Under the pieces are notes generated by a model that worked only from the letters and a program-made list of their open reading frames with translations, was not told where the DNA came from and ran no database searches. DNA of 64,000 bases from a bacterium (GTDB taxonomy: Bacteria > Bacillota > Clostridia > Lachnospirales > Lachnospiraceae). Below are positions 1 through 64,000 of the stretch, piece after piece. Positions within the stretch are counted from its first letter, which is position 1; the number at the start of each line of letters is the position of its first letter. Both the position numbers and the translations under genes were made by a program. The DNA is taken from positions 37,023 to 101,022 of the forward strand of contig JAUNJY010000008.1 in the NCBI GenBank assembly GCA_030535455.1, in the 5' to 3' direction.

Positions 1-1928
1 TCAATGCCTTCTTCCATTGGCGCAAGTCTTTCCTGCATTTTTTCATACTGCCCAGTCAGCATCTTGAGTCTTCTTTGGATAGAAGACTGGCCGATATAGG
101 CAAACTTGTGATAATGCTTCGGATCAATATGCTTGATGCTGTAGTTATGGTAAAGCACGCACTCTTTTGTAATTCCGCTTCTCTGGTTACGGAGTTCTTC
201 CATGGTTTCACATTTGATTACAGAACCCATTAAGAAGTCCACATATGCCTGCACATAAGGAAGTTCAGTTACAATCTCCTCACTAAGTGCATGTTTTTGA
301 GGCTCTCTCTTATTATCCATTACTTTTTCGGTATCGATAATTACTATTTTATGATAACGTCGGGCATCCATAGTTTCATAAATGGCCATCGCCTGTTTTA
401 CAAAGGCAGGTTCCACGCATAAGGCAAGTTTGTTATTGCTCATAAAGCCTTCAACTGCATTTAGCCATGCTTCTTCCTTCACATCGATCAGATCGGCTAA
501 GATATTTACTTCCACATCGCTTCCCGTCTGTTTCTTAAGTTCTGCTGCAATGAATTCCTTTGCTTCTACCAACTCTTTCTGATATGCCTTCTTACCACTT
601 TGAAGGGTTGTCAGTTCTTTCTTTGTCTCTTTGCACTCTTCTTTTAGCTGGTTGTAAGCTGCTTTCTTCTCATCAATCAAGTTCAGCTGTTTCTTACGGA
701 TATCTGCAATTGCAGTACGGATCTTATCTAGCTCTTCTTCCGTTACTGTTCCAGCTTCCACTCGTTCAAATAGTGGAAGCAGATCAGATACATCAATTCC
801 GTCTACAAACTTCCAGAACATAAGCCCTTGGGCAATGCGGTCATATTCTAACTTACTTTTATGATAGCGTGACACAAGTTCGCTTAAGGATTTTTCTTCA
901 GCTGCCAAATGGTCAAATCCGCTGTTTTTGATGGCTGTCTTAACATTGACCTGTTCTTCCTGTAAGCTCTTTACCTTTTGTTCAAAGTCCACAACGTTGG
1001 TTCCAAGCTCTTTTAAATCCGTTTGATATGCTGCCTGTTTTGTCTGGTTTGTATTTAATGCATCATTGAGGATGTCTAATTTTACTTGCTGTAATGAATA
1101 GTTATACTGTGCTGCTGCACGGTTGGACTTGTCATACACGCTGTATTTCTCATTGATCTTCTCTAAATACTCGATTTCCTGTTTTGTATCTTCTAACTTA
1201 CGTTTTAAACGAACATACTGGATTACGCTTTCCTGCATGTCTTCGATATGGATGTCTTTCTCCACGCAGATAAATTCCTTTACGAAATCTTCAAGCTTGG
1301 TATCCATACGGAAACTGATTGCCTTCTTAAATAGCATCGGGAACTTTCGTTCATCCAGTCCTCCAAGGTAAGTCTCGTATAAACGGGTTCTGAACTTATC
1401 GTTGGTTCTGCTGAACCACCAGTCTTCCTGTTCGTACTTTCTAGATAAATATTCTTTGACCTGGTTGCAAGTCATTGTCTTCTTTTCATAACGGTAGCCG
1501 TTCTTTAACAGGCCTCCTCTATGCCAGAAGAATAGGCGGTCTGTATTATTGGTTGACACTTCTACGTCAAAGCATACCCCAACTGTCTGATACTCGCCGG
1601 TAGACGTATTTAAAAACTCAATGGCAATGGTTGTGGAAAAGTTCTGATTTCTAAGGTAGGTTGCCTCACCGTTTTCCCCAACATTGTTCATACCGCGAAG
1701 GTATTCAATAAGCGTACGGTTGGAATCGTCCTTTGCCGCCTTATTAAAGAAGCTTCGTCCATCGGTATCTGCGTATAACAATAACTGCATGGCATCTAGC
1801 ACAGTAGACTTACCGGAACCGGAATGTCCTGTGAAGAAGTTAATATCCTTATTAAATGATAAAATCTGCTCGTTGATATAATGCCAGTTATTTAATGCCA
1901 TACGAGTCATCAATAATCGATTATTCAT
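1..1928 (-). CDS. jetC: Wadjet JetC-like SMC/MukB-type ATPase, 3' end outside window
   Basis: The frame is open from the ATG at 1928 to the window edge (642 residues visible), so the C-terminal half is missing. A Walker A motif GHSGSGKST sits at residues 34-42, followed by long charged helical stretches typical of an SMC coiled-coil arm (roughly residues 250-450). The ATG overlaps the end of jetB, indicating translational coupling. In the Wadjet family, JetC is the ATPase of a condensin-like complex with JetA (kleisin-like) and JetB (KITE-like) that recognises circular plasmid DNA, which JetD then cleaves. A jetD gene should follow beyond base 1. The family call rests on the P-loop, the coiled coil and the jetAB context. 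A MukB-like housekeeping role is less likely. Confidence 0.85.
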   Translation of the reverse strand, partial: MNNRLLMTRMALNNWHYINEQILSFNKDINFFTGHSGSGKSTVLDAMQLLLYADTDGRSFFNKAAKDDSNRTLIEYLRGMNNVGENGEATYLRNQNFSTTIAIEFLNTSTGEYQTVGVCFDVEVSTNNTDRLFFWHRGGLLKNGYRYEKKTMTCNQVKEYLSRKYEQEDWWFSRTNDKFRTRLYETYLGGLDERKFPMLFKKAISFRMDTKLEDFVKEFICVEKDIHIEDMQESVIQYVRLKRKLEDTKQEIEYLEKINEKYSVYDKSNRAAAQYNYSLQQVKLDILNDALNTNQTKQAAYQTDLKELGTNVVDFEQKVKSLQEEQVNVKTAIKNSGFDHLAAEEKSLSELVSRYHKSKLEYDRIAQGLMFWKFVDGIDVSDLLPLFERVEAGTVTEEELDKIRTAIADIRKKQLNLIDEKKAAYNQLKEECKETKKELTTLQSGKKAYQKELVEAKEFIAAELKKQTGSDVEVNILADLIDVKEEAWLNAVEGFMSNNKLALCVEPAFVKQAMAIYETMDARRYHKIVIIDTEKVMDNKREPQKHALSEEIVTELPYVQAYVDFLMGSVIKCETMEELRNQRSGITKECVLYHNYSIKHIDPKHYHKFAYIGQSSIQRRLKMLTGQYEKMQERLAPMEEGI

Positions 1929-2532
1929 TTTCTTCCTCCTCTTCTGTTCCGTACTGTTCTAAGATTGCTGCCACATCTTCCGGATTTAACACCATATGGA
2001 TGGTTGGATAAATGATTAACTTTGTCTCAGGTGTTACCTCAGCCATTGGATCTAATACTTCGATCACCTGGTAGCGCTTTAATACGGCTAATGTTCTCTT
2101 TAAATCGGTTGGGCTGATGGATTTATTCTCCCACACATGGAACAGCTGTATCTTTTCGTAAACTTCCTGTAATGTTACGTAAATATGGATGGAATTGGAT
2201 GCTTCCCCCATCTTCTCATCAAATAATAATTTTAATAAGAGTACGAACACGCTTGTCAGCTTGCTAAATTTCTCTCCTTGCACGGTACTGGATTTTAATC
2301 CGATAATTCCGTATTGGGTATTTTCGATCACATCAATTCTTGCAATCTTAAAATAATCCTTGATAAAGTCAAGGTGCTTTTCACACACTCGGTATGCTTT
2401 ATTTAAATGATAACGGGCATTTCGCTTATCATATTTCTTTTCTAATACATAGGTCTGACTCTGCAATAACTGTATTGCATCGCTTAGCTCTTCTTGCTCT
2501 TCTTGCATCAGCGTACTATAATATCCTGTCAT
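1921..2532 (-). CDS. jetB: Wadjet JetB-like (MukE/KITE-like) protein
   Basis: About 203 residues, charged and without membrane segments, ending in a Glu-rich tail. The start is placed at the ATG at 2532 (protein begins MTGYYSTLMQ) because a strong AAGGAGG lies 6 nt upstream. The longer frame to 2559 has no such site. It overlaps the 3' end of jetA by 17 bp and the start of jetC by 8 bp, so the three proteins are probably made in fixed ratio. Its size and position between jetA and jetC match JetB, the winged-helix MukE-like subunit. I believe the family is DUF6063/DUF4194-like, but the exact Pfam assignment is from memory. Confidence 0.75.
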   Translation of the reverse strand: MTGYYSTLMQEEQEELSDAIQLLQSQTYVLEKKYDKRNARYHLNKAYRVCEKHLDFIKDYFKIARIDVIENTQYGIIGLKSSTVQGEKFSKLTSVFVLLLKLLFDEKMGEASNSIHIYVTLQEVYEKIQLFHVWENKSISPTDLKRTLAVLKRYQVIEVLDPMAEVTPETKLIIYPTIHMVLNPEDVAAILEQYGTEEEEENE

Positions 2533-3913
2533 CTGCTTCCTCCTTAGGTCTATTGTCACGTTTTCTAAATGTCATACGAGGATAGCTGTAACTTTCTGTC
2601 GTAATCAGTTCTCCTGTTGCCTCAACCGTATATGGGCTCTTCTTACGAAGAGAATGGTCATAGGCTAAGATTAAAAGTTCAAACTCCTCATCGCTTGTAA
2701 TTGGTGTCTTTGCCGTATCAAACTGTCCCTCACTCATATTGTCTGCAACAAAGATTTCAATCTGTTCCTTACTAAAACGATGTTTCTTACGATTTGCTAG
2801 CAATATTTCTTCTTTCGTAAGCATTTTCGCTTCTTCTAAGACTTCTACCGTTTCCTCAAATGATTTTCGTCTTCCTCGTTTTGTATACATCAGGTCCTTG
2901 CCAAACATGGTATGGTCATGAATTTTGATTTTCTTTGCAATCTCGCCTAATAACTGCTCTTGATTTTGATTACTAAATAAGTTAAGTACATTGACCACGC
3001 GGCCTGTCATATTCTCGTCATTATTTAATAGATATTCTAATCTTCTTACCGTCGCACGGACATATTTTGTATGTTCAGAGTCAATATAGGCAATTCTTCG
3101 TTCCATATTTCCAATTCCACGTTCCACTGCATCGATCATCTCGCTGATCTGCTCTTCCACATCTCCCTCGTGGGTTCCTTCCAAAATCATTTTTCTCTTA
3201 AGAAGGTTCAGTCTCTCATCGTCCTCCTGAATGGCACGAAGCAATGTCTTAATATCATTTTTATAGATATAGAAGTTGTCACTTGTCTTAAGAAGGCTGT
3301 ATTTACGATCTACAATGGACTCCACATAGCCATAAAGATGCTCTTCCAACAGATTTTCATACGAGTCTTTCTGTAACAGGGACTCAAAAAACTTATCCAT
3401 GTTATGCAACATATCCTGAAGGGCACGGTTTAAGTTGCTTGTATTGACCATGGCTGTCTTTAATAACTCAATCCCCGCCTTCTTGTCATGATAGAAGGAA
3501 TAAATATTGGTATAGACATTCTGGATGTAAATATCGGTTTCGTTCTGTCCAGGTTCCTTGATCTTGATCATCGCTTCAATAAAAATAGAGGCATAATCAG
3601 GAATGACAACATTTGTCTTAAACGTCTGATAATCCTCTACCTTGCGAAGCCATTTAAAATACAATAATTTTGCAAAAATCTGGGTCGCTACCGGTTCCGT
3701 CTTTTCCGCAACCATTTCTTCCTCTTCCGAAAGATCAAAGATACGGTTGTTAAAACGATCATGTAGCAGCTGGATGCATGTCTCTTTTGATAAGAAATAA
3801 TCATTATAGAGATATTCCTCGTAAATCAACAATAATGCTTCCATGTATATATATCGATTTTTCGATTGAAATAAACCGAAAAACTGTTCTGGTATCTCTT
3901 TAAGTCGTTCCAT
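2516..3913 (-). CDS. jetA: Wadjet JetA-like (MukF/kleisin-like) protein
   Basis: 465 residues, first gene of the operon. The N-terminus (MERLKEIPEQFFGLF) and the helical, strongly charged body resemble the DUF5716/JetA family, the kleisin-like subunit of Wadjet systems. Long helices around residues 220-330 could bridge the JetC heads. There is no signal peptide or membrane segment. The start is supported by GGAG 6 nt upstream and by a good sigma-A promoter at 3945-3972. The DUF5716-type JetA points to the Wadjet class common in Clostridia (I think type III). The subtype is less certain than the system. Confidence 0.75.
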   Translation of the reverse strand: MERLKEIPEQFFGLFQSKNRYIYMEALLLIYEEYLYNDYFLSKETCIQLLHDRFNNRIFDLSEEEEMVAEKTEPVATQIFAKLLYFKWLRKVEDYQTFKTNVVIPDYASIFIEAMIKIKEPGQNETDIYIQNVYTNIYSFYHDKKAGIELLKTAMVNTSNLNRALQDMLHNMDKFFESLLQKDSYENLLEEHLYGYVESIVDRKYSLLKTSDNFYIYKNDIKTLLRAIQEDDERLNLLKRKMILEGTHEGDVEEQISEMIDAVERGIGNMERRIAYIDSEHTKYVRATVRRLEYLLNNDENMTGRVVNVLNLFSNQNQEQLLGEIAKKIKIHDHTMFGKDLMYTKRGRRKSFEETVEVLEEAKMLTKEEILLANRKKHRFSKEQIEIFVADNMSEGQFDTAKTPITSDEEFELLILAYDHSLRKKSPYTVEATGELITTESYSYPRMTFRKRDNRPKEEADDRIL

Positions 3914-3944
3914 ACGTTCTCCTACTATAGTTTTATCTTGTATA

Positions 3945-3972
3945 ATTATATCACATTTTGTAGAATACGCAA
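3945..3972 (-). promoter_or_regulatory. Likely sigma-A promoter of jetABC
   Basis: On the minus strand, -35 TTGCGT (3967-3972) and a perfect -10 TATAAT (3945-3950) are separated by 16 bp. The -10 lies about 32 bp upstream of the jetA ATG, which leaves a short leader with a GGAG ribosome binding site. Confidence 0.6.
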
Positions 3973-4095
3973 ACTCCTGTTCGCCTGAAATTCCTGGTAT
4001 GCCCCTTACCTCTCACCTATGGCCAAAACTAAAATAAAAAATGACACGTTCAAATGCCTTGTGATAAACTATATCTACGAAAAGGAGGACTTTAA

Positions 4096-4284
4096 ATGAA
4101 CAAATCTGATAAAATCATAGGTATTCTATTTTTACTCATTACAATAATGTTTGTGATCATCCGCTATCTGGAATACCAAAGTATTACAACCACTATCCCA
4201 ACCGATTATGTAAAGGATTTCTTAATGCTTGCAACACTCCTTCTCACCGGAATTAATTATTACATACACAAAAATAATAAATAA
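4096..4284 (+). CDS. Small two-helix membrane protein
   Basis: 62 residues with two predicted membrane helices (about 8-25 and 40-56) joined by a short polar loop, and a Lys/Asn tail. The start has an excellent AAAGGAGG 8 nt upstream. It is one of only three convincing plus-strand genes in the window and lies divergently from jetA. I do not recognise a family. Its position beside the Wadjet operon may be coincidence. It is followed by the long palindromic element at 4310. Confidence 0.6.
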   Translation: MNKSDKIIGILFLLITIMFVIIRYLEYQSITTTIPTDYVKDFLMLATLLLTGINYYIHKNNK

Positions 4285-4309
4285 TCACTCGACATACTTC
4301 CCTAAGATA

Positions 4310-4740
4310 GCCAAGCGGTCTTTGGTTCTTGGGAAGCTCGTCTTTTAGGAAGGTATTGCCCTATAATACCTTCCCAAGCGGCTGGCGCATCACTATCTCC
4401 AGCTGGGGCCGGCATTAAAATCCTCACAACCTACAGTAAATAAATAAGAGTTTCTAACATTGCTAACTTGTCTTTTATCTGCCGTTACTGCTCTGGCTAA
4501 ATATCCACTGAGGGCAGACACCGCAGGTGTATGACAGCAGCGAATATTTAGCCAGAACTGTAGAGGCGGCTAAAAGACAATAGCACTGTTATGAAACCTC
4601 TTATTTATTTTCGTAAAACTCCAAAGGGGATTTTAATGCCCCCCTCAAGACACTTTCCTGCGCCAGCCCGCCAAAAAGACGGATAACAAAGAGTCGCTAG
4701 CCTCGCATCTAGTTCCTTTTTGTTACCCGCCTTCTGGGGT
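4310..4740. repeat. Giant palindromic intergenic element, copy 1
   Basis: Nested inverted repeats fill this 430-bp gap. The hairpin GGAAGGTAT/ATACCTTCC is at 4348-4374. The outer arms GGCTGGCGCA (4380-4389) and TGCGCCAGCC (4659-4668) pair perfectly. Inside them, CATTAAAATCC pairs with GGGGATTTTAATG, AAATAAATAAGAGTTTC pairs with 4593-4611, CTCTGGCTAAATAT (4491-4504) pairs with 4544-4557, and the apex at 4510-4538 contains GGGCAGACACC. A further hairpin (GGATAACAAA/TTTGTTACCC) follows at 4681-4730. The same architecture, with changed arm sequences, occurs at 60156-60392. It lies 3' of the DUF5688 gene and upstream of jetA on the minus strand. No coding potential was found. Confidence 0.8.
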
Positions 4741-4856
4741 GTAGATATATTAGAGAAAGTATATATCTATAATAAAATATATGTTGAAATTTTCGAAAAC
4801 ATTCTTAAATACGAAAACTTTTCCTAACTATTTTTTAGATACCTTAAACGTATCCT

Positions 4857-5807
4857 TTAAATTTCTACCCGATTGTTCTTTCTGCGATATGTATAGACCT
4901 TATCAGACAGAACTTCATCTACTGGAACCTGAGAACTGTTTACCTCACACACCATATTCCTTAGCTCCTCTTTACTTAAACTTTCGTCATAAGGAACTAA
5001 AATCACTTCATGAATACTGGATGGCAGGATGAATAAATCGCTCTCCAGCCGGTTGGCAAATTCCTTGATGCCATCCTGATAAAGCATTGCAGTTGCACCA
5101 TTTATGCCAGTCTCATTGCTTAATATGTACATTTTAGGAGCAGACTCATCCGGAAGCATCTGGCTCATCATCTGACGAAATATTTCATCGCCTTCCCCAT
5201 CCCCTACCGGGCATAACTCATAGAAGTCTCGTTTCATTAACTCATAAATCACATCTTCCATGGAAGAAATCTTGATTGGAAATAACCTGGTGGTATTGGC
5301 AATAGCAAGCTTCATCAGCTCTTTTACGGTAACATCAAAGCATTCTGCATGCTCATTGGTAATTCGGATGGTTCCAATCCCATCCTCATCCTGTTTTACA
5401 AGACAGTGGAATGTAATGGCCAGATCTAAAAATCTTACAAAGGGAACCTCTTCTAATAACTCTGCATTCTTATTATAATTTACCAGACGGTAGATGATCT
5501 TATCCTTGATCTGCTCAAAGGAAAACTCAAACTGCTCATACTCTGGAGCCTGGCTGCGCTTGCTTTCCTGATAGGTGCTGATTATGTCTTCTGCAATCGT
5601 ATCCACGCTCTCACCTTCCATATATCTGCTGTAATAGGAATTCAGATAAATATTTGGTGAAATCGTATCTCCATCCTTAAACAACACAATCCCATCAAGA
5701 ACAACGGAATTATTTTTCTTAATACGATTTACCTTTACCTCATACTCCTCGTCTACCTTCACTTTAATACATTCTCTTACGTTATCGACAAATTGATTAT
5801 ACTCCAT
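4857..5807 (-). CDS. DUF5688 family protein
   Basis: 316 residues, soluble, no signal peptide. Family-like segments are the N-terminal MEYNQFVDNV, the NNSVVLDGI stretch, and SPNIYLNSYYSRYMEG at about residues 50-66, followed by a mixed alpha/beta body. I recognise it as the DUF5688 type, which is frequent and often multicopy in Lachnospiraceae and has no known function. The start has a GGAGAGG about 6 nt upstream. It stands alone between two gene-poor intervals, and the long palindrome at 4310-4740 lies just past its 3' end. Confidence 0.7.
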   Translation of the reverse strand: MEYNQFVDNVRECIKVKVDEEYEVKVNRIKKNNSVVLDGIVLFKDGDTISPNIYLNSYYSRYMEGESVDTIAEDIISTYQESKRSQAPEYEQFEFSFEQIKDKIIYRLVNYNKNAELLEEVPFVRFLDLAITFHCLVKQDEDGIGTIRITNEHAECFDVTVKELMKLAIANTTRLFPIKISSMEDVIYELMKRDFYELCPVGDGEGDEIFRQMMSQMLPDESAPKMYILSNETGINGATAMLYQDGIKEFANRLESDLFILPSSIHEVILVPYDESLSKEELRNMVCEVNSSQVPVDEVLSDKVYTYRRKNNRVEI

Positions 5808-6088
5808 TTAACCTCTCCTACTCTTATTAGATTACAGATTGGCATACGAAAGCCATGAACAAAGCATATAGACACACTTTGCTGCACACTCCGGGCGTTC
5901 TATAAATAAAAAATAATTCACTTCTCTAAAACATATCATTAAAGCAGTTTGGGAAATATCGTCCGAACGGACAAGAATACTAGAAGAACCATGCTTTGGT
6001 AAGCCATTTGTTATATTAAGTGTAGCAAGAAACAAGGCAAGATACAAATGGTATTCCTAACGAATTTACACGAAATAATAGCATACCA
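5808..6088. other. Intergenic region without a supported gene
   Basis: 280 bp between the membrane-protein gene at 6089 and the DUF5688 gene. A short palindrome (GTCCGAACGGAC, near 5964-5975) and small hairpins are visible. A 71-codon minus-strand frame (5832-6047) lacks a ribosome binding site and recognisable sequence, so I do not call it. Confidence 0.4.
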
Positions 6089-6763
6089 TTACCCTTTACT
6101 GCTAAGAGAAAGGCATACCTGGCTTGGAAGATAAAACACCCAGATCAGCACACTGGAGCAGGAGTATAAAAACTGTCCCAGAGTTGCAGAAACTGACACA
6201 TATTGTGTCAGATTGAACAGTCCTACATTTAAATCACAAAGCAAGAATAGTACAAGTCCAATGCGAAACAGCAGATTCCCACCATGGCTCAGGCTATACC
6301 ATACATTTCGAAGCAGGCAGATAAAATAAAATGCGGTAATCAGTAAAAGAAAATCCAAAGGCAGTCTTGCAATGCTAATTCCAACCACGACACAAGTCCA
6401 AATCAAAAATGTAATCCCTAAGTCTGTCATTTTATACTTATGCAGACGGTACCAATAACATAGCTGGACTACGATAAAGGTGCTTACGCCCAATTCTTTG
6501 TAATCTGTTAATAACAGAAACGTATCGGAAACCAGCGTAAATCCAATTGCTGCCCGTAAGATCAAGACATCTTTTTCCCGTCCGTCCTTCTTCACAGCAA
6601 AAAGGACGAAAAAAAAGCATAGAAGGATACTGCTATACTTTAGATAAACAGAGTTCTGGCCAGAGCTTATGCTGAACAGATCTATTAAAATAAACACAGT
6701 ATAGATAATTCCTTCTATGCCAATAAATATGGCCCTTTTCCAATTACTTTCCACGCTACACAC
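6089..6763 (-). CDS. Polytopic membrane protein, possibly YhhN/lysoplasmalogenase-like
   Basis: About 224 residues with seven or eight hydrophobic helices from residue 10 to the C-terminus. Acidic residues inside helices (for example TLVSDTFLL near residue 78 and FLLCDLNVG near 173) are reminiscent of the YhhN/TMEM86 fold, but this is a weak match. The initiator is probably a GTG: either 6763 or, with better spacing from AGAGGTG, the GTG at 6754. It follows the GGDEF/EAL gene by 10 bp and should be co-transcribed with it, so its function may be linked to that signalling protein. Confidence 0.55.
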   Translation of the reverse strand: MCSVESNWKRAIFIGIEGIIYTVFILIDLFSISSGQNSVYLKYSSILLCFFFVLFAVKKDGREKDVLILRAAIGFTLVSDTFLLLTDYKELGVSTFIVVQLCYWYRLHKYKMTDLGITFLIWTCVVVGISIARLPLDFLLLITAFYFICLLRNVWYSLSHGGNLLFRIGLVLFLLCDLNVGLFNLTQYVSVSATLGQFLYSCSSVLIWVFYLPSQVCLSLSSKG

Positions 6764-6773
6764 CTCTGACTGT

Positions 6774-8285
6774 TTACATCATCCATGTCTCCAAGTAACC
6801 GATGACTTCCGCTTCTTTTAATGGGTTTCCAAACAAAAATCCTTGAGCCAATTTGGATTTGAAAGCCTCCACTGTCTCTAACTGTTCCGGTTCTTCAATT
6901 CCTTCATAAATTACTGAACAATCAAGATTTTCAAACAGCACTCCCAAATCTCTTATAAAGAGGGCCTTTTTCTCATCTTCTTCCAATGACTGAAGCAAGG
7001 AACGATCCACCTTGACAAAGTCAAATTCAGATTTTAATACGCAGCCCAGTGCGCCCTTTTTACTGCCAAAGTTATCAAAACAAACGCCAACGCCTAACCC
7101 CTTCAGCTCTTTTACCCTTTGAGATACCAACTGTTCATTGCTCTCAAAGGACTTTTCTGAAATATCAAATACAAGCCTGTCCGGAGCAACCTTGCTCTCC
7201 TTTAAAATCAAATCAATGTCGAATACCACGTCATAATCCAAAAGCTGTCGCTCAGAAAGGTTCACCATAAGCAATAGCTCGGGATATCCATTTTTGTGCC
7301 AGTAGCCTAAGGCCTTGCATGCCTTCTTTAAAAAGCTGATACCAAGCGGTACGATAATGCCTGATTCCACTGCTGCCTCAAGAAACTCATCGGGACAAAG
7401 GATCCCTTCTTCTCCATGATCCCAGCGAAGCAAGGATTCAAATCCAATTACCTTGTGTTCCTTCATATCTAAGATTGGCTGATATACCGAAAAGAATTCA
7501 TTCTTTTCAAATGCAATACGAACATCTGCCTGCCTCTGGATCTGTTCCATCAGCTTGGTCTTAAGCTCTTCATTAAAGTAGTAGTATTGGCCCTTGCCAA
7601 TCTCTCTTGCCTGATCCATGGCGGCATTGGCATATTTAATGGCCGTTGCGGCATTCTTAATCTCTTTCTCCAGATTACATATACCAATATTCATATTTAC
7701 AAAGTAATCTTTTTCTGCCAAGGAAAATGGATAATTAAACACGGTCATGATCTTCTTGATCTTTTCTTCATATTCTGAATAATCCACGATATCCTGGGTG
7801 AGAATTACGAATTCATCCCCGCTTATCCTTGCCATTACATCTTCTTTGGTTAGTACTTGCTTAATTCGATACGTTATATCGATTAGAAGCTCATCTCCAT
7901 ACGTGTAACCTAAAGTATCATTTACCTTTTTCAAGTTATCCACATCCAGATACATCAGTGAGACCTGATCCTCGGTACGCATGGATTTTAACAAATCATT
8001 GATTTGATCCACAATAGCATCCCTGTTAGGCAGTTCTGTCAGTGTATCCACAAAGGCTAGCTTTCGAAGCCGCTCTTCATTTTGTCTTGATTTATCGTAC
8101 AAATTAATAAGTTCTTTCTCTTGATTTGACAGTACTTCATAACTATCTTCCAGTTCTTCGTAGCTTTCTTCTAACTCTTTCTTCTCTGCATACATCTCAT
8201 TTTTACTTCTCCATGTTGTAAAAAATAAAACAGCAAATACGATTACTCCAAGTGCCAAAACTAGCATTCCAACATCATACGCCAT
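6774..8285 (-). CDS. Membrane-anchored GGDEF-EAL c-di-GMP signalling protein
   Basis: 503 residues. One N-terminal membrane helix (about 5-24) and a Glu-rich coiled coil (30-75) precede a GGDEF domain (about 80-235) with signature SGDEF, a variant still compatible with activity. A C-terminal EAL domain (about 255-500) follows. The EAL core is altered: EAL reads ESL and DDFG reads DNFG, while the KVD, EGIEE and AQGFLFG segments remain. Cyclase activity is plausible. Phosphodiesterase activity may be reduced or lost, leaving a c-di-GMP sensor. The start at 8285 is chosen because AGGAGGTG precedes it. The longer frame (8315) would place that site inside the gene. Confidence 0.85.
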   Translation of the reverse strand: MAYDVGMLVLALGVIVFAVLFFTTWRSKNEMYAEKKELEESYEELEDSYEVLSNQEKELINLYDKSRQNEERLRKLAFVDTLTELPNRDAIVDQINDLLKSMRTEDQVSLMYLDVDNLKKVNDTLGYTYGDELLIDITYRIKQVLTKEDVMARISGDEFVILTQDIVDYSEYEEKIKKIMTVFNYPFSLAEKDYFVNMNIGICNLEKEIKNAATAIKYANAAMDQAREIGKGQYYYFNEELKTKLMEQIQRQADVRIAFEKNEFFSVYQPILDMKEHKVIGFESLLRWDHGEEGILCPDEFLEAAVESGIIVPLGISFLKKACKALGYWHKNGYPELLLMVNLSERQLLDYDVVFDIDLILKESKVAPDRLVFDISEKSFESNEQLVSQRVKELKGLGVGVCFDNFGSKKGALGCVLKSEFDFVKVDRSLLQSLEEDEKKALFIRDLGVLFENLDCSVIYEGIEEPEQLETVEAFKSKLAQGFLFGNPLKEAEVIGYLETWMM

Positions 8286-8367
8286 CTTGCCACCTCCTGT
8301 CAGCATGAACGCCATCTAATATTTTCTATTATACCACAATCTGATATAAATGTATAAAAAGCTAAAA

Positions 8368-8409
8368 AAAAGCTGAAGCCTAGGTTATTGCACCTAAGTT
8401 TCAGCTTTT
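8368..8409 (-). terminator. Rho-independent terminator after the NfnAB-like operon
   Basis: AAAAGCTGAA (8368-8377) pairs with TTCAGCTTTT (8400-8409), with an inner TAGGT/ACCTA stem. A T-run follows on the minus strand. It lies 15 bp past the stop codon of the gene at 8424. Confidence 0.85.
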
Positions 8410-8423
8410 GCATCTTATTATTC

Positions 8424-9824
8424 TTAGTTTTCTTTATTGCTTAAGAATTCATCAATTGCTTTTGCAGCATGTTTTCCTGCTCCCATGGCAAGGATTACGG
8501 TTGCTGCTCCAGTAACTGCATCTCCACCTGCATAAACAGCCTCTTTGGTTGTCTTGCCTGTCTCATCTTCTGCAATAATACATTTTCTCTTATTGATCTC
8601 AAGACCTTTTGTCGTAGAAGAAATCAGTGGATTTGGACTAGTACCAAGAGACATGATTACGGTATCCACATCCATTTCAAATTCAGAACCTTCGATTTCA
8701 ACCGGACGTCTTCTTCCTGAAGCATCTGGCTCGCCAAGTTCCATGCGGATACATCTCATTCCTTTTACCCAGCCTTTTTCATCTACTAAGATTTCTGTTG
8801 GATTTGTAAGTAAGTCAAAGATGATTCCTTCTTGTTTTGCATGGTGAACTTCTTCCACACGGGCTGGAAGCTCTTCTTCACTTCTTCTATAAACAATATG
8901 TACTTCAGCGCCTAGACGAAGAGCTGTTCTTGCTGCATCCATTGCAACGTTACCACCACCAACGACTGCAACTTTCTTGCCTGCAACGATTGGGGTGTCA
9001 TGGTCTTCTCTAAATGCCTTCATTAAATTACTTCTTGTTAAATATTCATTTGCCGAGAATACGCCGTTTGCGTTTTCCCCTTTGATGCCCATAAATCTTG
9101 GAAGTCCTGCACCAGAACCGATAAATACAGCTTCGAAGCCTTCTTCATTTAATAACTGGTCAATGGTAATGGAACGTCCAACGATTACGTTTGTCTCAAT
9201 CTTAACGCCTAGAGCCTCCACATTGGCAACTTCTTTTGCAACGACTTTTTGTTTTGGTAATCTGAATTCTGGAATACCATATACTAAAACGCCGCCTGCT
9301 TCATGCAATGCTTCAAAGATCGTTACATCATAGCCAAGCTTTGCAAGATCTCCTGCACAAGTAAGACCGGATGGACCAGAACCAATTACGGCTACCTTCT
9401 TGCCATTTTTCACTTCTGCTGCCTTTGGCTTGATATCATGTTCTGCTGCCCAGTCTGCAACGAAACGCTCTAATTTACCGATGGATACAGGGTCACCTTT
9501 GATACCACGGATACATTTTGCTTCACATTGGGACTCTTGTGGACATACACGGCCACAAACAGCTGGAAGTGCAGAATACTGATTGATCACGTGATATGCG
9601 GCTTCAATATTTCCGTCTGCCACTTCTTTGATAAATGCTGGAATGTCGATGGATACAGGACATCCACTGCGACATTTTGGATTTTTACATTGAAGGCAGC
9701 GTTTTGCTTCTGCCATTGCCTCTTCTAAATTATAACCATAACAAACTTCTTCAAAATTAGTAGCACGAACCTTTGGATCTTGCTCGCGAACTGGAACTCG
9801 TGTTAGTACGTCATATGCTACCAT
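8424..9824 (-). CDS. nfnB: NADPH-binding iron-sulfur flavoprotein, NfnB / GltA (glutamate synthase small subunit-like)
   Basis: 466 residues. The N-terminal domain carries two cysteine clusters for [4Fe-4S] centres (CLQCKNPKCRSGC near 42-54 and CGRVCPQESQCEAKC near 90-104). Two dinucleotide-binding motifs follow: GSGPSGLTCAG near residue 148 for FAD and GGGNVAMDAA near 289 for NADPH. It is about the length of homotetrameric glutamate synthase and of NfnB. Overlap of its ATG with the stop of a PyrK/SudB-like subunit favours the NfnAB arrangement (electron-bifurcating ferredoxin:NADP+ oxidoreductase) over a glutamate synthase, since no gltB large subunit is present. The bifurcating function is inferred from the pairing. 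Confidence 0.85.
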   Translation of the reverse strand: MVAYDVLTRVPVREQDPKVRATNFEEVCYGYNLEEAMAEAKRCLQCKNPKCRSGCPVSIDIPAFIKEVADGNIEAAYHVINQYSALPAVCGRVCPQESQCEAKCIRGIKGDPVSIGKLERFVADWAAEHDIKPKAAEVKNGKKVAVIGSGPSGLTCAGDLAKLGYDVTIFEALHEAGGVLVYGIPEFRLPKQKVVAKEVANVEALGVKIETNVIVGRSITIDQLLNEEGFEAVFIGSGAGLPRFMGIKGENANGVFSANEYLTRSNLMKAFREDHDTPIVAGKKVAVVGGGNVAMDAARTALRLGAEVHIVYRRSEEELPARVEEVHHAKQEGIIFDLLTNPTEILVDEKGWVKGMRCIRMELGEPDASGRRRPVEIEGSEFEMDVDTVIMSLGTSPNPLISSTTKGLEINKRKCIIAEDETGKTTKEAVYAGGDAVTGAATVILAMGAGKHAAKAIDEFLSNKEN

Positions 9825-10714
9825 TACTTGTCACCTCCGCAGCCACAACCACCATGATGATGAGTGGCACCTTCTTTTTCTCGAAGAATTGCTCTTCCTT
9901 CTTCTGACTTATACATTTGCTGGCGTTTCATAGACTCGTCAAAGTCTACAAGATGTCCATCGAACTCTGGTCCATCTACACATGCAAATTTAATTTCATC
10001 GCCTACTGTAAGACGACATGCACCGCACATTCCGGTACCATCAACCATGATTGGGTTCATGCTGACAATCGTCTTAATATTTAATTCTTTTGTTAGCAGA
10101 CAGACAAATTTCATCATGATGACTGGTCCGATTGCTATTACAAGATCATATTTTTTATGTTCGTCGTTGACTAAATGTTTGATACAGTCATTTACATTAC
10201 CTTTCATGCCGTATGAACCATCATCTGTCGTTATGTACACGTTTCCTGCAACTTCTCTCATTGCATCTTCTAAGATAATAAGGTCTTTATTTCTTGCACC
10301 AATGATGCAGTCTGCCTTGATTCCTTTTTCACTTAAATATTTTACCTGAGGATATACAGGAGCAGTTCCTACACCGCCTGCTACGAATAAAATATTCATG
10401 CTCTTTAATTCTTCTTCCGTCTTCTCTACAAGCTCAGACTCTCTGCCAAGTGGTCCTACAAAGTCTCTGAAACTGTCTCCGACTTCGAACTCAGCCATTT
10501 TTTGTGTTGATGCTCCTACTGCCTGGAATACGATCGTTACTGTCTGTGCAACTCTGTCATAGTCACAGATAGTAAGAGGAATTCTCTCTCCGTTTTCATC
10601 CATCTTTACAATAATGAATTGTCCTGGATAACAGGATTTTGCGACTCTAGGAGCAACAACGTCCATTAAATAAATGGAATTTGATAATTGCTGTTTTTTT
10701 ACTATTTTAAACAT
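9824..10714 (-). CDS. nfnA: FAD/[2Fe-2S] NAD-binding subunit, NfnA / SudB-like
   Basis: About 296 residues of the dihydroorotate dehydrogenase PyrK/sulfide dehydrogenase type. An FAD-binding barrel includes RIPLTICD near residue 64, an NAD-binding domain includes AGGVGTAPVYP near 131, and a C-terminal cysteine cluster (GMCGACRLTV plus a later CVDG) binds [2Fe-2S]. It ends in an odd His/Cys/Gly-rich tail (THHHGGCGCGGD). The start at 10714 (MFKIVKKQQL) has GGAGGG 6 nt upstream, while the frame to 10771 has no such site. It is coupled by a one-base overlap to the nfnB-like gene. With NfnB it would couple NADH and reduced ferredoxin to NADP+ reduction. Confidence 0.85.
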   Translation of the reverse strand: MFKIVKKQQLSNSIYLMDVVAPRVAKSCYPGQFIIVKMDENGERIPLTICDYDRVAQTVTIVFQAVGASTQKMAEFEVGDSFRDFVGPLGRESELVEKTEEELKSMNILFVAGGVGTAPVYPQVKYLSEKGIKADCIIGARNKDLIILEDAMREVAGNVYITTDDGSYGMKGNVNDCIKHLVNDEHKKYDLVIAIGPVIMMKFVCLLTKELNIKTIVSMNPIMVDGTGMCGACRLTVGDEIKFACVDGPEFDGHLVDFDESMKRQQMYKSEEGRAILREKEGATHHHGGCGCGGDK

Positions 10715-10842
10715 AATGCCCTCCATATACAGTGATTTAGTAAATGAAATTCTTATATCTAGCACCTTCATTATAGTTTAAAATTGTACAAAAATCCATA
10801 CACTTTTTAACAAAATATCCATTTTTATCTATTTTTTCTTGT

Positions 10843-11328
10843 TTACTCTACCCAATTGTCTATTCCTGATAAATAATTGTTAGAAAATCTCTTATCTTGG
10901 CTTACTTCCTCACCAAACCATTCCGGTGCAACAAATGCATGAATGGCTTCTTCATCTGGAAATTCCACCTCAACGATTGTCAGACCTTCTAAATGATCCT
11001 TAAAGATATCTAGCTCTGCCTTTAATCCATTTTCAAGAGGAATGATGTAACGAGTCTTTCTTACTAGCTTATTGTCTACCTTTTGTTTTAGATGTTCATA
11101 TCCTGTGTCAGTCAGTGGCACTTCTACTTCATTGCACACTCTCGCAAGCTTGCTTAGGTTCTTATCGATTCCCATTTTGGATTTATACGTTAAGATATAG
11201 TCCTCATTGCTTTTTCTTATACGAACGATTGGGTTGCTGCATAAATACCCTTGCTCGATTTCCTTTTTATCATACGTTTCTAATGCTTCCGGTAAATGTT
11301 TTACACGAAATTTCTTTTCGATTTCCAT
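10843..11328 (-). CDS. CYTH domain protein (triphosphate tunnel metalloenzyme)
   Basis: 161 residues beginning with the hallmark MEIEKKFRV (EXEXK motif), followed by alternating charged strands: RIRKSNEDYILTYKSK near 36-51, LVRKTRYIIP near 88, LKAELDIFKDHLEGLTIVEVEF near 102-123. These supply the Arg/Lys and Glu residues lining the metal and triphosphate tunnel. CYTH proteins of this size hydrolyse inorganic or organic triphosphates. The physiological substrate cannot be read from sequence. It has its own ribosome binding site (AAGGAG) and lies between the NfnAB-like pair and the pilus locus. Confidence 0.8.
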   Translation of the reverse strand: MEIEKKFRVKHLPEALETYDKKEIEQGYLCSNPIVRIRKSNEDYILTYKSKMGIDKNLSKLARVCNEVEVPLTDTGYEHLKQKVDNKLVRKTRYIIPLENGLKAELDIFKDHLEGLTIVEVEFPDEEAIHAFVAPEWFGEEVSQDKRFSNNYLSGIDNWVE

Positions 11329-11402
11329 ACAGTTCTCCTTGATTGCTTTTTTCTTTTCGTATCATTTAGTCTATGCCAGAGCTTAAGTTTTATTCTTTTC
11401 TT

Positions 11403-14400
11403 CTAATCCAGACTAAAATCATTTCGTCGTCGGAGTTCACATTTTGCCATTCCAACGCCTGTATCATTTTCTACTATAACATAAATCCATAGATTTGATG
11501 AAGTATTAATACTATTTTTGTCGACGACCATACCATATTGTTGCTCTGATGTAAGCTTTTCGCTGTTTAAATTAATCGGAACATCAGAACCCTTTGCATA
11601 GGCTTTCGTGATTTTCTCCAGTGTATCACCATTTTTTATGTAGATCGTAGTCCGCAATCCTGTCTTTGTTGTATTTGGGTCCTTTGCAACAAAGGAAACC
11701 CTTTTATCCCTTCCTACCTTGCTGCTAAACACATCTGCGTCTACAAATGCTATGCTGTCACCAGAACTTGTAGTGGTAACGTCCACAAATTCTACAGTTG
11801 GGGATTTTGCAGCTGTTGTATAGGCTGCAATTAAAGTGTTCGCAAAAAGCTTGGCCTCTTCCTCATTGCTAGCCGTTAGTTTCTTTGCCCCTATTCCGGA
11901 ATACCATACCGTACCACAATGATACAGATAATAATTGTTTTGTATGTCATTTGGTGAAGTACTGTATAGAAGGCGGCCTTTTTCATCTTGGTTTGCCAGT
12001 GCATAATATCCGACAGCCTTGGTCATGTCTAACTGCCATTCGCCAGCTGTTGCTTTTGCGGCCGACAAAACAGAAAGTGTCTTTCCTGGTGTTTTATCCG
12101 TTGTCTTTTGTGTGATCTCTTGTTTAGCAATTGTATATGGATATGTGGTGACCATTCCCCTATTAACTTCACTTATGGTATCTGTTGCAAATGCCGTCTT
12201 ATTTTCCCATTCCAGCTTGCTTACTCCGCTGACGTTAAACATGGAGTATTTCATATCCTTGGTATTTTTATTTAACGTTGCATACGTGGAGCCTGTAGCT
12301 GACACGGTATGCTCCTTGTTATTTAGCGCATAGGACGTATCTGAGCCGGCTGCATATCGTTTCATTCCCGAAAGCTCTCTAAGCTTCTCATACGCCTGTT
12401 TTGTCTTATCATTGTAGTAGCTTTCCCAATTTTGTAATACACTGTTGGTAATGACCACGCTTTTCTTTTTCTCGATAAAGGCAATCAGGTTATCTAGTGC
12501 CCCATGCTGATTATTGATTTGTGGATAATCTACAGAAAACCCTAGTACTACCACATCATAATTAATCAGTTGATCTGTCAGAATCTTATCCGGATCATAC
12601 GCCTCCCCGCCATTTGAAGAGTCATACAGGGCAACATATTCCTTTACTCCTAATGTGGTGACTTCAATTTGATACTCTGTCACCTCACTTACCTTTTTGC
12701 CTACCACGCCGGTCTCCTTAGCTAATTCTATGGTGGAATTGTCTGGCATAAGCTGGAGTACGCGGACCTTTTCCTTATTGGTGTTACTTCTTGTCACGGT
12801 TCCTTCTACGGATGTATAATGGTGCGTCTCATCATCAAAGGTTACAACCAGATGGTATATGACTGCATTTGCTGCCTGCTGTATTCCATTATATCGAAGG
12901 GTCTCTGTCCCATTTTCTGCAATCTCTTTGGAAGCAAGTATCTTTTCTTCCACAATGCCATCACCATCTAAATCTGCATATAGTTTTGCGGTCTGGGTCT
13001 TTGTAGCTAAATTGTCTAGCCCTTTTATCTGGAACTGAATAGAAAGGGAGGAGCTGTCATACTCTGCACGTATCATTTTAATCTCAGGACGTGGCTGGTT
13101 GGTATAAGATACGATTGTGGTTAGCTGCTGCTTGGATGTAACAAGGGAAGCCTTCATTACATTCTTTTCCCCTAGTATGCTCTGAAGCAAAGAATATAGA
13201 TTTGATGCCGTATCTACCGTCTTTTTCTCATAAATATCATCTGCTATCACAATTGGAAGCTTGCTTTGTACGTACTTTTCCAGTTCTTCCTTCTTCTCTT
13301 TGGTAAGATCATTTCCCGAATAATGGTCTTCCTTGCCGCTTGTTAGCTTGGCAAGGTCACCGGTGTGCATATACGCTATGGTGCCATATGCTTCCTCGTT
13401 AGTCTTTTCAGAAAGTCCGCCTCTGTTTCCGCCTAGATAGATCAGGTCATAGGTTCCTGCCAGATCTGTCCTTGTTCCATTGAATTCCTGGGATGTCATG
13501 GTATCTATGGTGATGTCTCCAGTATAGGAATTCAAGTCAGATGCAACCTGCTCCTTAGAAATGGTAAATTCATTGGATGGTTCAATCTCAAGTACCCGAA
13601 GGGATGACTTGGTTACTGTATTATTGGAACTCTCAGATGCCGCACGTTTTGCCAATAGGAAGTTGATTGCCTGGGCACAGGAAATCTTAGTTTTATCCTC
13701 TCCAAAATACTCCACAACATCTTTGCTGAATTTTTCACTGGAATTATAGTAAATGCCGGTCTCACTGTCAAAATATCCATTGGTCGAAATATTGAGATTT
13801 TCATTTATGGCGCAATCGGCTCTTTGGAATTCTTTGTTGTTGTTATAGACAAATCCATTATTCACTAATCCCATGGAATAACATTGCAGATTATTTCCGA
13901 TCTCTACTTCTTTATAATTGACCTTTCCATTATTGTAATCTACGGTTTCGTAGTCGTAAAAGGTCTGCTGGCTCCAATAGGTCTTTGCATCTCCATTTTG
14001 AAGTTCATATTCCCCAGTACTCTTTGTCACATAACGGTAATAATCATTTTTAAATGTGATTGCATCTTTTCGAAATAACATAAGGAACAGCTTTAGCATG
14101 TTATTGCTGCTGCTTAGAATTTTAGACTGATTTACATATTCATCTAACTGTTTTCTAACTCCGCTGTCATTTACATAGGTCTTAGAAATCAATACCTCTT
14201 TTGTATCCTGTTGAATTGTATTTACCGCAAAGTAAGGCATAATCACTGGCACGCCGCCTTCTACTGCAGAAAGGTCAAAGATATACTTTGCCGCCTCCCA
14301 GGTCAGCCGTTCCTCTGGATCATAAGAAAATGAGGTGTTTACAATATCTGTCGGCCACTTCTTATACTTTGCTGCATATTTTTCTTTTAGGTAAGGATAG

Positions 14401-15110
14401 GTGCTATAAAACTCGGAGGAGGTTGTACCGCCTGATATTACGATTAAATCAGCCTCTTTTAGATATTTTTCTAAATTCTTGGTCGTCTTTAGTTCCGAAA
14501 TTAATACCGCCTCATATTTGACATTAATGCTATTGAATTTGTCTAGCTTTTTCTGATCGGCCTGTTCAATCTTATACTTTGCACTATTTTTCAATTTGTT
14601 ACAGGCATTGATATAGGTGCTGTCCTTAGAAGATGCAATCTCTTCGTCTAGACGTTGCTGTACTGCCTGCTTTTTTAATAATTCACTATCCACATACTCC
14701 ATTCCAAGAGAATAGCGTTTAAAATATTCCAGACTATAGATTACTGTGAACCATTTATCCAATACATTAAGGTCTTCATAGGTTGCCATTCCCGATGCAA
14801 TTGCATATTTCGCATTACTGGCCTTTTCCATTGCACTATAGTCAAGGATTTCTCCTCCCTTGATCTGAAATCCCATCTCTGCCATCATAATGTTTGGCAC
14901 GATTTCAACTACATTTAAGGAGTTGTCTCCCGTATACTGAGAGAAGTCCGAGGTATCCGCCGTACTTGCCGCTTCTGTCTGTGACCCCTTGTCCTCAAGA
15001 AAGACAAGTTTATAAGTCCACATGCTGCCAAGCGTTATGATGACCGCAAGCATGACAAACAGGCTTGTATACCCCTTCCTTTCAGAACTCTTTTTCTTTT
15101 TGTGCATCAT
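11403..15110 (-). CDS. Very large single-pass exported protein of the type IV pilus locus (DUF5057-like)
   Basis: 1235 residues. A short basic N-terminus, one membrane helix (about 16-34) and then a long extracytoplasmic region. Three segments look like repeats of one domain start: LNVVEIVPN near residue 65, LRVLEIEPS near 508 and VRVLQLMPD near 790. Each is followed by alternating strands and a motif about an absent or present state (DLIVISGG, DLIYLGGN, DVVVLGFS). I think this matches DUF5057, but that is from memory. It is the last gene of the pilus cluster, 9 bp after a minor pilin, and could be a pilus-associated adhesin or tip assembly factor. That role is inference. GGGAGGGAG supports the start. 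Confidence 0.6.
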   Translation of the reverse strand: MMHKKKKSSERKGYTSLFVMLAVIITLGSMWTYKLVFLEDKGSQTEAASTADTSDFSQYTGDNSLNVVEIVPNIMMAEMGFQIKGGEILDYSAMEKASNAKYAIASGMATYEDLNVLDKWFTVIYSLEYFKRYSLGMEYVDSELLKKQAVQQRLDEEIASSKDSTYINACNKLKNSAKYKIEQADQKKLDKFNSINVKYEAVLISELKTTKNLEKYLKEADLIVISGGTTSSEFYSTYPYLKEKYAAKYKKWPTDIVNTSFSYDPEERLTWEAAKYIFDLSAVEGGVPVIMPYFAVNTIQQDTKEVLISKTYVNDSGVRKQLDEYVNQSKILSSSNNMLKLFLMLFRKDAITFKNDYYRYVTKSTGEYELQNGDAKTYWSQQTFYDYETVDYNNGKVNYKEVEIGNNLQCYSMGLVNNGFVYNNNKEFQRADCAINENLNISTNGYFDSETGIYYNSSEKFSKDVVEYFGEDKTKISCAQAINFLLAKRAASESSNNTVTKSSLRVLEIEPSNEFTISKEQVASDLNSYTGDITIDTMTSQEFNGTRTDLAGTYDLIYLGGNRGGLSEKTNEEAYGTIAYMHTGDLAKLTSGKEDHYSGNDLTKEKKEELEKYVQSKLPIVIADDIYEKKTVDTASNLYSLLQSILGEKNVMKASLVTSKQQLTTIVSYTNQPRPEIKMIRAEYDSSSLSIQFQIKGLDNLATKTQTAKLYADLDGDGIVEEKILASKEIAENGTETLRYNGIQQAANAVIYHLVVTFDDETHHYTSVEGTVTRSNTNKEKVRVLQLMPDNSTIELAKETGVVGKKVSEVTEYQIEVTTLGVKEYVALYDSSNGGEAYDPDKILTDQLINYDVVVLGFSVDYPQINNQHGALDNLIAFIEKKKSVVITNSVLQNWESYYNDKTKQAYEKLRELSGMKRYAAGSDTSYALNNKEHTVSATGSTYATLNKNTKDMKYSMFNVSGVSKLEWENKTAFATDTISEVNRGMVTTYPYTIAKQEITQKTTDKTPGKTLSVLSAAKATAGEWQLDMTKAVGYYALANQDEKGRLLYSTSPNDIQNNYYLYHCGTVWYSGIGAKKLTASNEEEAKLFANTLIAAYTTAAKSPTVEFVDVTTTSSGDSIAFVDADVFSSKVGRDKRVSFVAKDPNTTKTGLRTTIYIKNGDTLEKITKAYAKGSDVPINLNSEKLTSEQQYGMVVDKNSINTSSNLWIYVIVENDTGVGMAKCELRRRNDFSLD

Positions 15111-15119
15111 ACTCCCTCC

Positions 15120-15710
15120 CTATCTGCTGTAATTTGTCGGATGCTCTTCAACTTCATTTCTTAGCTTGACCGTGTTGCTGACATGATAAGACTTGCCCTT
15201 CACCTCATAATCGATGGTAAAGGTAACGACCTGGTCTTTGATCTTGGCAGTGTCCAGGCTAAGGTTACTTACAAAACTGCTTAACAAATACGAATCCCAG
15301 TCTCCTGCTGACTCTATTGCATTGGAGTCATTAATCAGGTCTTCCACCGTGCCATTCACTTGTCCTTCTGCCATAAGCTTGTGATAAAACAGCTTTTTTT
15401 CTTCTTTTCGATAATATACTACCTGGATATATCGTTCACTGGCACTTATGCCATCATGATAAATTGCAATGGCATAATCGAAATTTGCCTGCCCCTCATA
15501 GCAGACGATTCCCTTGTTGGCTTCCATAATCCAAGACTGTACCTGATTTTGTACGGTCTGTGCCTCTTTCTGCACACTGGCTATGCTTGTTGAGGCTGTA
15601 GAGGTGTTCATTCCGATATTCATAAATGTACACACGCTGGCAACGACGATACCCAAGATTGCCAAGGAAACCACGATTTCCACCAATGACATGCCTTTGT
15701 TATTGTTCAT
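15120..15710 (-). CDS. Minor pilin / pseudopilin (GspI/PilV-like)
   Basis: 196 residues with a class III signal: MNNNKG followed by MSLVEIVVSLAILG. The predicted prepilin peptidase site is after Gly6, with Glu at mature position 5. A single hydrophobic N-terminal helix is followed by a soluble domain of about 160 residues. Its size and position after a GspH-like and a PilX-like protein suggest a priming-complex component. Start supported by GGGGAGAG 5 nt upstream. Separated from its neighbours by only 9-11 bp. Confidence 0.8.
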   Translation of the reverse strand: MNNNKGMSLVEIVVSLAILGIVVASVCTFMNIGMNTSTASTSIASVQKEAQTVQNQVQSWIMEANKGIVCYEGQANFDYAIAIYHDGISASERYIQVVYYRKEEKKLFYHKLMAEGQVNGTVEDLINDSNAIESAGDWDSYLLSSFVSNLSLDTAKIKDQVVTFTIDYEVKGKSYHVSNTVKLRNEVEEHPTNYSR

Positions 15711-15721
15711 CTTCTCTCCCC

Positions 15722-16267
15722 TTACTCGACAAAATGTTTTCCTGTCTCTGCAACAATATGTATGCTGCTCTCTCTTCCTCCCCCTGTAATTCTAATCAGC
15801 TCTGGAGGCTTTCTTCGTTCAGGGACATTGCCTTTCGTTGCCACATAGCATTCTTTTACACTTCCTGCTGCGCGGTCAAATGTGATCAGTACATCATTTT
15901 TTGCAATGTCAATTACGGTTTTATCCGTAAGTGTCACTTCGATCATCACATCTTTGTCAGAAACCTTGGTGTCATACTCCGGCTGCTTTGTATAGGTTTC
16001 AAGGGATGTAGTCCTTGCTGCATAATATCCAGGATGTTCTGAGTCCTCGGATTGATATAGCACCAAATAGGGAGGTGTTCCCTTGCTCATGGCTTCGCTT
16101 TTTACTTCTTCTAAGCAGGAGTCAATACTCTTTGCACAGCTGCTTGGTTTTATGGTATGGACCATGTGAAACGTCATAACGACTCCGCCTGACATCACTC
16201 CGATAATTGCGATAACGACCAAAACTTCTAACAAGGATATTCCTTTATTATTTCTAATGTGGTTCAT
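15722..16267 (-). CDS. Minor pilin / pseudopilin (GspH-like)
   Basis: 181 residues. The class III signal NNKG is followed by ISLLEVLVVIAIIG, with cleavage after Gly9 and Glu at mature position 5. A short soluble domain of beta type follows. It belongs to the run of four minor pilins between 15120 and 19863 and would be processed by the PilD encoded at 22246. Assignment as GspH-like rests on size and order rather than on a specific motif. Confidence 0.78.
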   Translation of the reverse strand: MNHIRNNKGISLLEVLVVIAIIGVMSGGVVMTFHMVHTIKPSSCAKSIDSCLEEVKSEAMSKGTPPYLVLYQSEDSEHPGYYAARTTSLETYTKQPEYDTKVSDKDVMIEVTLTDKTVIDIAKNDVLITFDRAAGSVKECYVATKGNVPERRKPPELIRITGGGRESSIHIVAETGKHFVE

Positions 16268-16293
16268 GGGCTGACTCCTCTCCTATATACTTT

Positions 16294-18552
16294 CTACTCT
16301 TTTCTCCAATTTTCTGTTGTAATCAACTCCCCTATTCTAATTTCTTCATGGTTCGTTGTGGTCAGATAATTGGCAAAGCTGTTATAGTCGCGAAATACAG
16401 TCTTTGCCTGGGTGTTTCCTACTAATTGGAATACGGTCTGCGGACTTGAAGTCACGGTAACACCATCTTTTATACGGATCATTCCCTTGCAAATGATCAG
16501 GCCGGTAAAGTCACGTTCCACATATACATCGCCGGTTGCTACAATTAACTGCACGGCATCGGAAATGGATCCATCCACTTTCAATGCATTCTCTTCGTCA
16601 AAGACCGTATCATTTAATTTTTCAATCTCGTTGTCTGCAAGAAGGAAGGAACCATAGGCTGCGTTGGTAAACTCTTTCACTCTGCTTCCTTCTAACAGCT
16701 CTTTCAGCCCTGGACGGCTTGCATCTAAAGACTCACAGACAACTAACTGGTCAAACAGGTTATCATATTTTTGCAGCTCGCTTTCCAAATATCCGCTAAG
16801 GGAAGGCAATAACTTGGTGCAGTATGCCTGATACATATTGGCTAAATCCTTGGACTCGGTTACAAACTGCTGTGGTAACTTGGCATCTACCGAATTACGG
16901 TACAGCTCAAACTTTTCACTTCCGGCATTGTAAAACAAAGCGTTTCCAGCATAAGTCTTACGTCCTGTACTTCCATCAAAGTTAGATGGTGCAAGCACGG
17001 TTGTCCCATACTCCTTCATTCGTTCAAGAAGGGTCTGCATATACGTTGTATCACTGCTGTTATAGTAATCTTGGAAATACTGGTTAGCAGCATAATCGTC
17101 TTTAAAATTAGGATAAAAATACACATAGGTTGACTCATTTACCTGATCAAAGATCATACGGTAAGGCTGATTTTCATTTACGTACTCCCTTAATTTCTTA
17201 TTGCTAAACGGCAGCACATATTCTACATCCACCATAGCCGTATTTCCTGCATCAAGCAGCTTCTGATACTCTTCTACCGGCACTGGATTACAGCCTGCTT
17301 GAATACATTCATCGGGTAAACGATAGATTGCTTGGTTTCCTTTTGTAGAAATAGCCTCTCCAGTCTTTACATAAGTACTTGCATACTCTGCATTGTTGGA
17401 AAAGATGCCATCCGCTGCTGCCGCCGGCTCAACATAAGCATGTCCTGCGATAAATAGATTTACGATTTTAGTAAGGTCAAGGGTACAATTGTTGTAATTT
17501 AAGATCATGGCAGAACTTTTGTCTGCACTGTCCCCATAACCATAGCCGTAATAGCTTCCACTAAAGTTTACTTTGCTGTTTGGCGCATTTAGCGTGGTAT
17601 CATCGGCAATATAGAAATTCCCGTTCAAGTCCATGGATGGCTCAAATCCTTCGGAAACGCTTGTGGTTTCTGTCTCAATGTTATTTGCCCACACATCAAG
17701 AGAATATTTTTCATCATTTCCATCCTGGTCCTGCATATATAAGGCTGCTCCATTAGTTACCCGGATGCTTTCCCTTGAAATTACTTGGTCTGCCAGAATG
17801 CTAAGCTTTGCTGCTGATCCTTCTACTAAAATCCCATGTGCTCCGGCATAAAGGTTGCCTACGATGCCTGCACTTGCATGATTTACAAGTAGCCTTGTAT
17901 TGGCAATCAGACTATATTCCGTAAATGGCGGCATATTGCTGATAGACTCCAAATTCACATCGGGAATGGTAATCTTAATATCGGTAACGATACGACTGAC
18001 ATAATTATTTTCTCCCGTATAGTGTAACGTCACATTGCGAAAATACACATATTGCTGCTCTTTATCTTTGGAGTCAAACTTCCACTCCAGCACATTTTCA
18101 CCGATATTGTCCATATCTGTATAGTCTTTTGTCTTTACTAACAGTTCCTTAAGAATGTTGAAATTATAAGAACTGCTTCCTTCCTTCAGGTTGATGCTCT
18201 CTTCTAAGGCCCCATTGGATGCATATTTTTTCAGATAGGCCGTTAGAAATTCTGTCTTAAACTTATAATTTCGTTCTCCTAACGGGATCTCAGAATAGGT
18301 AATCATGGTGTCAGTATAGACCGTTTTTACAAGCTCACCAAGCTCGCTTTCCAGATTTGCCTTTAATTCATCCAATGCCATCTCTGCACTATAAAAATTC
18401 TCCTTGGATTTTCGTTCGATGCTTTTCATCTTCACATTCGCTGCCGACATGGTCAAAGCCAAGGTTGCCAAAATCGTGATAAATGAGACTGCAACGAGAA
18501 CGATAATGATGGTCGAACCCTTATTATTAGAATACTTCTTTCCTTTGCCCAT
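16294..18552 (-). CDS. Large PilX/GspK-like minor pilin
   Basis: 752 residues. An N-terminal NNKG is followed by STIIIVLVAVSFITILATLAL, so the helix is pilin-like but the conserved Glu at mature position 5 is absent, as in GspK and PilX tip proteins. The next part (SAEMALDELKANLE) is also PilX-like. The rest is far longer than usual (PilX is near 200 and GspK near 320 residues) and contains a beta-rich region (about 215-370) reminiscent of bactofilin or PilX C-terminal repeats (GNLYAGAHGI, LSILADQVIS). The ATG follows directly on the stop of the upstream minor pilin gene. A tip role is inferred. Confidence 0.7.
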   Translation of the reverse strand: MGKGKKYSNNKGSTIIIVLVAVSFITILATLALTMSAANVKMKSIERKSKENFYSAEMALDELKANLESELGELVKTVYTDTMITYSEIPLGERNYKFKTEFLTAYLKKYASNGALEESINLKEGSSSYNFNILKELLVKTKDYTDMDNIGENVLEWKFDSKDKEQQYVYFRNVTLHYTGENNYVSRIVTDIKITIPDVNLESISNMPPFTEYSLIANTRLLVNHASAGIVGNLYAGAHGILVEGSAAKLSILADQVISRESIRVTNGAALYMQDQDGNDEKYSLDVWANNIETETTSVSEGFEPSMDLNGNFYIADDTTLNAPNSKVNFSGSYYGYGYGDSADKSSAMILNYNNCTLDLTKIVNLFIAGHAYVEPAAAADGIFSNNAEYASTYVKTGEAISTKGNQAIYRLPDECIQAGCNPVPVEEYQKLLDAGNTAMVDVEYVLPFSNKKLREYVNENQPYRMIFDQVNESTYVYFYPNFKDDYAANQYFQDYYNSSDTTYMQTLLERMKEYGTTVLAPSNFDGSTGRKTYAGNALFYNAGSEKFELYRNSVDAKLPQQFVTESKDLANMYQAYCTKLLPSLSGYLESELQKYDNLFDQLVVCESLDASRPGLKELLEGSRVKEFTNAAYGSFLLADNEIEKLNDTVFDEENALKVDGSISDAVQLIVATGDVYVERDFTGLIICKGMIRIKDGVTVTSSPQTVFQLVGNTQAKTVFRDYNSFANYLTTTNHEEIRIGELITTENWRKE

Positions 18553-19863
18553 TTACTCTTCCCCCTTTGTAGATGATACCGCTGTCACTAAATTTTTCTC
18601 CTGAAATGGATGTTCTTTCTCTTGCTTGTAAAGTTCCACGGTTACTTCATACAGCCTTGTCTTATTTTCCTCATTGCCAACCAGTCCCCCTGTGCTTAAT
18701 TCATCTTGTGGCTTAATATTACTCACAATCTTAGGCTTAATGGTCAGTTCAGAACCTAAGTAGTTGCAAAAGATAGTGTTGTACTGCTTACCACCATCCG
18801 CCTTTGTTTCACAATAAGCTTCTGTCAGGGAAAACTGCAATTGATATTCTGCCATCAACGCCTCATAATTGGCGATGGATTGTTTTTGTTCTACCAGATA
18901 AAACTTAATCTTTGCCTTATCCTTCGGAAGGTTATTTTCCATAGTAATCGTATCTGTCTTTTTCAATAGGTTTGGAGTATAGAACAAATACACATTCTCT
19001 AATTCTTCAAATTCTCCATTGAACAATACATTCTCATATGTGCGGTACTTATTGCAGTCCGCCTCACTTGCCCCGCCAACGGGATAAATCATGTCATTTC
19101 CCAACGTATAGGTTACTTTAGCCTCTACCTTATATTTTCCTGTCATAATGTCCTCTGATGCCGTAATCACAAAGGTACGGCTCATATTCTTGCCAATTTC
19201 CTCATTGGTAATGGTATTAGGGCCGGTTCGATATGTATTGAACCACTGGTTATAAGAGTGCTTAAGGGTACTCTCTGCCCATTTATCACTGTATCCGCAA
19301 GTAACGACTGCGTTATTTTCTGTAGAAACGGTTGGAAGTACGGGAATTTCTTGTTTATTAATCCCATCCACTTCTGTTCCATCCTGATTGGTGGTTGTCT
19401 CATAAGTCTTTCCATCATATCGTATTATGGCATCATAAGTCTGATTATTGTAGGTAAGGTTCTTTACTGCAAATTCATAAAGATTATCTGGACTTTCAGT
19501 AAATGTATAGGAACCATCCTCTTCCTTTTTAATACAAGGGTTGTCCACATTCACATATTCACCGTCTTTCTTTTCCACCTGAGACACGGTTGTCTTAGCC
19601 ATATCCTCACCTGTAAATAAATCAAGATAAGAGGACGCATCTTCCCTTAGCAATTTTTCAGCCATGGAAGACAGATCCCCTTCTACTTTTACACTTTCCA
19701 TTATATTGGAGGCAAGCACAGTTCCATCTGCTACTTGCCCTGATTTCATATTCATCCTTGTCGATGCAACGATATTATCTAAAATAGGAAGCATGATGAT
19801 TGCCAAGATCACCACGCTGACCAGCAGTTCCACTAAAGAAAATCCTTTATTATTCTTTTTCAT
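18553..19863 (-). CDS. Minor pilin (PilW/GspJ-like), long
   Basis: 436 residues with the signal MKKNNKG followed by FSLVELLVSVVILA, cleavage after Gly7, Glu at mature position 5. The soluble region of about 400 residues is unusually large for a minor pilin and carries many Asn/Asp/Tyr residues. It starts 34 bp after pilO and directly abuts the PilX-like gene, making it the first of the four minor pilins. Assignment to the PilW type is by order and size. Confidence 0.75.
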   Translation of the reverse strand: MKKNNKGFSLVELLVSVVILAIIMLPILDNIVASTRMNMKSGQVADGTVLASNIMESVKVEGDLSSMAEKLLREDASSYLDLFTGEDMAKTTVSQVEKKDGEYVNVDNPCIKKEEDGSYTFTESPDNLYEFAVKNLTYNNQTYDAIIRYDGKTYETTTNQDGTEVDGINKQEIPVLPTVSTENNAVVTCGYSDKWAESTLKHSYNQWFNTYRTGPNTITNEEIGKNMSRTFVITASEDIMTGKYKVEAKVTYTLGNDMIYPVGGASEADCNKYRTYENVLFNGEFEELENVYLFYTPNLLKKTDTITMENNLPKDKAKIKFYLVEQKQSIANYEALMAEYQLQFSLTEAYCETKADGGKQYNTIFCNYLGSELTIKPKIVSNIKPQDELSTGGLVGNEENKTRLYEVTVELYKQEKEHPFQEKNLVTAVSSTKGEE

Positions 19864-19897
19864 CCGCCTGCCTTCTTCCCTCTCTTACTTTATTTTT

Positions 19898-20563
19898 CTA
19901 TTTGCTCTTTACCAGGTTGCCAAAGATATTGCTAACGCCAGCACCGCTTGCCCCTGCCGGAATGGTATCTGGTTCATACTTGCATCCTGCACCTTCTAAA
20001 TAGTAGTCATTGTATGCCATGGAGCCGCTTAGCTTGCCTGTAGTACGGTCTACTGAGATATTGATGCTTTCAATTACGCGTCTGTACTTAGCACTCTGGA
20101 TATACTGAATGGCCTTTTTTAAGGAAGTATAATCTGACTCAAATGAAATTGTAGAAACTGCCTTATATCCTTTAATTCCAGTCGTTACTCCTGCCTCATT
20201 GTCCACATAAAAGCTTTCCGGCTCTGTGTAAGTCATCTGGGTTACCACGGCTTTCGTATGCTCTTGCAGTAGCTTAGTAAAATAGATTTCATTTTCTACT
20301 GCTACGGTACTTGGATAGCTTCCTTTCAGCTCTTCGATCTTTTTCTCATTTTCTTCTGTTTCTTTTATGTACTTCTCACGATTTACATTCTTACTGTTTA
20401 AATCATCATATTTTTCTTGTAGTATTTTGATCTGTGCTTCTTCTGCTTCCCGCTTTTCTCCATAATGCTTATATCCAAAGAAATAGGAGCCAGCCAATAC
20501 CAGAACACAGCCAAGGAATAGTAATAACTTGATGTCTCTTTTACTGATTTGCAGTGCTTTCAT
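19898..20563 (-). CDS. pilO: PilO-like type IV pilus inner-membrane protein
   Basis: 221 residues. A short cytoplasmic tail, one membrane helix (about 12-29), a coiled coil (about 32-75) and a ferredoxin-like C-terminal domain: the PilO architecture. It overlaps the 3' end of the pilMN fusion by 23 bp and is followed by the minor pilins. PilO pairs with the PilN part in the alignment complex that links the motor to the pore or cell wall. Sequence identity within this family is low, so the call depends on architecture and order. Confidence 0.75.
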   Translation of the reverse strand: MKALQISKRDIKLLLFLGCVLVLAGSYFFGYKHYGEKREAEEAQIKILQEKYDDLNSKNVNREKYIKETEENEKKIEELKGSYPSTVAVENEIYFTKLLQEHTKAVVTQMTYTEPESFYVDNEAGVTTGIKGYKAVSTISFESDYTSLKKAIQYIQSAKYRRVIESINISVDRTTGKLSGSMAYNDYYLEGAGCKYEPDTIPAGASGAGVSNIFGNLVKSK

Positions 20564-22199
20564 CTTTTGCTTCCTCCTGTCCCAATGTACATATTACGGT
20601 AAACGTGACTTTATCCGTATCTTTTGATCCTGAACTTCTTGTATATCCACTGCAGGTTACCGTCGTTGCACGGTCACATGTCTTTATGCTCTCAATATAT
20701 TTTGCTGCCAACGTCTTATTTGATGCACTCACCTGCATGGAAATCTCATTGCCTGCCAACTGCAAGGACTCCACGGTACAGCCTTTCGGTGTTTTTCCCT
20801 CTAGTTCAGCTAGAAACTCTAACATATGTTCCGATTCATTTGCTGTTTTTCCATCAATCAGCTCTAGGTTGCTTAGTTCTGTCTTACTTTTCGTGTAATT
20901 ATTGTATATTTCTTCAATATCCTTTATCTCAATAATCTTTTCATCCAATCTAGTATGTTCTGCCACTGACTGTCGATATAGTAAGAATGATGATAGGAAA
21001 ATGGTAAATGCGCCGGCAATGCTGACACCAAGCATGACAAGCGGAAACATCATGCTCTTCTCATTGGTTTCCTTAAGCAGGAATTCCTTTGGTGCAAAAT
21101 CAAGCGGATTTATTGCTGCTCCAATACAGGAGATATATTGATTTTGGTACACTCCAATTCGCTCTGCCTGCTTGATAAAGCTGATATTGCTAAATGTAGT
21201 CAGCTCACTGGTCTCAATGCCGATTTCATTTTGTATTAAAGAGACGATATTGTTAATCAGGGCGCCATCGCCTGTGATATCTACCTTGGCAATACGCTTT
21301 CCTGGATGCTTTGTTGTAAAGTAGTCTATTACCCGGTTTAAATTGGACGTCAAAAGCTTTAATGCAGATGTTACGTCCTCTTTGCCATTTTCCCACATCA
21401 GCTTGTTACTATATTCTTCCGAAGCTGCCGTAAATGTACTATAATTTTCTTCCGCAGTGGTAAACTGACTATTGATGATTTGCTCGCCTGCCAGAAGCTC
21501 CATTGCTTCGTTATAAGTCTCCACTCCAAAGACTTTGTTCTGCATGACAGCCTGAGCCACAGTATCGGTTCCGTATGGCAGGGTCCTCTGTAATAACAGG
21601 CAATTTTTTTCTAATAAATTAATAATCGTAATCTGGTCGTTCATCTGAATCATAAGATGGACATCTTCTGTCTGCAGCCCCTTTAACAGCTGAAAGGAAC
21701 TGTTTCCCACATAATCAATGGCCATAATATTTAACTTGAGCATGTCCGCCAATTCATAATAAGTCTTGATCAGGCTGGATGGTGCCGCCAATACTAATAA
21801 ACGGATTTTCTTTTCTTCCTCTGTATTGATCCGCTCCAGTTCCAAATATGTAATATTATATTCATTTACATCAATTGGGAAATAATCGTTGGCACTGGCC
21901 ATGACCACTTCCTGAATTCGATTTTCTTTTACCAATGGAATTACCGCTTCACGATTGGCAATCTTTGTGGAAGATATGGTAAATACCACATTGGAATTTT
22001 TAATGTTTGCGCTGTCCAGGTTCTCCCTTAATGCTGCTGCAAATGCACGTTTATCCCGGATATATCCGTCCTCAATTACATCTGGCGGCGTAGTAAATGT
22101 GATATAGTTATACACCTTGGGATTTTTCTTTCGATAATCTACCTCACATATTCTTGTCCTGTCCTGCCCGATCTCTATACTAATAACCTTCTTCATCAT
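20541..22199 (-). CDS. PilM-PilN fusion protein of the type IV pilus alignment complex
   Basis: 552 residues from the ATG at 22199, chosen because TTGGAGGA lies 8 nt upstream. The frame to 22274 has no site. Residues 1-350 are an actin-like PilM domain (MKKVISIEIGQDRTRICEV at the start, DITGDGALINN near 305 as the second phosphate-binding loop). A membrane helix follows near 380-402, then a coiled coil and a small C-terminal domain, which together match PilN. In most bacteria PilM binds a short N-terminal peptide of separate PilN. Here the two are one chain, with the PilM part cytoplasmic and the PilN part outside. Confidence 0.8.
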   Translation of the reverse strand: MMKKVISIEIGQDRTRICEVDYRKKNPKVYNYITFTTPPDVIEDGYIRDKRAFAAALRENLDSANIKNSNVVFTISSTKIANREAVIPLVKENRIQEVVMASANDYFPIDVNEYNITYLELERINTEEEKKIRLLVLAAPSSLIKTYYELADMLKLNIMAIDYVGNSSFQLLKGLQTEDVHLMIQMNDQITIINLLEKNCLLLQRTLPYGTDTVAQAVMQNKVFGVETYNEAMELLAGEQIINSQFTTAEENYSTFTAASEEYSNKLMWENGKEDVTSALKLLTSNLNRVIDYFTTKHPGKRIAKVDITGDGALINNIVSLIQNEIGIETSELTTFSNISFIKQAERIGVYQNQYISCIGAAINPLDFAPKEFLLKETNEKSMMFPLVMLGVSIAGAFTIFLSSFLLYRQSVAEHTRLDEKIIEIKDIEEIYNNYTKSKTELSNLELIDGKTANESEHMLEFLAELEGKTPKGCTVESLQLAGNEISMQVSASNKTLAAKYIESIKTCDRATTVTCSGYTRSSGSKDTDKVTFTVICTLGQEEAKDESTANQ

Positions 22200-22245
22200 T
22201 AATGACTCCTCCAACCTTTGTACCTTTAAATTCTGTTTTATCTTG

Positions 22246-22995
22246 CTAAAGCATTGTACGTATATATAATTCAATCAACTGCTCACCATATAACATGCTG
22301 ACAAGGATGCCCATGGATAAATAAGGGCCAAATGCAAGTACATGGTCTGCCTTTGTTATTTTCATTCTCATAATATGAAGGATGGATCCAAATACACATC
22401 CTAAGAAAAATGCCAAAATTGCTAATTTCCATCCGAGTAATAAGCCGACTGCTGCCATAAGCTTTAAATCTCCTCCGCCCATGCCACGTCCTTTTGTTGC
22501 AAGTATAAGTATTCCAATAAATCCGCTGACGGATACTGCACCGATCAGATAGGTGGTGCTGTTTTGGTAATCCAGTGCCAGGTGCACAAGACCAAATAGT
22601 GCGATCAGGATATTAAACCCTACCGGTATTTCAAATGTTTGAAAATCTATTACGCTTAGTGTAATTAATACGGATGCTGTAAGTGCATACAGCACGCTTG
22701 TGGTACTAAGTCCATAACGAAGAAAAATGAGAACATAGATGAGGCCGTTCAGACATTCAATCATTGGATATTGTAAGGATAGCTTTGTATGGCAGTTACG
22801 ACATTTTCCACCTAAGACTACATAGCTTGCCACTGGCACTAAGTCGTACCATTTCAGCTGGTAGCCACAAGACATGCAATGAGATCTTGTTGTTACAAAA
22901 TCCTCATGCTTTGGAATGCGGTAAATCAATACATTTAAGAAGCTTCCAATTACAATTCCGTATATAAAAATGATCAAATATAAGATTAGGTCCAT
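22246..22995 (-). CDS. pilD: Prepilin peptidase PilD
   Basis: 249 residues, polytopic. The N-terminal methyltransferase-type domain has the zinc tetracysteine (CMSCG near 41 and CRNCH near 65). Catalytic aspartates are in SVIDFQTFEIP near 117 and GMGGGDLKL near 172. It cleaves the leader peptides of PilA and the four minor pilins of this locus and methylates the new N-terminus. It lies between pilA and pilMN. The ribosome binding site is weak (GTGAGA), in contrast to its neighbours, which may keep enzyme levels below pilin levels. Confidence 0.92.
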   Translation of the reverse strand: MDLILYLIIFIYGIVIGSFLNVLIYRIPKHEDFVTTRSHCMSCGYQLKWYDLVPVASYVVLGGKCRNCHTKLSLQYPMIECLNGLIYVLIFLRYGLSTTSVLYALTASVLITLSVIDFQTFEIPVGFNILIALFGLVHLALDYQNSTTYLIGAVSVSGFIGILILATKGRGMGGGDLKLMAAVGLLLGWKLAILAFFLGCVFGSILHIMRMKITKADHVLAFGPYLSMGILVSMLYGEQLIELYIRTML

Positions 22996-23051
22996 GATAT
23001 GTTCTCACTTTCTCTTTTGGGGTGTTATGGGGTGGTGCTAATTATAATATA

Positions 23052-23465
23052 TTATTCTGCTGGCTTGTCAACTAATGTTACCTCTACTTTAAACTCATGT
23101 GTATCTTTATCGACAGTCACCACTATTTTAAAGCATTTTCCATTTTGTTTAGCTTCAGGATAATCATCTGTAAATGATTCATCTAATCGTTCTTTAAAAT
23201 TACCATCAATTGTATTTGAAGAATAAGAACCGTTAACATAAAGTTCTCCACCTGTAGTAGTTGTCAATGTAGGATCTGCCAAAACTGCAATTGCTGCTCT
23301 TCTGATTGTGTCACAATTTGATGCATCTGCACTGTCTTTAGATTTTTGTACATATCTTAAGAATGCTGGTGCAATAACACCAATTAATACTGCCATAATG
23401 GCAATTACTACGATTAGTTCTACTAAAGAGAACCCCTTGTTAGATTTTTTCAAACGTTTTTTCAT
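23052..23465 (-). CDS. pilA: Major type IV pilin PilA
   Basis: 137 residues. Leader MKKRLKKSNKG is followed by FSLVELIVVIAIMAVLIGV: cleavage after Gly11, Phe at +1, Glu at +5. The mature protein of about 126 residues has a short C-terminal domain with a single Cys (SNCDTIRR), smaller than most Gram-negative pilins but typical of clostridial ones. It has the best ribosome binding site of the operon (AAAGGAG), in line with being the major subunit. Flanked by pilC and pilD. Confidence 0.88.
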   Translation of the reverse strand: MKKRLKKSNKGFSLVELIVVIAIMAVLIGVIAPAFLRYVQKSKDSADASNCDTIRRAAIAVLADPTLTTTTGGELYVNGSYSSNTIDGNFKERLDESFTDDYPEAKQNGKCFKIVVTVDKDTHEFKVEVTLVDKPAE

Positions 23466-23531
23466 TTTACTTTACTCCTTTGTTAATTTAATTATTTATC
23501 ATAAACACCGTATTGCCTAGAAGCACGGTGA

Positions 23532-24746
23532 TTACAAACTATCTAAATCGTTATACATCTGAAGCATTGGCGTCATAATCGATGCAATTAGAATGCATAC
23601 AATGACTGCTAAAAATAGAATGATAAATGGCTCCAGTACTGCAGATAAGGACTGCGTCCCAATATCTACTTCTTCGTCATAATAGTCAGCCAGTCGTTCT
23701 AACATCGCTTCCATATTACCGGTCTCCTCACCAATCTTTGTCATATGACAGACCATGGCTGGAAAGATTCCGCTTGCCTTTAACGGAATGGATAATGGCA
23801 CACCTCGCGCCACCTCTTCCTTTGCCTTTAACAGTACATTCTGAATAATCTTGTTATCCACTGTCTTTGCTGTAATCTCGATGGCTTCCATCAAAGGAAT
23901 GCCTGCCGATAATAAGGTTGAAATATTTCTAGCATATCTAGAACAGTAGGACTTCATATTCAGCTTGCCAAACACAGGAATCGTAAGTGCCAATTTAGCA
24001 AACATTTCTTCTCCTGTAGGCGTCTTTTTATATGCCTTTATTCCTGCAATAATAGCCGCTATTAGTGCTGCCAATAACAATATATTGCTGGTAATAAACT
24101 GACTTGCATTTCTAACCATCCTTGTGATCCAAGGAAGCTCTGTCCCCATCTGGCCAAACAGACTTTCAAAGTTTGGCACAACGGCAACCATCATAACGAT
24201 AATTACACCAATCGCCACAATTCCAACTACCGATGGATAAATCATGGCTTTCTTAATCATTGCCTTTAACTTAGCCTCTTTCTCAAAATGAGAGGCCATA
24301 CGGTCAAAAGCAATTTCCAAACTTCCAGAAGCCTCTCCGGCCTCCACCATATTAATTAAAATTTGTGGAAATATGTCCTGCTGAGTCTGCATGGATGCTG
24401 CAAGGCCATCTCCCTTCTCAACGCCTGACTGGGTTGCCTTAATGGCCCTTTTTAAATATTTATTTTCTGTCTGTTCGCCTACAATCTCTAAAGCATCAAT
24501 AATATTTACACCTGCTGCTATAATTCCAAGCGTCTGACGACAAAACAGACTGTAATCTCTAGGCTTTACCTTGGTTCCAAAACTAATGGACAAATCCTTT
24601 GTAAGAAATGTCTGGGCTGTCACAGTTAACGGAATTAATCCATCTGCTTTTAGCTGAGAAAGGGCATGATCTTGTGATGCCGCTTCAATGCTTCCCTTCT
24701 TTTCCTTACCATCTTTTGCAATTGCCACATATGAAAAGCTATCCAT
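23532..24746 (-). CDS. pilC: PilC/GspF inner-membrane platform protein
   Basis: 404 residues with two T2SSF domains (about 70-190 and 270-395) and three membrane helices (near 168-190, 218-236, 372-392). Repeated family segments include FCRQTLGIIAAGVNIIDALEI and YARNISTLLSAGIPLMEAIEI. It is the platform on which PilB and PilT act to insert or remove pilins. Ribosome binding site GGGAGGGAG. It lies 15 bp after pilT. Confidence 0.92.
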   Translation of the reverse strand: MDSFSYVAIAKDGKEKKGSIEAASQDHALSQLKADGLIPLTVTAQTFLTKDLSISFGTKVKPRDYSLFCRQTLGIIAAGVNIIDALEIVGEQTENKYLKRAIKATQSGVEKGDGLAASMQTQQDIFPQILINMVEAGEASGSLEIAFDRMASHFEKEAKLKAMIKKAMIYPSVVGIVAIGVIIVMMVAVVPNFESLFGQMGTELPWITRMVRNASQFITSNILLLAALIAAIIAGIKAYKKTPTGEEMFAKLALTIPVFGKLNMKSYCSRYARNISTLLSAGIPLMEAIEITAKTVDNKIIQNVLLKAKEEVARGVPLSIPLKASGIFPAMVCHMTKIGEETGNMEAMLERLADYYDEEVDIGTQSLSAVLEPFIILFLAVIVCILIASIMTPMLQMYNDLDSL

Positions 24747-24761
24747 AGGCTCCCTCCCTCT

Positions 24762-25817
24762 TTAGAATACTTTACGGCTCATAGCGGAAGAATCTACTGC
24801 ACAGTTGATTGCCTCCTCTGAGCTGATCTGCCCTTTTGCATATAGTTCAAAAATCGAATCATCCATAGTCTGCATGCCGATTTTTCGGTTCGTCTGAATA
24901 ATAGACTGGATCTGATGGGTCTTTCCTTCACGAATTAAGTTTCGAATAGCGCCATTTACATGCATAATTTCAAATGCCGCCTTTCGTCCTCTTCCATCCT
25001 GTGTTGGAATTAACTGCTGTGAAATAATGCATTCCAGTACGCCTGCAAGCTGAATTCGTATCTGTTGCTGCTGATGTGGTGGAAATGCATCGATAATTCG
25101 GTCGATGGTACTTGCTGCACCGATCGTATGTAATGTAGAAAATACAAGATGTCCAGTTTCTGCAGCAGTTACTGCTATGGAAATCGTATCTAGGTCACGC
25201 ATCTCTCCAACCAGGATGACATCTGGATCCTGTCTAAGTGCTGCTCGCAGTGCATTGCTAAATGACTTTGAATCTAAACCGATTTCTCTCTGATTGACGA
25301 TTGCCTTATTATGTTTATGTAAATACTCAATTGGGTCTTCTAATGTAATTACGTGTACATTATCCTGCTGATTGATAATATTGATCAAAGAAGCAAGCGA
25401 AGTTGACTTACCACTTCCCGTTGGCCCTGTAACCAGCACAAGTCCACGTTTCTTATTGGTCAGTTCAATAATGCTTTTTGGAAGACCCAGCCCTTCTGGT
25501 GAAGGGATTTCCGTCCCCACAAGACGAATTGCCGCCGCATAGGAACCACGCTGTTTAAATGCATTGACACGATATCTTCCTACCTGCTGAATGGCATAAG
25601 AAAAATCCACTTCTCCATTTTTCTCTAATTGGGCAAGCTGCATTTCATTCATCAGACTTTTCACAAGACAATCGGTATCCTCTGGCATAAGAAGTGGCAG
25701 TCCCATATCCGTTAACTCACCATTTACACGACATTTTGGCGGTATTCCAACCGTGATATGTACATCGGATGCCTTCCTCTCCTTTGCCAAAAGCAAAAGT
25801 TCTGTTATTGTAATCAT
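24762..25817 (-). CDS. pilT: PilT twitching-motility retraction ATPase
   Basis: 351 residues. Walker A GPTGSGKST near 128-136, Walker B DVILVGEMRD near 197, and the diagnostic AIRNLIREGK motif near residue 294 that separates PilT from PilB. It depolymerises the pilus, so pili from this locus should be retractile and able to support twitching or DNA uptake. Lies 35 bp after pilB with its own AGGAG site. Confidence 0.95.
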   Translation of the reverse strand: MITITELLLLAKERKASDVHITVGIPPKCRVNGELTDMGLPLLMPEDTDCLVKSLMNEMQLAQLEKNGEVDFSYAIQQVGRYRVNAFKQRGSYAAAIRLVGTEIPSPEGLGLPKSIIELTNKKRGLVLVTGPTGSGKSTSLASLINIINQQDNVHVITLEDPIEYLHKHNKAIVNQREIGLDSKSFSNALRAALRQDPDVILVGEMRDLDTISIAVTAAETGHLVFSTLHTIGAASTIDRIIDAFPPHQQQQIRIQLAGVLECIISQQLIPTQDGRGRKAAFEIMHVNGAIRNLIREGKTHQIQSIIQTNRKIGMQTMDDSIFELYAKGQISSEEAINCAVDSSAMSRKVF

Positions 25818-25852
25818 TTCTTATAATCTCCTCTTATCTCTAGCGAGAGAGT

Positions 25853-27559
25853 TTACTCATATGTAATTCGCTTTATTTCTTCCATTGATGTTATTCCATC
25901 CCGAACATAACGCACACCGCTGACACGCAAAGTACTCATTCCATGCTCCACAGCCATTTTGTGCAGTTCAGATGCCGTTGCATTCTTATTGATCAGCTCT
26001 TTTAGCTGTGGAGTAATAGTCATAATCTCATAGACACCAATTCTTCCGTAATAGCCCGTATTATTGCAGGAATTGCATCCTACACCATCGTAAACAGAAA
26101 ACTCTTCTGCTTCCGGAACTTTAATCATTCTCTTTTCCTCAAGTGTGGCAAGACGTTTGCGTTTACAAGAGGGGCATAATTTACGGACAAGACGCTGTGC
26201 AATAATTCCAACAACTGCATCGGCTAGCAGATACCCTTCAATCCCCATATCTACCAGACGAGAAATAGTGCTGGCGGCACTGTTGGTATGCAGGGTACTT
26301 ACCACAAGATGCCCTGTAATAGCGGCTTTTACAGCAATCTGTGCTGTTTCATTATCACGAATTTCCCCAATCATGATAATATCCGGATCCTGACGAAGGA
26401 TGGAACGTAAGCCTGATGCAAACGTGACTCCCGCCTTATCATTGGTCTGTACCTGATTGATTCCATCAATATTGGCCTCCACAGGATCTTCTAAAGTCAC
26501 AATATTAACATGTTCTGTATTCAGCTCACTAAGTGCTGTATAAAGGGTCGTAGACTTACCACTTCCGGTTGGCCCTGTAACTAAAAGCATTCCATAAGGA
26601 TGCTTTAAAATCTGGTCAAACTCGTAAAGTTCTTTCTCCGACAGTCCCAACTCCTTTTTATCCTTATTTAACGCCTTCTTGGCCGTAATTCTTAGTACGA
26701 TCTTTTCTCCAAATACGGTCGGCAGAATGGATACACGGATATCGTATTCTTTTCGATCTACTATGGATGTTATTCTGCCATCCTGTGGCTTTCTTTTTTC
26801 TGCAATGTCCATATTTCCTATAATCTTAATTCTTGCAATGATTGCCTGAAAAACATTAAGGTTATATTCCATTGCCTCTTTTAGCACGCCATCAATTCGG
26901 TAACGGACCCGCACCTTTTTCTCCAATGGCTCTATATGTATATCGCTGGCTCTTTGTCTTACCGCCTGCTCAATAATTGTATTTACAAGCACCACGATTG
27001 GCGCATTTAGGACATCATCTTTTTGAACCTTCTCTTCGTCCTTGTACTGGCTCTCTTTTTCCTTTGTATAACGTTCTGCTACTGCCATTGCTTCTGCATT
27101 CCCGTAATACTTATCTATGTTCTTCATGACTTCTGTAGTGGTTGTAACTACAGGTTCAATCTGCATATTTGTAATGATTGCAAGATCATCCATGGCTATG
27201 ATATCAAGTGGATTGGACATTGCAACTCGAAGTACATTGGCATTATCCTTGCCAAAATCAAATGGCATTACTGCGTGTTTACGCAATACCTGTTCCCCTA
27301 CAAGGTTTAATATGCTCTCTGGCACATCAAGATCAGATAACTTGACCATCTCATATCCAAGCTGTAAATGCAGTGCCTTGGCAATCTCATATTCATTTGT
27401 ATAGCCCAGATCAATTAATGTCTCACCTAGCTTTGTTGACGTTGTCTTCTGCTTATCCAGCGCTTCCATCAATTGTTCCTGGCTAATGACTTCTGCATTG
27501 ACTAGTAAATCGCCTAGCCTTTTCTTCTTTCGTCTATAACTTTCTACTGGCATCAGCAT
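25853..27559 (-). CDS. pilB: PilB/GspE pilus extension ATPase
   Basis: 568 residues. An N-terminal MshEN-type domain (about 12-155, containing LGDLLVNAEVI and LGETLIDLGY), often a c-di-GMP or partner-binding module, precedes the motor domain. Walker A GPTGSGKST is near residue 332, Walker B DPDIIMIGEIRD near 392, and a zinc tetracysteine (CPSC and CNSC) is at about 466-499. First gene of the pilus operon. AGGAG lies 3 nt before the first ATG and 9 nt before an in-frame ATG at 27553, so either start is possible. Confidence 0.93.
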   Translation of the reverse strand: MLMPVESYRRKKKRLGDLLVNAEVISQEQLMEALDKQKTTSTKLGETLIDLGYTNEYEIAKALHLQLGYEMVKLSDLDVPESILNLVGEQVLRKHAVMPFDFGKDNANVLRVAMSNPLDIIAMDDLAIITNMQIEPVVTTTTEVMKNIDKYYGNAEAMAVAERYTKEKESQYKDEEKVQKDDVLNAPIVVLVNTIIEQAVRQRASDIHIEPLEKKVRVRYRIDGVLKEAMEYNLNVFQAIIARIKIIGNMDIAEKRKPQDGRITSIVDRKEYDIRVSILPTVFGEKIVLRITAKKALNKDKKELGLSEKELYEFDQILKHPYGMLLVTGPTGSGKSTTLYTALSELNTEHVNIVTLEDPVEANIDGINQVQTNDKAGVTFASGLRSILRQDPDIIMIGEIRDNETAQIAVKAAITGHLVVSTLHTNSAASTISRLVDMGIEGYLLADAVVGIIAQRLVRKLCPSCKRKRLATLEEKRMIKVPEAEEFSVYDGVGCNSCNNTGYYGRIGVYEIMTITPQLKELINKNATASELHKMAVEHGMSTLRVSGVRYVRDGITSMEEIKRITYE

Positions 27560-27779
27560 TTTCTCCTATATATTAGTGTATATTGTTTCCATTTTCTGTA
27601 ATCTAGTACTATTTTACCATTTCTAATATGTCATTACAATCCATTTTTCCTAATATTTCACTATAATTATCCAAAAAGTGCATAATTAGTGTAATTTAGT
27701 TCCAAAACTTATGCAAGCACCGCTTCTGTTTTTCCTGCATACATTATTCTAGTAATCAACTTTAGGAGGTATTCTCTTT

Positions 27780-28430
27780 ATGAATCATCTTAGCATTGGT
27801 ATGACTGCTCCTGATTTTACTGCACTGACTACCTTTGGCATGTTACGAATGTCAGATTTCAAAGGAAAATGGGTGGTCTTCTTTTCTCATCCAGGCGATT
27901 TCACTCCTGTCTGCACCACTGAGTTCATTGCATTCACAAAAGAAAATGAGCGTTTTCGTGAACTAGGCGTACAGCTAATCGGCTTAAGCATTGACTCTAA
28001 TCCATCCCATCTTGCCTGGGCAAACTCCATCCAGGAATTAACGGGACTCTGCCTGCCTTTCCCAATCGTGGCAGACCGAGTGGGCGATATAGCAAAACTA
28101 TATGGCATGATTGCACCGGAAGTAACCACCACGGAAACCGTCCGCAACGTATTTATCATTGACCCTGAGCAGAAGATCCGCTGCATCTTGATCTATCCTC
28201 TCACGACTGGACGATACATTCCTGAAATCATTCGTATTATCGAAGCACTTCAGACCGCTGACTGTGAAAACGTGGTAACTCCAGCAAACTGGCAGCCAGG
28301 AGATCCTGTACTTGTCCCACCTCCTAAAAAAAGCAGCGAAGTACGAAAACGCCAGACCGATCCTGGTTCCTTAGGGCTTGACTGCTATGAATGGTATCTT
28401 TGCTTTAAGAAAGACAGCGGCGATCAATAA
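27780..28430 (+). CDS. Peroxiredoxin of the Prx6/archaeal-type subfamily
   Basis: 216 residues. The peroxidatic Cys lies in PGDFTPVCTTEF near residue 47. The C-terminal arm has DCENVVTPANWQPGD and a terminal CYEWYLC pair, resembling the CxxWxxC of archaeal thiol peroxidases, so a second Cys probably resolves the reaction. It reduces hydrogen peroxide or organic peroxides, a standard defence in anaerobes. An ideal AGGAGG lies upstream of the ATG. It is divergent from pilB and monocistronic, with a terminator at 28462-28514. Confidence 0.92.
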   Translation: MNHLSIGMTAPDFTALTTFGMLRMSDFKGKWVVFFSHPGDFTPVCTTEFIAFTKENERFRELGVQLIGLSIDSNPSHLAWANSIQELTGLCLPFPIVADRVGDIAKLYGMIAPEVTTTETVRNVFIIDPEQKIRCILIYPLTTGRYIPEIIRIIEALQTADCENVVTPANWQPGDPVLVPPPKKSSEVRKRQTDPGSLGLDCYEWYLCFKKDSGDQ

Positions 28431-28461
28431 GGCTTTTTCGGTTAATCTATGATTTCATAAA

Positions 28462-28514
28462 AACAGCATCCGTACACATCCTCAAAGACCTAATGATGTG
28501 CTACGAATGCTGTT
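28462..28514 (+). terminator. Terminator-like hairpin after the peroxiredoxin gene
   Basis: AACAGCATCCGTACACATC (28462-28480) pairs imperfectly with 28495-28514 over about 17 positions, and a T-rich stretch follows. The remaining sequence to 28699 holds another hairpin (TTTGGGCA/TGCCCAAA, 28550-28588) but no supported gene. Confidence 0.65.
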
Positions 28515-28699
28515 ATATTATTTTTCTGTGCTGCTTGGAGCAGTCCTTGTTTGGGCATATCGATGATTTACCTTTCACGTCTGCCCAAATGCTCTGTCTT
28601 TCCGTGATTTCAAGTCATACTTTGGGGCGTTTGGTGAGTATTTATTTGTCTATGCCCAATCGGTCACAATTTGCCCCTTACCGTTTTTGATTGTATTAT

Positions 28700-29134
28700 C
28701 TATTTAATATTTTTTCTGATAAATGTTTCTAAATAAGAAAAGCCATCGGAACAATAGATATCCGTATTCAATAGCTCAAGCCCTTTTCGCATCTCATCTG
28801 TACCTTGCAAATCAGACTTAATTGTTTCAAGAATGCCAAACGTCTTCCATAGTGTCTCTAAATCCACCCGTTCCACCTTATTTTCTATACCATCTGTCTT
28901 ATACAAAATGTAGCTTGCATACAGTTCACACATTATGCCATCCAAATCCGAAATATCCTTGCTTTCCTTATATAAATTAGCACTCTCTAATGCGCGACTA
29001 ATGGAATTCTTTATCTTAGTTTCACTATCTGTTATGATCTTATGTTTTTGATATTGTGTACCGATCACTATGCCGATTATTATCGCAAGTATAAGTAAAC
29101 CGGTAACTACTATGTACGTCTTTTTTCCATTCAT
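28700..29134 (-). CDS. Small membrane-anchored protein of unknown function
   Basis: 144 residues with one N-terminal membrane helix (about 7-27, TGLLILAIIIGIVIG) and a helical, charged extracytoplasmic domain of about 115 residues. No lipobox and no recognised family. GGGGAGAG lies upstream of the ATG. It follows the CobW-like gene at 29220 after a terminator, so it may have its own promoter or depend on readthrough. Confidence 0.55.
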   Translation of the reverse strand: MNGKKTYIVVTGLLILAIIIGIVIGTQYQKHKIITDSETKIKNSISRALESANLYKESKDISDLDGIMCELYASYILYKTDGIENKVERVDLETLWKTFGILETIKSDLQGTDEMRKGLELLNTDIYCSDGFSYLETFIRKNIK

Positions 29135-29162
29135 ATATGCTCTCCCCTATCTCCTATAAATA

Positions 29163-29209
29163 AAAAGGCAGGATATTCAAGACTCTTACATCTAATATCC
29201 TGCCCTTTT
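29163..29209 (-). terminator. Rho-independent terminator of the CobW-like gene
   Basis: GGCAGGATAT and ATATCCTGCC form a perfect 10-bp stem followed by a T-run on the minus strand, 11 bp past the stop codon at 29220. Confidence 0.88.
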
Positions 29210-29219
29210 CATATTTAAA

Positions 29220-30164
29220 CTAGTTAAAGTAAACTAAGTCTTCTTCTGGTTTTTCAGCTCTTTCTACATTTGTTGCATATAGAACAGGGCCTTTGCCTTT
29301 ATATTCTTTACGGTATTCAATGCGAACATCTGCTTCTACCGTAACCCATTCTTTGTTTTGAAGCTGTTCTGCTTGATCTGAATGGCATACGAAACCGATA
29401 AATGCAATATCATCTGCACAGCAAGTCATTGCAAATCTACCTGGTACAAATACGTCTTTTGGGAAGTTGCGGTTTTTGTAAACAGTCGCTAAGAACTTCA
29501 CTTTTTTCTTTGCATATTTGTTTGGATGATCCATAGCATCCATGTACCAAGTACCGAAATCATAATCTTCTAATACGATTTCATCTGGACTGATGTCAAA
29601 TGGTAAATCATCCTCTGTTTCAGGTAATGGTGAACCATCTTCTGCTTCAAAGTAAACAGTAGCTTTACGGTTGAATGCGCGGATACTTCGTTTTGCAGCA
29701 CCTTTTTTCATATCTAACTTGCAACGGTTAAATACAACAAGGTCAGAGATTGCAACTTGGTCCATAAGAAGGGACTTCATATTGTTGTTGTACATTTCGT
29801 AAGTAGTTGCATCGATTGTCGTAATTACTTGAACTACTGGCCAATTCTTTGGAAGTACTTTCATTACTAACTCTTCAACTTTCCACATACCATTGTATTC
29901 AATTAATACACGTGCTGGCTTGTAGTGGCTTTCAAGGCTCTTAATAAATTCTGTAGTTAACTCTTCTTGTTCCTCTACAGTAACGATATCTACATTTGTC
30001 TTAGCAAGTGCAACTTCATCGTATTCTTCTACACCTTCTTCACAAAGGATGATTAATGTCTTTTCACCATCGATAAAATCTGGATCAGAAATGGTATCTC
30101 TGATGAAAGATGTCTTTCCACTTTCTAAAAATCCTGTAAATAGATAAACTGGTATTTCTTGCAT
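29220..30164 (-). CDS. CobW/G3E-type GTPase lacking the CxCC metal motif
   Basis: About 314 residues. P-loop GFLESGKTS at about residues 11-19, guanine-specificity-like VVFNRCKLD near 154, and a C-terminal CobW_C-like domain. The metal-binding GCxCC motif of G3E metallochaperones, present in the neighbour at 30273, is missing; only LCEEG occurs at the corresponding place. It may be a divergent partner or regulator rather than a metal-transfer GTPase. The start at 30164 is preferred because TAGGAG lies 5 nt upstream. The frame to 30182 has no such site. The two paralogues are consecutive and probably share regulation. Confidence 0.75.
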   Translation of the reverse strand: MQEIPVYLFTGFLESGKTSFIRDTISDPDFIDGEKTLIILCEEGVEEYDEVALAKTNVDIVTVEEQEELTTEFIKSLESHYKPARVLIEYNGMWKVEELVMKVLPKNWPVVQVITTIDATTYEMYNNNMKSLLMDQVAISDLVVFNRCKLDMKKGAAKRSIRAFNRKATVYFEAEDGSPLPETEDDLPFDISPDEIVLEDYDFGTWYMDAMDHPNKYAKKKVKFLATVYKNRNFPKDVFVPGRFAMTCCADDIAFIGFVCHSDQAEQLQNKEWVTVEADVRIEYRKEYKGKGPVLYATNVERAEKPEEDLVYFN

Positions 30165-30272
30165 ACTATCTCCTATCACCAATCAAGGTTGTCTAAATAT
30201 ATTATGAATGAGAAGAAACACGTCAGACGCATTCCTCCTCACTAAATTGTAACATATAATTATCGTTATTCT

Positions 30273-31388
30273 TTATACTACGTGGAATAAAGTTCCTAAG
30301 GCTTCTTTGTCGATATTTGTTCCGATTACACATAAACGGCCAATTACTTCAGGAGTACCTGTTCTAAGTTCATATTCACCTGGAACTAAATCGTAGTAGA
30401 TCCATTCTCCGTTTACATTTGGAACGATACCTTTCGCACGAAGGATTGTACCGTATTCTGTTGTATTTGCAAGCTTGTCTAAGATTTCTTTCATTTCTTC
30501 TGTTTCAAACTTATGAGGAGTTTCTACGCCCCAGCTTGTAAATACATCATCTGCATGATGATGATCGTGATCATGGTCATGTCCACATCCACAGCCTTCG
30601 CCATGTTCATGGTGATGATCGTGATCATGGTCATGTCCACATCCGCAGCCTTCTTCATGGTCGTGGTGATGTTCATGATCGTGATCATGTCCGCATCCAC
30701 AGCTTTCGCCATGTTCATGGTGGTGGTCGTGACCGTGGTCATGTCCGCATCCGCAAACTTTTTCTTCGCCCATTAATTCATCTACTAAAGAACGTGTTTG
30801 TTCCATCGCTTCAAGAATTTGTTTTCCGCTGATTTGTTCCCAAGGAGTTGTAACAACAGTTGCATCTGCATTATGTTCCTTGATTAATTTAACTGTTTGA
30901 AGTAATTTTTCTTCTGACATGTTTTGAGAACGGCTAAGAACGATTGTCTTTGCTGCTTCTACTTGGTTGTTGAAGAACTCACCAAAGTTTTTCATGTACA
31001 TTTTGCATTTTGTTGCATCTGCTACTGTTACTAAGCTGTTTAATTCTACGTCATCACGGTCAATTACATTTTGTACTGCCTTGATTACGTCTGATAACTT
31101 ACCAACGCCTGATGGCTCGATGATAATTCTGTCTGGTGTAAATTTATCTAATACTTCTACTAAGGCTTTGTCAAAATCACCAACTAAAGAACAACAGATA
31201 CAGCCTGAGTTCATTTCTGTAATTTCAACGCCTGCATCTTTTAAGAAGCCTCCGTCAATTCCGATTTCGCCAAACTCATTTTCGATTAAAACAAGTTTTT
31301 CGCCTTTAAAAGCTTCATCTAATAACTTCTTTATTAAAGTAGTCTTTCCTGCTCCAAGAAATCCTGAAAATATATCAATTTTTGTCAT
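30273..31388 (-). CDS. CobW/G3E metallochaperone GTPase with a His/Cys-rich repeat domain
   Basis: 371 residues. P-loop GFLGAGKTT near 9-17, E-N-E-F-G loop near 37, canonical metal site SGCICC near 61-66, and a CobW_C domain at about 290-371. Between them (about 210-281) are four 18-residue repeats of the pattern CGCGHDHDHDHHHEHGEG, giving dozens of His and eight Cys as a zinc, nickel or cobalt store. The DNA of this block (30547-30760) is a near-perfect 54-bp tandem repeat and could vary in copy number. Family members deliver zinc under limitation. The metal here is not proven. Start supported by CTGGAG. The upstream palindrome at 31442 suggests metal-dependent control. Confidence 0.85.
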   Translation of the reverse strand: MTKIDIFSGFLGAGKTTLIKKLLDEAFKGEKLVLIENEFGEIGIDGGFLKDAGVEITEMNSGCICCSLVGDFDKALVEVLDKFTPDRIIIEPSGVGKLSDVIKAVQNVIDRDDVELNSLVTVADATKCKMYMKNFGEFFNNQVEAAKTIVLSRSQNMSEEKLLQTVKLIKEHNADATVVTTPWEQISGKQILEAMEQTRSLVDELMGEEKVCGCGHDHGHDHHHEHGESCGCGHDHDHEHHHDHEEGCGCGHDHDHDHHHEHGEGCGCGHDHDHDHHHADDVFTSWGVETPHKFETEEMKEILDKLANTTEYGTILRAKGIVPNVNGEWIYYDLVPGEYELRTGTPEVIGRLCVIGTNIDKEALGTLFHVV

Positions 31389-31397
31389 AGTTTTCTC

Positions 31398-31418
31398 CAG
31401 TAACCCAATATGTTACTG
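31398..31418. promoter_or_regulatory. Inverted repeat in the leader of the His-rich CobW gene
   Basis: CAGTAAC (31398-31404) and GTTACTG (31412-31418) form a perfect 7-bp dyad with a 7-nt spacer, 10 bp upstream of the start codon and next to its ribosome binding site. It could be a hairpin limiting translation or a second operator. Confidence 0.4.
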
Positions 31419-31441
31419 AATAAACCTCCCTTCTCGTAAAA

Positions 31442-31466
31442 AATAGTTACTAACTATTCTATTATA
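31442..31466 (-). promoter_or_regulatory. Promoter -10 with overlapping palindromic operator candidate
   Basis: An extended -10 (TGC before TATAAT, 31461-31466 on the minus strand) is followed at once by the perfect 17-bp palindrome AATAGTTACTAACTATT (31442-31458). A repressor bound here would cover the transcription start of the metallochaperone operon. No good -35 is present, consistent with an extended -10 promoter. A Zur-type or other metalloregulator is a reasonable guess from the gene controlled, but the sequence is not a textbook Zur box. Confidence 0.5.
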
Positions 31467-31506
31467 GCACTTTTTCAACATTTTCACATGAAAATTTTTA
31501 TTATTT

Positions 31507-31960
31507 GATACAAGGGTCTAAAATGTTATGTTTCATGCTTGCATGAAAACAGAACATCTTAAGACCCGCTCCACATGAGAAAGTAGCCCGAATAGGGCGG
31601 ATTTCTCATGGGGATAGGATTGTGAGAGCTCTACGAGCGGAACAATCCGTCCGTATCAATTGATACAAGGGTCTAAAATGTTATGTTTCATGCTTGCATG
31701 AAAACAGAACATCTTAAGACCCGCTCCACATGAGAAAGTAGCCCGAATAGGGCGGATTTCTCATGGGGATAGGATTGTGAGAGCTCTACGAGCGGAACAA
31801 TCCGTCCGTATCAATTGATACAAGGGTCTAAAATGTTATGTTTCATGCTTGCATGAAAACAGAACATCTTAAGACCCGCTCCCCATGAGAAAGTAGCCCG
31901 AATAGGGCGGATTTTTCATGGGGGTAGGATTGTGGGAGCTCTTCGAGCGGAACAATCCGT
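31507..31960. repeat. 155-bp unit repeated three times in tandem
   Basis: Units start at 31507, 31662 and 31817. The first two are identical as read. The third is about 144 bp with a handful of substitutions and stops 2 bp from the pepP stop codon. Each unit has three hairpins, in copy 1 at 31514-31567 (GGGTCT/AGACCC outer arms), 31571-31613 (CATGAGAAA/TTTCTCATG with inner GCCC/GGGC) and 31617-31648 (GGATTGT/ACAATCC). No coding capacity. On the minus strand it forms the 3' region of pepP and lies upstream of the CobW promoter. Confidence 0.95.
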
Positions 31961-31962
31961 GT

Positions 31963-33753
31963 CTATATTTCTCTTGTATACTCTTTTAGCCATACTGCTT
32001 CATCGATGCTCATATATGGCAACAATGTTTCATATACCTTTTTGTGATATGCATTCAATCTTGCTTTTTCCACGCTTGACATAAGAGTGATATCCAATGC
32101 ATCTAAATCAATTGGTGCCATTGTGATATTTTCAAATTGCATAAATTGACCATACTCGTTCTTTGTTCCTTTTCGGCAAACCAACTCATTTTCAATACGG
32201 ATGCCATGGCTTCCTTCCACATAAACACCAGGTTCATCTGTAGTCACCATGCCTTCTTCCAATACAGCACTCTCGCTTCGGTTTGCTGCTGCCTTCCAGC
32301 GGAAGCCATTTGGAGATTCATGTACATTAAGAAGGTAGCCAACACCATGTCCGGTACCACAACGGTAATCAAGATCCAGATTCCAGATAGGTCCTCTTGC
32401 AAGGATATCTAAGTTTAACCCTGTACAGCCATGAAGGAATTTAGCATTTGCTAGATTAAGCATAGAATTTACCACTGCCGTAAAATGATGTCTCTGTTCT
32501 TCACATACTGGTCCAAGTGCCAACGTTCTGGTGATATCTGTGGTTCCCTCATAATACTGTCCGCCGGAGTCGATTAAGAGAAGTCCTTCTTTCTTAAGTA
32601 CAGCACAATCCTCTTCCTTGGCGCTATAGTGCATCATTGCTGCATTATCCTTATATGCACAGATTGTGTCAAAGCTAAGTTCAATAAATCCTTCCTGTGC
32701 CTTTCTGCACTCTTCTAGATAATCACTTGCTGTAACTTCTGTCATAGGAATCTTTCCGATGTTCTGCTTTACCCAGTACATAAACTTAGTAAATGCAACA
32801 CCATCCTTGATATGGGCTTGGATCAAATTATCCACTTCGATATCATTTTTGATTGCTTTCATCAAAATAGATGGATTATCGGCATTTACAACTCGTACTC
32901 CTTTAGGAATGCTCTTTACAATGGTATAATTCATGCGATTGCCATCATATAAGACAGCCTGTTCTTTGCCAATCTGTGCTACATAGTTATAAATCTCATT
33001 ATATCCATAGATTGTGACACCTAAACCGTCTAAATGCTCTTTTACTTCCTCTGTTAATTTCTTTTCATTTATAAATAAACATACTTCTTTTTCTGTAATG
33101 ACTAAATATGACAATACTACCGGGTTATATTCCACATCGTCCCCGCGAATGTTTAAGATCCAGGCAATATCATCAAGACTTGTTATGATGTGCACATTTG
33201 TTTGCTTACAAGCCATCTGCTCACGAATGCGGGCAATCTTATCCCCAGCATCTTCACCTGCATACTTTAACTCTAATACAAAGGTACTCTTTTCAGAAAG
33301 TGCTGGTCTGTCTGTCCAGATGGCATCTGTCAAGTCTTCTTTATATTGAATAGTAATGGATTTCTTTGCAAGTACGGCTTCTAACTTCTTACCGAAGCTT
33401 GCTGCAATCACACGTCCATCAAAACCGACGCAACTATTTTCTTCAAGCTCATCTAACAGAAATTCTTCAATGGTTGCGACACCGCTTTCCTGACTCTTGA
33501 ACAGTGCTATTTCGCTTCCCATCAATTCACGTTCTGCTTGAATATAATATCTTCCATCTGTCCATAAACCTGCTTTGTCCATGGTCACTACCAAGGTTCC
33601 TGCCGAACCTGTGAAGCCTGAAAAATATTTTCTTACTTGAAAATACTCTCCCACATATTCTGATTGATGAAAATCTGCAGTAGGAATAATATATGCATGT
33701 ATATTATGTTGTCTCATTAAGTGTCTTAACTGATTGATACGTTCTACGATCAT
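31963..33753 (-). CDS. pepP: Xaa-Pro aminopeptidase (M24 family)
   Basis: 596 residues with three parts: two creatinase-like N-terminal domains (about 1-300) and a pita-bread catalytic domain with metal ligands in LLIDSGGQYYEGTTDITRT (near 405-423), the GTGHGVG motif near 490 and later Glu residues (TTDEPGVY, IRIENE). This is the long, APP1-like form that releases N-terminal residues before proline. The start is the ATG at 33753 (MIVERINQL), with AAAGGAGG 6 nt upstream. The ATG two codons earlier would touch the ribosome binding site. Monocistronic, and its 3' end runs directly into the tandem repeats. Confidence 0.92.
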   Translation of the reverse strand: MIVERINQLRHLMRQHNIHAYIIPTADFHQSEYVGEYFQVRKYFSGFTGSAGTLVVTMDKAGLWTDGRYYIQAERELMGSEIALFKSQESGVATIEEFLLDELEENSCVGFDGRVIAASFGKKLEAVLAKKSITIQYKEDLTDAIWTDRPALSEKSTFVLELKYAGEDAGDKIARIREQMACKQTNVHIITSLDDIAWILNIRGDDVEYNPVVLSYLVITEKEVCLFINEKKLTEEVKEHLDGLGVTIYGYNEIYNYVAQIGKEQAVLYDGNRMNYTIVKSIPKGVRVVNADNPSILMKAIKNDIEVDNLIQAHIKDGVAFTKFMYWVKQNIGKIPMTEVTASDYLEECRKAQEGFIELSFDTICAYKDNAAMMHYSAKEEDCAVLKKEGLLLIDSGGQYYEGTTDITRTLALGPVCEEQRHHFTAVVNSMLNLANAKFLHGCTGLNLDILARGPIWNLDLDYRCGTGHGVGYLLNVHESPNGFRWKAAANRSESAVLEEGMVTTDEPGVYVEGSHGIRIENELVCRKGTKNEYGQFMQFENITMAPIDLDALDITLMSSVEKARLNAYHKKVYETLLPYMSIDEAVWLKEYTREI

Positions 33754-33891
33754 AAACATCCTCCTTTGTTCTTTTGGCTCTTCCTAGTTTTCATTATTCC
33801 CTAAAACAAGACTTAAAAAACGCCTTTATCCTACTATCTTAGCTTTTGTTACAATAAAAATCAAGTTTCTTACTTTTTCGCATTAAAAAAT

Positions 33892-33941
33892 AAGCCCTGT
33901 AAATGTGACATAAAACTATGTTTCTCATCTACAAGGCCTAT
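33892..33941 (-). terminator. Terminator-like hairpin after the FtsX-type ABC operon
   Basis: A stem near AAGCCCTGTAAATG pairs with CATCTACAAGGCCT, with an inner ACATA/TATGT element and a T-rich stretch on the minus strand. It begins 7 bp past the ABC gene stop codon. The stem has mismatches. Confidence 0.6.
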
Positions 33942-33947
33942 AATTAT

Positions 33948-34622
33948 TTATTTTTCACGTACAAGTGTGCCGTTCTCTAATCGGTAAATGGTATCAACCA
34001 ATTCTAATACTCGCTCGTCATGTGTAACCATGATTGCTGCCTTATTACGTTTTTTAGTTTCCTGACGTATTAGTTCAACTACCTGTCTTCCACGTTCTCC
34101 ATCCAGACTTGCTGTTGGCTCATCTGCAAGAATCACCTGTGGGTCATTCATAAATGCCCTTGCTATGGCAACACGTTGTTTTTGTCCGCCAGACATCTTA
34201 CTTGGGTATTTTTTCGACAAATCACCTAAACCTAAACTTTCAAGCATTTGCATTGGTGAAATCTTTTCTTTTGTTTTGCTCATATCCTGAACAAGCTTTA
34301 GCTGTTCTTCCACTGTTAGAAATGGAAGCAGCTGATGGTTTTGAAAGATAAATCCTATCTGCTCGCGACGAATATTAGTCCACTCTTTTTGCTTCTTCTC
34401 AGAAACAACAGTCTCTCCAATCTGTATACTTCCTTGATCTGGAGAAAGGAGCACTCCCATAATGGACAATAATGTACTCTTTCCTGAGCCTGATGGACCT
34501 ACAATCGCCACAAATTCTCCTTGTTTGACATTTAGTGATACTTTATTTAATACGGTAAAATCTTGTTCTCCGTCTTTATAACATTTTACAACATCTTTAA
34601 GTTGTACTGCATACTCATTCAT
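33948..34622 (-). CDS. ABC transporter ATP-binding protein (LolD/MacB/HrtA type)
   Basis: 224 residues. Walker A GPSGSGKST near 42-50, Q-loop FQNHQLLPF near 89, signature MSGGQKQR near 138, Walker B VILADEPTA near 158, His loop VTHDE. It overlaps the stop of the FtsX-like permease gene by one base. This class powers mechanotransmission-type exporters or lipoprotein and haem transporters rather than importers. No substrate-binding protein is encoded nearby. Confidence 0.9.
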   Translation of the reverse strand: MNEYAVQLKDVVKCYKDGEQDFTVLNKVSLNVKQGEFVAIVGPSGSGKSTLLSIMGVLLSPDQGSIQIGETVVSEKKQKEWTNIRREQIGFIFQNHQLLPFLTVEEQLKLVQDMSKTKEKISPMQMLESLGLGDLSKKYPSKMSGGQKQRVAIARAFMNDPQVILADEPTASLDGERGRQVVELIRQETKKRNKAAIMVTHDERVLELVDTIYRLENGTLVREK

Positions 34623-35713
34623 TATTCATTTCCCCCTATTGTGACAATTGGATCCACTTTGGCTACCTTTCTTGTCGAAACTAAACTACTTACAATCGCA
34701 ATGACCATAAATGCTGCAGAAACCACTGCTGCGGATTTTCCTTCTAGATAAAATGGCATGCCGGATGGAAGTACTTTTGACATTCCCCATACCAATGCAT
34801 TTGCAATTACCATACCAAAACAAGCAAGTAATGTAACTTGTCCAATAATCATAGTTGAGATTTCACTCATTTTCATACCAATTGCCTTTAACACGCCATA
34901 TTGTTTTTGTTTCTGGATTGTTATGATATAGAAGAATACCCCAAGGATTGCTGCCGAGATTACAACCAATACCCAGACAATCATGTTAATCGTTGTTTGT
35001 TCTGCTGAATATCCAGGAATTTTATTAATAATAGCAGCCTTGTCTGAAATTGTCACTCCGTCTACCTTGATAGCAGAAACATCACCATCTTGAATTGCTG
35101 CTGCATGATAGCTAAGCTGATATGCTGGGTTGATTTCTTTTCTGATTGCTGTATATGTGTCCACAGACATAAATCCAATTGAGGAATGTCCATAATACTG
35201 ATCATGAGTAAAACCTACAACTTTCATTGTAATGCCTGTCGATGCATCTGTAATTTCGTCGTTTAATGCAATTCCTTCGTCCTTGAAGCTGTCATCTAAT
35301 ACAATTGCATTCTCCACGTCTGCTTCTTCTAAGCTGATGCCTTCTGTAATGGCTGGTGCCAAAAAGCTTAAAGGATCAATTGCAAAATACGTAACATCAA
35401 TTTTGTTGTCACTATCTTTTGTCTTCAAATTCATTCTCTGAATATCTAATGTTGCTACATTTCCTGTTGCCTGTGCTCTAAGTTCTTCCACTTGTGCTGG
35501 CTCTAAGGATGAGATGGTAATTACGTTTTCTGCATTTTCATTTACTGCAAAATACTTTGCATCGGCGTTTTCAATTCCTGCACTTACTGCTCGTCCAAGT
35601 CCATTTGCAAGTCCTGACAAGAACAGTACCATAAATACCATTAATACTAGGATTGCTTCTACCATGACATATCTTGCCTTGTCATGCTTTAGTTCTTTCC
35701 ATGCTAATTTCAT
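34622..35713 (-). CDS. FtsX-like ABC permease (HrtB/DevC/MacB type)
   Basis: 363 residues: one N-terminal helix (about 19-40), a large extracytoplasmic domain (about 41-240) and three C-terminal helices (near 247-270, 290-312, 330-350), the four-helix FtsX/MacB plan. The N-terminus (MKLAWKELKHDKARYVMVE) is like HrtB or DevC exporters. Together with the ATPase it forms a dimeric exporter. The substrate is unknown, with haem, lipid, peptide and antimicrobial all possible. Upstream on the same strand lie two copies of the structured element (35836-36170), which could control it. Confidence 0.85.
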   Translation of the reverse strand: MKLAWKELKHDKARYVMVEAILVLMVFMVLFLSGLANGLGRAVSAGIENADAKYFAVNENAENVITISSLEPAQVEELRAQATGNVATLDIQRMNLKTKDSDNKIDVTYFAIDPLSFLAPAITEGISLEEADVENAIVLDDSFKDEGIALNDEITDASTGITMKVVGFTHDQYYGHSSIGFMSVDTYTAIRKEINPAYQLSYHAAAIQDGDVSAIKVDGVTISDKAAIINKIPGYSAEQTTINMIVWVLVVISAAILGVFFYIITIQKQKQYGVLKAIGMKMSEISTMIIGQVTLLACFGMVIANALVWGMSKVLPSGMPFYLEGKSAAVVSAAFMVIAIVSSLVSTRKVAKVDPIVTIGGNE

Positions 35714-35835
35714 TTTCTATTTTCCCCTTTTGTTTCTCATTAATTTTGTTGTTATTGATACTATATCAGGCTAATATGACCTGAATATGACTATTCTTAA
35801 TGAGAATTTTTCCCATTAACGAGAAATCACGAACA

Positions 35836-35988
35836 AAGTGTTTTGCTTGCAAAACACTCCGCGCCGAACGCGATCACGAAGTGATAAACTCCTTCCGCGT
35901 AAGTGCGCATCTTGGCTTTCTGGTTTTTAGAAAGCCTTTTTTAATACATAGGAGGCTTCTCGAAGAGAAGTTTCCTATGTATTAAAAA
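35836..35988 (-). repeat. Structured RNA-like element, copy A
   Basis: Read on the minus strand: a long hairpin with arms ATACATAGGA/TCCTATGTAT and an apex containing CTCTTCGAG, a second hairpin (GGCTTTCT/AGAAAGCC), then a compact core GCGCACTTA-CGCG-GAAGGAGTTT-ATCAC-TTC-GTGAT-CGCG-TTCGGCGC, and finally a GTGTTTTGC/GCAAAACAC hairpin that resembles a terminator. The fixed blocks recur in copies B and C, while the stems differ in sequence but still pair. It ends 123 bp upstream of the FtsX-like gene. Confidence 0.8.
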
Positions 35989-36017
35989 AGTGTCTTCGAC
36001 ACGCTCAACTCCCCTTC

Positions 36018-36170
36018 CCCTCAATCTTGAGGGAGAAAACACTTTGCCCGCGCCGAACCTGATCGCTCAAGCGACATCTTCCTTTCAGGTGAGTACGCAT
36101 TCTGCACCCGTTTTTTTCAGGGTGCTTTTTACTTTATAGGGAAGGGCTCGAAGAGAACTTTCTATAAAGT
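36018..36170 (-). repeat. Structured RNA-like element, copy B
   Basis: Same plan as copy A, 30 bp further upstream in the same orientation. The long hairpin has arms ACTTTATAG/CTATAAAGT, the second hairpin GCACCC/GGGTGC, and the core GCGTACTCA-CCTG-AAAGGAAGATG-TCGC-TTGA-GCGA-T-CAGG-TTCGGCGC. A CCCTCAA/TTGAGGG hairpin closes it. Stem 2 is CCTG/CAGG here against CGCG/CGCG in copy A, and stem 3 is TCGC/GCGA against ATCAC/GTGAT: compensatory differences. Confidence 0.8.
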
Positions 36171-36178
36171 AAAAAAAA

Positions 36179-36223
36179 GAGGTAAATGTCTATTGAGTAA
36201 AACTAATCAATAAACATTACCTC
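36179..36223 (-). terminator. Rho-independent terminator of the CAP-domain gene
   Basis: GAGGTAAATGTCTATTGA pairs with TCAATAAACATTACCTC, one bulged base, followed by eight T on the minus strand. It lies 26 bp past the stop codon at 36249 and separates that gene from element B. Confidence 0.9.
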
Positions 36224-36248
36224 TTTTATATATTGTAATTATACTACC

Positions 36249-37268
36249 CTAATTGGTGAACACTTGTGTCCAATATAAGACTCCATTTTGTTCGTAACAG
36301 CCAATACCGACTTTTCCAAACTTAGAGCTTAATATGTTGGCACGATGTCCATCCGAGTTCATCCAAGCATCCATAACCGCCGATGCTGACTTTTGTCCAT
36401 AGGCTATATTTTCTCCCCAGGCCATATAGCTTATGCCGTATTCTTTCAATACAGTGACACCGCTGGTACCATCTGGTCTTGTATGACTAAATGTCGAAAC
36501 AATTTCTTTGGCACGTTTCGTTGCCGCATTATTTAAAGCAGTCGTTGTAGTTAACGCAGAAAGGCCTTGTTTTGCACGTTCCTCGTTTACGATGGCAAGC
36601 ACCTGGCTCGCTTTGGAACTTATAGAAGAACCACTATCATTATCGGAGTCTGTACTTGGCTTTTTCGTTGCAACAGGTGTTTTTGTTGCAGACGGTGCAG
36701 AAGTAGCCACAGGCTTCTTCGTTGCCACAGGTCTCTTTGTCTCAACTGGTTTAACTGTCTCTACTGGTGCAGCTGTTACGACTGGATTTTTCGTCTGAGA
36801 AGGAGCAGATGTCTTTGAAGGTGTCGTCGTACAATTGGACGATCCCACAATAACTACTGAATTTCCATTAATCTGATATGAAACCTTGTCATTTTCTGCA
36901 GCCGTTGTAGGTTCCGTTGTAACCGTTACCGACTGACTGTCTTTTTGTTTCTCTTTTGTTGTTTCATTTTTGTTACTAGCTTTTCTGTTGTTAGTTACAT
37001 TACTTGCAGCTTCTAAAGATGGCGTTACTGCCACTTCTTTTGATTCTGTTTCCTCTTCGTTGCCATTTGTTTCAGCTTCTAGATTTTGTGTCTCTGCTTC
37101 GTTATCTGTTTGTATTGGTGCTGTATTTTCAGGTTCTGCAGTCTCTTCCACTATGGAAGTTTCTGTGTTGATGTGCTTATAACTTTCAGTACTTTCTCCG
37201 CTGGCGCAAGATGTCATCCCCACTGCACCTAGAAGAAGGGTACCTAAGAGCAAGCCATGTTTCTTCAT
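36249..37268 (-). CDS. CAP/SCP-domain secreted lipoprotein with a Thr/Pro-rich linker
   Basis: 339 residues. The signal peptide ends in GMTSC, a plausible lipobox with Cys21. A disordered acidic Glu/Thr/Asn region (about 22-125) and a repetitive linker built from PV[AE]T[KSA][KAR]P units (about 160-205) lead to a C-terminal CAP domain (about 217-339) with FSHTRPDG near 260, GENIAYG near 287 and HRANILS near 309. CAP proteins of sporulating Bacillota (YkwD-like) are cell-surface or spore-associated and have no agreed activity. The position upstream of sigK on the same strand fits a cell-envelope role but proves nothing. Confidence 0.85.
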   Translation of the reverse strand: MKKHGLLLGTLLLGAVGMTSCASGESTESYKHINTETSIVEETAEPENTAPIQTDNEAETQNLEAETNGNEEETESKEVAVTPSLEAASNVTNNRKASNKNETTKEKQKDSQSVTVTTEPTTAAENDKVSYQINGNSVVIVGSSNCTTTPSKTSAPSQTKNPVVTAAPVETVKPVETKRPVATKKPVATSAPSATKTPVATKKPSTDSDNDSGSSISSKASQVLAIVNEERAKQGLSALTTTTALNNAATKRAKEIVSTFSHTRPDGTSGVTVLKEYGISYMAWGENIAYGQKSASAVMDAWMNSDGHRANILSSKFGKVGIGCYEQNGVLYWTQVFTN

Positions 37269-37384
37269 AATACATATCCTCTTTACTTTCCTGTCAAACT
37301 AGTAACAGAGTTAAGGATATCATAGGGGGTAGGCCTTATCAATAGTAAATAATTGGGGCAGGCCTGCTTTTTAACAGATTATGG

Positions 37385-37600
37385 TTATAATGGTAATGTA
37401 CTTTCATCGCTATCATCCGACTGGCTATTATCATCAGAACAGCAATTTTGTTTATATGTAGTATAGGTTACAAGGCTATCTCCTAGTTGTGTAAACACAG
37501 CTCCAAGTACTTCAAGTTCTTCCTCACTTTCAACGCAGTTAACGATCGCACATGTAATCACACCGATCATATTCACCAGTTCACATGGAGAAATACACAT
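37385..37600 (-). CDS. Small cysteine-containing protein, DUF6774-like
   Basis: 71 residues. A helical core (CELVNMIGVITCAIVNC, then SEEELEVLGAVFTQLGDSLVTY) and an acidic Ser/Asp tail. The LGAVFTQLGD segment resembles the DUF6774 family of small clostridial proteins. This is recalled, not searched. Six cysteines in 71 residues are notable. The ATG has AGAGGTG 7 nt upstream. It lies 30 bp downstream of sigK and is probably co-transcribed, so mother-cell expression is possible. Confidence 0.55.
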   Translation of the reverse strand: MCISPCELVNMIGVITCAIVNCVESEEELEVLGAVFTQLGDSLVTYTTYKQNCCSDDNSQSDDSDESTLPL

Positions 37601-37630
37601 ACTGATTCACCTCTAAAAAAATCCTTAGAG

Positions 37631-38272
37631 TCAGTATATGCCGCCATACTTTGTCTCGAAACCTTCTTTTAATTTTTTTAATGCCTTTTTTTCAATCCGG
37701 CTTACATAGGATCTGGAGATATTCAGCCCTTTGGCAATTTCCCGCTGGGTTACTTCCTTGTTATTTGCCAGACCATAGCGTAAGATTATGATCTGCTTTT
37801 CCCGTTCTGTCAGTACTTGATTGACCAAACTATATAAGATCTTAATATTATTTTTCAGTTCTAAATCTTCAACTATATCAATATCAACACTTTCAATAAT
37901 ATCTAACAGATTGATTTCATTTCCTTCTTTGTCAGCCCCAATTGGCTCATATAGATAAACTTCCTTGGACTGCTTCTTCTCACCCCTTAGAAGCATTAAT
38001 AACTCATTTTCAATGCATCTGCTGGCATACGTTGCTAACCGTATTCCTTTGGTCATATCAAAAGTATCAATTGCCTTGATTAACCCAATTGTACCAATAC
38101 TGATTAAATCGTCTGTATCTTTATCATTAGCATTGTATTTTTTAACAATGTGAGCCACTAACCGTTGATTCCGTTCTATGAGTATGTCTCTTGCTTCCTT
38201 TACTCCTTGTTTGCAAAGCAAAAGATACATCTGCTCTTCTTTGGTGCTTAATGGTTTAGGAAATGACTTCAC
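37631..38272 (-). CDS. sigK: Sporulation sigma factor SigK, without pro-sequence
   Basis: About 213 residues. Region 2 (HIVKKY...DLISIGTIGLIKAIDTF...LATYASRCIENELLM) and region 4 (REKQIIILRYGL...TQREIAKGLNISRSYVSRIEKKAL) are typical, and EPIGADKEGNEINLLDI is specific for SigK rather than SigE. The protein begins only a few residues before FPKPLS. The 20-residue hydrophobic pro-sequence of Bacillus SigK is absent, and an in-frame stop lies just upstream. A GTG start at 38272 is chosen because GGGGTG lies 6 nt upstream. A GTG at 38281 is the alternative. The gene is uninterrupted, with no skin element. SigK drives late mother-cell genes. Confidence 0.9.
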   Translation of the reverse strand: MKSFPKPLSTKEEQMYLLLCKQGVKEARDILIERNQRLVAHIVKKYNANDKDTDDLISIGTIGLIKAIDTFDMTKGIRLATYASRCIENELLMLLRGEKKQSKEVYLYEPIGADKEGNEINLLDIIESVDIDIVEDLELKNNIKILYSLVNQVLTEREKQIIILRYGLANNKEVTQREIAKGLNISRSYVSRIEKKALKKLKEGFETKYGGIY

Positions 38273-38278
38273 GCTAAG

Positions 38279-38320
38279 CACCCCATTATAGTTAGTTTAT
38301 TACTATACTATGATGGGGTG
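38279..38320 (-). promoter_or_regulatory. Dyad over the sigK ribosome binding site
   Basis: CACCCCAT (38279-38286) and ATGGGGTG (38313-38320) pair perfectly, with a second block (ATAGT/ACTAT) inside after one mismatch and a further AGT/ACT. In the mRNA the downstream arm contains GGGGTG, the only candidate ribosome binding site for sigK. Folding would hide it. It could also be a protein-binding operator. Confidence 0.55.
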
Positions 38321-38384
38321 ACAATTTTGTGCTTATCCACTTTAAAATAGACCAAAAATTTTCTTTAGGACACGAACTACTGCC

Positions 38385-39050
38385 TTATTTGTATTCAAAT
38401 AAGGTTACATGTCCGATTGGCTGTATTTGTCCGTCTTCAATCAACAATCCGCCTTCATTTCCCAATGCATAGATGTCCTTCTTCTCTTCCATAAGGGCTC
38501 TTCTGATTGCCATCTTCTTTGCATAAGAGCAGTCATAGTGAACTTCAATATCAAACTCATTAAAATATCCAATACCATCTCCATAGCAATACTCGCTATA
38601 GTCTTCATCCGGCGTTATATGATAATGATCAAGCTGGACCATTGCACCTGCACTACATCCAATCACTAAATTAGTATATGCACGAAGTTCTTCTTTGATT
38701 CCAAGTTTCTCAATTCTCTCTATCATTTTATCTGGCAGTCCGCCTGTAAAATAGATAATATCCGAATTCTTTATTTCCTTGGATAATTCCTCATAATTTG
38801 TAGAATAATAATTTACAATTGAGATATCTTCTTCCTTTATTCCAAATGTAAGTAAAGGATCTACAATTGCGTCATAATACTTGCCATGCTTTCCATAGTA
38901 GCGTTGTACATCACGTTCGGAGCGAACTTCTTCTTCATGAAAGGAAAAAGGTAATACCAGCACCTTACTGGCAGGCTTAATATGTCGTTTTAATATGTCG
39001 AAACACCAAGATGCATCTAGTGCGTAATTATTTAATAGTATATTGGTCAT
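38385..39050 (-). CDS. Peptidase E-like (S51), class I glutamine amidotransferase-like fold
   Basis: About 221 residues from the ATG at 39050, chosen for the GGGAGG upstream. The frame to 39119 has none. The nucleophile elbow GCSAGAMV lies near residue 132, preceded by IIYFTGGLPDKM near 102, which fits the S51 dipeptidase fold with Ser as nucleophile. The family cleaves Asp-X dipeptides or processes cyanophycin fragments. This member is unassigned. It stands between sigK and lysA with its own site, and no operon partner is evident. Confidence 0.75.
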   Translation of the reverse strand: MTNILLNNYALDASWCFDILKRHIKPASKVLVLPFSFHEEEVRSERDVQRYYGKHGKYYDAIVDPLLTFGIKEEDISIVNYYSTNYEELSKEIKNSDIIYFTGGLPDKMIERIEKLGIKEELRAYTNLVIGCSAGAMVQLDHYHITPDEDYSEYCYGDGIGYFNEFDIEVHYDCSYAKKMAIRRALMEEKKDIYALGNEGGLLIEDGQIQPIGHVTLFEYK

Positions 39051-39121
39051 AATTATTCCTCCCATCCTAATCAGGCAAAATGCCTGTGTATACTTTATTA
39101 TATGATATATTATACACAAAA

Positions 39122-39165
39122 GGGGCTATGAAAACAGTACATTATTTTACCATTTTCATAGCCCC
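39122..39165 (-). terminator. Rho-independent terminator of lysA
   Basis: GGGGCTATGAAAA (39122-39134) and TTTTCATAGCCCC (39153-39165) form a perfect 13-bp stem, with TTTT following on the minus strand, 19 bp after the lysA stop codon. Confidence 0.9.
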
Positions 39166-39183
39166 ATTGCTTCTGACTTTATT

Positions 39184-40446
39184 CTATTTTTTTAATGGGA
39201 AATTTTCTAAATCCAATGTTGCAAAGTAATCGTCTAATGTTTCTGCACGTCGGATTTGTTTTGTCGATCCATCTTCCTGTAAAAGGATTTCAGCGCTTCT
39301 AAGCTTGCCATTGTAGTTATATCCCATGGAGAAGCCATGTGCTCCTGTATCGTGGATTACAAGATAGTCACCAATCTCGATTTTTGGAAGCTTTCTATCG
39401 ATTGCAAACTTATCATTATTTTCGCAAAGTCCGCCAGTCACGTCGTATACATGATCAAGTGGTGCATCTTCTTTGCCAAGCACTGTGACATGGTGGTAAG
39501 AACCGTACATTGCTGGACGCATAAGATTTGCTGCACAAGCATCTACACCGATATATTCTTTGTAAATGTGTTTTTCATGCAATACTTTTGTTACTAAGCA
39601 TCCGTATGGAGCTAACATGAAACGACCTAGTTCTGTATAGATTGCTACGTCATCCATACCTTCTGGCAAGAATACTTCTTCATATGCCTTACGTACGCCT
39701 TCCCCAATTGCTAAGATATCATTTGGCTCTTCATCTGGTTTGTAAGGGACACCTACACCACCGGATAAGTTAACGAATGCAATATGAACATCACATTCAT
39801 TTTTCAGTTCTACTGCAAGTTCAAATAGGATTTTTGCAAGCTTTGGATAATACTCTGTAGTCACTGTATTACTTGCTAAAAATGCATGGATACCAAAGTG
39901 TTTTACCCCTTTTGCTTTCATTTTGGTAAATGCTTCTTTCATTTGTTCCTTTGTCATACCGTATTTGGCATCTCTAGGCGTATCCATGATTTGGTTTGAG
40001 ATTGAGAAATCTCCACCTGGGTTATATCGACAACACATTGTTTCTGGGAACTTTGCAATCTTGTCAAAGTAATCCACATGTGTTAGATCATCAAAGTTAA
40101 TGATGGTGCCTAATTTGGCAGCCAATTCAAAGTCTTCTCTTGGTGTATCATTGGAGGAGAACATGATTTCATCTGTCTTTAATCCTACCTTATCTGCTAA
40201 TACAAGTTCTGCATAGGAAGAACAGTCTGCTCCAATTCCCTCTTCTTTTAAAATTGTCATAAGGTAAGGATTAGGAGTAGCCTTGACTGCAAAGAATTCT
40301 TTAAATCCCTTATTCCAAGCAAATGCTTTCTTTAACTTTCTTGCGTTTTCACGAATTCCTTTTTCATCATATAAATGGAATGGAGTTGGATACTTCATTG
40401 CCATCTCCTGTACTTGCTCTAATGTTACAAACGGTCTTTTTTCCAT
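39184..40446 (-). CDS. lysA: Diaminopimelate decarboxylase
   Basis: 420 residues, a PLP-dependent fold III decarboxylase. The PLP lysine is in FFAVKATPNPY near residue 54. A glycine-rich phosphate-binding segment (NLSGGVGVPY) is near 224, and the C-terminal active-site motif GGLCENNDKF is near 343. It removes carbon dioxide from meso-diaminopimelate to give lysine. An atypically short relative of the arginine and ornithine enzymes is less likely given the CE(N)ND signature. It has its own strong promoter (40516-40544) and terminator. Confidence 0.88.
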   Translation of the reverse strand: MEKRPFVTLEQVQEMAMKYPTPFHLYDEKGIRENARKLKKAFAWNKGFKEFFAVKATPNPYLMTILKEEGIGADCSSYAELVLADKVGLKTDEIMFSSNDTPREDFELAAKLGTIINFDDLTHVDYFDKIAKFPETMCCRYNPGGDFSISNQIMDTPRDAKYGMTKEQMKEAFTKMKAKGVKHFGIHAFLASNTVTTEYYPKLAKILFELAVELKNECDVHIAFVNLSGGVGVPYKPDEEPNDILAIGEGVRKAYEEVFLPEGMDDVAIYTELGRFMLAPYGCLVTKVLHEKHIYKEYIGVDACAANLMRPAMYGSYHHVTVLGKEDAPLDHVYDVTGGLCENNDKFAIDRKLPKIEIGDYLVIHDTGAHGFSMGYNYNGKLRSAEILLQEDGSTKQIRRAETLDDYFATLDLENFPLKK

Positions 40447-40515
40447 TGTTCACTCTCTCCTTTACTCGTTAGTACATATTTAATATGCACACGTTATGTA
40501 CATTCTATTTGACAA

Positions 40516-40544
40516 AATATATCATATTACACCACTCTTGTCAA
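40516..40544 (-). promoter_or_regulatory. Strong sigma-A promoter of lysA
   Basis: On the minus strand a perfect -35 TTGACA (40539-40544), 17-bp spacer and -10 TATATT (40516-40521), about 70 bp upstream of the start codon. The leader contains a GTACATA/TATGTAC dyad at 40470-40499. No lysine riboswitch is seen. Confidence 0.75.
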
Positions 40545-40646
40545 TGTGTAAATGAAACTGATTTTCAAATAGCCTTCTATTTTTTTACTATTCTGCAACA
40601 ATGTGACACATCACTGTGCTAAATTATACGCTTATATGTATTATAC

Positions 40647-40678
40647 AAAAAACAGGTACATTATGCACCTGTTTTTTT
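40647..40678 (-). terminator. Bidirectional terminator after tdk
   Basis: AAAAAACAGGT pairs with ACCTGTTTTTT around a short loop. It ends the nup-tdk operon, about 60 bp past the tdk stop codon, and its symmetric T/A tracts would work in both directions. Confidence 0.88.
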
Positions 40679-40736
40679 ATGGATATTATTTTCTCTTTTT
40701 TACTCTTTATGTAGAAGAGCAGGCAAAAAATAATAA

Positions 40737-41324
40737 TTATTTCTTGGACTGCTCTTTTTTCTTCTCTTTATAACATTTGTGGCACATGGCAATATATCTG
40801 TCATTTCCACCAATTTCAATCTGATTTCCTTCAGTAATTAGGTTTCCGTTTTCATCCACACGGGCATTAACGGCTGCCTTTTTTCCACAGGAGCAAATTG
40901 TCTTGATTTCCTGGATGGAATCTGCAATTTCAAATAATCGCTTGCTGCCTGGAAATAGCTTGGTTTGAAAATCTGATTTCAGTCCAAAACATAATACCGG
41001 AATATCATAATCTAACACAATGTCCTGTAACTGGTCAATTTGCTCTTCTGATAAGAATTGACACTCATCTACAATGATGACATTGGCATTGGACTGCTCA
41101 TTTTCACAAAATTCCTTATAAATATCCTGTTCGAAATCAATCAGTTCAACTTCTGCTTCTAATCCTATTCTTGAACGACAAACATTACGACCTTCCCGTG
41201 TATCAATTGCCGGCTTTATTAGCCATACCTTTAATCCACGTTCCTCGTAATTAAACTTTGTAATAAGGGCCTGGGCAGACTTAGAGCTGCCCATTGCACC
41301 ATATTTAAAATATAGCTTTGCCAA
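40737..41324 (-). CDS. tdk: Thymidine kinase
   Basis: 195 residues of the small, zinc-binding type II family. P-loop GAMGSSKSA near 8-16, the DECQFL catalytic motif near 85-90 with its Glu base, a zinc site from CSCGK near 141 and CHKC near 183, and a Lys-rich tail. It phosphorylates thymidine for salvage. It starts 3 bp after the stop of the permease gene, so uptake and trapping of the nucleoside are encoded in one transcript. Confidence 0.95.
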   Translation of the reverse strand: MAKLYFKYGAMGSSKSAQALITKFNYEERGLKVWLIKPAIDTREGRNVCRSRIGLEAEVELIDFEQDIYKEFCENEQSNANVIIVDECQFLSEEQIDQLQDIVLDYDIPVLCFGLKSDFQTKLFPGSKRLFEIADSIQEIKTICSCGKKAAVNARVDENGNLITEGNQIEIGGNDRYIAMCHKCYKEKKKEQSKK

Positions 41325-41327
41325 GAC

Positions 41328-42281
41328 CTATCTAGCACCCTTATCGTAAGGAACGCCTGCAGCTCTTGGAGCTTGAGATTTCTTAGATGTAAACGCTAAT
41401 ACGATTAGTGTTACAATATAAGGAATCATCTTGTAAACATTTGCTGGGACATTCAAATCTAATAAGAAAGGAATGCCTGAATAGGATGCAGCAAGTGCTT
41501 TCATAAATCCGAAGAATAAAGAAGCATAAAGGATCTTGATTGGATTCCATTGACCGAAGATTAATACGGCTAATGCTAAGAAACCGTAACCTGCTACAGT
41601 AGCATTGAAGTTTGTAGACGTTGGAATAACGAATACTAAACCACCGATACCACCAAGTGCACCAGAAATTAATACACCTGCATAACGAACTTTAATAACA
41701 TTGATACCAAGGGAATCTGCAGCTTGTGGATGTTCACCACATGCTCTAAGACGAAGACCAAACTTAGTCTTATATAAAACGATTGTTGAGATGATTAAGA
41801 TTAAGAAACCGATATATGTTGTAATATAAGTATTCTTAAAGAACATATCACCAATCACTGGAATTTTACTTAATAAAGGTACTTCTGCAATACGGAATGT
41901 ATTGTTGAAGTTGATTTGTTGTACACCTTGTAATGTACGTGCAACGAAGATTGCAAATGCAGGAGCAAACATGTTAAGTGCAGTACCACTGATTGTCTGA
42001 TCTGCTTTCATGTTGATAGATGCAAATGCATGAAGTAAACTGAAAAGCATACCTGCAACAGCAGCTACAACTAATGCTAATAAAAGTAATGTCTGGCCAC
42101 TCATAGAATCTTGGAAAATGTTAATAAACAAGATACTTGCAAATGCACCAATTGTCATAATACCTTCTAATGCGATATTTACAATACCACTTCGTTCCGA
42201 GAACATACCACCTAAAGCTACAACTAATAGAGGTATGATAAAGTACATTGTCTGTTGAATTAAGAAATAAAAAATATCCAT
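41328..42281 (-). CDS. nupQ: Nucleoside ABC transporter permease (NupQ/BmpC-like)
   Basis: 317 residues, eight or more membrane helices, of the BPD_transp_2 family: ALGGMFSERSGIVNIALEGIM near the N-terminus and LRACGEHPQAADSLGINVIKVRY near 185-207 (the cytoplasmic coupling loop). Overlaps the stop of the other permease by one base. Forms the second half of the membrane channel of the BMP-type importer. Confidence 0.9.
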   Translation of the reverse strand: MDIFYFLIQQTMYFIIPLLVVALGGMFSERSGIVNIALEGIMTIGAFASILFINIFQDSMSGQTLLLLALVVAAVAGMLFSLLHAFASINMKADQTISGTALNMFAPAFAIFVARTLQGVQQINFNNTFRIAEVPLLSKIPVIGDMFFKNTYITTYIGFLILIISTIVLYKTKFGLRLRACGEHPQAADSLGINVIKVRYAGVLISGALGGIGGLVFVIPTSTNFNATVAGYGFLALAVLIFGQWNPIKILYASLFFGFMKALAASYSGIPFLLDLNVPANVYKMIPYIVTLIVLAFTSKKSQAPRAAGVPYDKGAR

Positions 42282-43498
42282 TATACGTCATCCCCCTCTT
42301 CTTTGTTTTCAACTACTTCAAGTTCGTCGATTGGAACTTCGATTGTCTGTTCCGCCGGCTTACCTGGAATATTTGCCTGTGCTGCAGCTAATGCTTCTTC
42401 AGCACGTTTGTTTCTACGTTTTTTCATGTAGTTTGAGTACATAGCCTGTAAGATCAATGCAAACGCTGAGAAGTAGATAATTACTGCAATAATAATGTCG
42501 ATGATTTCAGGTGCGAAATCGAATAATTGTAGGTAGAAACCACCTTGTGTAATATAAGCGATGAAGATTGCGGAGAATGCTACACCGATTGGATTACTTA
42601 AACCAAGTAAGGCAACAGAGATACCGTTGAAACCTTCTGGAGCTAATACATCTACAACTTCGATATATTTACCAGAACCACCAAGGTATAATAAACCGCC
42701 ACCGATACCAGCTAATGCACCAGCGATTGCCATGGAAAGGATAATTCCGCGTTTTTCGTTGATACCAGCATATTTACTTGCTTCACGGTTGAAACCTACT
42801 GCTTTTAACTCATAACCAAATGTTGTCTTGTTTAATACAATGTACATAATGATTACGATGATAAGTGCGATAATGATACCGCCGCCAACTGCAGAGCCTT
42901 CAAAGATCTTATCTAAACCGAATTTAGGTATCGTTGCGCTTTCAGCAACTGGGTTGGATTCATTTTTAAGTGAGTTGAATAATGCTGCATTTCCTTTTAA
43001 CAGATAGTTTACAAGGTACATACCAATGTAGTTCATCATGATTGCGGAAATAACTTCATTTACATTACAGAATGCTTTTAAGATACCAGGTACTAAAGCC
43101 CATACTGCACCAGCGATACAAGCTGCAAGTAATGCTACGATCCAATGGATTGCTCCTAGGGATGTGAATTTTACACCAACGTAAATACCTGCGTATGCAC
43201 CAACAATAAATTGTCCTGGTGTACCGATATTGAATAAGCCAGTCTTAAATGCAAATGCAACACTAAGACCTGTAAGCATGATTGGAGTAGCATAGTAGAA
43301 TACCTGTCCAATACCTTTCATGTCATTAGTTACAGCACCAGTAATAATTTGTAAGAAGCCATCAGTTGCCTGGCTTGGATTAGCTACTAATAATACGATG
43401 TAACCAAATAATAAACCTACAACGATTGCGATAATAGAGGAAAGATAGGCTCTATTTTTGCTTTCTTTATCTTTTATGATTTTCTTATTTTGCGCCAT
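42281..43498 (-). CDS. nupP: Nucleoside ABC transporter permease (NupP/BmpB-like)
   Basis: 405 residues, about ten helices. The coupling loop GYELKAVGFNREASKYAGINEKRG lies near 231-254 and a charged cytoplasmic tail of about 45 residues (RRNKRAEEALAAAQA, then Glu-rich) ends the protein. It overlaps the ATPase gene by 14 bp and the second permease gene by one base. Pairs with NupQ. Confidence 0.9.
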   Translation of the reverse strand: MAQNKKIIKDKESKNRAYLSSIIAIVVGLLFGYIVLLVANPSQATDGFLQIITGAVTNDMKGIGQVFYYATPIMLTGLSVAFAFKTGLFNIGTPGQFIVGAYAGIYVGVKFTSLGAIHWIVALLAACIAGAVWALVPGILKAFCNVNEVISAIMMNYIGMYLVNYLLKGNAALFNSLKNESNPVAESATIPKFGLDKIFEGSAVGGGIIIALIIVIIMYIVLNKTTFGYELKAVGFNREASKYAGINEKRGIILSMAIAGALAGIGGGLLYLGGSGKYIEVVDVLAPEGFNGISVALLGLSNPIGVAFSAIFIAYITQGGFYLQLFDFAPEIIDIIIAVIIYFSAFALILQAMYSNYMKKRRNKRAEEALAAAQANIPGKPAEQTIEVPIDELEVVENKEEGDDV

Positions 43499-45029
43499 TT
43501 AAGTCATCTCCCCCTTCTGAACCTGCCATGTAAAGACCAAGTTCGTTTTGTGTAGTCTTCTTAGGATCTAATTCAGCAACAATTCTACCTTCAAACATAA
43601 CAAGGATACGATCACTTAAGTTCATAACTTCATCTAATTCAAAGGAAACTAAAAGAACACCGCTACCAGCATCTCTTTGTTTTACTAATTGATTGTGTAC
43701 GAATTCAATTGCACCAACGTCAAGACCACGAGTTGGCTGAACTGCGATTAATAAGTCAGGATTTCTGTCAATTTCTCTGGCAATGATAATCTTTTGTTGG
43801 TTACCACCTGACATACTTCTTGTAATTGTCTTTTCCCCTTGACCAGAACGAATATCAAATCTTTCGATTAACATTTTCGCTTGTTCTTTGATCTTACCGA
43901 AACGTAAGAAACCGAACTTTTGGAAACGAGGTTCAAAATATTCTTGTAATACTGCATTTTCAGCAACTGTATAATCAAGAACTAAACCAAAACGGTGACG
44001 ATCTTCTGGGATATGGCCGATACCATGTGTATTTTTATAACGGATAGATTTGTGAGACACATCTTCTCCATTTAAGTACACATGTCCACCGTCTTGTTTC
44101 ATTAATCCAGTGATTGCTTGAATTAATTCACTTTGACCATTTCCATCGATACCAGCGATACTTACAATTTCACCTTTTTTAACTTCGAAGTTAACATCAT
44201 CAACAACGAAAGTCGTAGAACCTTCACGTTTAGATTTTACTTTTAAGTTTTCAAGTTTTAAAACTGTATCCGTTGTTTTTGCAGGAGCTTTCGCGATGTT
44301 TAAGTTAACTTTACGACCAACCATCATTTCTGACATTGCTTCTTTATCAGTTGTCTTAACATCTACAGTTCCAATATAACGACCTCTGCGAAGTACAGAA
44401 CAGCGATCTGCAACTTCTTTGATTTCATTTAATTTGTGAGTGATGAAGATGATGGACTTACCTTCTTTAACAAGCTCTTTCATAATTGACATTAATTCGT
44501 CAATTTCTTGAGGTGTTAAAACTGCGGTAGGTTCATCCAGTATTAGGATTTCATTCTCACGATATAACATCTTAAGGATTTCAACACGTTGTTGCATACC
44601 TACTGAGATGTCTGAGATAACAGCATCCGGATCCACCATAAGGCGATATTTTTTACTTAAAGCGATAATTTTTTCTCTCGCTTCATCCATTTTTAAGAAA
44701 CCACCTTGTACGGTTTCCATACCTAAAATAATATTTTGTAAAACGGTAAAATTATGAACTAATTTGAAGTGTTGGTGAACCATCCCAATTCCTAATGCAT
44801 TTGCATCTAATGGTCCTGTAATTTTTACTTCTTTTCCTTTTACTTTAATACACCCTTTTTCAGGTTGATAAAGACCAAAAAGTACACTCATGAGCGTAGA
44901 CTTTCCTGCACCGTTTTCACCGAGAAGTGCATGGATTTCGCCTTTTTTCACTTGCAACGTAATATTATCATTAGCGACAATCCCTGGAAACTCTTTTCTG
45001 ATGCCAAGCATCTCTATAACATAGTCCAC
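43485..45029 (-). CDS. nupO: Nucleoside ABC transporter ATPase with two ABC domains (NupO-like)
   Basis: 514 residues with two fused nucleotide-binding domains. The first is canonical (Walker A GENGAGKST near 37, ISVGMQQR, Walker B ILILDEPTA). The second is degenerate: the P-loop reads GIDGNGQSE without Lys and Walker B reads LLIAVQPTRG, although SMSGGNQQK is intact. This asymmetry is usual in the RbsA/BMP class, where one site does most hydrolysis. Start preceded by AAAGGAGG. Confidence 0.92.
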   Translation of the reverse strand: MDYVIEMLGIRKEFPGIVANDNITLQVKKGEIHALLGENGAGKSTLMSVLFGLYQPEKGCIKVKGKEVKITGPLDANALGIGMVHQHFKLVHNFTVLQNIILGMETVQGGFLKMDEAREKIIALSKKYRLMVDPDAVISDISVGMQQRVEILKMLYRENEILILDEPTAVLTPQEIDELMSIMKELVKEGKSIIFITHKLNEIKEVADRCSVLRRGRYIGTVDVKTTDKEAMSEMMVGRKVNLNIAKAPAKTTDTVLKLENLKVKSKREGSTTFVVDDVNFEVKKGEIVSIAGIDGNGQSELIQAITGLMKQDGGHVYLNGEDVSHKSIRYKNTHGIGHIPEDRHRFGLVLDYTVAENAVLQEYFEPRFQKFGFLRFGKIKEQAKMLIERFDIRSGQGEKTITRSMSGGNQQKIIIAREIDRNPDLLIAVQPTRGLDVGAIEFVHNQLVKQRDAGSGVLLVSFELDEVMNLSDRILVMFEGRIVAELDPKKTTQNELGLYMAGSEGGDDLNGAK

Positions 45030-45148
45030 TTTTACTCCTCCTTTAAAATCTAGTATTTTAATCGCTGGATACGAATTATGACTTTTTTTTTACATAGTAT
45101 TAGTGTATACCGATTTACGAATTAATATCTATAATTGTTCGTAAAAAT

Positions 45149-45209
45149 AGCTGTAGTAATTTGTCTATATACTCTGCATTAAGAATATATTAGTCAAAAG
45201 ACTACAGCT
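45149..45209 (-). terminator. Attenuator-like hairpin between nupN and nupO
   Basis: AGCTGTAGT and ACTACAGCT (45149-45157 and 45201-45209) form a perfect 9-bp stem with a 43-nt loop, followed by ATTTTT on the minus strand. It would let the binding-protein gene nupN be expressed at a higher level than the transporter genes downstream. Confidence 0.65.
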
Positions 45210-45246
45210 ACACTCTAACAATTACAACATAATCTTATATATAGTA

Positions 45247-46323
45247 CTAACCAATTAGATTTACTTTTACATTTTCAACGCCTAACTTATCAGCAGTTTC
45301 AGCGTCAGTGTTAACTTTTAAAGTAATTTTGCCAGCTTTTAAGTCAGCAAGTACTTTTGCATAGTCATCATTTGTAAATGTAGTAAACTTAGATGTTTCC
45401 ATTGGTAAACCTACTGCATCTTCTTTAGCGCCAAGAACAAGTGCTTTGCCGCCTTCGAATGAATTATCGTAGATTGCTTTTAATTGAGCTTCTACTGCAG
45501 TTTGTAACTGTTTCATTGCAGATGTGATTACTGTATCAGATTCTACAGATTGATCAACGTCTACACCAATTACTTTTTTGTCAGCTTGACTTGCTGCAGC
45601 CATGATAGAGTTACCGATTGAACCGCCACAAGCGAAGATTGCTTCTGTTCCTGCATTGTACCAAGCGGAAGCTAATGTTTGAACTTCTGGGCTTGCATCA
45701 AATGTACCAGTGTAGTTGTATTTAACTTCTACGTCTTTTACACCTAATTCTTTTGCAGCTGCGTCAGCACCTTGAATGAAACCGTATCCGTAACGGATAA
45801 CTGCAGGTAGTGCCATACCACCAAGGAAACCTAATTTTTTGTAACCATCTTTTACTGCTGCATAACCTGCAAGGTAACCTGCTTCTTGTTCTGCAAATGT
45901 AATAGATACAACGTTGCTACCGATTGTGTAATCTTTCTCGTCAGCATCGTGTGGTGTACCATCAATTAAGATAAAGTTTGTATCAGGGTATTTAGTTTGT
46001 AAATCATATACTGCTACTTCAAATAAGAAACCGGAACAAACGATTGTTTTTGCTCCACCTTTGATTGCTAATTCCATAGCTGTTTTGAATTCGTCTGTTG
46101 ACTTACCTGTTGGTTTGTAATACTTGTAAGTCTTGTTGTTTTCTTTCGCGAAAGTTTCAACACCTGTCCAACATCCTTGGTTAAAGGATTTGTCATCTAC
46201 AGACCCTGTATCAGTAACTAAAACTATTTCGTTTGTATTACTGTTACTTGAATTTTTTGAACCGCATGCTGTCAATGAAAATAAAGATAAGCATATACAT
46301 AATGCTGATACCACTTTTTTCAT
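45247..46323 (-). CDS. nupN: BMP-family nucleoside-binding lipoprotein (NupN/PnrA-like)
   Basis: 358 residues. The lipoprotein signal ends in SLTAC with Cys20, then a Ser/Asn-rich spacer, then the BMP fold with VTDTGSVDDKSFNQGCW near 35-51 (nucleoside-binding Asp and Phe) and ACGGSIGNSI near 225. It captures purine or other nucleosides at the outer face and passes them to NupPQ. AGGAGG precedes the ATG, with an extended promoter at 46366-46394. Confidence 0.92.
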   Translation of the reverse strand: MKKVVSALCICLSLFSLTACGSKNSSNSNTNEIVLVTDTGSVDDKSFNQGCWTGVETFAKENNKTYKYYKPTGKSTDEFKTAMELAIKGGAKTIVCSGFLFEVAVYDLQTKYPDTNFILIDGTPHDADEKDYTIGSNVVSITFAEQEAGYLAGYAAVKDGYKKLGFLGGMALPAVIRYGYGFIQGADAAAKELGVKDVEVKYNYTGTFDASPEVQTLASAWYNAGTEAIFACGGSIGNSIMAAASQADKKVIGVDVDQSVESDTVITSAMKQLQTAVEAQLKAIYDNSFEGGKALVLGAKEDAVGLPMETSKFTTFTNDDYAKVLADLKAGKITLKVNTDAETADKLGVENVKVNLIG

Positions 46324-46365
46324 GATCGTCCTCCTAATACTGTCATAATTATTTTTACAATTAGC

Positions 46366-46394
46366 ATAATATCACAAATTCCGACCCTAGACAA
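46366..46394 (-). promoter_or_regulatory. Sigma-A promoter of the nup-tdk operon
   Basis: On the minus strand, -35 TTGTCT (46389-46394), 17-bp spacer, extended -10 TGATATTAT (core 46366-46371). The -10 is about 45 bp upstream of the nupN ATG. It is downstream of element C, so element C would not be part of this transcript unless there is readthrough. Confidence 0.65.
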
Positions 46395-46626
46395 CCCTGT
46401 TTTTAGAAACTTTGCCATTTTAAATGTATTTTAAAGTGTGCAATTAGACAATTCTGACTATTTAGGATTATTTTACCTGTTTGTTCGAGTTTTTTTGTAA
46501 ATATACCCAAATATCTTTATCATAGACTTTGTAAATGTAGCTATATGCCTATTCCTTCTTATATAATAGGTGCTTCTTAATAAGATTAGCATGCCTTATA
46601 GTGTGTTTTTAATTCAGATCAAAATG

Positions 46627-46792
46627 TCTTCTTCTTCAATCTCCCGGGAGAAGACACTTTGCCGGCGCCGAACTCGGTCGCGGAAGCGATATCTTCCCTT
46701 CGAATGAGTGCGCATCCTACACCCGCTTTTCAGGGTGATTTCTTCAAGAATAGGAGGCTGTTCGAAGAGAAGTTTCCTATTCTTGAAAAAAA
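46627..46792 (-). repeat. Structured RNA-like element, copy C
   Basis: Same order of parts as copies A and B. On the minus strand: long hairpin CAAGAATAGGA/TCCTATTCTTG with CTCTTCGA near the apex, hairpin CACCCTG/CGGGTG, core GCGCACTCAT-TCG-AAGGGAAGATA-TCGC-TTCC-GCGA-C-CGA-GTTCGGCGC, then TGTCTTCT/AGAAGACA. It lies between the udk terminator and the nupN promoter. The rest of 46395-46626 shows nothing recognisable. Confidence 0.78.
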
Positions 46793-46834
46793 GACCCGTG
46801 AAAGCAATTGCATTAATTGCTCTCTTGGGTCTTT
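46790..46834 (-). terminator. Rho-independent terminator of udk
   Basis: AAAGACCC (46790-46797) and GGGTCTTT (46827-46834) with an inner AGCAATT/AATTGCT stem, followed by a T-run on the minus strand that belongs to the first hairpin of element C. It lies just after the udk stop codon. Confidence 0.88.
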
Positions 46835-46838
46835 ACAC

Positions 46839-47468
46839 TTAGTTATGATTATAACCGTTAAGTAATAATCTAAGATGTTCTGTTAAGATACTGATACCAG
46901 TCTTATTTTCTCCACCTCTAGGAATAATGATGTCTGCATATTTCTTAGATGGCTCCACAAATTGTTCATGCATTGGCTTAACAGTTTGTGTATATTGTGT
47001 AAGTACTGATTCAATACTTCTACCACGATCATGGATATCACGAGTAATTCTTCTCATTAAACGTTCATCTGCATCTGTATCCACAAATACTTTAATATCC
47101 ATTAAATCTCTTAATTCAGCATCCTCTAAAATCAGGATACCTTCCACGATAATTACTTTCTTTGGCTCAACTAGTACTGTCTCTTTGGATCTAGTGTGCA
47201 TAGTATAATCGTATTCTGGACGATAAATTGCTTTTCCTGCTTTTAACTCTTTTACATCCTCAATCATTTTCTTTGTATCGAAAGACGATGGATGATCATA
47301 GTTAAGTTTGCTTCTTTCCTCTAAAGGCATATCGTCATGCGCCCAATAATAATTGTCATGACTAATTAACTCTATGTCATTTTTGAAATATTCCTTTATC
47401 ATATTTACAATGGTTGTCTTGCCCGATGCTGAACCGCCCGCAATACCAACAATACATACACTGTTCAT
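46839..47468 (-). CDS. udk: Uridine kinase
   Basis: 209 residues. P-loop GGSASGKTT near 10-18, SHDNYYW near 36 (catalytic Asp and substrate-binding Tyr), NYDHPSSFD near 55 and the RITRDIHDRGRS lid near 138-149. It phosphorylates uridine or cytidine with ATP or GTP. The next genes on the strand are the nucleoside importer and tdk, a sensible salvage grouping although separated by a terminator. Confidence 0.95.
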   Translation of the reverse strand: MNSVCIVGIAGGSASGKTTIVNMIKEYFKNDIELISHDNYYWAHDDMPLEERSKLNYDHPSSFDTKKMIEDVKELKAGKAIYRPEYDYTMHTRSKETVLVEPKKVIIVEGILILEDAELRDLMDIKVFVDTDADERLMRRITRDIHDRGRSIESVLTQYTQTVKPMHEQFVEPSKKYADIIIPRGGENKTGISILTEHLRLLLNGYNHN

Positions 47469-47563
47469 AAAAATCCTCCGTAATCATTTATTATCTATGC
47501 TAATATTAATCATTAATTTAACCCATTATAACGTATATTAAAGAAATAATCATGTAGAAATTC

Positions 47564-48097
47564 TTACCACATTCTTTCCACATCAATGTGGCACATTTTC
47601 ATTGCATTTAACGCGTTTAAATGGATTTCCTCTGTTACACCGGCAGTCAAATCTTCATAGACACAGATTTTCACCTCAGGCACTGTCGCCTTTAATAACA
47701 AAGCATTGCTAATCACACAAATATCCGTGCATACGCCAATCAAGTCAATCTGCTCAATCGGCTGCTCTTCATTCAGTGCTTTCACATATTCTTGAAGCTC
47801 AAGGGAACCAAACGTAGGCTTACAGAATTCTTTACAAGCTTTATGTTCTATTGCATTTTTTATTTCCGGAACCAGCTGCCAGCCTTCTGTTCCAGCAACA
47901 CAATGGGTTACAGGCAGTTTTTTGCCCTCCATTGTATGTAAATAGTCGACTGTATGTGTATCTTTGGTATAAACGACCTGTCCGTCGTAAGAATTAATCA
48001 TCTTTACAACTCCCGGCACAATACTCTCAGCTTCCTTAGTTCCTAATACACCAGTTACAAAATCATTTTGCATATCGATTACAGCTAATAACTTCAT
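47564..48097 (-). CDS. Isochorismatase-like cysteine hydrolase (nicotinamidase type)
   Basis: About 177 residues. The catalytic triad is visible: Asp in AVIDMQNDFV near residue 9, Lys in FCKPTFGS near 93, Cys in GVCTDICV near 127. The combination IDMQNDF and a metal-binding DTH (YTKDTHTVDY) favours nicotinamidase PncA, which returns nicotinamide to NAD synthesis. The ATG at 48097 has GGAGG 7 nt upstream. The GTG one codon earlier is less likely. Confidence 0.8.
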   Translation of the reverse strand: MKLLAVIDMQNDFVTGVLGTKEAESIVPGVVKMINSYDGQVVYTKDTHTVDYLHTMEGKKLPVTHCVAGTEGWQLVPEIKNAIEHKACKEFCKPTFGSLELQEYVKALNEEQPIEQIDLIGVCTDICVISNALLLKATVPEVKICVYEDLTAGVTEEIHLNALNAMKMCHIDVERMW

Positions 48098-48211
48098 CAC
48101 GCTACCTCCGCTTCATTATATGAAAAGAAACATGCTTTATGAGTTCCTCTCTTTATCACGACAATTACCAATGCAGCATACCTCTGACTTTGGCAAGTTG
48201 TTCGCGTAAAT

Positions 48212-48246
48212 AGGGGGATACAGCGCTACTTATGCTATACCCCCTT
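48212..48246 (-). terminator. Hairpin past the U32 gene
   Basis: AGGGGGATA and TATACCCCCTT flank a loop with a further GC/GC pair. Located 9 bp past the stop codon at 48255. The T-run on the minus strand is weak, so this is a tentative terminator. Confidence 0.5.
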
Positions 48247-48254
48247 ATCTACTA

Positions 48255-49490
48255 TTATGCTTCTTTTCTTCTTATGATATCAAATTCATTTAATTCCACA
48301 CCAAAGTCAACAAAGATTTTTTGTTTTGGATGTGGACAGCTTTCCATATCAGCTCCGTCTTCATCAGTAATACGTTTCACTGTAGCCATAATATTTTCAC
48401 CAGATGGCTTCATGATTTCAAGTTCTTCCCCAACGGAGAACTTATTACGTTGTTCTAATTCATACAGACCTTCCGCATTCTTGCCACTAATCTTACCTAA
48501 ATAACTATATCCTTTGATATATGTGTTATTATCGTAGATTTGAGTTTCTTGATCCGGTTTATTATAGAAGAAACCTGTCGTATATTTTCTATACGTACAT
48601 TTTGCAATTTCATCCCAGTAATGAGGAATGTTTTGTTCATATAACGCTGGATCTTTATAGTAATCATCAATTGCCTGACGATATGTTCTTGCAACCGATG
48701 CAACATATAATGCAGTCTTCATACGTCCTTCGATCTTTAAGGAATCAATTCCTGCATTGATGATGTCTGGAATATGATCGATCATACATAAATCTTTGGA
48801 ATTGAAGATATATGTTCCATCTTCACTTTCTTCCATCTTTTCGTATTCGCCAGCTTCATTTTCTTCCACTACGTTATATTTCCAACGACAAGCATGAGTA
48901 CAGCTTCCTTTATTCGCATCTCTTCCTGTCATATAGTTGCTTAATAAACAACGTCCAGAATAAGCCATACACATTGCACCATGGATGAATGTTTCAATTT
49001 CTAAATCATCCGGGATGTTCTTACGAATTTCACCGATTTCTTCAATGGATAATTCTCTCGCAGTAACGACACGTGTCGCTCCTAACTGATGCCAGAAATT
49101 AAATGTATTATAGTTTGTATTATTTGCCTGCGTACTAATATGACGTTCGATGTTTGGACAAGCTACTCCAGCAATTTCAAACATACCAGGGTCAGAAATA
49201 ATAAGTGCATCTGGTCCGATTTCACCTAATTCTTCAAAATACTTTCTTGCACCACTTAAGTCACCATTGTGAGCAGTGATATTACAAGTTACATAAACTT
49301 TCTTGCCATATTTATGAGCGTATTTAATACCTTCAATCATATCTTCTTTTGAGAAGTTCTTTGCCTTCGCACGAAGACCATACATTTCCCCACCGATATA
49401 AATAGCATCAGCACCGTATTGAACCGCTACTTGTAATACTTCTAGATTACTAGCAGGAATTAATAATTCGGGTTTTTCTCTTTTAAACAT
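48255..49490 (-). CDS. Peptidase U32 family protein, TrhP-like tRNA hydroxylation factor
   Basis: 411 residues. The U32 signature EIETFIHGAMCMAYSGRCLLS near 161-181 and Cys residues (C-x3-C type pattern with CTHACRW near 196) suit the iron-sulfur-containing U32 class. In Bacillus the equivalent genes (yrrN/yrrO) make 5-hydroxyuridine at tRNA position 34, the substrate of TrmR. Here the gene directly follows a TrmR-like methyltransferase (15-bp gap), which supports that role over a peptidase. Confidence 0.85.
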   Translation of the reverse strand: MFKREKPELLIPASNLEVLQVAVQYGADAIYIGGEMYGLRAKAKNFSKEDMIEGIKYAHKYGKKVYVTCNITAHNGDLSGARKYFEELGEIGPDALIISDPGMFEIAGVACPNIERHISTQANNTNYNTFNFWHQLGATRVVTARELSIEEIGEIRKNIPDDLEIETFIHGAMCMAYSGRCLLSNYMTGRDANKGSCTHACRWKYNVVEENEAGEYEKMEESEDGTYIFNSKDLCMIDHIPDIINAGIDSLKIEGRMKTALYVASVARTYRQAIDDYYKDPALYEQNIPHYWDEIAKCTYRKYTTGFFYNKPDQETQIYDNNTYIKGYSYLGKISGKNAEGLYELEQRNKFSVGEELEIMKPSGENIMATVKRITDEDGADMESCPHPKQKIFVDFGVELNEFDIIRRKEA

Positions 49491-49505
49491 TATTCTCTCA
49501 ACTTT

Positions 49506-50168
49506 CTAATTCTCGTTCTTCACTTTATAACTCAATGTTACACCATCGCCAATAGGTAATACAACAGAATCAAAAGACTCGTGATGTGTAAGCGTATAAA
49601 GATATTCACGCATTCTGCTATGAATGGTTCTATTACGTCTAGTCACGCCGAATCTGGATTCCACCACATCGCCATCTTGTAACACATTATCGGATACTAA
49701 CAAGCCGCCTTCTTCTAACAATGTAAATACATTCTCCAAGAAATTAATATATTGCCCTTTTGCGGCATCCATAAAAATAAAATCGAAGCGTTCGCCTTTT
49801 TCTACTAGTTCTGCAAGGATATCCGTTGCATCACCCTCAAGTAATGTAATTACATCCTCTTTTCCTGAACCATCGAAATTAGCCTTTGCACGTTCTATAC
49901 GTCCTTCATTTCGTTCAATTGTAGTAATTGTACAACCTTCCGGCATATATTCTGACATAAGAAGGGATGAGAACCCTACTGCACATCCTACTTCTAAAAT
50001 TCTCTTCGGTTTATTGTTATGCATAAGGAATCGAAGCAACGATTGCGTTGGTTTTTTAATAATTGGAACGTGAGTACGTAACGCCTCCTGTTCAATTGTC
50101 CATAAAAACTCTGGCAAATCTTGTTCTAATGAAAAAATATAACTTGCAATTCTTTCGTTACCAATCAC
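49506..50168 (-). CDS. trmR: O-methyltransferase, TrmR-like (tRNA 5-hydroxyuridine methyltransferase)
   Basis: About 220 residues with a Rossmann S-adenosylmethionine fold: motif I ILEVGCAVGFSS near 57-68, acidic ring-binding TIERNEG, and FIFMDAAKGQY near 130, a metal-dependent catechol-type site. The start is placed at the GTG at 50168 because AGGAG lies 7 nt upstream. An ATG at 50204 in the same frame has no ribosome binding site. Adjacent to the U32 gene, as in the yrrMNO cluster, so it should methylate tRNA ho5U34. Confidence 0.82.
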   Translation of the reverse strand: MIGNERIASYIFSLEQDLPEFLWTIEQEALRTHVPIIKKPTQSLLRFLMHNNKPKRILEVGCAVGFSSLLMSEYMPEGCTITTIERNEGRIERAKANFDGSGKEDVITLLEGDATDILAELVEKGERFDFIFMDAAKGQYINFLENVFTLLEEGGLLVSDNVLQDGDVVESRFGVTRRNRTIHSRMREYLYTLTHHESFDSVVLPIGDGVTLSYKVKNEN

Positions 50169-50351
50169 TTTCGTTCTCCTATCTTTTCTATTCTCTATTT
50201 TCATAATGTGGCATATTACGCCACAATTCCTTATACTACTATATTTCAGTCATAAAATCAATAACTTACAATTATTTATAGTTTTTCCATTCTATTTAAG
50301 GCTATACACACCCTGTAGTAAGAGCCATAAAGGGTAGGTGCGATAATATCC

Positions 50352-50456
50352 TGATTTTCCTCTGACATAATAAAAGGACCATACGATTTTTGAGGGCAGA
50401 CACCATTGGTATCTGACAACAAAAACATATGGCCCTATTGTTAAGAAGGAAAATCC
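50352..50456. repeat. Long hairpin with an apex shared with the element at 4310
   Basis: GATTTTCC (50353-50360) and GGAAAATC (50448-50455) close a hairpin of about 100 nt, with inner pairs AGGACCATA/TATGGCCCT and TTTTTG/CAAAAA. The apex at 50392-50420, GAGGGCAGACACC followed by a 3-nt loop and GGT, matches the apex of the 4310 element at 23 of 29 positions by my count. It sits next to the stop codon of the MltG-like gene. Confidence 0.65.
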
Positions 50457-50464
50457 CTCTCTAT

Positions 50465-50932
50465 TTATTTCATATCCGACTGACTCATCGTGCTGCTCTT
50501 TGTAGCACTTGGCGTAGTAGTTGAACTGGATTTATTCGTTTCATCCGCTGCAGAATTAGTAATCACTTCAAGGACTCGATCATAGTTCATATCAGAGCTA
50601 ATCACATAGGTTCCTGCTTTAATGTTTTCATTTGCTAACTTCGCACGAAGATAGAATGAATACTTATTCTCTACAAGCTTATACAATTGTAACTTGGATG
50701 CAACACTCATCGTAGACTCATGCTCATCAATTACGACCTGTCTTTCATATGCATGTTCAGTATCTGTAACAGTCACATTGCCAAATACTTCATAGGAAAA
50801 CGTATATGCACTTGTACAAGCCTTATAAATAACGACTACTACAATAAAATAAAATACTATATTTAGTAGTAGATGCAGTATCTCATGCGTTACTCGAAGT
50901 GCTACCCTTGTCTTCGCTGAACGATTCTCCAT
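50465..50932 (-). CDS. MltG N-terminal-like membrane protein without catalytic domain
   Basis: 155 residues. One membrane helix (about 20-42), then a region like the LysM-type part of MltG/YceG (TMSVASKLQLYKLVENKYSF, AKLANENIKAGTYVISSDMNYDRVLEVI, near 74-125) and a Ser/Thr-rich tail. The lytic transglycosylase domain (about 250 residues in full MltG) is absent. It may modulate peptidoglycan trimming by binding. GGAGG is well placed before the ATG. Lies 55 bp after RNase J. Confidence 0.65.
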   Translation of the reverse strand: MENRSAKTRVALRVTHEILHLLLNIVFYFIVVVVIYKACTSAYTFSYEVFGNVTVTDTEHAYERQVVIDEHESTMSVASKLQLYKLVENKYSFYLRAKLANENIKAGTYVISSDMNYDRVLEVITNSAADETNKSSSTTTPSATKSSTMSQSDMK

Positions 50933-50987
50933 CTTATCCCTCCATGCTACCTATTTATCATATCAGATAATTAGATTGCGCTTTATC

Positions 50988-52658
50988 TTATACTTCCATA
51001 ATGATTGGAAGAATCATTGGATTTCTCTTTGTCTTCTTCCAGATAAAATCACTAAGTGAATCTTTCACTTCGTTCTTAATCTTGCCCCAATCATTAACTC
51101 CATGTTCTAAACAACGTTGAAGTGCATCATTTACACATTCTTTTGCTTCGTCCATTAAGTTTTCAGATTCTCTAACATATACAAATCCACGAGATACAAT
51201 ATCTGGACCTGATAATACTTGGTTAGAGTATTTCTCTAATGTCACAACGATAATTATTAAACCGTTTTCAGATAAATGCTGACGATCACGTAATACGATA
51301 TTACCAACATCACCAACACCAAGACCATCAACAAGGATTGCACCACAAGGTACTTTTCCAGTTACTTCAGCCTTTTCTTCACTTAACTCTAATACATCAC
51401 CAGAAGAGATTAAGAAGATATCATCTTTATCAATACCAAGAGACTCTGCTAACTCAGCATGACGTTTTAAATGACGGTATTCACCATGAACAGGAACTGC
51501 ATATTTAGGTTTTACTAAGGAATAGATTAATTTAATTTCTTCCTGACAAGCATGTCCAGATACGTGAGTATCTTGGTAGATAACCTTAGCACCTTTCATA
51601 GATAATTCATTAATAATTCTTGAAACCGCTTTTTCATTACCAGGGATTGGAGTAGAACTTAAAATAATTGTATCGCCTGGTTTGATAGAAATCTTTTTAT
51701 GAATGCTAGATGCCATACGGGATAATGCTGCCATTGCTTCCCCTTGAGATCCAGTTGTAATTAATACGATTTGATCATCTGTATAATTCTTCATTTGTTC
51801 GATATCGATTAACATATTTTCTGGCATATTGATATAACCAAGATCCATTGCTGTAGTTACGATATTAACCATACTACGGCCTTCGATTACAACTTTACGT
51901 CCGAATTTCTGTGCACTGTTAACAATCTGTTGTACACGGTCTACGTTGGAAGCAAATGTTGCAACGATAATACGACTCTTATTATTTTCTGCAAATATAT
52001 TATCAAAGGTCTTACCAACTGTACTTTCTGACATTGTATAGCCTGGACGCTCTACGTTAGTACTGTCACAAAGTAATGCTAATACACCTTTCTTACCGAT
52101 TTCACCAAAACGTTGTAAATCAATTGTTTCACCAAATACTGGTGTATAATCTACTTTAAAATCGCCTGTATGAACGATGATACCAGCTGGTGTATAGATT
52201 GCAAGAGCTGTTGCATCTGCAATACTATGGTTTGTACGGATAAATTCAATTCTGAAACATCCTAAATTGATAGATTGTCCGTATTTGATTACTTTACGTT
52301 TTGTAGATTTTAATAAGTTATGCTCTTTTAATTTATTCTCAATGATACCCATTGTTAATTTTGTTGCATAAATTGGAGCATTCACTTCTCTTAATACATA
52401 AGGAAGGCCACCGATATGATCTTCATGACCATGAGTGATTACAAACCCTTTCACCTTATGAATATTTTCTTTTAAATATGTTACATCTGGAATTACTAAA
52501 TCGATTCCTAACATTTCATCATCTGGGAATGATAAACCACAGTCTACGATAATAATACTGTCTTCAAACTCAAATGCAGTAATGTTCATACCGATTTGTT
52601 CTAATCCTCCAAGAGGAATAATCTTTACTCCCTTGTCACTTACTACTTTTGCTTTCAT
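50988..52658 (-). CDS. rnjA: Ribonuclease J
   Basis: 556 residues. Metallo-beta-lactamase core with HGHEDHIGG near 76-84, beta-CASP region (NVERPGYTMSE), and a C-terminal domain. RNase J has endonuclease and 5'-3' exonuclease activity and is the main RNA-decay and 5'-processing enzyme in Bacillota. TATGGAGGTG precedes the ATG. The many structured 3' regions in this window would be natural barriers or substrates for such an enzyme. Confidence 0.95.
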   Translation of the reverse strand: MKAKVVSDKGVKIIPLGGLEQIGMNITAFEFEDSIIIVDCGLSFPDDEMLGIDLVIPDVTYLKENIHKVKGFVITHGHEDHIGGLPYVLREVNAPIYATKLTMGIIENKLKEHNLLKSTKRKVIKYGQSINLGCFRIEFIRTNHSIADATALAIYTPAGIIVHTGDFKVDYTPVFGETIDLQRFGEIGKKGVLALLCDSTNVERPGYTMSESTVGKTFDNIFAENNKSRIIVATFASNVDRVQQIVNSAQKFGRKVVIEGRSMVNIVTTAMDLGYINMPENMLIDIEQMKNYTDDQIVLITTGSQGEAMAALSRMASSIHKKISIKPGDTIILSSTPIPGNEKAVSRIINELSMKGAKVIYQDTHVSGHACQEEIKLIYSLVKPKYAVPVHGEYRHLKRHAELAESLGIDKDDIFLISSGDVLELSEEKAEVTGKVPCGAILVDGLGVGDVGNIVLRDRQHLSENGLIIIVVTLEKYSNQVLSGPDIVSRGFVYVRESENLMDEAKECVNDALQRCLEHGVNDWGKIKNEVKDSLSDFIWKKTKRNPMILPIIMEV

Positions 52659-52776
52659 AATTGCACCTCCATATTAGTATGTAAGGCAAAAATCAAGGCA
52701 CAATCTTTGTAAGAGATAGACATTCTTCATTATTCATACTTCATTCATCTTAACAGAGATGTCTGCAAAAGCATTA

Positions 52777-53235
52777 CTACTTTTGCTTTTTCTGACACTC
52801 TTCACAATACCCATAAAGTTTTACTTCATGGTCTACGATATTAAAACCCATCTCATCCTTAATTCTGTTTTCTAAGCTCTCTAGCATATCATCCTCAAAG
52901 GAAAATACTTTATTACACCCCAAACATATTAAGTGATGGTGATGATGAGATTTTCCAAAATCACCATTCATTTTTCCTATTTCGTATCGTACGAATCCAT
53001 CATCAAGATTTAGCTTATCAATCAAATGTAAATCTGATAGTAATTGGATGGTACGATAAACAGTCGCTAAACCGATTTCAGGATATTGTTCCCTAACGTA
53101 CTCGTATATTTCTTCCGCCGTAAGATGTGTATCAGGTCTACTTTGTAACACATCTAGAATAGCAATACGTTGCGTCGTAACTTTTAATCCGTTCTCTTTT
53201 AACAACGATTTAAACTTATCATGATTTGTACTCAT
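52777..53235 (-). CDS. Fur-family metal-dependent repressor
   Basis: About 152 residues from the ATG at 53235 (MSTNHDKFKSLLKENGLKVT), preceded by GAGG. The winged helix has YPEIGLATVYRTIQLL near 57-72, and the His block KSHHHHHLICLGC near 97-109 plus CEECQ at the end provide metal and structural zinc sites. It could be Fur (iron), Zur (zinc) or PerR. The Asp/His pattern needed for PerR cannot be decided by eye. It stands alone between RNase J and the yqgF-ireB group. Confidence 0.9.
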   Translation of the reverse strand: MSTNHDKFKSLLKENGLKVTTQRIAILDVLQSRPDTHLTAEEIYEYVREQYPEIGLATVYRTIQLLSDLHLIDKLNLDDGFVRYEIGKMNGDFGKSHHHHHLICLGCNKVFSFEDDMLESLENRIKDEMGFNIVDHEVKLYGYCEECQKKQK

Positions 53236-53392
53236 TAAGACCTCATTTCCCGCACTCAAATGTGCCAACTATTTCTCGTATTGGTTTGTCTAACCTATAA
53301 TTGATTGCGCAAATTAATGTTTCTTACATAGTCTTTTATATAATAAAAAGTCATAACACATGTTCTAACTTCTTTATTCAAATTTGCTAAAT

Positions 53393-53677
53393 CTACGCTT
53401 TATTCATTTCAATGTCGATGTCATCCATCATTGTTTCAAACACTTTAGAAACTGCTTCTAATTCTTCATCATTTTCAACGACATCATAAATAATTTCTTT
53501 GTCTACTGTATCTTTTTCTTTTAAGATCAAAGCATTCGCTTCTTCATCATCATCTTCTGCAGAATCAGCGATTAATAAATAATTAATTCCATTAATCATT
53601 GTTTGTTCTAATACATAAAATTCAATTTCTTCATTATCTTCAGTTGTAAAGATGATTTTTTCATTATTACTTGGCAT
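53393..53677 (-). CDS. DUF1292 family acidic protein
   Basis: 94 residues, about one third Asp/Glu. The core EIEFYVLEQTMINGINYLLIADS (near 16-38) is the DUF1292 pattern. No function is known. In Bacillota it is regularly found with yqgF and ireB, as here, 1 bp from the yqgF stop codon. AAGGAG precedes the ATG. Confidence 0.85.
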   Translation of the reverse strand: MPSNNEKIIFTTEDNEEIEFYVLEQTMINGINYLLIADSAEDDDEEANALILKEKDTVDKEIIYDVVENDEELEAVSKVFETMMDDIDIEMNKA

Positions 53678-53678
53678 C

Positions 53679-54125
53679 TTATATCTCCTTATTGCTTTGG
53701 TGACTATTATACTTCATATCCAAATAGTTCTGTAAAATAAATACCGCAGCTACCTTGTCTACAATTTGGGCTCTATTCTCTCTTCTCATACCGCCATCAA
53801 TCATGGCATTGTGTGCGGACACAGTACTAAGTCGTTCATCCCATAACACGACTTCCAGTCCGGTTCTCTTCTTAAGCATCTCAGCAAAAGCTTCTGATTT
53901 TTCAGCTCTTTCGCCGATCGTATTGTTCATATTCTTTGGATAACCCAGTACAATCAATTCTACCTTGTATTCCTCAATAATCTCTTCAATACGTGCAAGT
54001 GTCTGTCGTAACTTTGTCTCATGTTTACGACGAACCACTTCGATTCCTTGTGCAGTAAGGCCTAGCTCGTCACTTACAGCCACCCCTACTGTCACAGAAC
54101 CATAATCTAATCCTAGTATTCTCAT
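53679..54125 (-). CDS. yqgF: YqgF/RuvX family RNase H-fold nuclease
   Basis: 148 residues. RNase H-like fold with [17 protein letters not shown] at the start (first catalytic Asp), [11 protein letters not shown] near 58 and [11 protein letters not shown] near 94 (Glu). The family acts as a Holliday junction resolvase-like or 16S rRNA processing nuclease. The gene order ireB-yqgF-DUF1292 is highly conserved in Bacillota. Confidence 0.92.
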
Positions 54126-54153
54126 GTAGTTTCCTATTCTTATTTAAAATTCT

Positions 54154-54411
54154 TTAAAAATTTCTCTTGATATAATCTCCAAATAGTTCTTCCAGAATTT
54201 CATCACGTTCCACTTTCATAATCAGGCTTCTAGCGCCATTATGGCTCGTAATATAAGTTGGATCTCCACTCATAACGTATCCAACCATCTGATTGACAGG
54301 ATTATATCCTTTTTCAACTAATGCTTCATAAACAGTCTTGATTACATCAGTCACTTTTACTTCAGGTTCCTTTTGTACTTTAAAATATTGCGTATTATTA
54401 ATTTCTTGCAT
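54154..54411 (-). CDS. ireB: IreB family regulatory phosphoprotein
   Basis: 85 residues, full family length. Hallmarks are an N-terminal NNTQYF with phosphorylatable Thr, [26 protein letters not shown] near 30-55 and the end RNF. In Enterococcus IreB is phosphorylated by the kinase IreK and controls cephalosporin resistance. Here the kinase is outside the window. Confidence 0.93.
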
Positions 54412-54509
54412 ATTCTCACGTCCTTACAGTAATACTTCATCCCACAATTAATGTGTTATCAAAATATCGTTATTACTAATATATTAATACATATTAACAA
54501 AAATATCAA

Positions 54510-55850
54510 TTAGATTATTTCACAAAGTAATAAGTCATCTGTTATATTATCTTTTACTGTAACTTTTACAATCTCATTTGTATAATCGTGATCACTGATA
54601 ATTGCAAGCTTTAAATATCTTTCATTATGACCGATTTGGTATGTCACGCCATCGATTGTAACTTCTTCTTCAATTAGAACAAATTCTGTACGTCCCTTGA
54701 ATTCTTGTTGATATTCTTTACGCATTCTTTGTTCAACTTCGATTAATGCAGTACTTCTTGCATGCTTTTCTTGCTCATCGACTTGATTTTCCATTACTTC
54801 TGCGCGAGTACCCTTGCGTTTGCTGTACTTGAATACATGCATCTGAGCAAAATGAACTTTTTCTACAAATGCCTTTGTCGTATTAAATTCTTCTATTGTC
54901 TCGCCTGGAAATCCTACAATTACGTCTGTTGTAATCGCTGGAAGGTCAAACCATTTATGGATCAGCTCACATTTTTCATAAAACTCTTCCGCAGTATATC
55001 TACGATTCATACGTTTTAATGTTTCATTACAACCACTTTGCATACTTAAATGGAAATGTGGACAGAATTTCTTATTCTTTGATAATACATCGACAAATTC
55101 TTCTGTAATAATTCTTGGCTCTAAAGAACCTAAACGAATACGTTCTAATCCTTCGACTTCAGTCACAGCCATAATTAATTTAAGAAGGTTTACATCTTCC
55201 TCTAATTCAATTCCGTAAGAGGATAAATGAATTCCTGTTAAGACAACTTCTTTATATCCGGATTTCACAAGATTTGTTACTTCCGTAACAACATCATTTA
55301 ACGCACGGCTTCGTACACGGCCTCTTGTAAATGGAATAATACAATAAGAACAGAATTGGTTACATCCATCTTGCACTTTGATATATGCTCTTGTCTTTTC
55401 ACCTGCATTTGCGATAGAAAGATCTTCATATTCTCTTGCCTGGCTTAAATCAATCCATGCTTCATTATTGTTATTATCTTTATAATATTCCTCAAGGATA
55501 TCAATGATATTCTTCTTGTTATCATTTCCAATTACTAAATCAATCGCTTCATCAATTTCAAGTGCCTCTTTTGCTGCCTGAACATAACATCCAACCGCCA
55601 CAACAACGCTGTCTGGATTGTTTTTCTTTGCTTTGTGGAGCATTTGTCTTGATTTACGATCCGCAATATTTGTAACTGTACATGTATTGATTACATATAC
55701 ATCTGCTTTATCTGAAAATTCCTTTTCAACGAAACCAGCTGCTAAAAATAATTCTTTCATAGCATCTGTCTCATACGTATTTACTTTACAACCTAATGTT
55801 AAAAATGCAACGGACATATTCGCCTTTTCCTGCATATTCATTTTACCCAT
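54510..55850 (-). CDS. mtaB: tRNA t6A37 methylthiotransferase
   Basis: About 446 residues. MTTase domain with TLGCKVNTYETDA near 17-29, a second Cys in NTCTVTNIADRKSR and a third in VAVGCYVQ. Radical SAM CNQFCSYC near 165-172. C-terminal TRAM region. The TLGCKVN start distinguishes MtaB from MiaB and RimO. It makes ms2t6A37 in ANN-decoding tRNAs. The ATG at 55850 (MGKMNMQEK) is chosen for AAAGGA 6 nt upstream. The frame to 55880 lacks one. Confidence 0.9.
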   Translation of the reverse strand: MGKMNMQEKANMSVAFLTLGCKVNTYETDAMKELFLAAGFVEKEFSDKADVYVINTCTVTNIADRKSRQMLHKAKKNNPDSVVVAVGCYVQAAKEALEIDEAIDLVIGNDNKKNIIDILEEYYKDNNNNEAWIDLSQAREYEDLSIANAGEKTRAYIKVQDGCNQFCSYCIIPFTRGRVRSRALNDVVTEVTNLVKSGYKEVVLTGIHLSSYGIELEEDVNLLKLIMAVTEVEGLERIRLGSLEPRIITEEFVDVLSKNKKFCPHFHLSMQSGCNETLKRMNRRYTAEEFYEKCELIHKWFDLPAITTDVIVGFPGETIEEFNTTKAFVEKVHFAQMHVFKYSKRKGTRAEVMENQVDEQEKHARSTALIEVEQRMRKEYQQEFKGRTEFVLIEEEVTIDGVTYQIGHNERYLKLAIISDHDYTNEIVKVTVKDNITDDLLLCEII

Positions 55851-56031
55851 AATTAGTCCTTTCCATACCAAATTAAACATTTGTTCTCGTGTATATTAAC
55901 ATAACAGCGTAAATTATTAGTAATAATATACCACTTCAATTTCTTTTTTTATTATAATTTTACCTATTATGTACGTTTTTAGACCCTATTTCTTGACACA
56001 TTGCCACAGTCTTTTTTATCTATATTGTATA

Positions 56032-56060
56032 TTGACTTTCTAATTTTATAACGGTAGTAT
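56032..56060 (+). promoter_or_regulatory. Sigma-A promoter of the HPr-like gene
   Basis: -35 TTGACT (56032-56037), 17-bp spacer, -10 TAGTAT (56055-56060), about 31 bp upstream of the ATG. A second perfect -35 TTGACA lies at 55993 but lacks a convincing -10. Confidence 0.65.
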
Positions 56061-56091
56061 ATATCTATAAAATTAACAAGGAGGATTTCCT

Positions 56092-56322
56092 ATGAAAACA
56101 GTTAAAATCTCTTTAAATTCCATCGATAAAGTAAAATCATTCGTTAATATCGTAACAAAATATGAAACTGACTTTGATTTAGTAAGCGGCAGATATGTAA
56201 TTGATGCAAAATCCATTATGGGTATTTTCAGTTTAGATTTATCTAAACCAATCGATTTAAATATCCACAGCGAAGATCCAACAGAAATTCTTGAAACATT
56301 AAAACCATACATTGTAGAGTAA
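56092..56322 (+). CDS. HPr-like protein lacking the phosphorylatable histidine
   Basis: 76 residues of the HPr fold. DAKSIMGIFSLDL near 42-54 aligns with the Ser46 region of HPr (KSIMG). The phosphoenolpyruvate-accepting His15 and its HARP/HAR context are missing: the corresponding stretch reads DKVKSFVNIV. It therefore cannot act in the sugar phosphotransferase chain, but could still be phosphorylated on Ser or act as a regulatory cofactor, as Bacillus Crh does. Ideal AAGGAGG upstream, own promoter and terminator, plus strand against the local trend. Confidence 0.8.
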   Translation: MKTVKISLNSIDKVKSFVNIVTKYETDFDLVSGRYVIDAKSIMGIFSLDLSKPIDLNIHSEDPTEILETLKPYIVE

Positions 56323-56336
56323 ATCTCATATGTACC

Positions 56337-56369
56337 AAGGAGGATACAGAAAGTATCCTTCTTTTTTTG
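56337..56369 (+). terminator. Rho-independent terminator of the HPr-like gene
   Basis: AAGGAGGATAC and GTATCCTT(C) form a near-perfect stem with a 5-nt loop and a run of seven T. It starts 14 bp after the stop codon. Confidence 0.93.
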
Positions 56370-56437
56370 TACCCATTTTTAACTCATCAGATACAAATTA
56401 CCTCAGTCTTATATCTTTTAGGAAACTAAGGAAGGGC

Positions 56438-56645
56438 TTGGGAAACGTAGTTTCCCATTGGATTCAGAAACACGAAACCACGCTTTTGCGTTTCTGAACT
56501 AGTGCTTCTAGGTCTGCGTGGCAGACTTGCACGAGGAAGCACTAGTTGGCACCTTCAGTTCTTTTAAAGTCTTTTAAACCAGATGAAATCCCATTTCATC
56601 TGACGGCGACGGCACTTGCGGTGCCCGCCGTCCGGCGTCCGCCGT
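56438..56645. repeat. Cluster of five hairpins, GC-rich at the thiI end
   Basis: In order: GGGAAAC/GTTTCCC (56440-56456), TCAGAAAC/GTTTCTGA (56463-56497), ACTAGTGCTTC/GAAGCACTAGT (56498-56546) with inner GTCTGC/GCAGAC, the perfect CAGATGAAAT/ATTTCATCTG (56579-56601), and a very GC-rich block (56602-56645) built from repeats of GACGGC and GCCGTC with GGCAC/GTGCC inside. The block touches the thiI stop codon. Base composition is very unlike the surrounding AT-rich DNA. No coding sequence. Confidence 0.75.
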
Positions 56646-57824
56646 CTATTCGCAGATTACAACTTCTCTTGTTTCAAGAGCAGTATTTACTAATTCTTGA
56701 ATCTTTTCTTCAAGTTTGTATTCACTTCTTCTGATAGCATTTACATTTGGTTTTGTAACCGGATGTTTTGCAACAAAGATTGTACAACAGTCTTCGAAAG
56801 GTAAGATAGAAGTTTCATAAGTGTCGATCTTTTCAGAGATTGCAATGATGTCATTTTTATCAAATGCGATCAATGGACGGTAAACTGGCATAGTACATAC
56901 TTCATTTGTCGCATTTAAGCTTTGCATTGTCTGACTTGCTACCTGACCAATGCTTTCGCCTGTTATTAAACCTAAGCATCCGCTTTCTTTTGCGATAGTT
57001 TCAGAAATCTTCATCATATAACGTCTCATAATGATTGTTAATTCATCGTGTGGACATTGTTCGTAGATATATAACTGAATATCAGTAAAGTTGATGATAT
57101 TTAATTTGATAGGTCCTGTATATCTGGAAACGATCTTAGCTAAATCGATTACTTTTTGTTTTGCACGTTCACTAGTGTAAGGTGGTGCATGGAAGTAAGT
57201 TGCTTCAATTGTAACACCACGTTTTGCTACCATATAACCTGCAACTGGACTGTCGATACCACCGGAAAGTAATAACATTGCTTTACCGTTAGATCCTACT
57301 GGCATACCGCCTGGTCCTGGAATAATTGTAGAATAAATGTAAGCACGGCTTCTGACTTCGATATTGATATGAACATCAGGATTGTGAACATCTACTTTCA
57401 TGTTATCGAAGTTATCTAAAAGGAATGCACCCATTTCTCTACAGATCTCTGGGGAGTTTAATGGATAGCTTTTATTTGCTCTCTTAGCTTCTACTTTGAA
57501 TGTAAATTCTTCTGTTCCATGAACATTCTTTACATAGTCTGCAACTTCTTTTGTTAAGTTATCCCATTCTGAATTATCTACTAATCTTACTGGGCAGATT
57601 GCAGTAATACCGAATACACGGCTTAGTGCTTCGATTGTTTCTTCGTAATCGTAATCGCCTTCCACTTCAACGTAAATACGGCCTTGTTCTTTTGTTACTT
57701 CGAACTCACCATCCACGTCTTTTAATGCAAATCTGATTTGATCACATAATGCATTTTCAAAGATATATCTATTCTTTCCTTTGATACCAATTTCACCGTA
57801 CTTAATTAAAAACGCTCTAAACAT
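56646..57824 (-). CDS. thiI: tRNA 4-thiouridine synthetase ThiI
   Basis: 392 residues. N-terminal ferredoxin-like and THUMP domains (about 1-165), then a PP-loop ATPase with SGGIDSPVAGY near 186-196 and CCTIFVAKHP near 346. No C-terminal rhodanese domain, as in most Bacillota, so sulfur transfer relies on the separate cysteine desulfurase encoded upstream (34 bp apart). It makes s4U8 in tRNA and may serve thiamine synthesis. Confidence 0.94.
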   Translation of the reverse strand: MFRAFLIKYGEIGIKGKNRYIFENALCDQIRFALKDVDGEFEVTKEQGRIYVEVEGDYDYEETIEALSRVFGITAICPVRLVDNSEWDNLTKEVADYVKNVHGTEEFTFKVEAKRANKSYPLNSPEICREMGAFLLDNFDNMKVDVHNPDVHINIEVRSRAYIYSTIIPGPGGMPVGSNGKAMLLLSGGIDSPVAGYMVAKRGVTIEATYFHAPPYTSERAKQKVIDLAKIVSRYTGPIKLNIINFTDIQLYIYEQCPHDELTIIMRRYMMKISETIAKESGCLGLITGESIGQVASQTMQSLNATNEVCTMPVYRPLIAFDKNDIIAISEKIDTYETSILPFEDCCTIFVAKHPVTKPNVNAIRRSEYKLEEKIQELVNTALETREVVICE

Positions 57825-57857
57825 AACTTTCCTCCTATGATAAACTTGCTGTTTTGT

Positions 57858-59018
57858 CTACTTTCTTGTAAATCTTCTTAATTGAGGTAAGATGTCGTTT
57901 AATGCGCTAATCGCATATTCGATTTCTTCCATCGTTGTATTTACACTGAAACTAAAACGAAGTGTAGAATCTAATAATTCTTTTTTCACATGAATTGCTT
58001 TTAATGTTCCGCTGAGTGCAGGGTGGTTACTGGAACATGCTGAGCCGGAAGATACATAAATATTGTAATCTTCAAGTGCATGAAGCAGTACTTCACTTCG
58101 AACTCCGTCAAAACTTACGCTTACAACGTGAGGTGCGGTATTTTCCACGCCTAAATCAACGCCGTTTACTGTGACGCCTTCGATTTTCTTAACTCCATCA
58201 ATCAAGGCATTTTTTAATGTATATAAATGTGCAACCTTTTCACTATGGTTTTTATAGATTTCTTCAGCCGCAACTCCTAATCCTGCAATGCCTGGTACAT
58301 TTTCTGTTCCAGAACGCATTCCTTTTTGCTGGCCGCCACCATAAATGACTGGTTTTACTTTCACTTTGTCTTTCATATATAAGAAACCAATTCCTTTTGG
58401 TCCGTGGATCTTATGTCCGCTTACACTAAGTAAATCAATTCCCATACGTTTTGGATAGATTTGATACTTTCCATATGCTTGGATTGCATCTACATGAAAT
58501 ATAGTATCATTGTTTTTTTCTTTTATCAATTTGGATATTGTGGAAATATCCTGAACACTTCCCATTTCATTATTGACCATTATGATGGATACAAGGATTG
58601 TTTCCTTTGTAATTGCTTGTTTTAACTGTTCTAAATCAATAATGCCATTATGGTCAACTTCCAAAAATGTCACTTTATATCCTAATTCTTCTAAGAATAA
58701 AAGTGGGTTGTATACACTTGGATGCTCAATTCTTGTTGTAATGATATGGTTTCCTGCACGTTTATTAGCAAGTGCAGAACCAATAAGTGCAAAGTTGTTG
58801 GACTCCGTACCACCGGAAGTGAATACGATTTCCTTTGCATCTACTTTTAAAGTCTTCGCGATTTTCTCACGTGCTTCTCTAACGTACTTTTCAGCTTCTA
58901 CGCCTTTCATATGCATACTGGATGGATTTCCATAATCGATATCCATCGTCTTCATCATAATCTCTTTTACACTGTCAAAAGGTCTCGTTGTTGCTGCATT
59001 ATCTAAATATGCTCTCAT
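57858..59018 (-). CDS. Cysteine desulfurase (NifS/IscS type)
   Basis: 386 residues, PLP-dependent fold I. YLDNAATTRPF at the N-terminus, TSGGTESNN near 68, PLP lysine in SVSGHKIHGPKG near 201, and the persulfide Cys in SSGSACSSNHPA near 324. The SSGSACSS loop places it in the NifS-like group dedicated to a partner, here ThiI, as with NifZ-ThiI of Bacillus. It mobilises sulfur from cysteine. Confidence 0.93.
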   Translation of the reverse strand: MRAYLDNAATTRPFDSVKEIMMKTMDIDYGNPSSMHMKGVEAEKYVREAREKIAKTLKVDAKEIVFTSGGTESNNFALIGSALANKRAGNHIITTRIEHPSVYNPLLFLEELGYKVTFLEVDHNGIIDLEQLKQAITKETILVSIIMVNNEMGSVQDISTISKLIKEKNNDTIFHVDAIQAYGKYQIYPKRMGIDLLSVSGHKIHGPKGIGFLYMKDKVKVKPVIYGGGQQKGMRSGTENVPGIAGLGVAAEEIYKNHSEKVAHLYTLKNALIDGVKKIEGVTVNGVDLGVENTAPHVVSVSFDGVRSEVLLHALEDYNIYVSSGSACSSNHPALSGTLKAIHVKKELLDSTLRFSFSVNTTMEEIEYAISALNDILPQLRRFTRK

Positions 59019-59029
59019 TTAACTTCTCC

Positions 59030-59773
59030 TTAAATACTATCCAGTTCAAACATTAGGATTGAAAGAATTGTAAAACCTGCTGTTTCAGTTCTTAAAATAC
59101 GTTTTCCTAATGTAATTACTTCCCCGCCGATTTCCTTAACTGCTTCAATCTCTGCATCATCAAATCCACCTTCTGGACCAATGAAGATACCGATTGATTT
59201 GGTGTCACTTGCATTTTTAACAAGTTCACGACTTTTATTCATTCCATCTGCATTTTCATATGGAAATAGCTTCAAATCGAAGTCTCTTGCATATGCCAAT
59301 GCTTCTTTATAACTCATAACAGTGTGAACGGATGGTATAACACCGCGTTTTGACTGTTTTGCAGCACTTTCTGCAATTGCTTGCCAGCGCTCTAATTTTT
59401 TCTTTTCTTTTTTCTTATCTTCAATTTTTACGATGGAACGTTTCATAGCAACCGGAATTACTTCATACACCCCTAATTCTACGGCTTTCTGAATGATCAG
59501 CTCCATTTTATCGCTTTTCGGCAGCCCTTGAAACAGGTAAATCTTAGTCTTTAGTTCTGTCTCACAAGGTTTCTTTTCTATTATATCTAAAATGATTTCT
59601 TTCTCTTGAAACTCATTAATCTTGCAAAGGTAATTTGTGTCTTCGCAGTCACAAACCATAAGTTCTTCCTCATGTTTCATACGAAGTACATTTTTAATAT
59701 GATTCACATCTGTTCCAATGATGGTAATGTGATTTTCCTCGATCTGAGATGCATTTACATAAAAAAGGTTCAT
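59030..59773 (-). CDS. rsmE: 16S rRNA m3U1498 methyltransferase
   Basis: About 247 residues, SPOUT fold. C-terminal knot motifs IFIGPEGGFDDAEIE near 188-202 and LGKRILRTETA near 217-227 are diagnostic. The N-terminal PUA-like domain begins MNLFYVN. Start at 59773 chosen for GGAGG 6 nt upstream. The frame to 59794 would start inside that site. Follows prmA and precedes the cysteine desulfurase by 11 bp. Confidence 0.93.
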   Translation of the reverse strand: MNLFYVNASQIEENHITIIGTDVNHIKNVLRMKHEEELMVCDCEDTNYLCKINEFQEKEIILDIIEKKPCETELKTKIYLFQGLPKSDKMELIIQKAVELGVYEVIPVAMKRSIVKIEDKKKEKKKLERWQAIAESAAKQSKRGVIPSVHTVMSYKEALAYARDFDLKLFPYENADGMNKSRELVKNASDTKSIGIFIGPEGGFDDAEIEAVKEIGGEVITLGKRILRTETAGFTILSILMFELDSI

Positions 59774-60155
59774 GCAATTCCTCCATACACACATTTATAT
59801 TTAATACAACGTGCCTTCGACACTTTGTAATTTTTTCTATTGTTCGCGTAACATAACAATAGAACGTACGCAAAGCATACGCTCTATTCTTTGGTTAAAG
59901 TCAATGTGTATATATTATCATCGAATATTTAAATTGTCAAACAAACTCGATATATAATATATTGGAACGATTGAAATATTACTGGTGAATTTGGCAAACA
60001 ACATCAAAACTGTATTTTTACAGTTTTTAATGAAAAATTTTGCTCAAGCGTATGATCAATCTACTAGATAGCTTCGTCAGCCCCAACTCAAATCTACTCT
60101 CCGGTCCTCACTGGTGTTTCGTTTTTGTTAAGTCAATCTCCAGTCTCGTTTAAAT
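59774..60155. other. Intergenic region with small hairpins
   Basis: 380 bp upstream of rsmE. CTATTGTT/AACAATAG (59838-59863) is followed by a hairpin at 59862-59886 whose arms pair completely only on the minus strand, through G-U pairs, which suggests RNA function on that strand. Two related stretches (TGGTGTTTCGTTTTTGT near 60111 and TGGTTTTTCGCTTTTGT near 60162) lead into the long palindrome. No gene is seen. Confidence 0.5.
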
Positions 60156-60392
60156 CCAAGCTGGTTTTTCGCTTTTGTGAAGCTAGTCTTTTATAGAAGG
60201 TATCTCGATACCTTCTAATCTGGGTGTCGCACCGTAATTGTAAATTCAGGTTTACATTAAAATATTCAAAGTCTAAATGAAATAAATGGAGGTTTCTAGC
60301 AACACTAACTTGTTACGAAATCCCCCATTTATTTATCGTAATACTACAGATATTTTAATGTAAACCGCTTCACAACCTCCGCTGCGACAGCC
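60156..60392. repeat. Giant palindromic intergenic element, copy 2
   Basis: Starts with CCAAGC and GAAGCTAGTCTTTTA like copy 1, then AGAAGGTAT/ATACCTTCT (60195-60216). Outer arms GGGTGTCGCA (60222-60231) and TGCGACAGCC (60383-60392) pair with one mismatch. A perfect 17-bp pair GGTTTACATTAAAATAT (60249-60265) with ATATTTTAATGTAAACC (60350-60366) is nested inside, then AAATAAATGG pairs with CCATTTATTT. The deepest part of copy 1 is missing. It ends 3 bp from the prmA stop codon. Confidence 0.8.
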
Positions 60393-60395
60393 TCA

Positions 60396-61358
60396 CTACA
60401 TAGGTTTACGAGCGATTAAGCAGTTCCAGTCTTTCATGCTGCGTTCTTCTACCATTTCGAAGCCATTTCTAATAAGTGCTTCTTTTACTTCTTCCTTCTT
60501 CATATCAATGATACCGGAAGTGATGAAGATACCGCCTGGGATTAAGTGTTTTCCTACTTCAGCAGAAAGAGGAATGATAACGTCTGCTAAGATATTTGCT
60601 ACCACTACATCGTAACACTCAATTCCTACTTCTTGTTGGATTGCTTCATCTTCGATGATATTTCCTGCGATTACTTTGTACTTATTCATATCGATATTGT
60701 TGAAACCTGCATTTTCTAATGTTGCAGTTACTGCAGCTGGATCAATATCGATTGCAAATGCTTCTTTTGCTCCAAGTAATAAACCGATGATGGATAAGAT
60801 ACCACTACCACAACCAACATCAAGTAATCTTGTATTTTCATTTACATATTCTCTTACGGCACGAATACATAATTTTGTTGTTTCATGAGTTCCTGTACCA
60901 AATGCAATACCTGGATCGATTTCAACTACTAAATCATCTTCTTTTGCATCATTTAAAGTTTCCCATGTTGGTTTGATCATAATGTGATCATCTGCTCTAA
61001 ATGGCTTCCAGAATTCTTTCCAGTTGTTGATCCAATCAATATCTTCTGTTTCGTCTTTTTCAATTGTCATAGCTTCGCCGATGTCTACGAATTGCTTTAA
61101 TTCTTCTAAACCAGCTTTTACTTTTTCAATCAATTCTGTACCGTCTTCTTCTGGATCACGGTAGAAACGAACTGTTGCGATATGATCATCGAATTCAGGA
61201 TCTGGTAAGATGTCAACAAACATCTGTGCCTTTTCTTCTGCTGTTAATGGTTGTTTATCTTCAATTTCGATACCTTCTACGCCAAGTTCATCTAACATAT
61301 AACTGATTAAGTCAATTGCTTCTGTAGTCGTCTTAAGTGTGTATTTTGTCCACTTCAT
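60396..61358 (-). CDS. prmA: Ribosomal protein L11 methyltransferase
   Basis: 320 residues. An N-terminal L11-recognition domain (MKWTKYTLKTTTEAIDLIS) is joined to a methyltransferase domain with LLDVGCGSGILSI near 178-190 and VVANILADVI near 245 (the NILA substrate loop). GTHETT near 157 is diagnostic of PrmA. It trimethylates L11. Upstream on the strand are dnaK and dnaJ, the standard clostridial order. Confidence 0.94.
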   Translation of the reverse strand: MKWTKYTLKTTTEAIDLISYMLDELGVEGIEIEDKQPLTAEEKAQMFVDILPDPEFDDHIATVRFYRDPEEDGTELIEKVKAGLEELKQFVDIGEAMTIEKDETEDIDWINNWKEFWKPFRADDHIMIKPTWETLNDAKEDDLVVEIDPGIAFGTGTHETTKLCIRAVREYVNENTRLLDVGCGSGILSIIGLLLGAKEAFAIDIDPAAVTATLENAGFNNIDMNKYKVIAGNIIEDEAIQQEVGIECYDVVVANILADVIIPLSAEVGKHLIPGGIFITSGIIDMKKEEVKEALIRNGFEMVEERSMKDWNCLIARKPM

Positions 61359-61709
61359 TGTTGTTCTCCTTTATAGTAAGACTTAAGTCTTATAACTATA
61401 TTTATTGTATTTCTTCTCACCCATTATACCCTATTTTTATACATTTTCAATATTTTTCATATTGAAATGCGTTGCATTTGACACTTTATATGATGTTGTT
61501 AGTCGTATTTAGAAGGTTTTTGTATTAAGTAAGAGGGGGCACGGTACTGGAAAGCCCTTCTTATTGTGAAATATAATGAGCAATTGTGTCTTTTTAGGCA
61601 AATACGGAATTCACAGGTCCATTTGCCCAATCTACAATGTGGATAGTCCTTGGAAACCTGGTGTCAGATTTAAATCGTCTTTTAGGTATTTACTTCCCAA
61701 AAGACGAAA
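61359..61709. other. Intergenic region between prmA and dnaJ
   Basis: 350 bp holding GGCAAAT/ATTTGCC (61590-61628) and CGTCTTTT/AAAAGACG (61676-61706) hairpins, the second next to the dnaJ terminator. No open frame with a ribosome binding site. Confidence 0.5.
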
Positions 61710-61746
61710 AAAAGGCTAGGCACACATACCACGAGCCTAGCCTTTT
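61710..61746 (-). terminator. Rho-independent terminator of dnaJ
   Basis: AAAAGGCTAGG(C) and (G)CCTAGCCTTTT form a perfect stem with a run of seven T on the minus strand, 30 bp past the dnaJ stop codon. Confidence 0.92.
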
Positions 61747-61776
61747 CGTTTTATTCAAAAGAAGCGTCCTCGCCTC

Positions 61777-62916
61777 CTATTTATTAAAGAAACCTTTTTT
61801 CTTTTTCTTATGCTCTTCTTCTGTTGAAGTTGCTGCAACTCCACCAGTCATAGCTTCATTGAATTGTTCAAGTAATTCTTTTTGTTCTGCAGTCAATCTA
61901 GTAGGTACACTAACCACTAATGTAACGATATGGTCACCACGAACATTTTTGTTACGTAATGTTGGTACACCTTTTCCTCTTAAACGAACCTTAGTATCCG
62001 TTTGAGTTCCTGGATTTACTGTATAGATTACTTCACCATCAATTGTCTTAACCTTAATATCACCACCAAGTGCTGCTGTAGCAAAGGAAATAGACTGTGT
62101 AGAGTAAATCGTAGTATCTTGACGTACAAAGTTTGGATGTCTGCTTACGATTACTTCTACTAATAAGTCACCTTGAGGGCCGCCATTTATACCTGGCTCG
62201 CCTTTTCCTTGAATACGGATGCTTTGGCCATCATCAATACCTGCTGGAATAGATACTGCAATTTTCTTTCTTCTTGTAACATAACCTGCACCATGACAAT
62301 CTGTACATTTGTCTTTGATGATTTTACCTGTTCCATGACAGTCAGGACATGGCTGCACGCTTTGTGTCATACCGAAGAATGATTGTTGCGTATAAACTAC
62401 TTGGCCTTTACCATTACATTTTGAACATGTTTGTGCAGAAGAACCAGGTTTTGCGCCTGTTCCATGACAAGTATCACAAGATTCTTTTAGATTTAAATCA
62501 AGTTCCTTGTCTACACCAAAACAAGCTTCTTCAAATGTAATACGAACGCTGGTACGAACGTTAGCGCCTTTCATTGGACCATTGTTTGCTCTACGGCTGC
62601 TTCTGCCGCCGCCAAATAGATCTCCAAAGATATCTCCCATATCCATGCCGTTAAAGTCAAAGCCGCCAGCTCCGCCAGCTCCACCGCCTTCAAATGCTGC
62701 GTGACCAAATTGATCATATTGTCTACGTTTATCTGCATCACTTAGTACTGCATAAGCTTCACTTGCTTCCTTAAACTTAGTTTCAGCTTCTTTATCGCCT
62801 GGATTGGCGTCTGGATGATATTTTTTGGCTAATACTCTATATGCCTTTTTGATTTCTGCGTCCGTAGCAGTTTTTGATATACCAAGGACTTCATAATAAT
62901 CACGTTTTTCTGCCAT
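61777..62916 (-). CDS. dnaJ: Chaperone DnaJ (type I)
   Basis: 379 residues. J domain (about 1-70) with YHPDANPG near 33, a Gly/Phe-rich stretch (about 75-105), four zinc-finger repeats ([32 protein letters not shown]) at about 143-210, and a C-terminal client domain with a Lys-rich tail. It delivers clients to DnaK and stimulates its ATPase. Start at the ATG 62916 ([12 protein letters not shown]), with AAAGGTG upstream. The in-frame GTG at 62925 is less likely. Confidence 0.95.
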
Positions 62917-63050
62917 ATCCTTCACCTTTCATTACCTGTCTATATGCCTATTAAAAGATAGGCTATCTTTATCAGACAGCCTACCTTTTGTTATCTTGTT
63001 ATTCACAAGCTTTATATTAACGAATGTTACATTATTCGTCAAGATTTTTC

Positions 63051-64000
<950 letters not shown>

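Follow-up and report, generated by a model that had tools for sequence, protein, structure and literature searches.

A folded repeat behind intrinsic terminators of Lachnospiraceae: probably a mobile palindromic DNA rather than an exporter riboswitch

Introduction

The minus strand of a 64-kb stretch of a Lachnospiraceae genome (contig JAUNJY010000008.1 of assembly GCA_030535455.1; hereafter the window) contains three copies of one repeat that share fixed blocks, and the sequence GTTCGGCGC occurs three times in it against 0.06 expected. An earlier note on this DNA had reported the three copies with their fixed blocks and the compensatory changes of their stems, and had interpreted two of them as a tandem structured RNA, recalling a riboswitch, before an ABC exporter, with a small mobile element as the main alternative. 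The copies and blocks are indeed present in the sequence, and a covariance model of the core recovers all three. The locus thus raises the question of whether this fold belongs to a regulatory RNA or to a piece of DNA that moves. Our results suggest, with a probability of roughly 0.6, that the repeat is a short non-coding mobile palindromic DNA, landing behind terminators on the lagging-strand template, and not a riboswitch of the exporter. This reading is based on the copy number and scatter of the repeat, its sets of near-identical copies, the empty sites, the terminator target, the orientation with the replication fork and a covariation of the DNA type. In the following, genomes (G) and loci (L) are designated by our own handles where they have to be told apart, G000 being the genome of the window.

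The three copies of the window

The model of the core (R1) was built from 35 copies, and its matches in the window, at E up to 10, are the three copies only. Copy B (35984..36170, minus strand) consists, according to sequence, fold and model, of a palindrome A, a small hairpin B, a three-helix core and a hairpin C ending in a T-tract. In the predicted fold, the A-tract of its palindrome A (36126..36178, minus strand) pairs with the T-tract of the upstream terminator, and its hairpin B (36104..36125, minus strand) pairs GCACCC with GGGTGC; the core lies at 36048..36101 on the same strand (72.2 bits, E 3.5e-16). The upstream terminator, a stem-loop with T-tract recognized from sequence and fold (36171..36226, minus strand), is that of a CAP domain gene (36249-37268) and is the proposed insertion target of copy B.

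Copy A (35831..35983, minus strand; sequence, fold and model) stands directly behind hairpin C of copy B. Its palindrome A (35937..35989, minus strand), with the arms AATACATAGG/CCTATGTATT, is predicted to combine the T-tract of copy B with its own A-tract. It is followed on the minus strand by hairpin B (35914..35936), which folds so that, with the neighboring A-tract, it is terminator-like on the plus strand, by the core (35859..35911; 67.5 bits, E 5.6e-15) and by hairpin C (35831..35858; sequence and fold), whose right end CTTTGTTC recurs in several relatives of the copy A subfamily. The third copy (46621..46785, minus strand; sequence and fold) has arms of the CAAGAATAGG type, a core at 46663..46716 on the minus strand (69.5 bits, E 1.7e-15) and a degenerate 3' end. 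Its proposed target is the intrinsic terminator, identified by eye (46786..46834, minus strand), of an upstream gene of the phosphoribulokinase/uridine kinase family (46839-47468). The copies have stable predicted folds, with z between -3.2 and -8.5 as calculated on stretches that extend partly into the flank. With respect to their extents, the earlier description was right in recognizing three copies; the 29 bases that it had left between the first two (35989-36017) are part of the 3' hairpin of copy B, so that A and B abut.

A common plan with variable ends and modules

The same succession of palindrome A, small hairpin B, three-helix core and hairpin C is common to copies of many genera and makes up a non-coding unit of about 150-190 bp. 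A host terminator with its T-tract precedes palindrome A, whose arms are free to vary in sequence while their complementarity is kept, and whose A-tract faces the T-tract of the terminator. The core is built of three helices whose internal loops are fixed; hairpin C, which follows it, has a T-rich end. No longer, gene-bearing form of the repeat was noticed in the flanks inspected, which were read rather than searched systematically.

Sets of near-identical copies allow the ends to be delimited. The set of G130 extends from TTTAATAGG to CATGCTTTGTTC in 5/5 copies, and in the set of G249 the left end is TGTAATAGG or TGTAACAGG in 6/7 copies and the right end is CTTTTTCA in 6/7. Neither terminal inverted repeats nor a target-site duplication were seen in these five and seven young copies, which were compared by eye. 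According to the earlier note, randomly scattered copies with target-site duplications and no expression would speak against an RNA: the scattered copies were found, and the duplications were not seen. One G249 copy (L197) has the core and hairpin C of the others (L193-L196, L198 and L199) together with a different palindrome A and hairpin B, which indicates that modules are exchanged between subfamilies. Truncated copies also occur, several being cut at the 3' side and others at the 5' side or carrying inner deletions. The 3'-cut copies had suggested an RNA of the opposite strand priming reverse transcription at the T-tract; this idea was dropped given that 5'-cut and inner-deleted copies also exist.

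Hairpin C is terminator-like in 22/54 copies, compared with 13% in shuffles. On the opposite strand, hairpin B together with the A-tract of palindrome A is terminator-like in 13/54 copies, compared with 6% in shuffles and with 1/54 on the sense strand. Some copies accordingly look like two-way terminators, with hairpin C on one strand and hairpin B on the other, as at 35914-35936 on the plus strand of the window.

Size and distribution of the family

In G000, model R1 recovers at least 147 core matches at E ≤0.1, the weakest with E 0.003; this is a lower bound, as 150 of 1104 candidates were scored, and it includes some matches at contig ends of a genome that is 93.6% complete with 7.7% contamination. 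A loose pattern finds 117 matches in the same genome, against 40 for the reversed control pattern. Among these core matches there are 22 adjacent pairs less than 1 kb apart. The tandem pair pointed out previously therefore exists, but it is not special to the exporter.

A first search retrieved matches at E ≤0.01 in 16/61 genomes (G000 included), all of them from the family of the window, while 0/24 genomes from other families of the order had a match. In a wider draw, with at most 19 candidates scored per genome, 59/299 genomes of the family matched at E ≤1e-4. Copy A, as the sole blastn query, had no match in plasmid and phage collections, and viral contigs contained no match to an exact core pattern. 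The exact-pattern scan of a contig collection retrieved one MAG contig, this pattern being too strict for mapping the family.

The repeat falls below the gathering score of every Rfam family in the window and in 20 relative loci, in agreement with the earlier note, which had not recognized it as a known class; a known RNA class is not supported by these results. Below the gathering score, copies A and B and eight relative loci gave only scattered weak matches, such as those of miRNA models on the palindromes. With its many scattered, short, non-coding and folded copies and no gene of its own, the repeat fits the dispersed folded intergenic kind. No description of it was met in the available text of the open-licence literature searched (including PMC3049150, PMC8919778, PMC6006769, PMC2267715 and PMC10969869), and it is possible that it has been described elsewhere.

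Landing behind terminators

Where a judgement was possible, most copies were located directly 3' of an intrinsic terminator and in its orientation. A hairpin of -8 kcal/mol or below was found in the 40 nt before the T-tract in 74/94 non-tandem copies, compared with 12/94 when a control position (160-200 nt upstream) was examined; palindrome A was not located in 87/188 copies, which were left out of this test, and a few hits were on the wrong strand. Likewise, the longest upstream reading frame is co-directional with the repeat for 29/29 copies of G003 (three of them forming one array). In tandem arrays, the next copy follows hairpin C of the previous one, as A follows B. The match between T-tract and A-tract is imperfect at several young sites.

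The terminator before the repeat can also be that of a leader. Among 15 loci submitted to Rfam, partly picked for their leader-like look, a T-box precedes the repeat on the same strand in L051, L191 and L229, an FMN riboswitch in L207 and a fluoride riboswitch in L227. Since copies stand behind the terminators of such leaders, the target seems to be the terminator rather than the gene end. Two further candidate T-box tails (L057 and L184) were below the Rfam score. In the five leader loci, the copies are located between the leader terminator and the gene, where they could alter the function of the leader; hairpin C has an interrupted T-rich end in L051 and L191, which would suit selection against an insert that terminates transcription.

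Downstream of the repeat no fixed gene class is apparent, the reading frames after the 29 G003 copies being unrelated as judged by eye, and promoter-like matches around the copies of the window are at chance level. The interpretation as a riboswitch before the ABC exporter was not borne out: the copies follow the terminators of many genes, G-U pairs are nearly absent, the presence of the repeat differs between species and promoters are at chance.

Presence, absence and recent spread

Near-identical copies at unrelated sites are found in G003, G249 and G130, and likewise in the subfamily of copy A of the window, whose members stand behind unrelated terminators. The complete genome G003 displays a clear recent burst. 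Orthologous sites, for which the comparison covered 30 of 48 matches, some of them not true orthologues, include empty ones: at L066, a gene end of G003 carries a copy behind its terminator and the orthologous ends of G001 and G002 are empty, and at L072 the site is filled in G003 and empty in G000. At two sites (L066/L143 and L060/L148), the terminator that carries a copy in G003 is followed by a decayed copy in G000, which could correspond to old inheritance, with losses elsewhere, or to a second landing. When 46 copies of G000 were compared with one another, each was 80-95% identical to its best counterpart at a different locus, and many of these copies are therefore not recent. The small mobile element that had been the alternative of the earlier note is thus supported by the scatter, the near-identical lineage sets and the empty orthologous sites.

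Orientation relative to replication

The complete genome of G003 consists of one contig, dnaA is located at 3,497,432, and the GC skew turns there and at about 1.147-1.152 Mb. When the terminus is placed at this skew turn, 49/49 copies (44 independent loci) run with the replication fork; when it is set opposite the origin (1.24 Mb), 48/49 do so. As a background, 252/294 long reading frames (85.7%) run with the fork in 18 sampled stretches, 2 of 20 having been left out because of their location at the origin and near the terminus. Against this gene bias, 44/44 loci give p = 0.001 and 43/44 give p = 0.009. A crude scan for terminators in the G003 stretches found 54/79 with the fork.

In G000, the minority strand of the respective contig accounts for 2/102 independent loci, compared with 13.0 expected (P = 2e-5). 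This test used the 36 contigs with more than one locus, took the gene bias of G003 as a stand-in and assumed that contigs do not span the origin or the terminus; at a gene bias of 95%, P would be 0.12. As nearly all copies run with the replication fork, the top strand of the repeat corresponds to the lagging-strand template.

Together, these observations can be assembled into a scheme, in which exposure of the lagging-strand template would allow the unit to fold as single-stranded DNA, the form in which it would be recognized and moved. It would land at a terminator hairpin with a T-tract or at the end of a resident copy, perhaps aided by the pairing of the T-tract with the A-tract of the element. 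The hairpin and T-rich end of a resident copy would then offer a landing site themselves, leading to tandem arrays. The moving enzyme would act in trans, and landing behind a terminator would probably cause little damage to the neighboring genes.

Candidate helper enzymes

Two enzyme families could be expected to move such a unit. In the first case, the repeat would be a retroelement comparable to a bacterial SINE, its RNA being integrated downstream of terminators through a protein supplied in trans, either that of a class C group II intron or a similar reverse transcriptase (RT). Class C introns have the same two habits, the terminator and the lagging-strand template, according to PMC8919778, and the RT domain RVT_1 is present in all three genomes whose young sets are clearest (G003, G130 and G249), as well as in G203. 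Moreover, in G130 a group II intron starting with GTGCG is located directly behind an intrinsic terminator (L316, 680-800), as would be expected of a class C intron, and such an intron may mobilize the repeat in trans. Nevertheless, RVT_1 is absent from G000, despite its at least 147 repeat matches, and from 7/10 further carriers (G114, G193, G239, G197, G267, G186 and G014). The sole RT found in G249 is retron-like, and the RT genes of G003 comprise two of the retron-like kind and one group II maturase, whose intron is inside a coding sequence. The intron of G203 (L315) comes after a coding stretch in a mobile region.

The repeat copies themselves do not resemble introns either: neither copies A and B (E up to 10) nor eight relative loci (E up to 0.5) gave a match to group II intron domains, whereas Rfam does find true group II introns in other loci at gathering score. 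Group II introns start with GUGYG, and the repeat starts with arms such as TTTAATAGG instead. In addition, the covariation is nearly free of G-U pairs. We therefore regard the retroelement as unlikely. A presumed resemblance of the core to the start of retron RNA was likewise dropped, G000 being without RVT_1.

In the second case, the repeat would be a non-autonomous derivative of the IS200/IS605 or REP type, moved by a Y1 (HUH) transposase reading hairpins of single-stranded DNA. Y1 enzymes need single-stranded DNA, recognize hairpins and draw on the lagging strand (PMC6006769), and the Y1_Tnp domain is present in G000 and in 5/11 carriers (G130, G249, G197, G267 and G186). In 10/54 copies, the motif GT[AG]G stands no more than 6 nt from the core foot (2/54 for the foot of hairpin C), where it is missing from the other 44/54. 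However, Y1_Tnp is absent from six of the 11 carriers, namely G114, G193, G239, G203, G014 and the complete G003, which had the recent burst, and the ends of five Y1 loci, compared by eye, show no resemblance to the repeat. A Y1 origin accordingly appears doubtful. At one locus (L123), a long palindrome (GTTTCCAAAGCTCCGTTTTTC...) immediately precedes an IS200-like element at its left end, upstream of the Y1 transposase gene.

Neither RVT_1 nor Y1_Tnp tracks the carriers, and both are missing from G114, G193 and G239, which are 96-98% complete. Some carriers may have lost their helper, or it may be of another kind. Pursuing the latter, we tentatively suggest a new kind of mobile element that uses terminators in the exposed lagging-strand template as landing sites and is moved neither by a reverse transcriptase nor by a Y1 transposase, but by enzymes of a family with no known part in transposition, or by a replication machinery that switches between sites composed of a hairpin and a T-tract.

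Covariation and the nature of the folded molecule

The compensatory stem swaps on which the RNA interpretation had been built do exist and go far beyond chance. Helix P1 pairs in 156/168 cells over 42 distinct cores of G000, compared with a mean of 125 and a maximum of 137 in 2000 shuffles. The core structure was named by hand before being tested, and its test is favored by its having been derived from these same copies. In the cross-genus comparison of 61 distinct rows, pairing extends to 97.1% of 793 cells and double changes number 94, compared with 19.8 in shuffles, while slid controls reach at most 44.1% pairing; this alignment (A4) was fitted to the model and so favors the pairing. An RNAalifold fold of the first MAFFT alignment was poor and was set aside, the stems being shifted by a column between variants.

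The kind of base change is, in contrast, unusual for a sense RNA. In the 61 cross-genus rows, the core has 3 G-U and 16 A-C cells besides its 94 double changes. As a control from the same family, small SRP RNAs have 35 G-U and 0 A-C cells with 112 double changes over 19 pairs, which we assigned from the known SRP fold together with the alignment. This control is based on 29 aligned bacterial small SRP RNAs, out of 30 loci from 38 genomes with a match, L286 being left out because it is shortened at a contig end. The proportion of G-U to double changes differs between the repeat and SRP RNA (Fisher p = 4e-6). Nor do the outer hairpins display an excess of G-U over A-C greater than 11 to 9, the counts being 19 G-U against 42 A-C in hairpin A and 11 against 9 in hairpin C, although the script that located these hairpins sometimes picks a host hairpin. 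A set of 35 copies of G000, which includes many decayed ones, has 13 G-U and 19 A-C cells. Covariation of the RNA type, with G-U intermediates, is therefore not what the sense strand of the repeat displays.

As the covariation consists nearly entirely of Watson-Crick swaps and G-U is rare compared with SRP RNA, we infer that the pairing is kept at the DNA level or in a molecule of the opposite strand, and not in a sense RNA. Since 10 of the 16 A-C cells fall at one pair, the argument about the strand depends on how rare G-U is. These counts would also be compatible with a structured RNA made from the opposite strand, in which A-C cells become G-U.

The strong covariation and the stable folds would also be expected of a regulatory or trans-acting RNA multiplied by duplication, as the earlier note had it, and an RNA of the opposite strand would fit both the A-C cells and the terminator-like look of hairpin B with the A-tract on that strand. 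Nevertheless, the near absence of G-U, the chance-level promoters of the window, the lack of a visible link to a gene class and the presence and absence of the repeat between species together make this explanation very unlikely. A domesticated host element selected at each site, for example a bidirectional insulator backing up terminators, would account for the terminator-like hairpins B and C, but is hardly credible given that near-identical lineage sets, decayed and truncated copies, copies behind leader terminators upstream of genes and empty orthologous sites fit a parasite better.

The mobile palindromic DNA that we favor has a practical consequence, as such a repeat mimics a new structured RNA in a covariation test, yet its covariation is of the DNA kind. 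Comparing the numbers of G-U and A-C cells could serve as a simple filter to separate false candidates for new RNAs from real ones.

Comparison with known systems

Class C group II introns integrate right after rho-independent terminators and use the lagging-strand template for insertion (PMC8919778), and they resemble the repeat in both respects. They are unlike it in that the repeat has no match to intron domains, has no room for a protein gene and occurs in carriers without RT. A repeat sharing the habits of these introns would imply a convergent use of terminators as safe sites, or travel on the protein of such an intron, or a new transposition enzyme.

The Y1 enzymes of the IS200/IS605 family use single-stranded DNA as their medium, above all that of the lagging strand (PMC6006769). 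REP/REPIN sequences and IS200/IS605 are similar to the repeat as dispersed hairpin DNA. The repeat differs from them by its chain of four units over about 150-190 bp with a conserved three-helix core, by the presence of GT[AG]G in no more than the 10/54 copies mentioned and by the lack of Y1 in 6/11 carriers.

The pneumococcal BOX, RUP and SPRITE elements are likewise dispersed, short, folded and partly modular, SPRITE being terminator-like (PMC3049150). According to the same source, 60.8-63.3% of the copies of the pneumococcal repeats are on the leading strand, mirroring the genes, in contrast to the repeat of G003, which runs with the fork in every copy compared with 85.7% of the sampled genes. 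BOX and RUP are also reported to produce target-site duplications (PMC3049150), whereas none was seen by eye here.

Within the window itself, the Clostridiales-1 RNA (RF01699) is likewise tandem, although its sequence differs from that of the repeat. Three copies stand head to tail at 31506-31970 on the plus strand with a period of 155 bases; the unit starts with TTGATAC, and two of the copies end with GTATCAA. Judging from this arrangement, Clostridiales-1 RNA may itself be a dispersed tandem repeat.

Even though dispersed folded repeats are known, the landing behind terminators, the near-complete orientation with the fork and the covariation by nearly nothing but Watson-Crick pairs jointly set this family apart.
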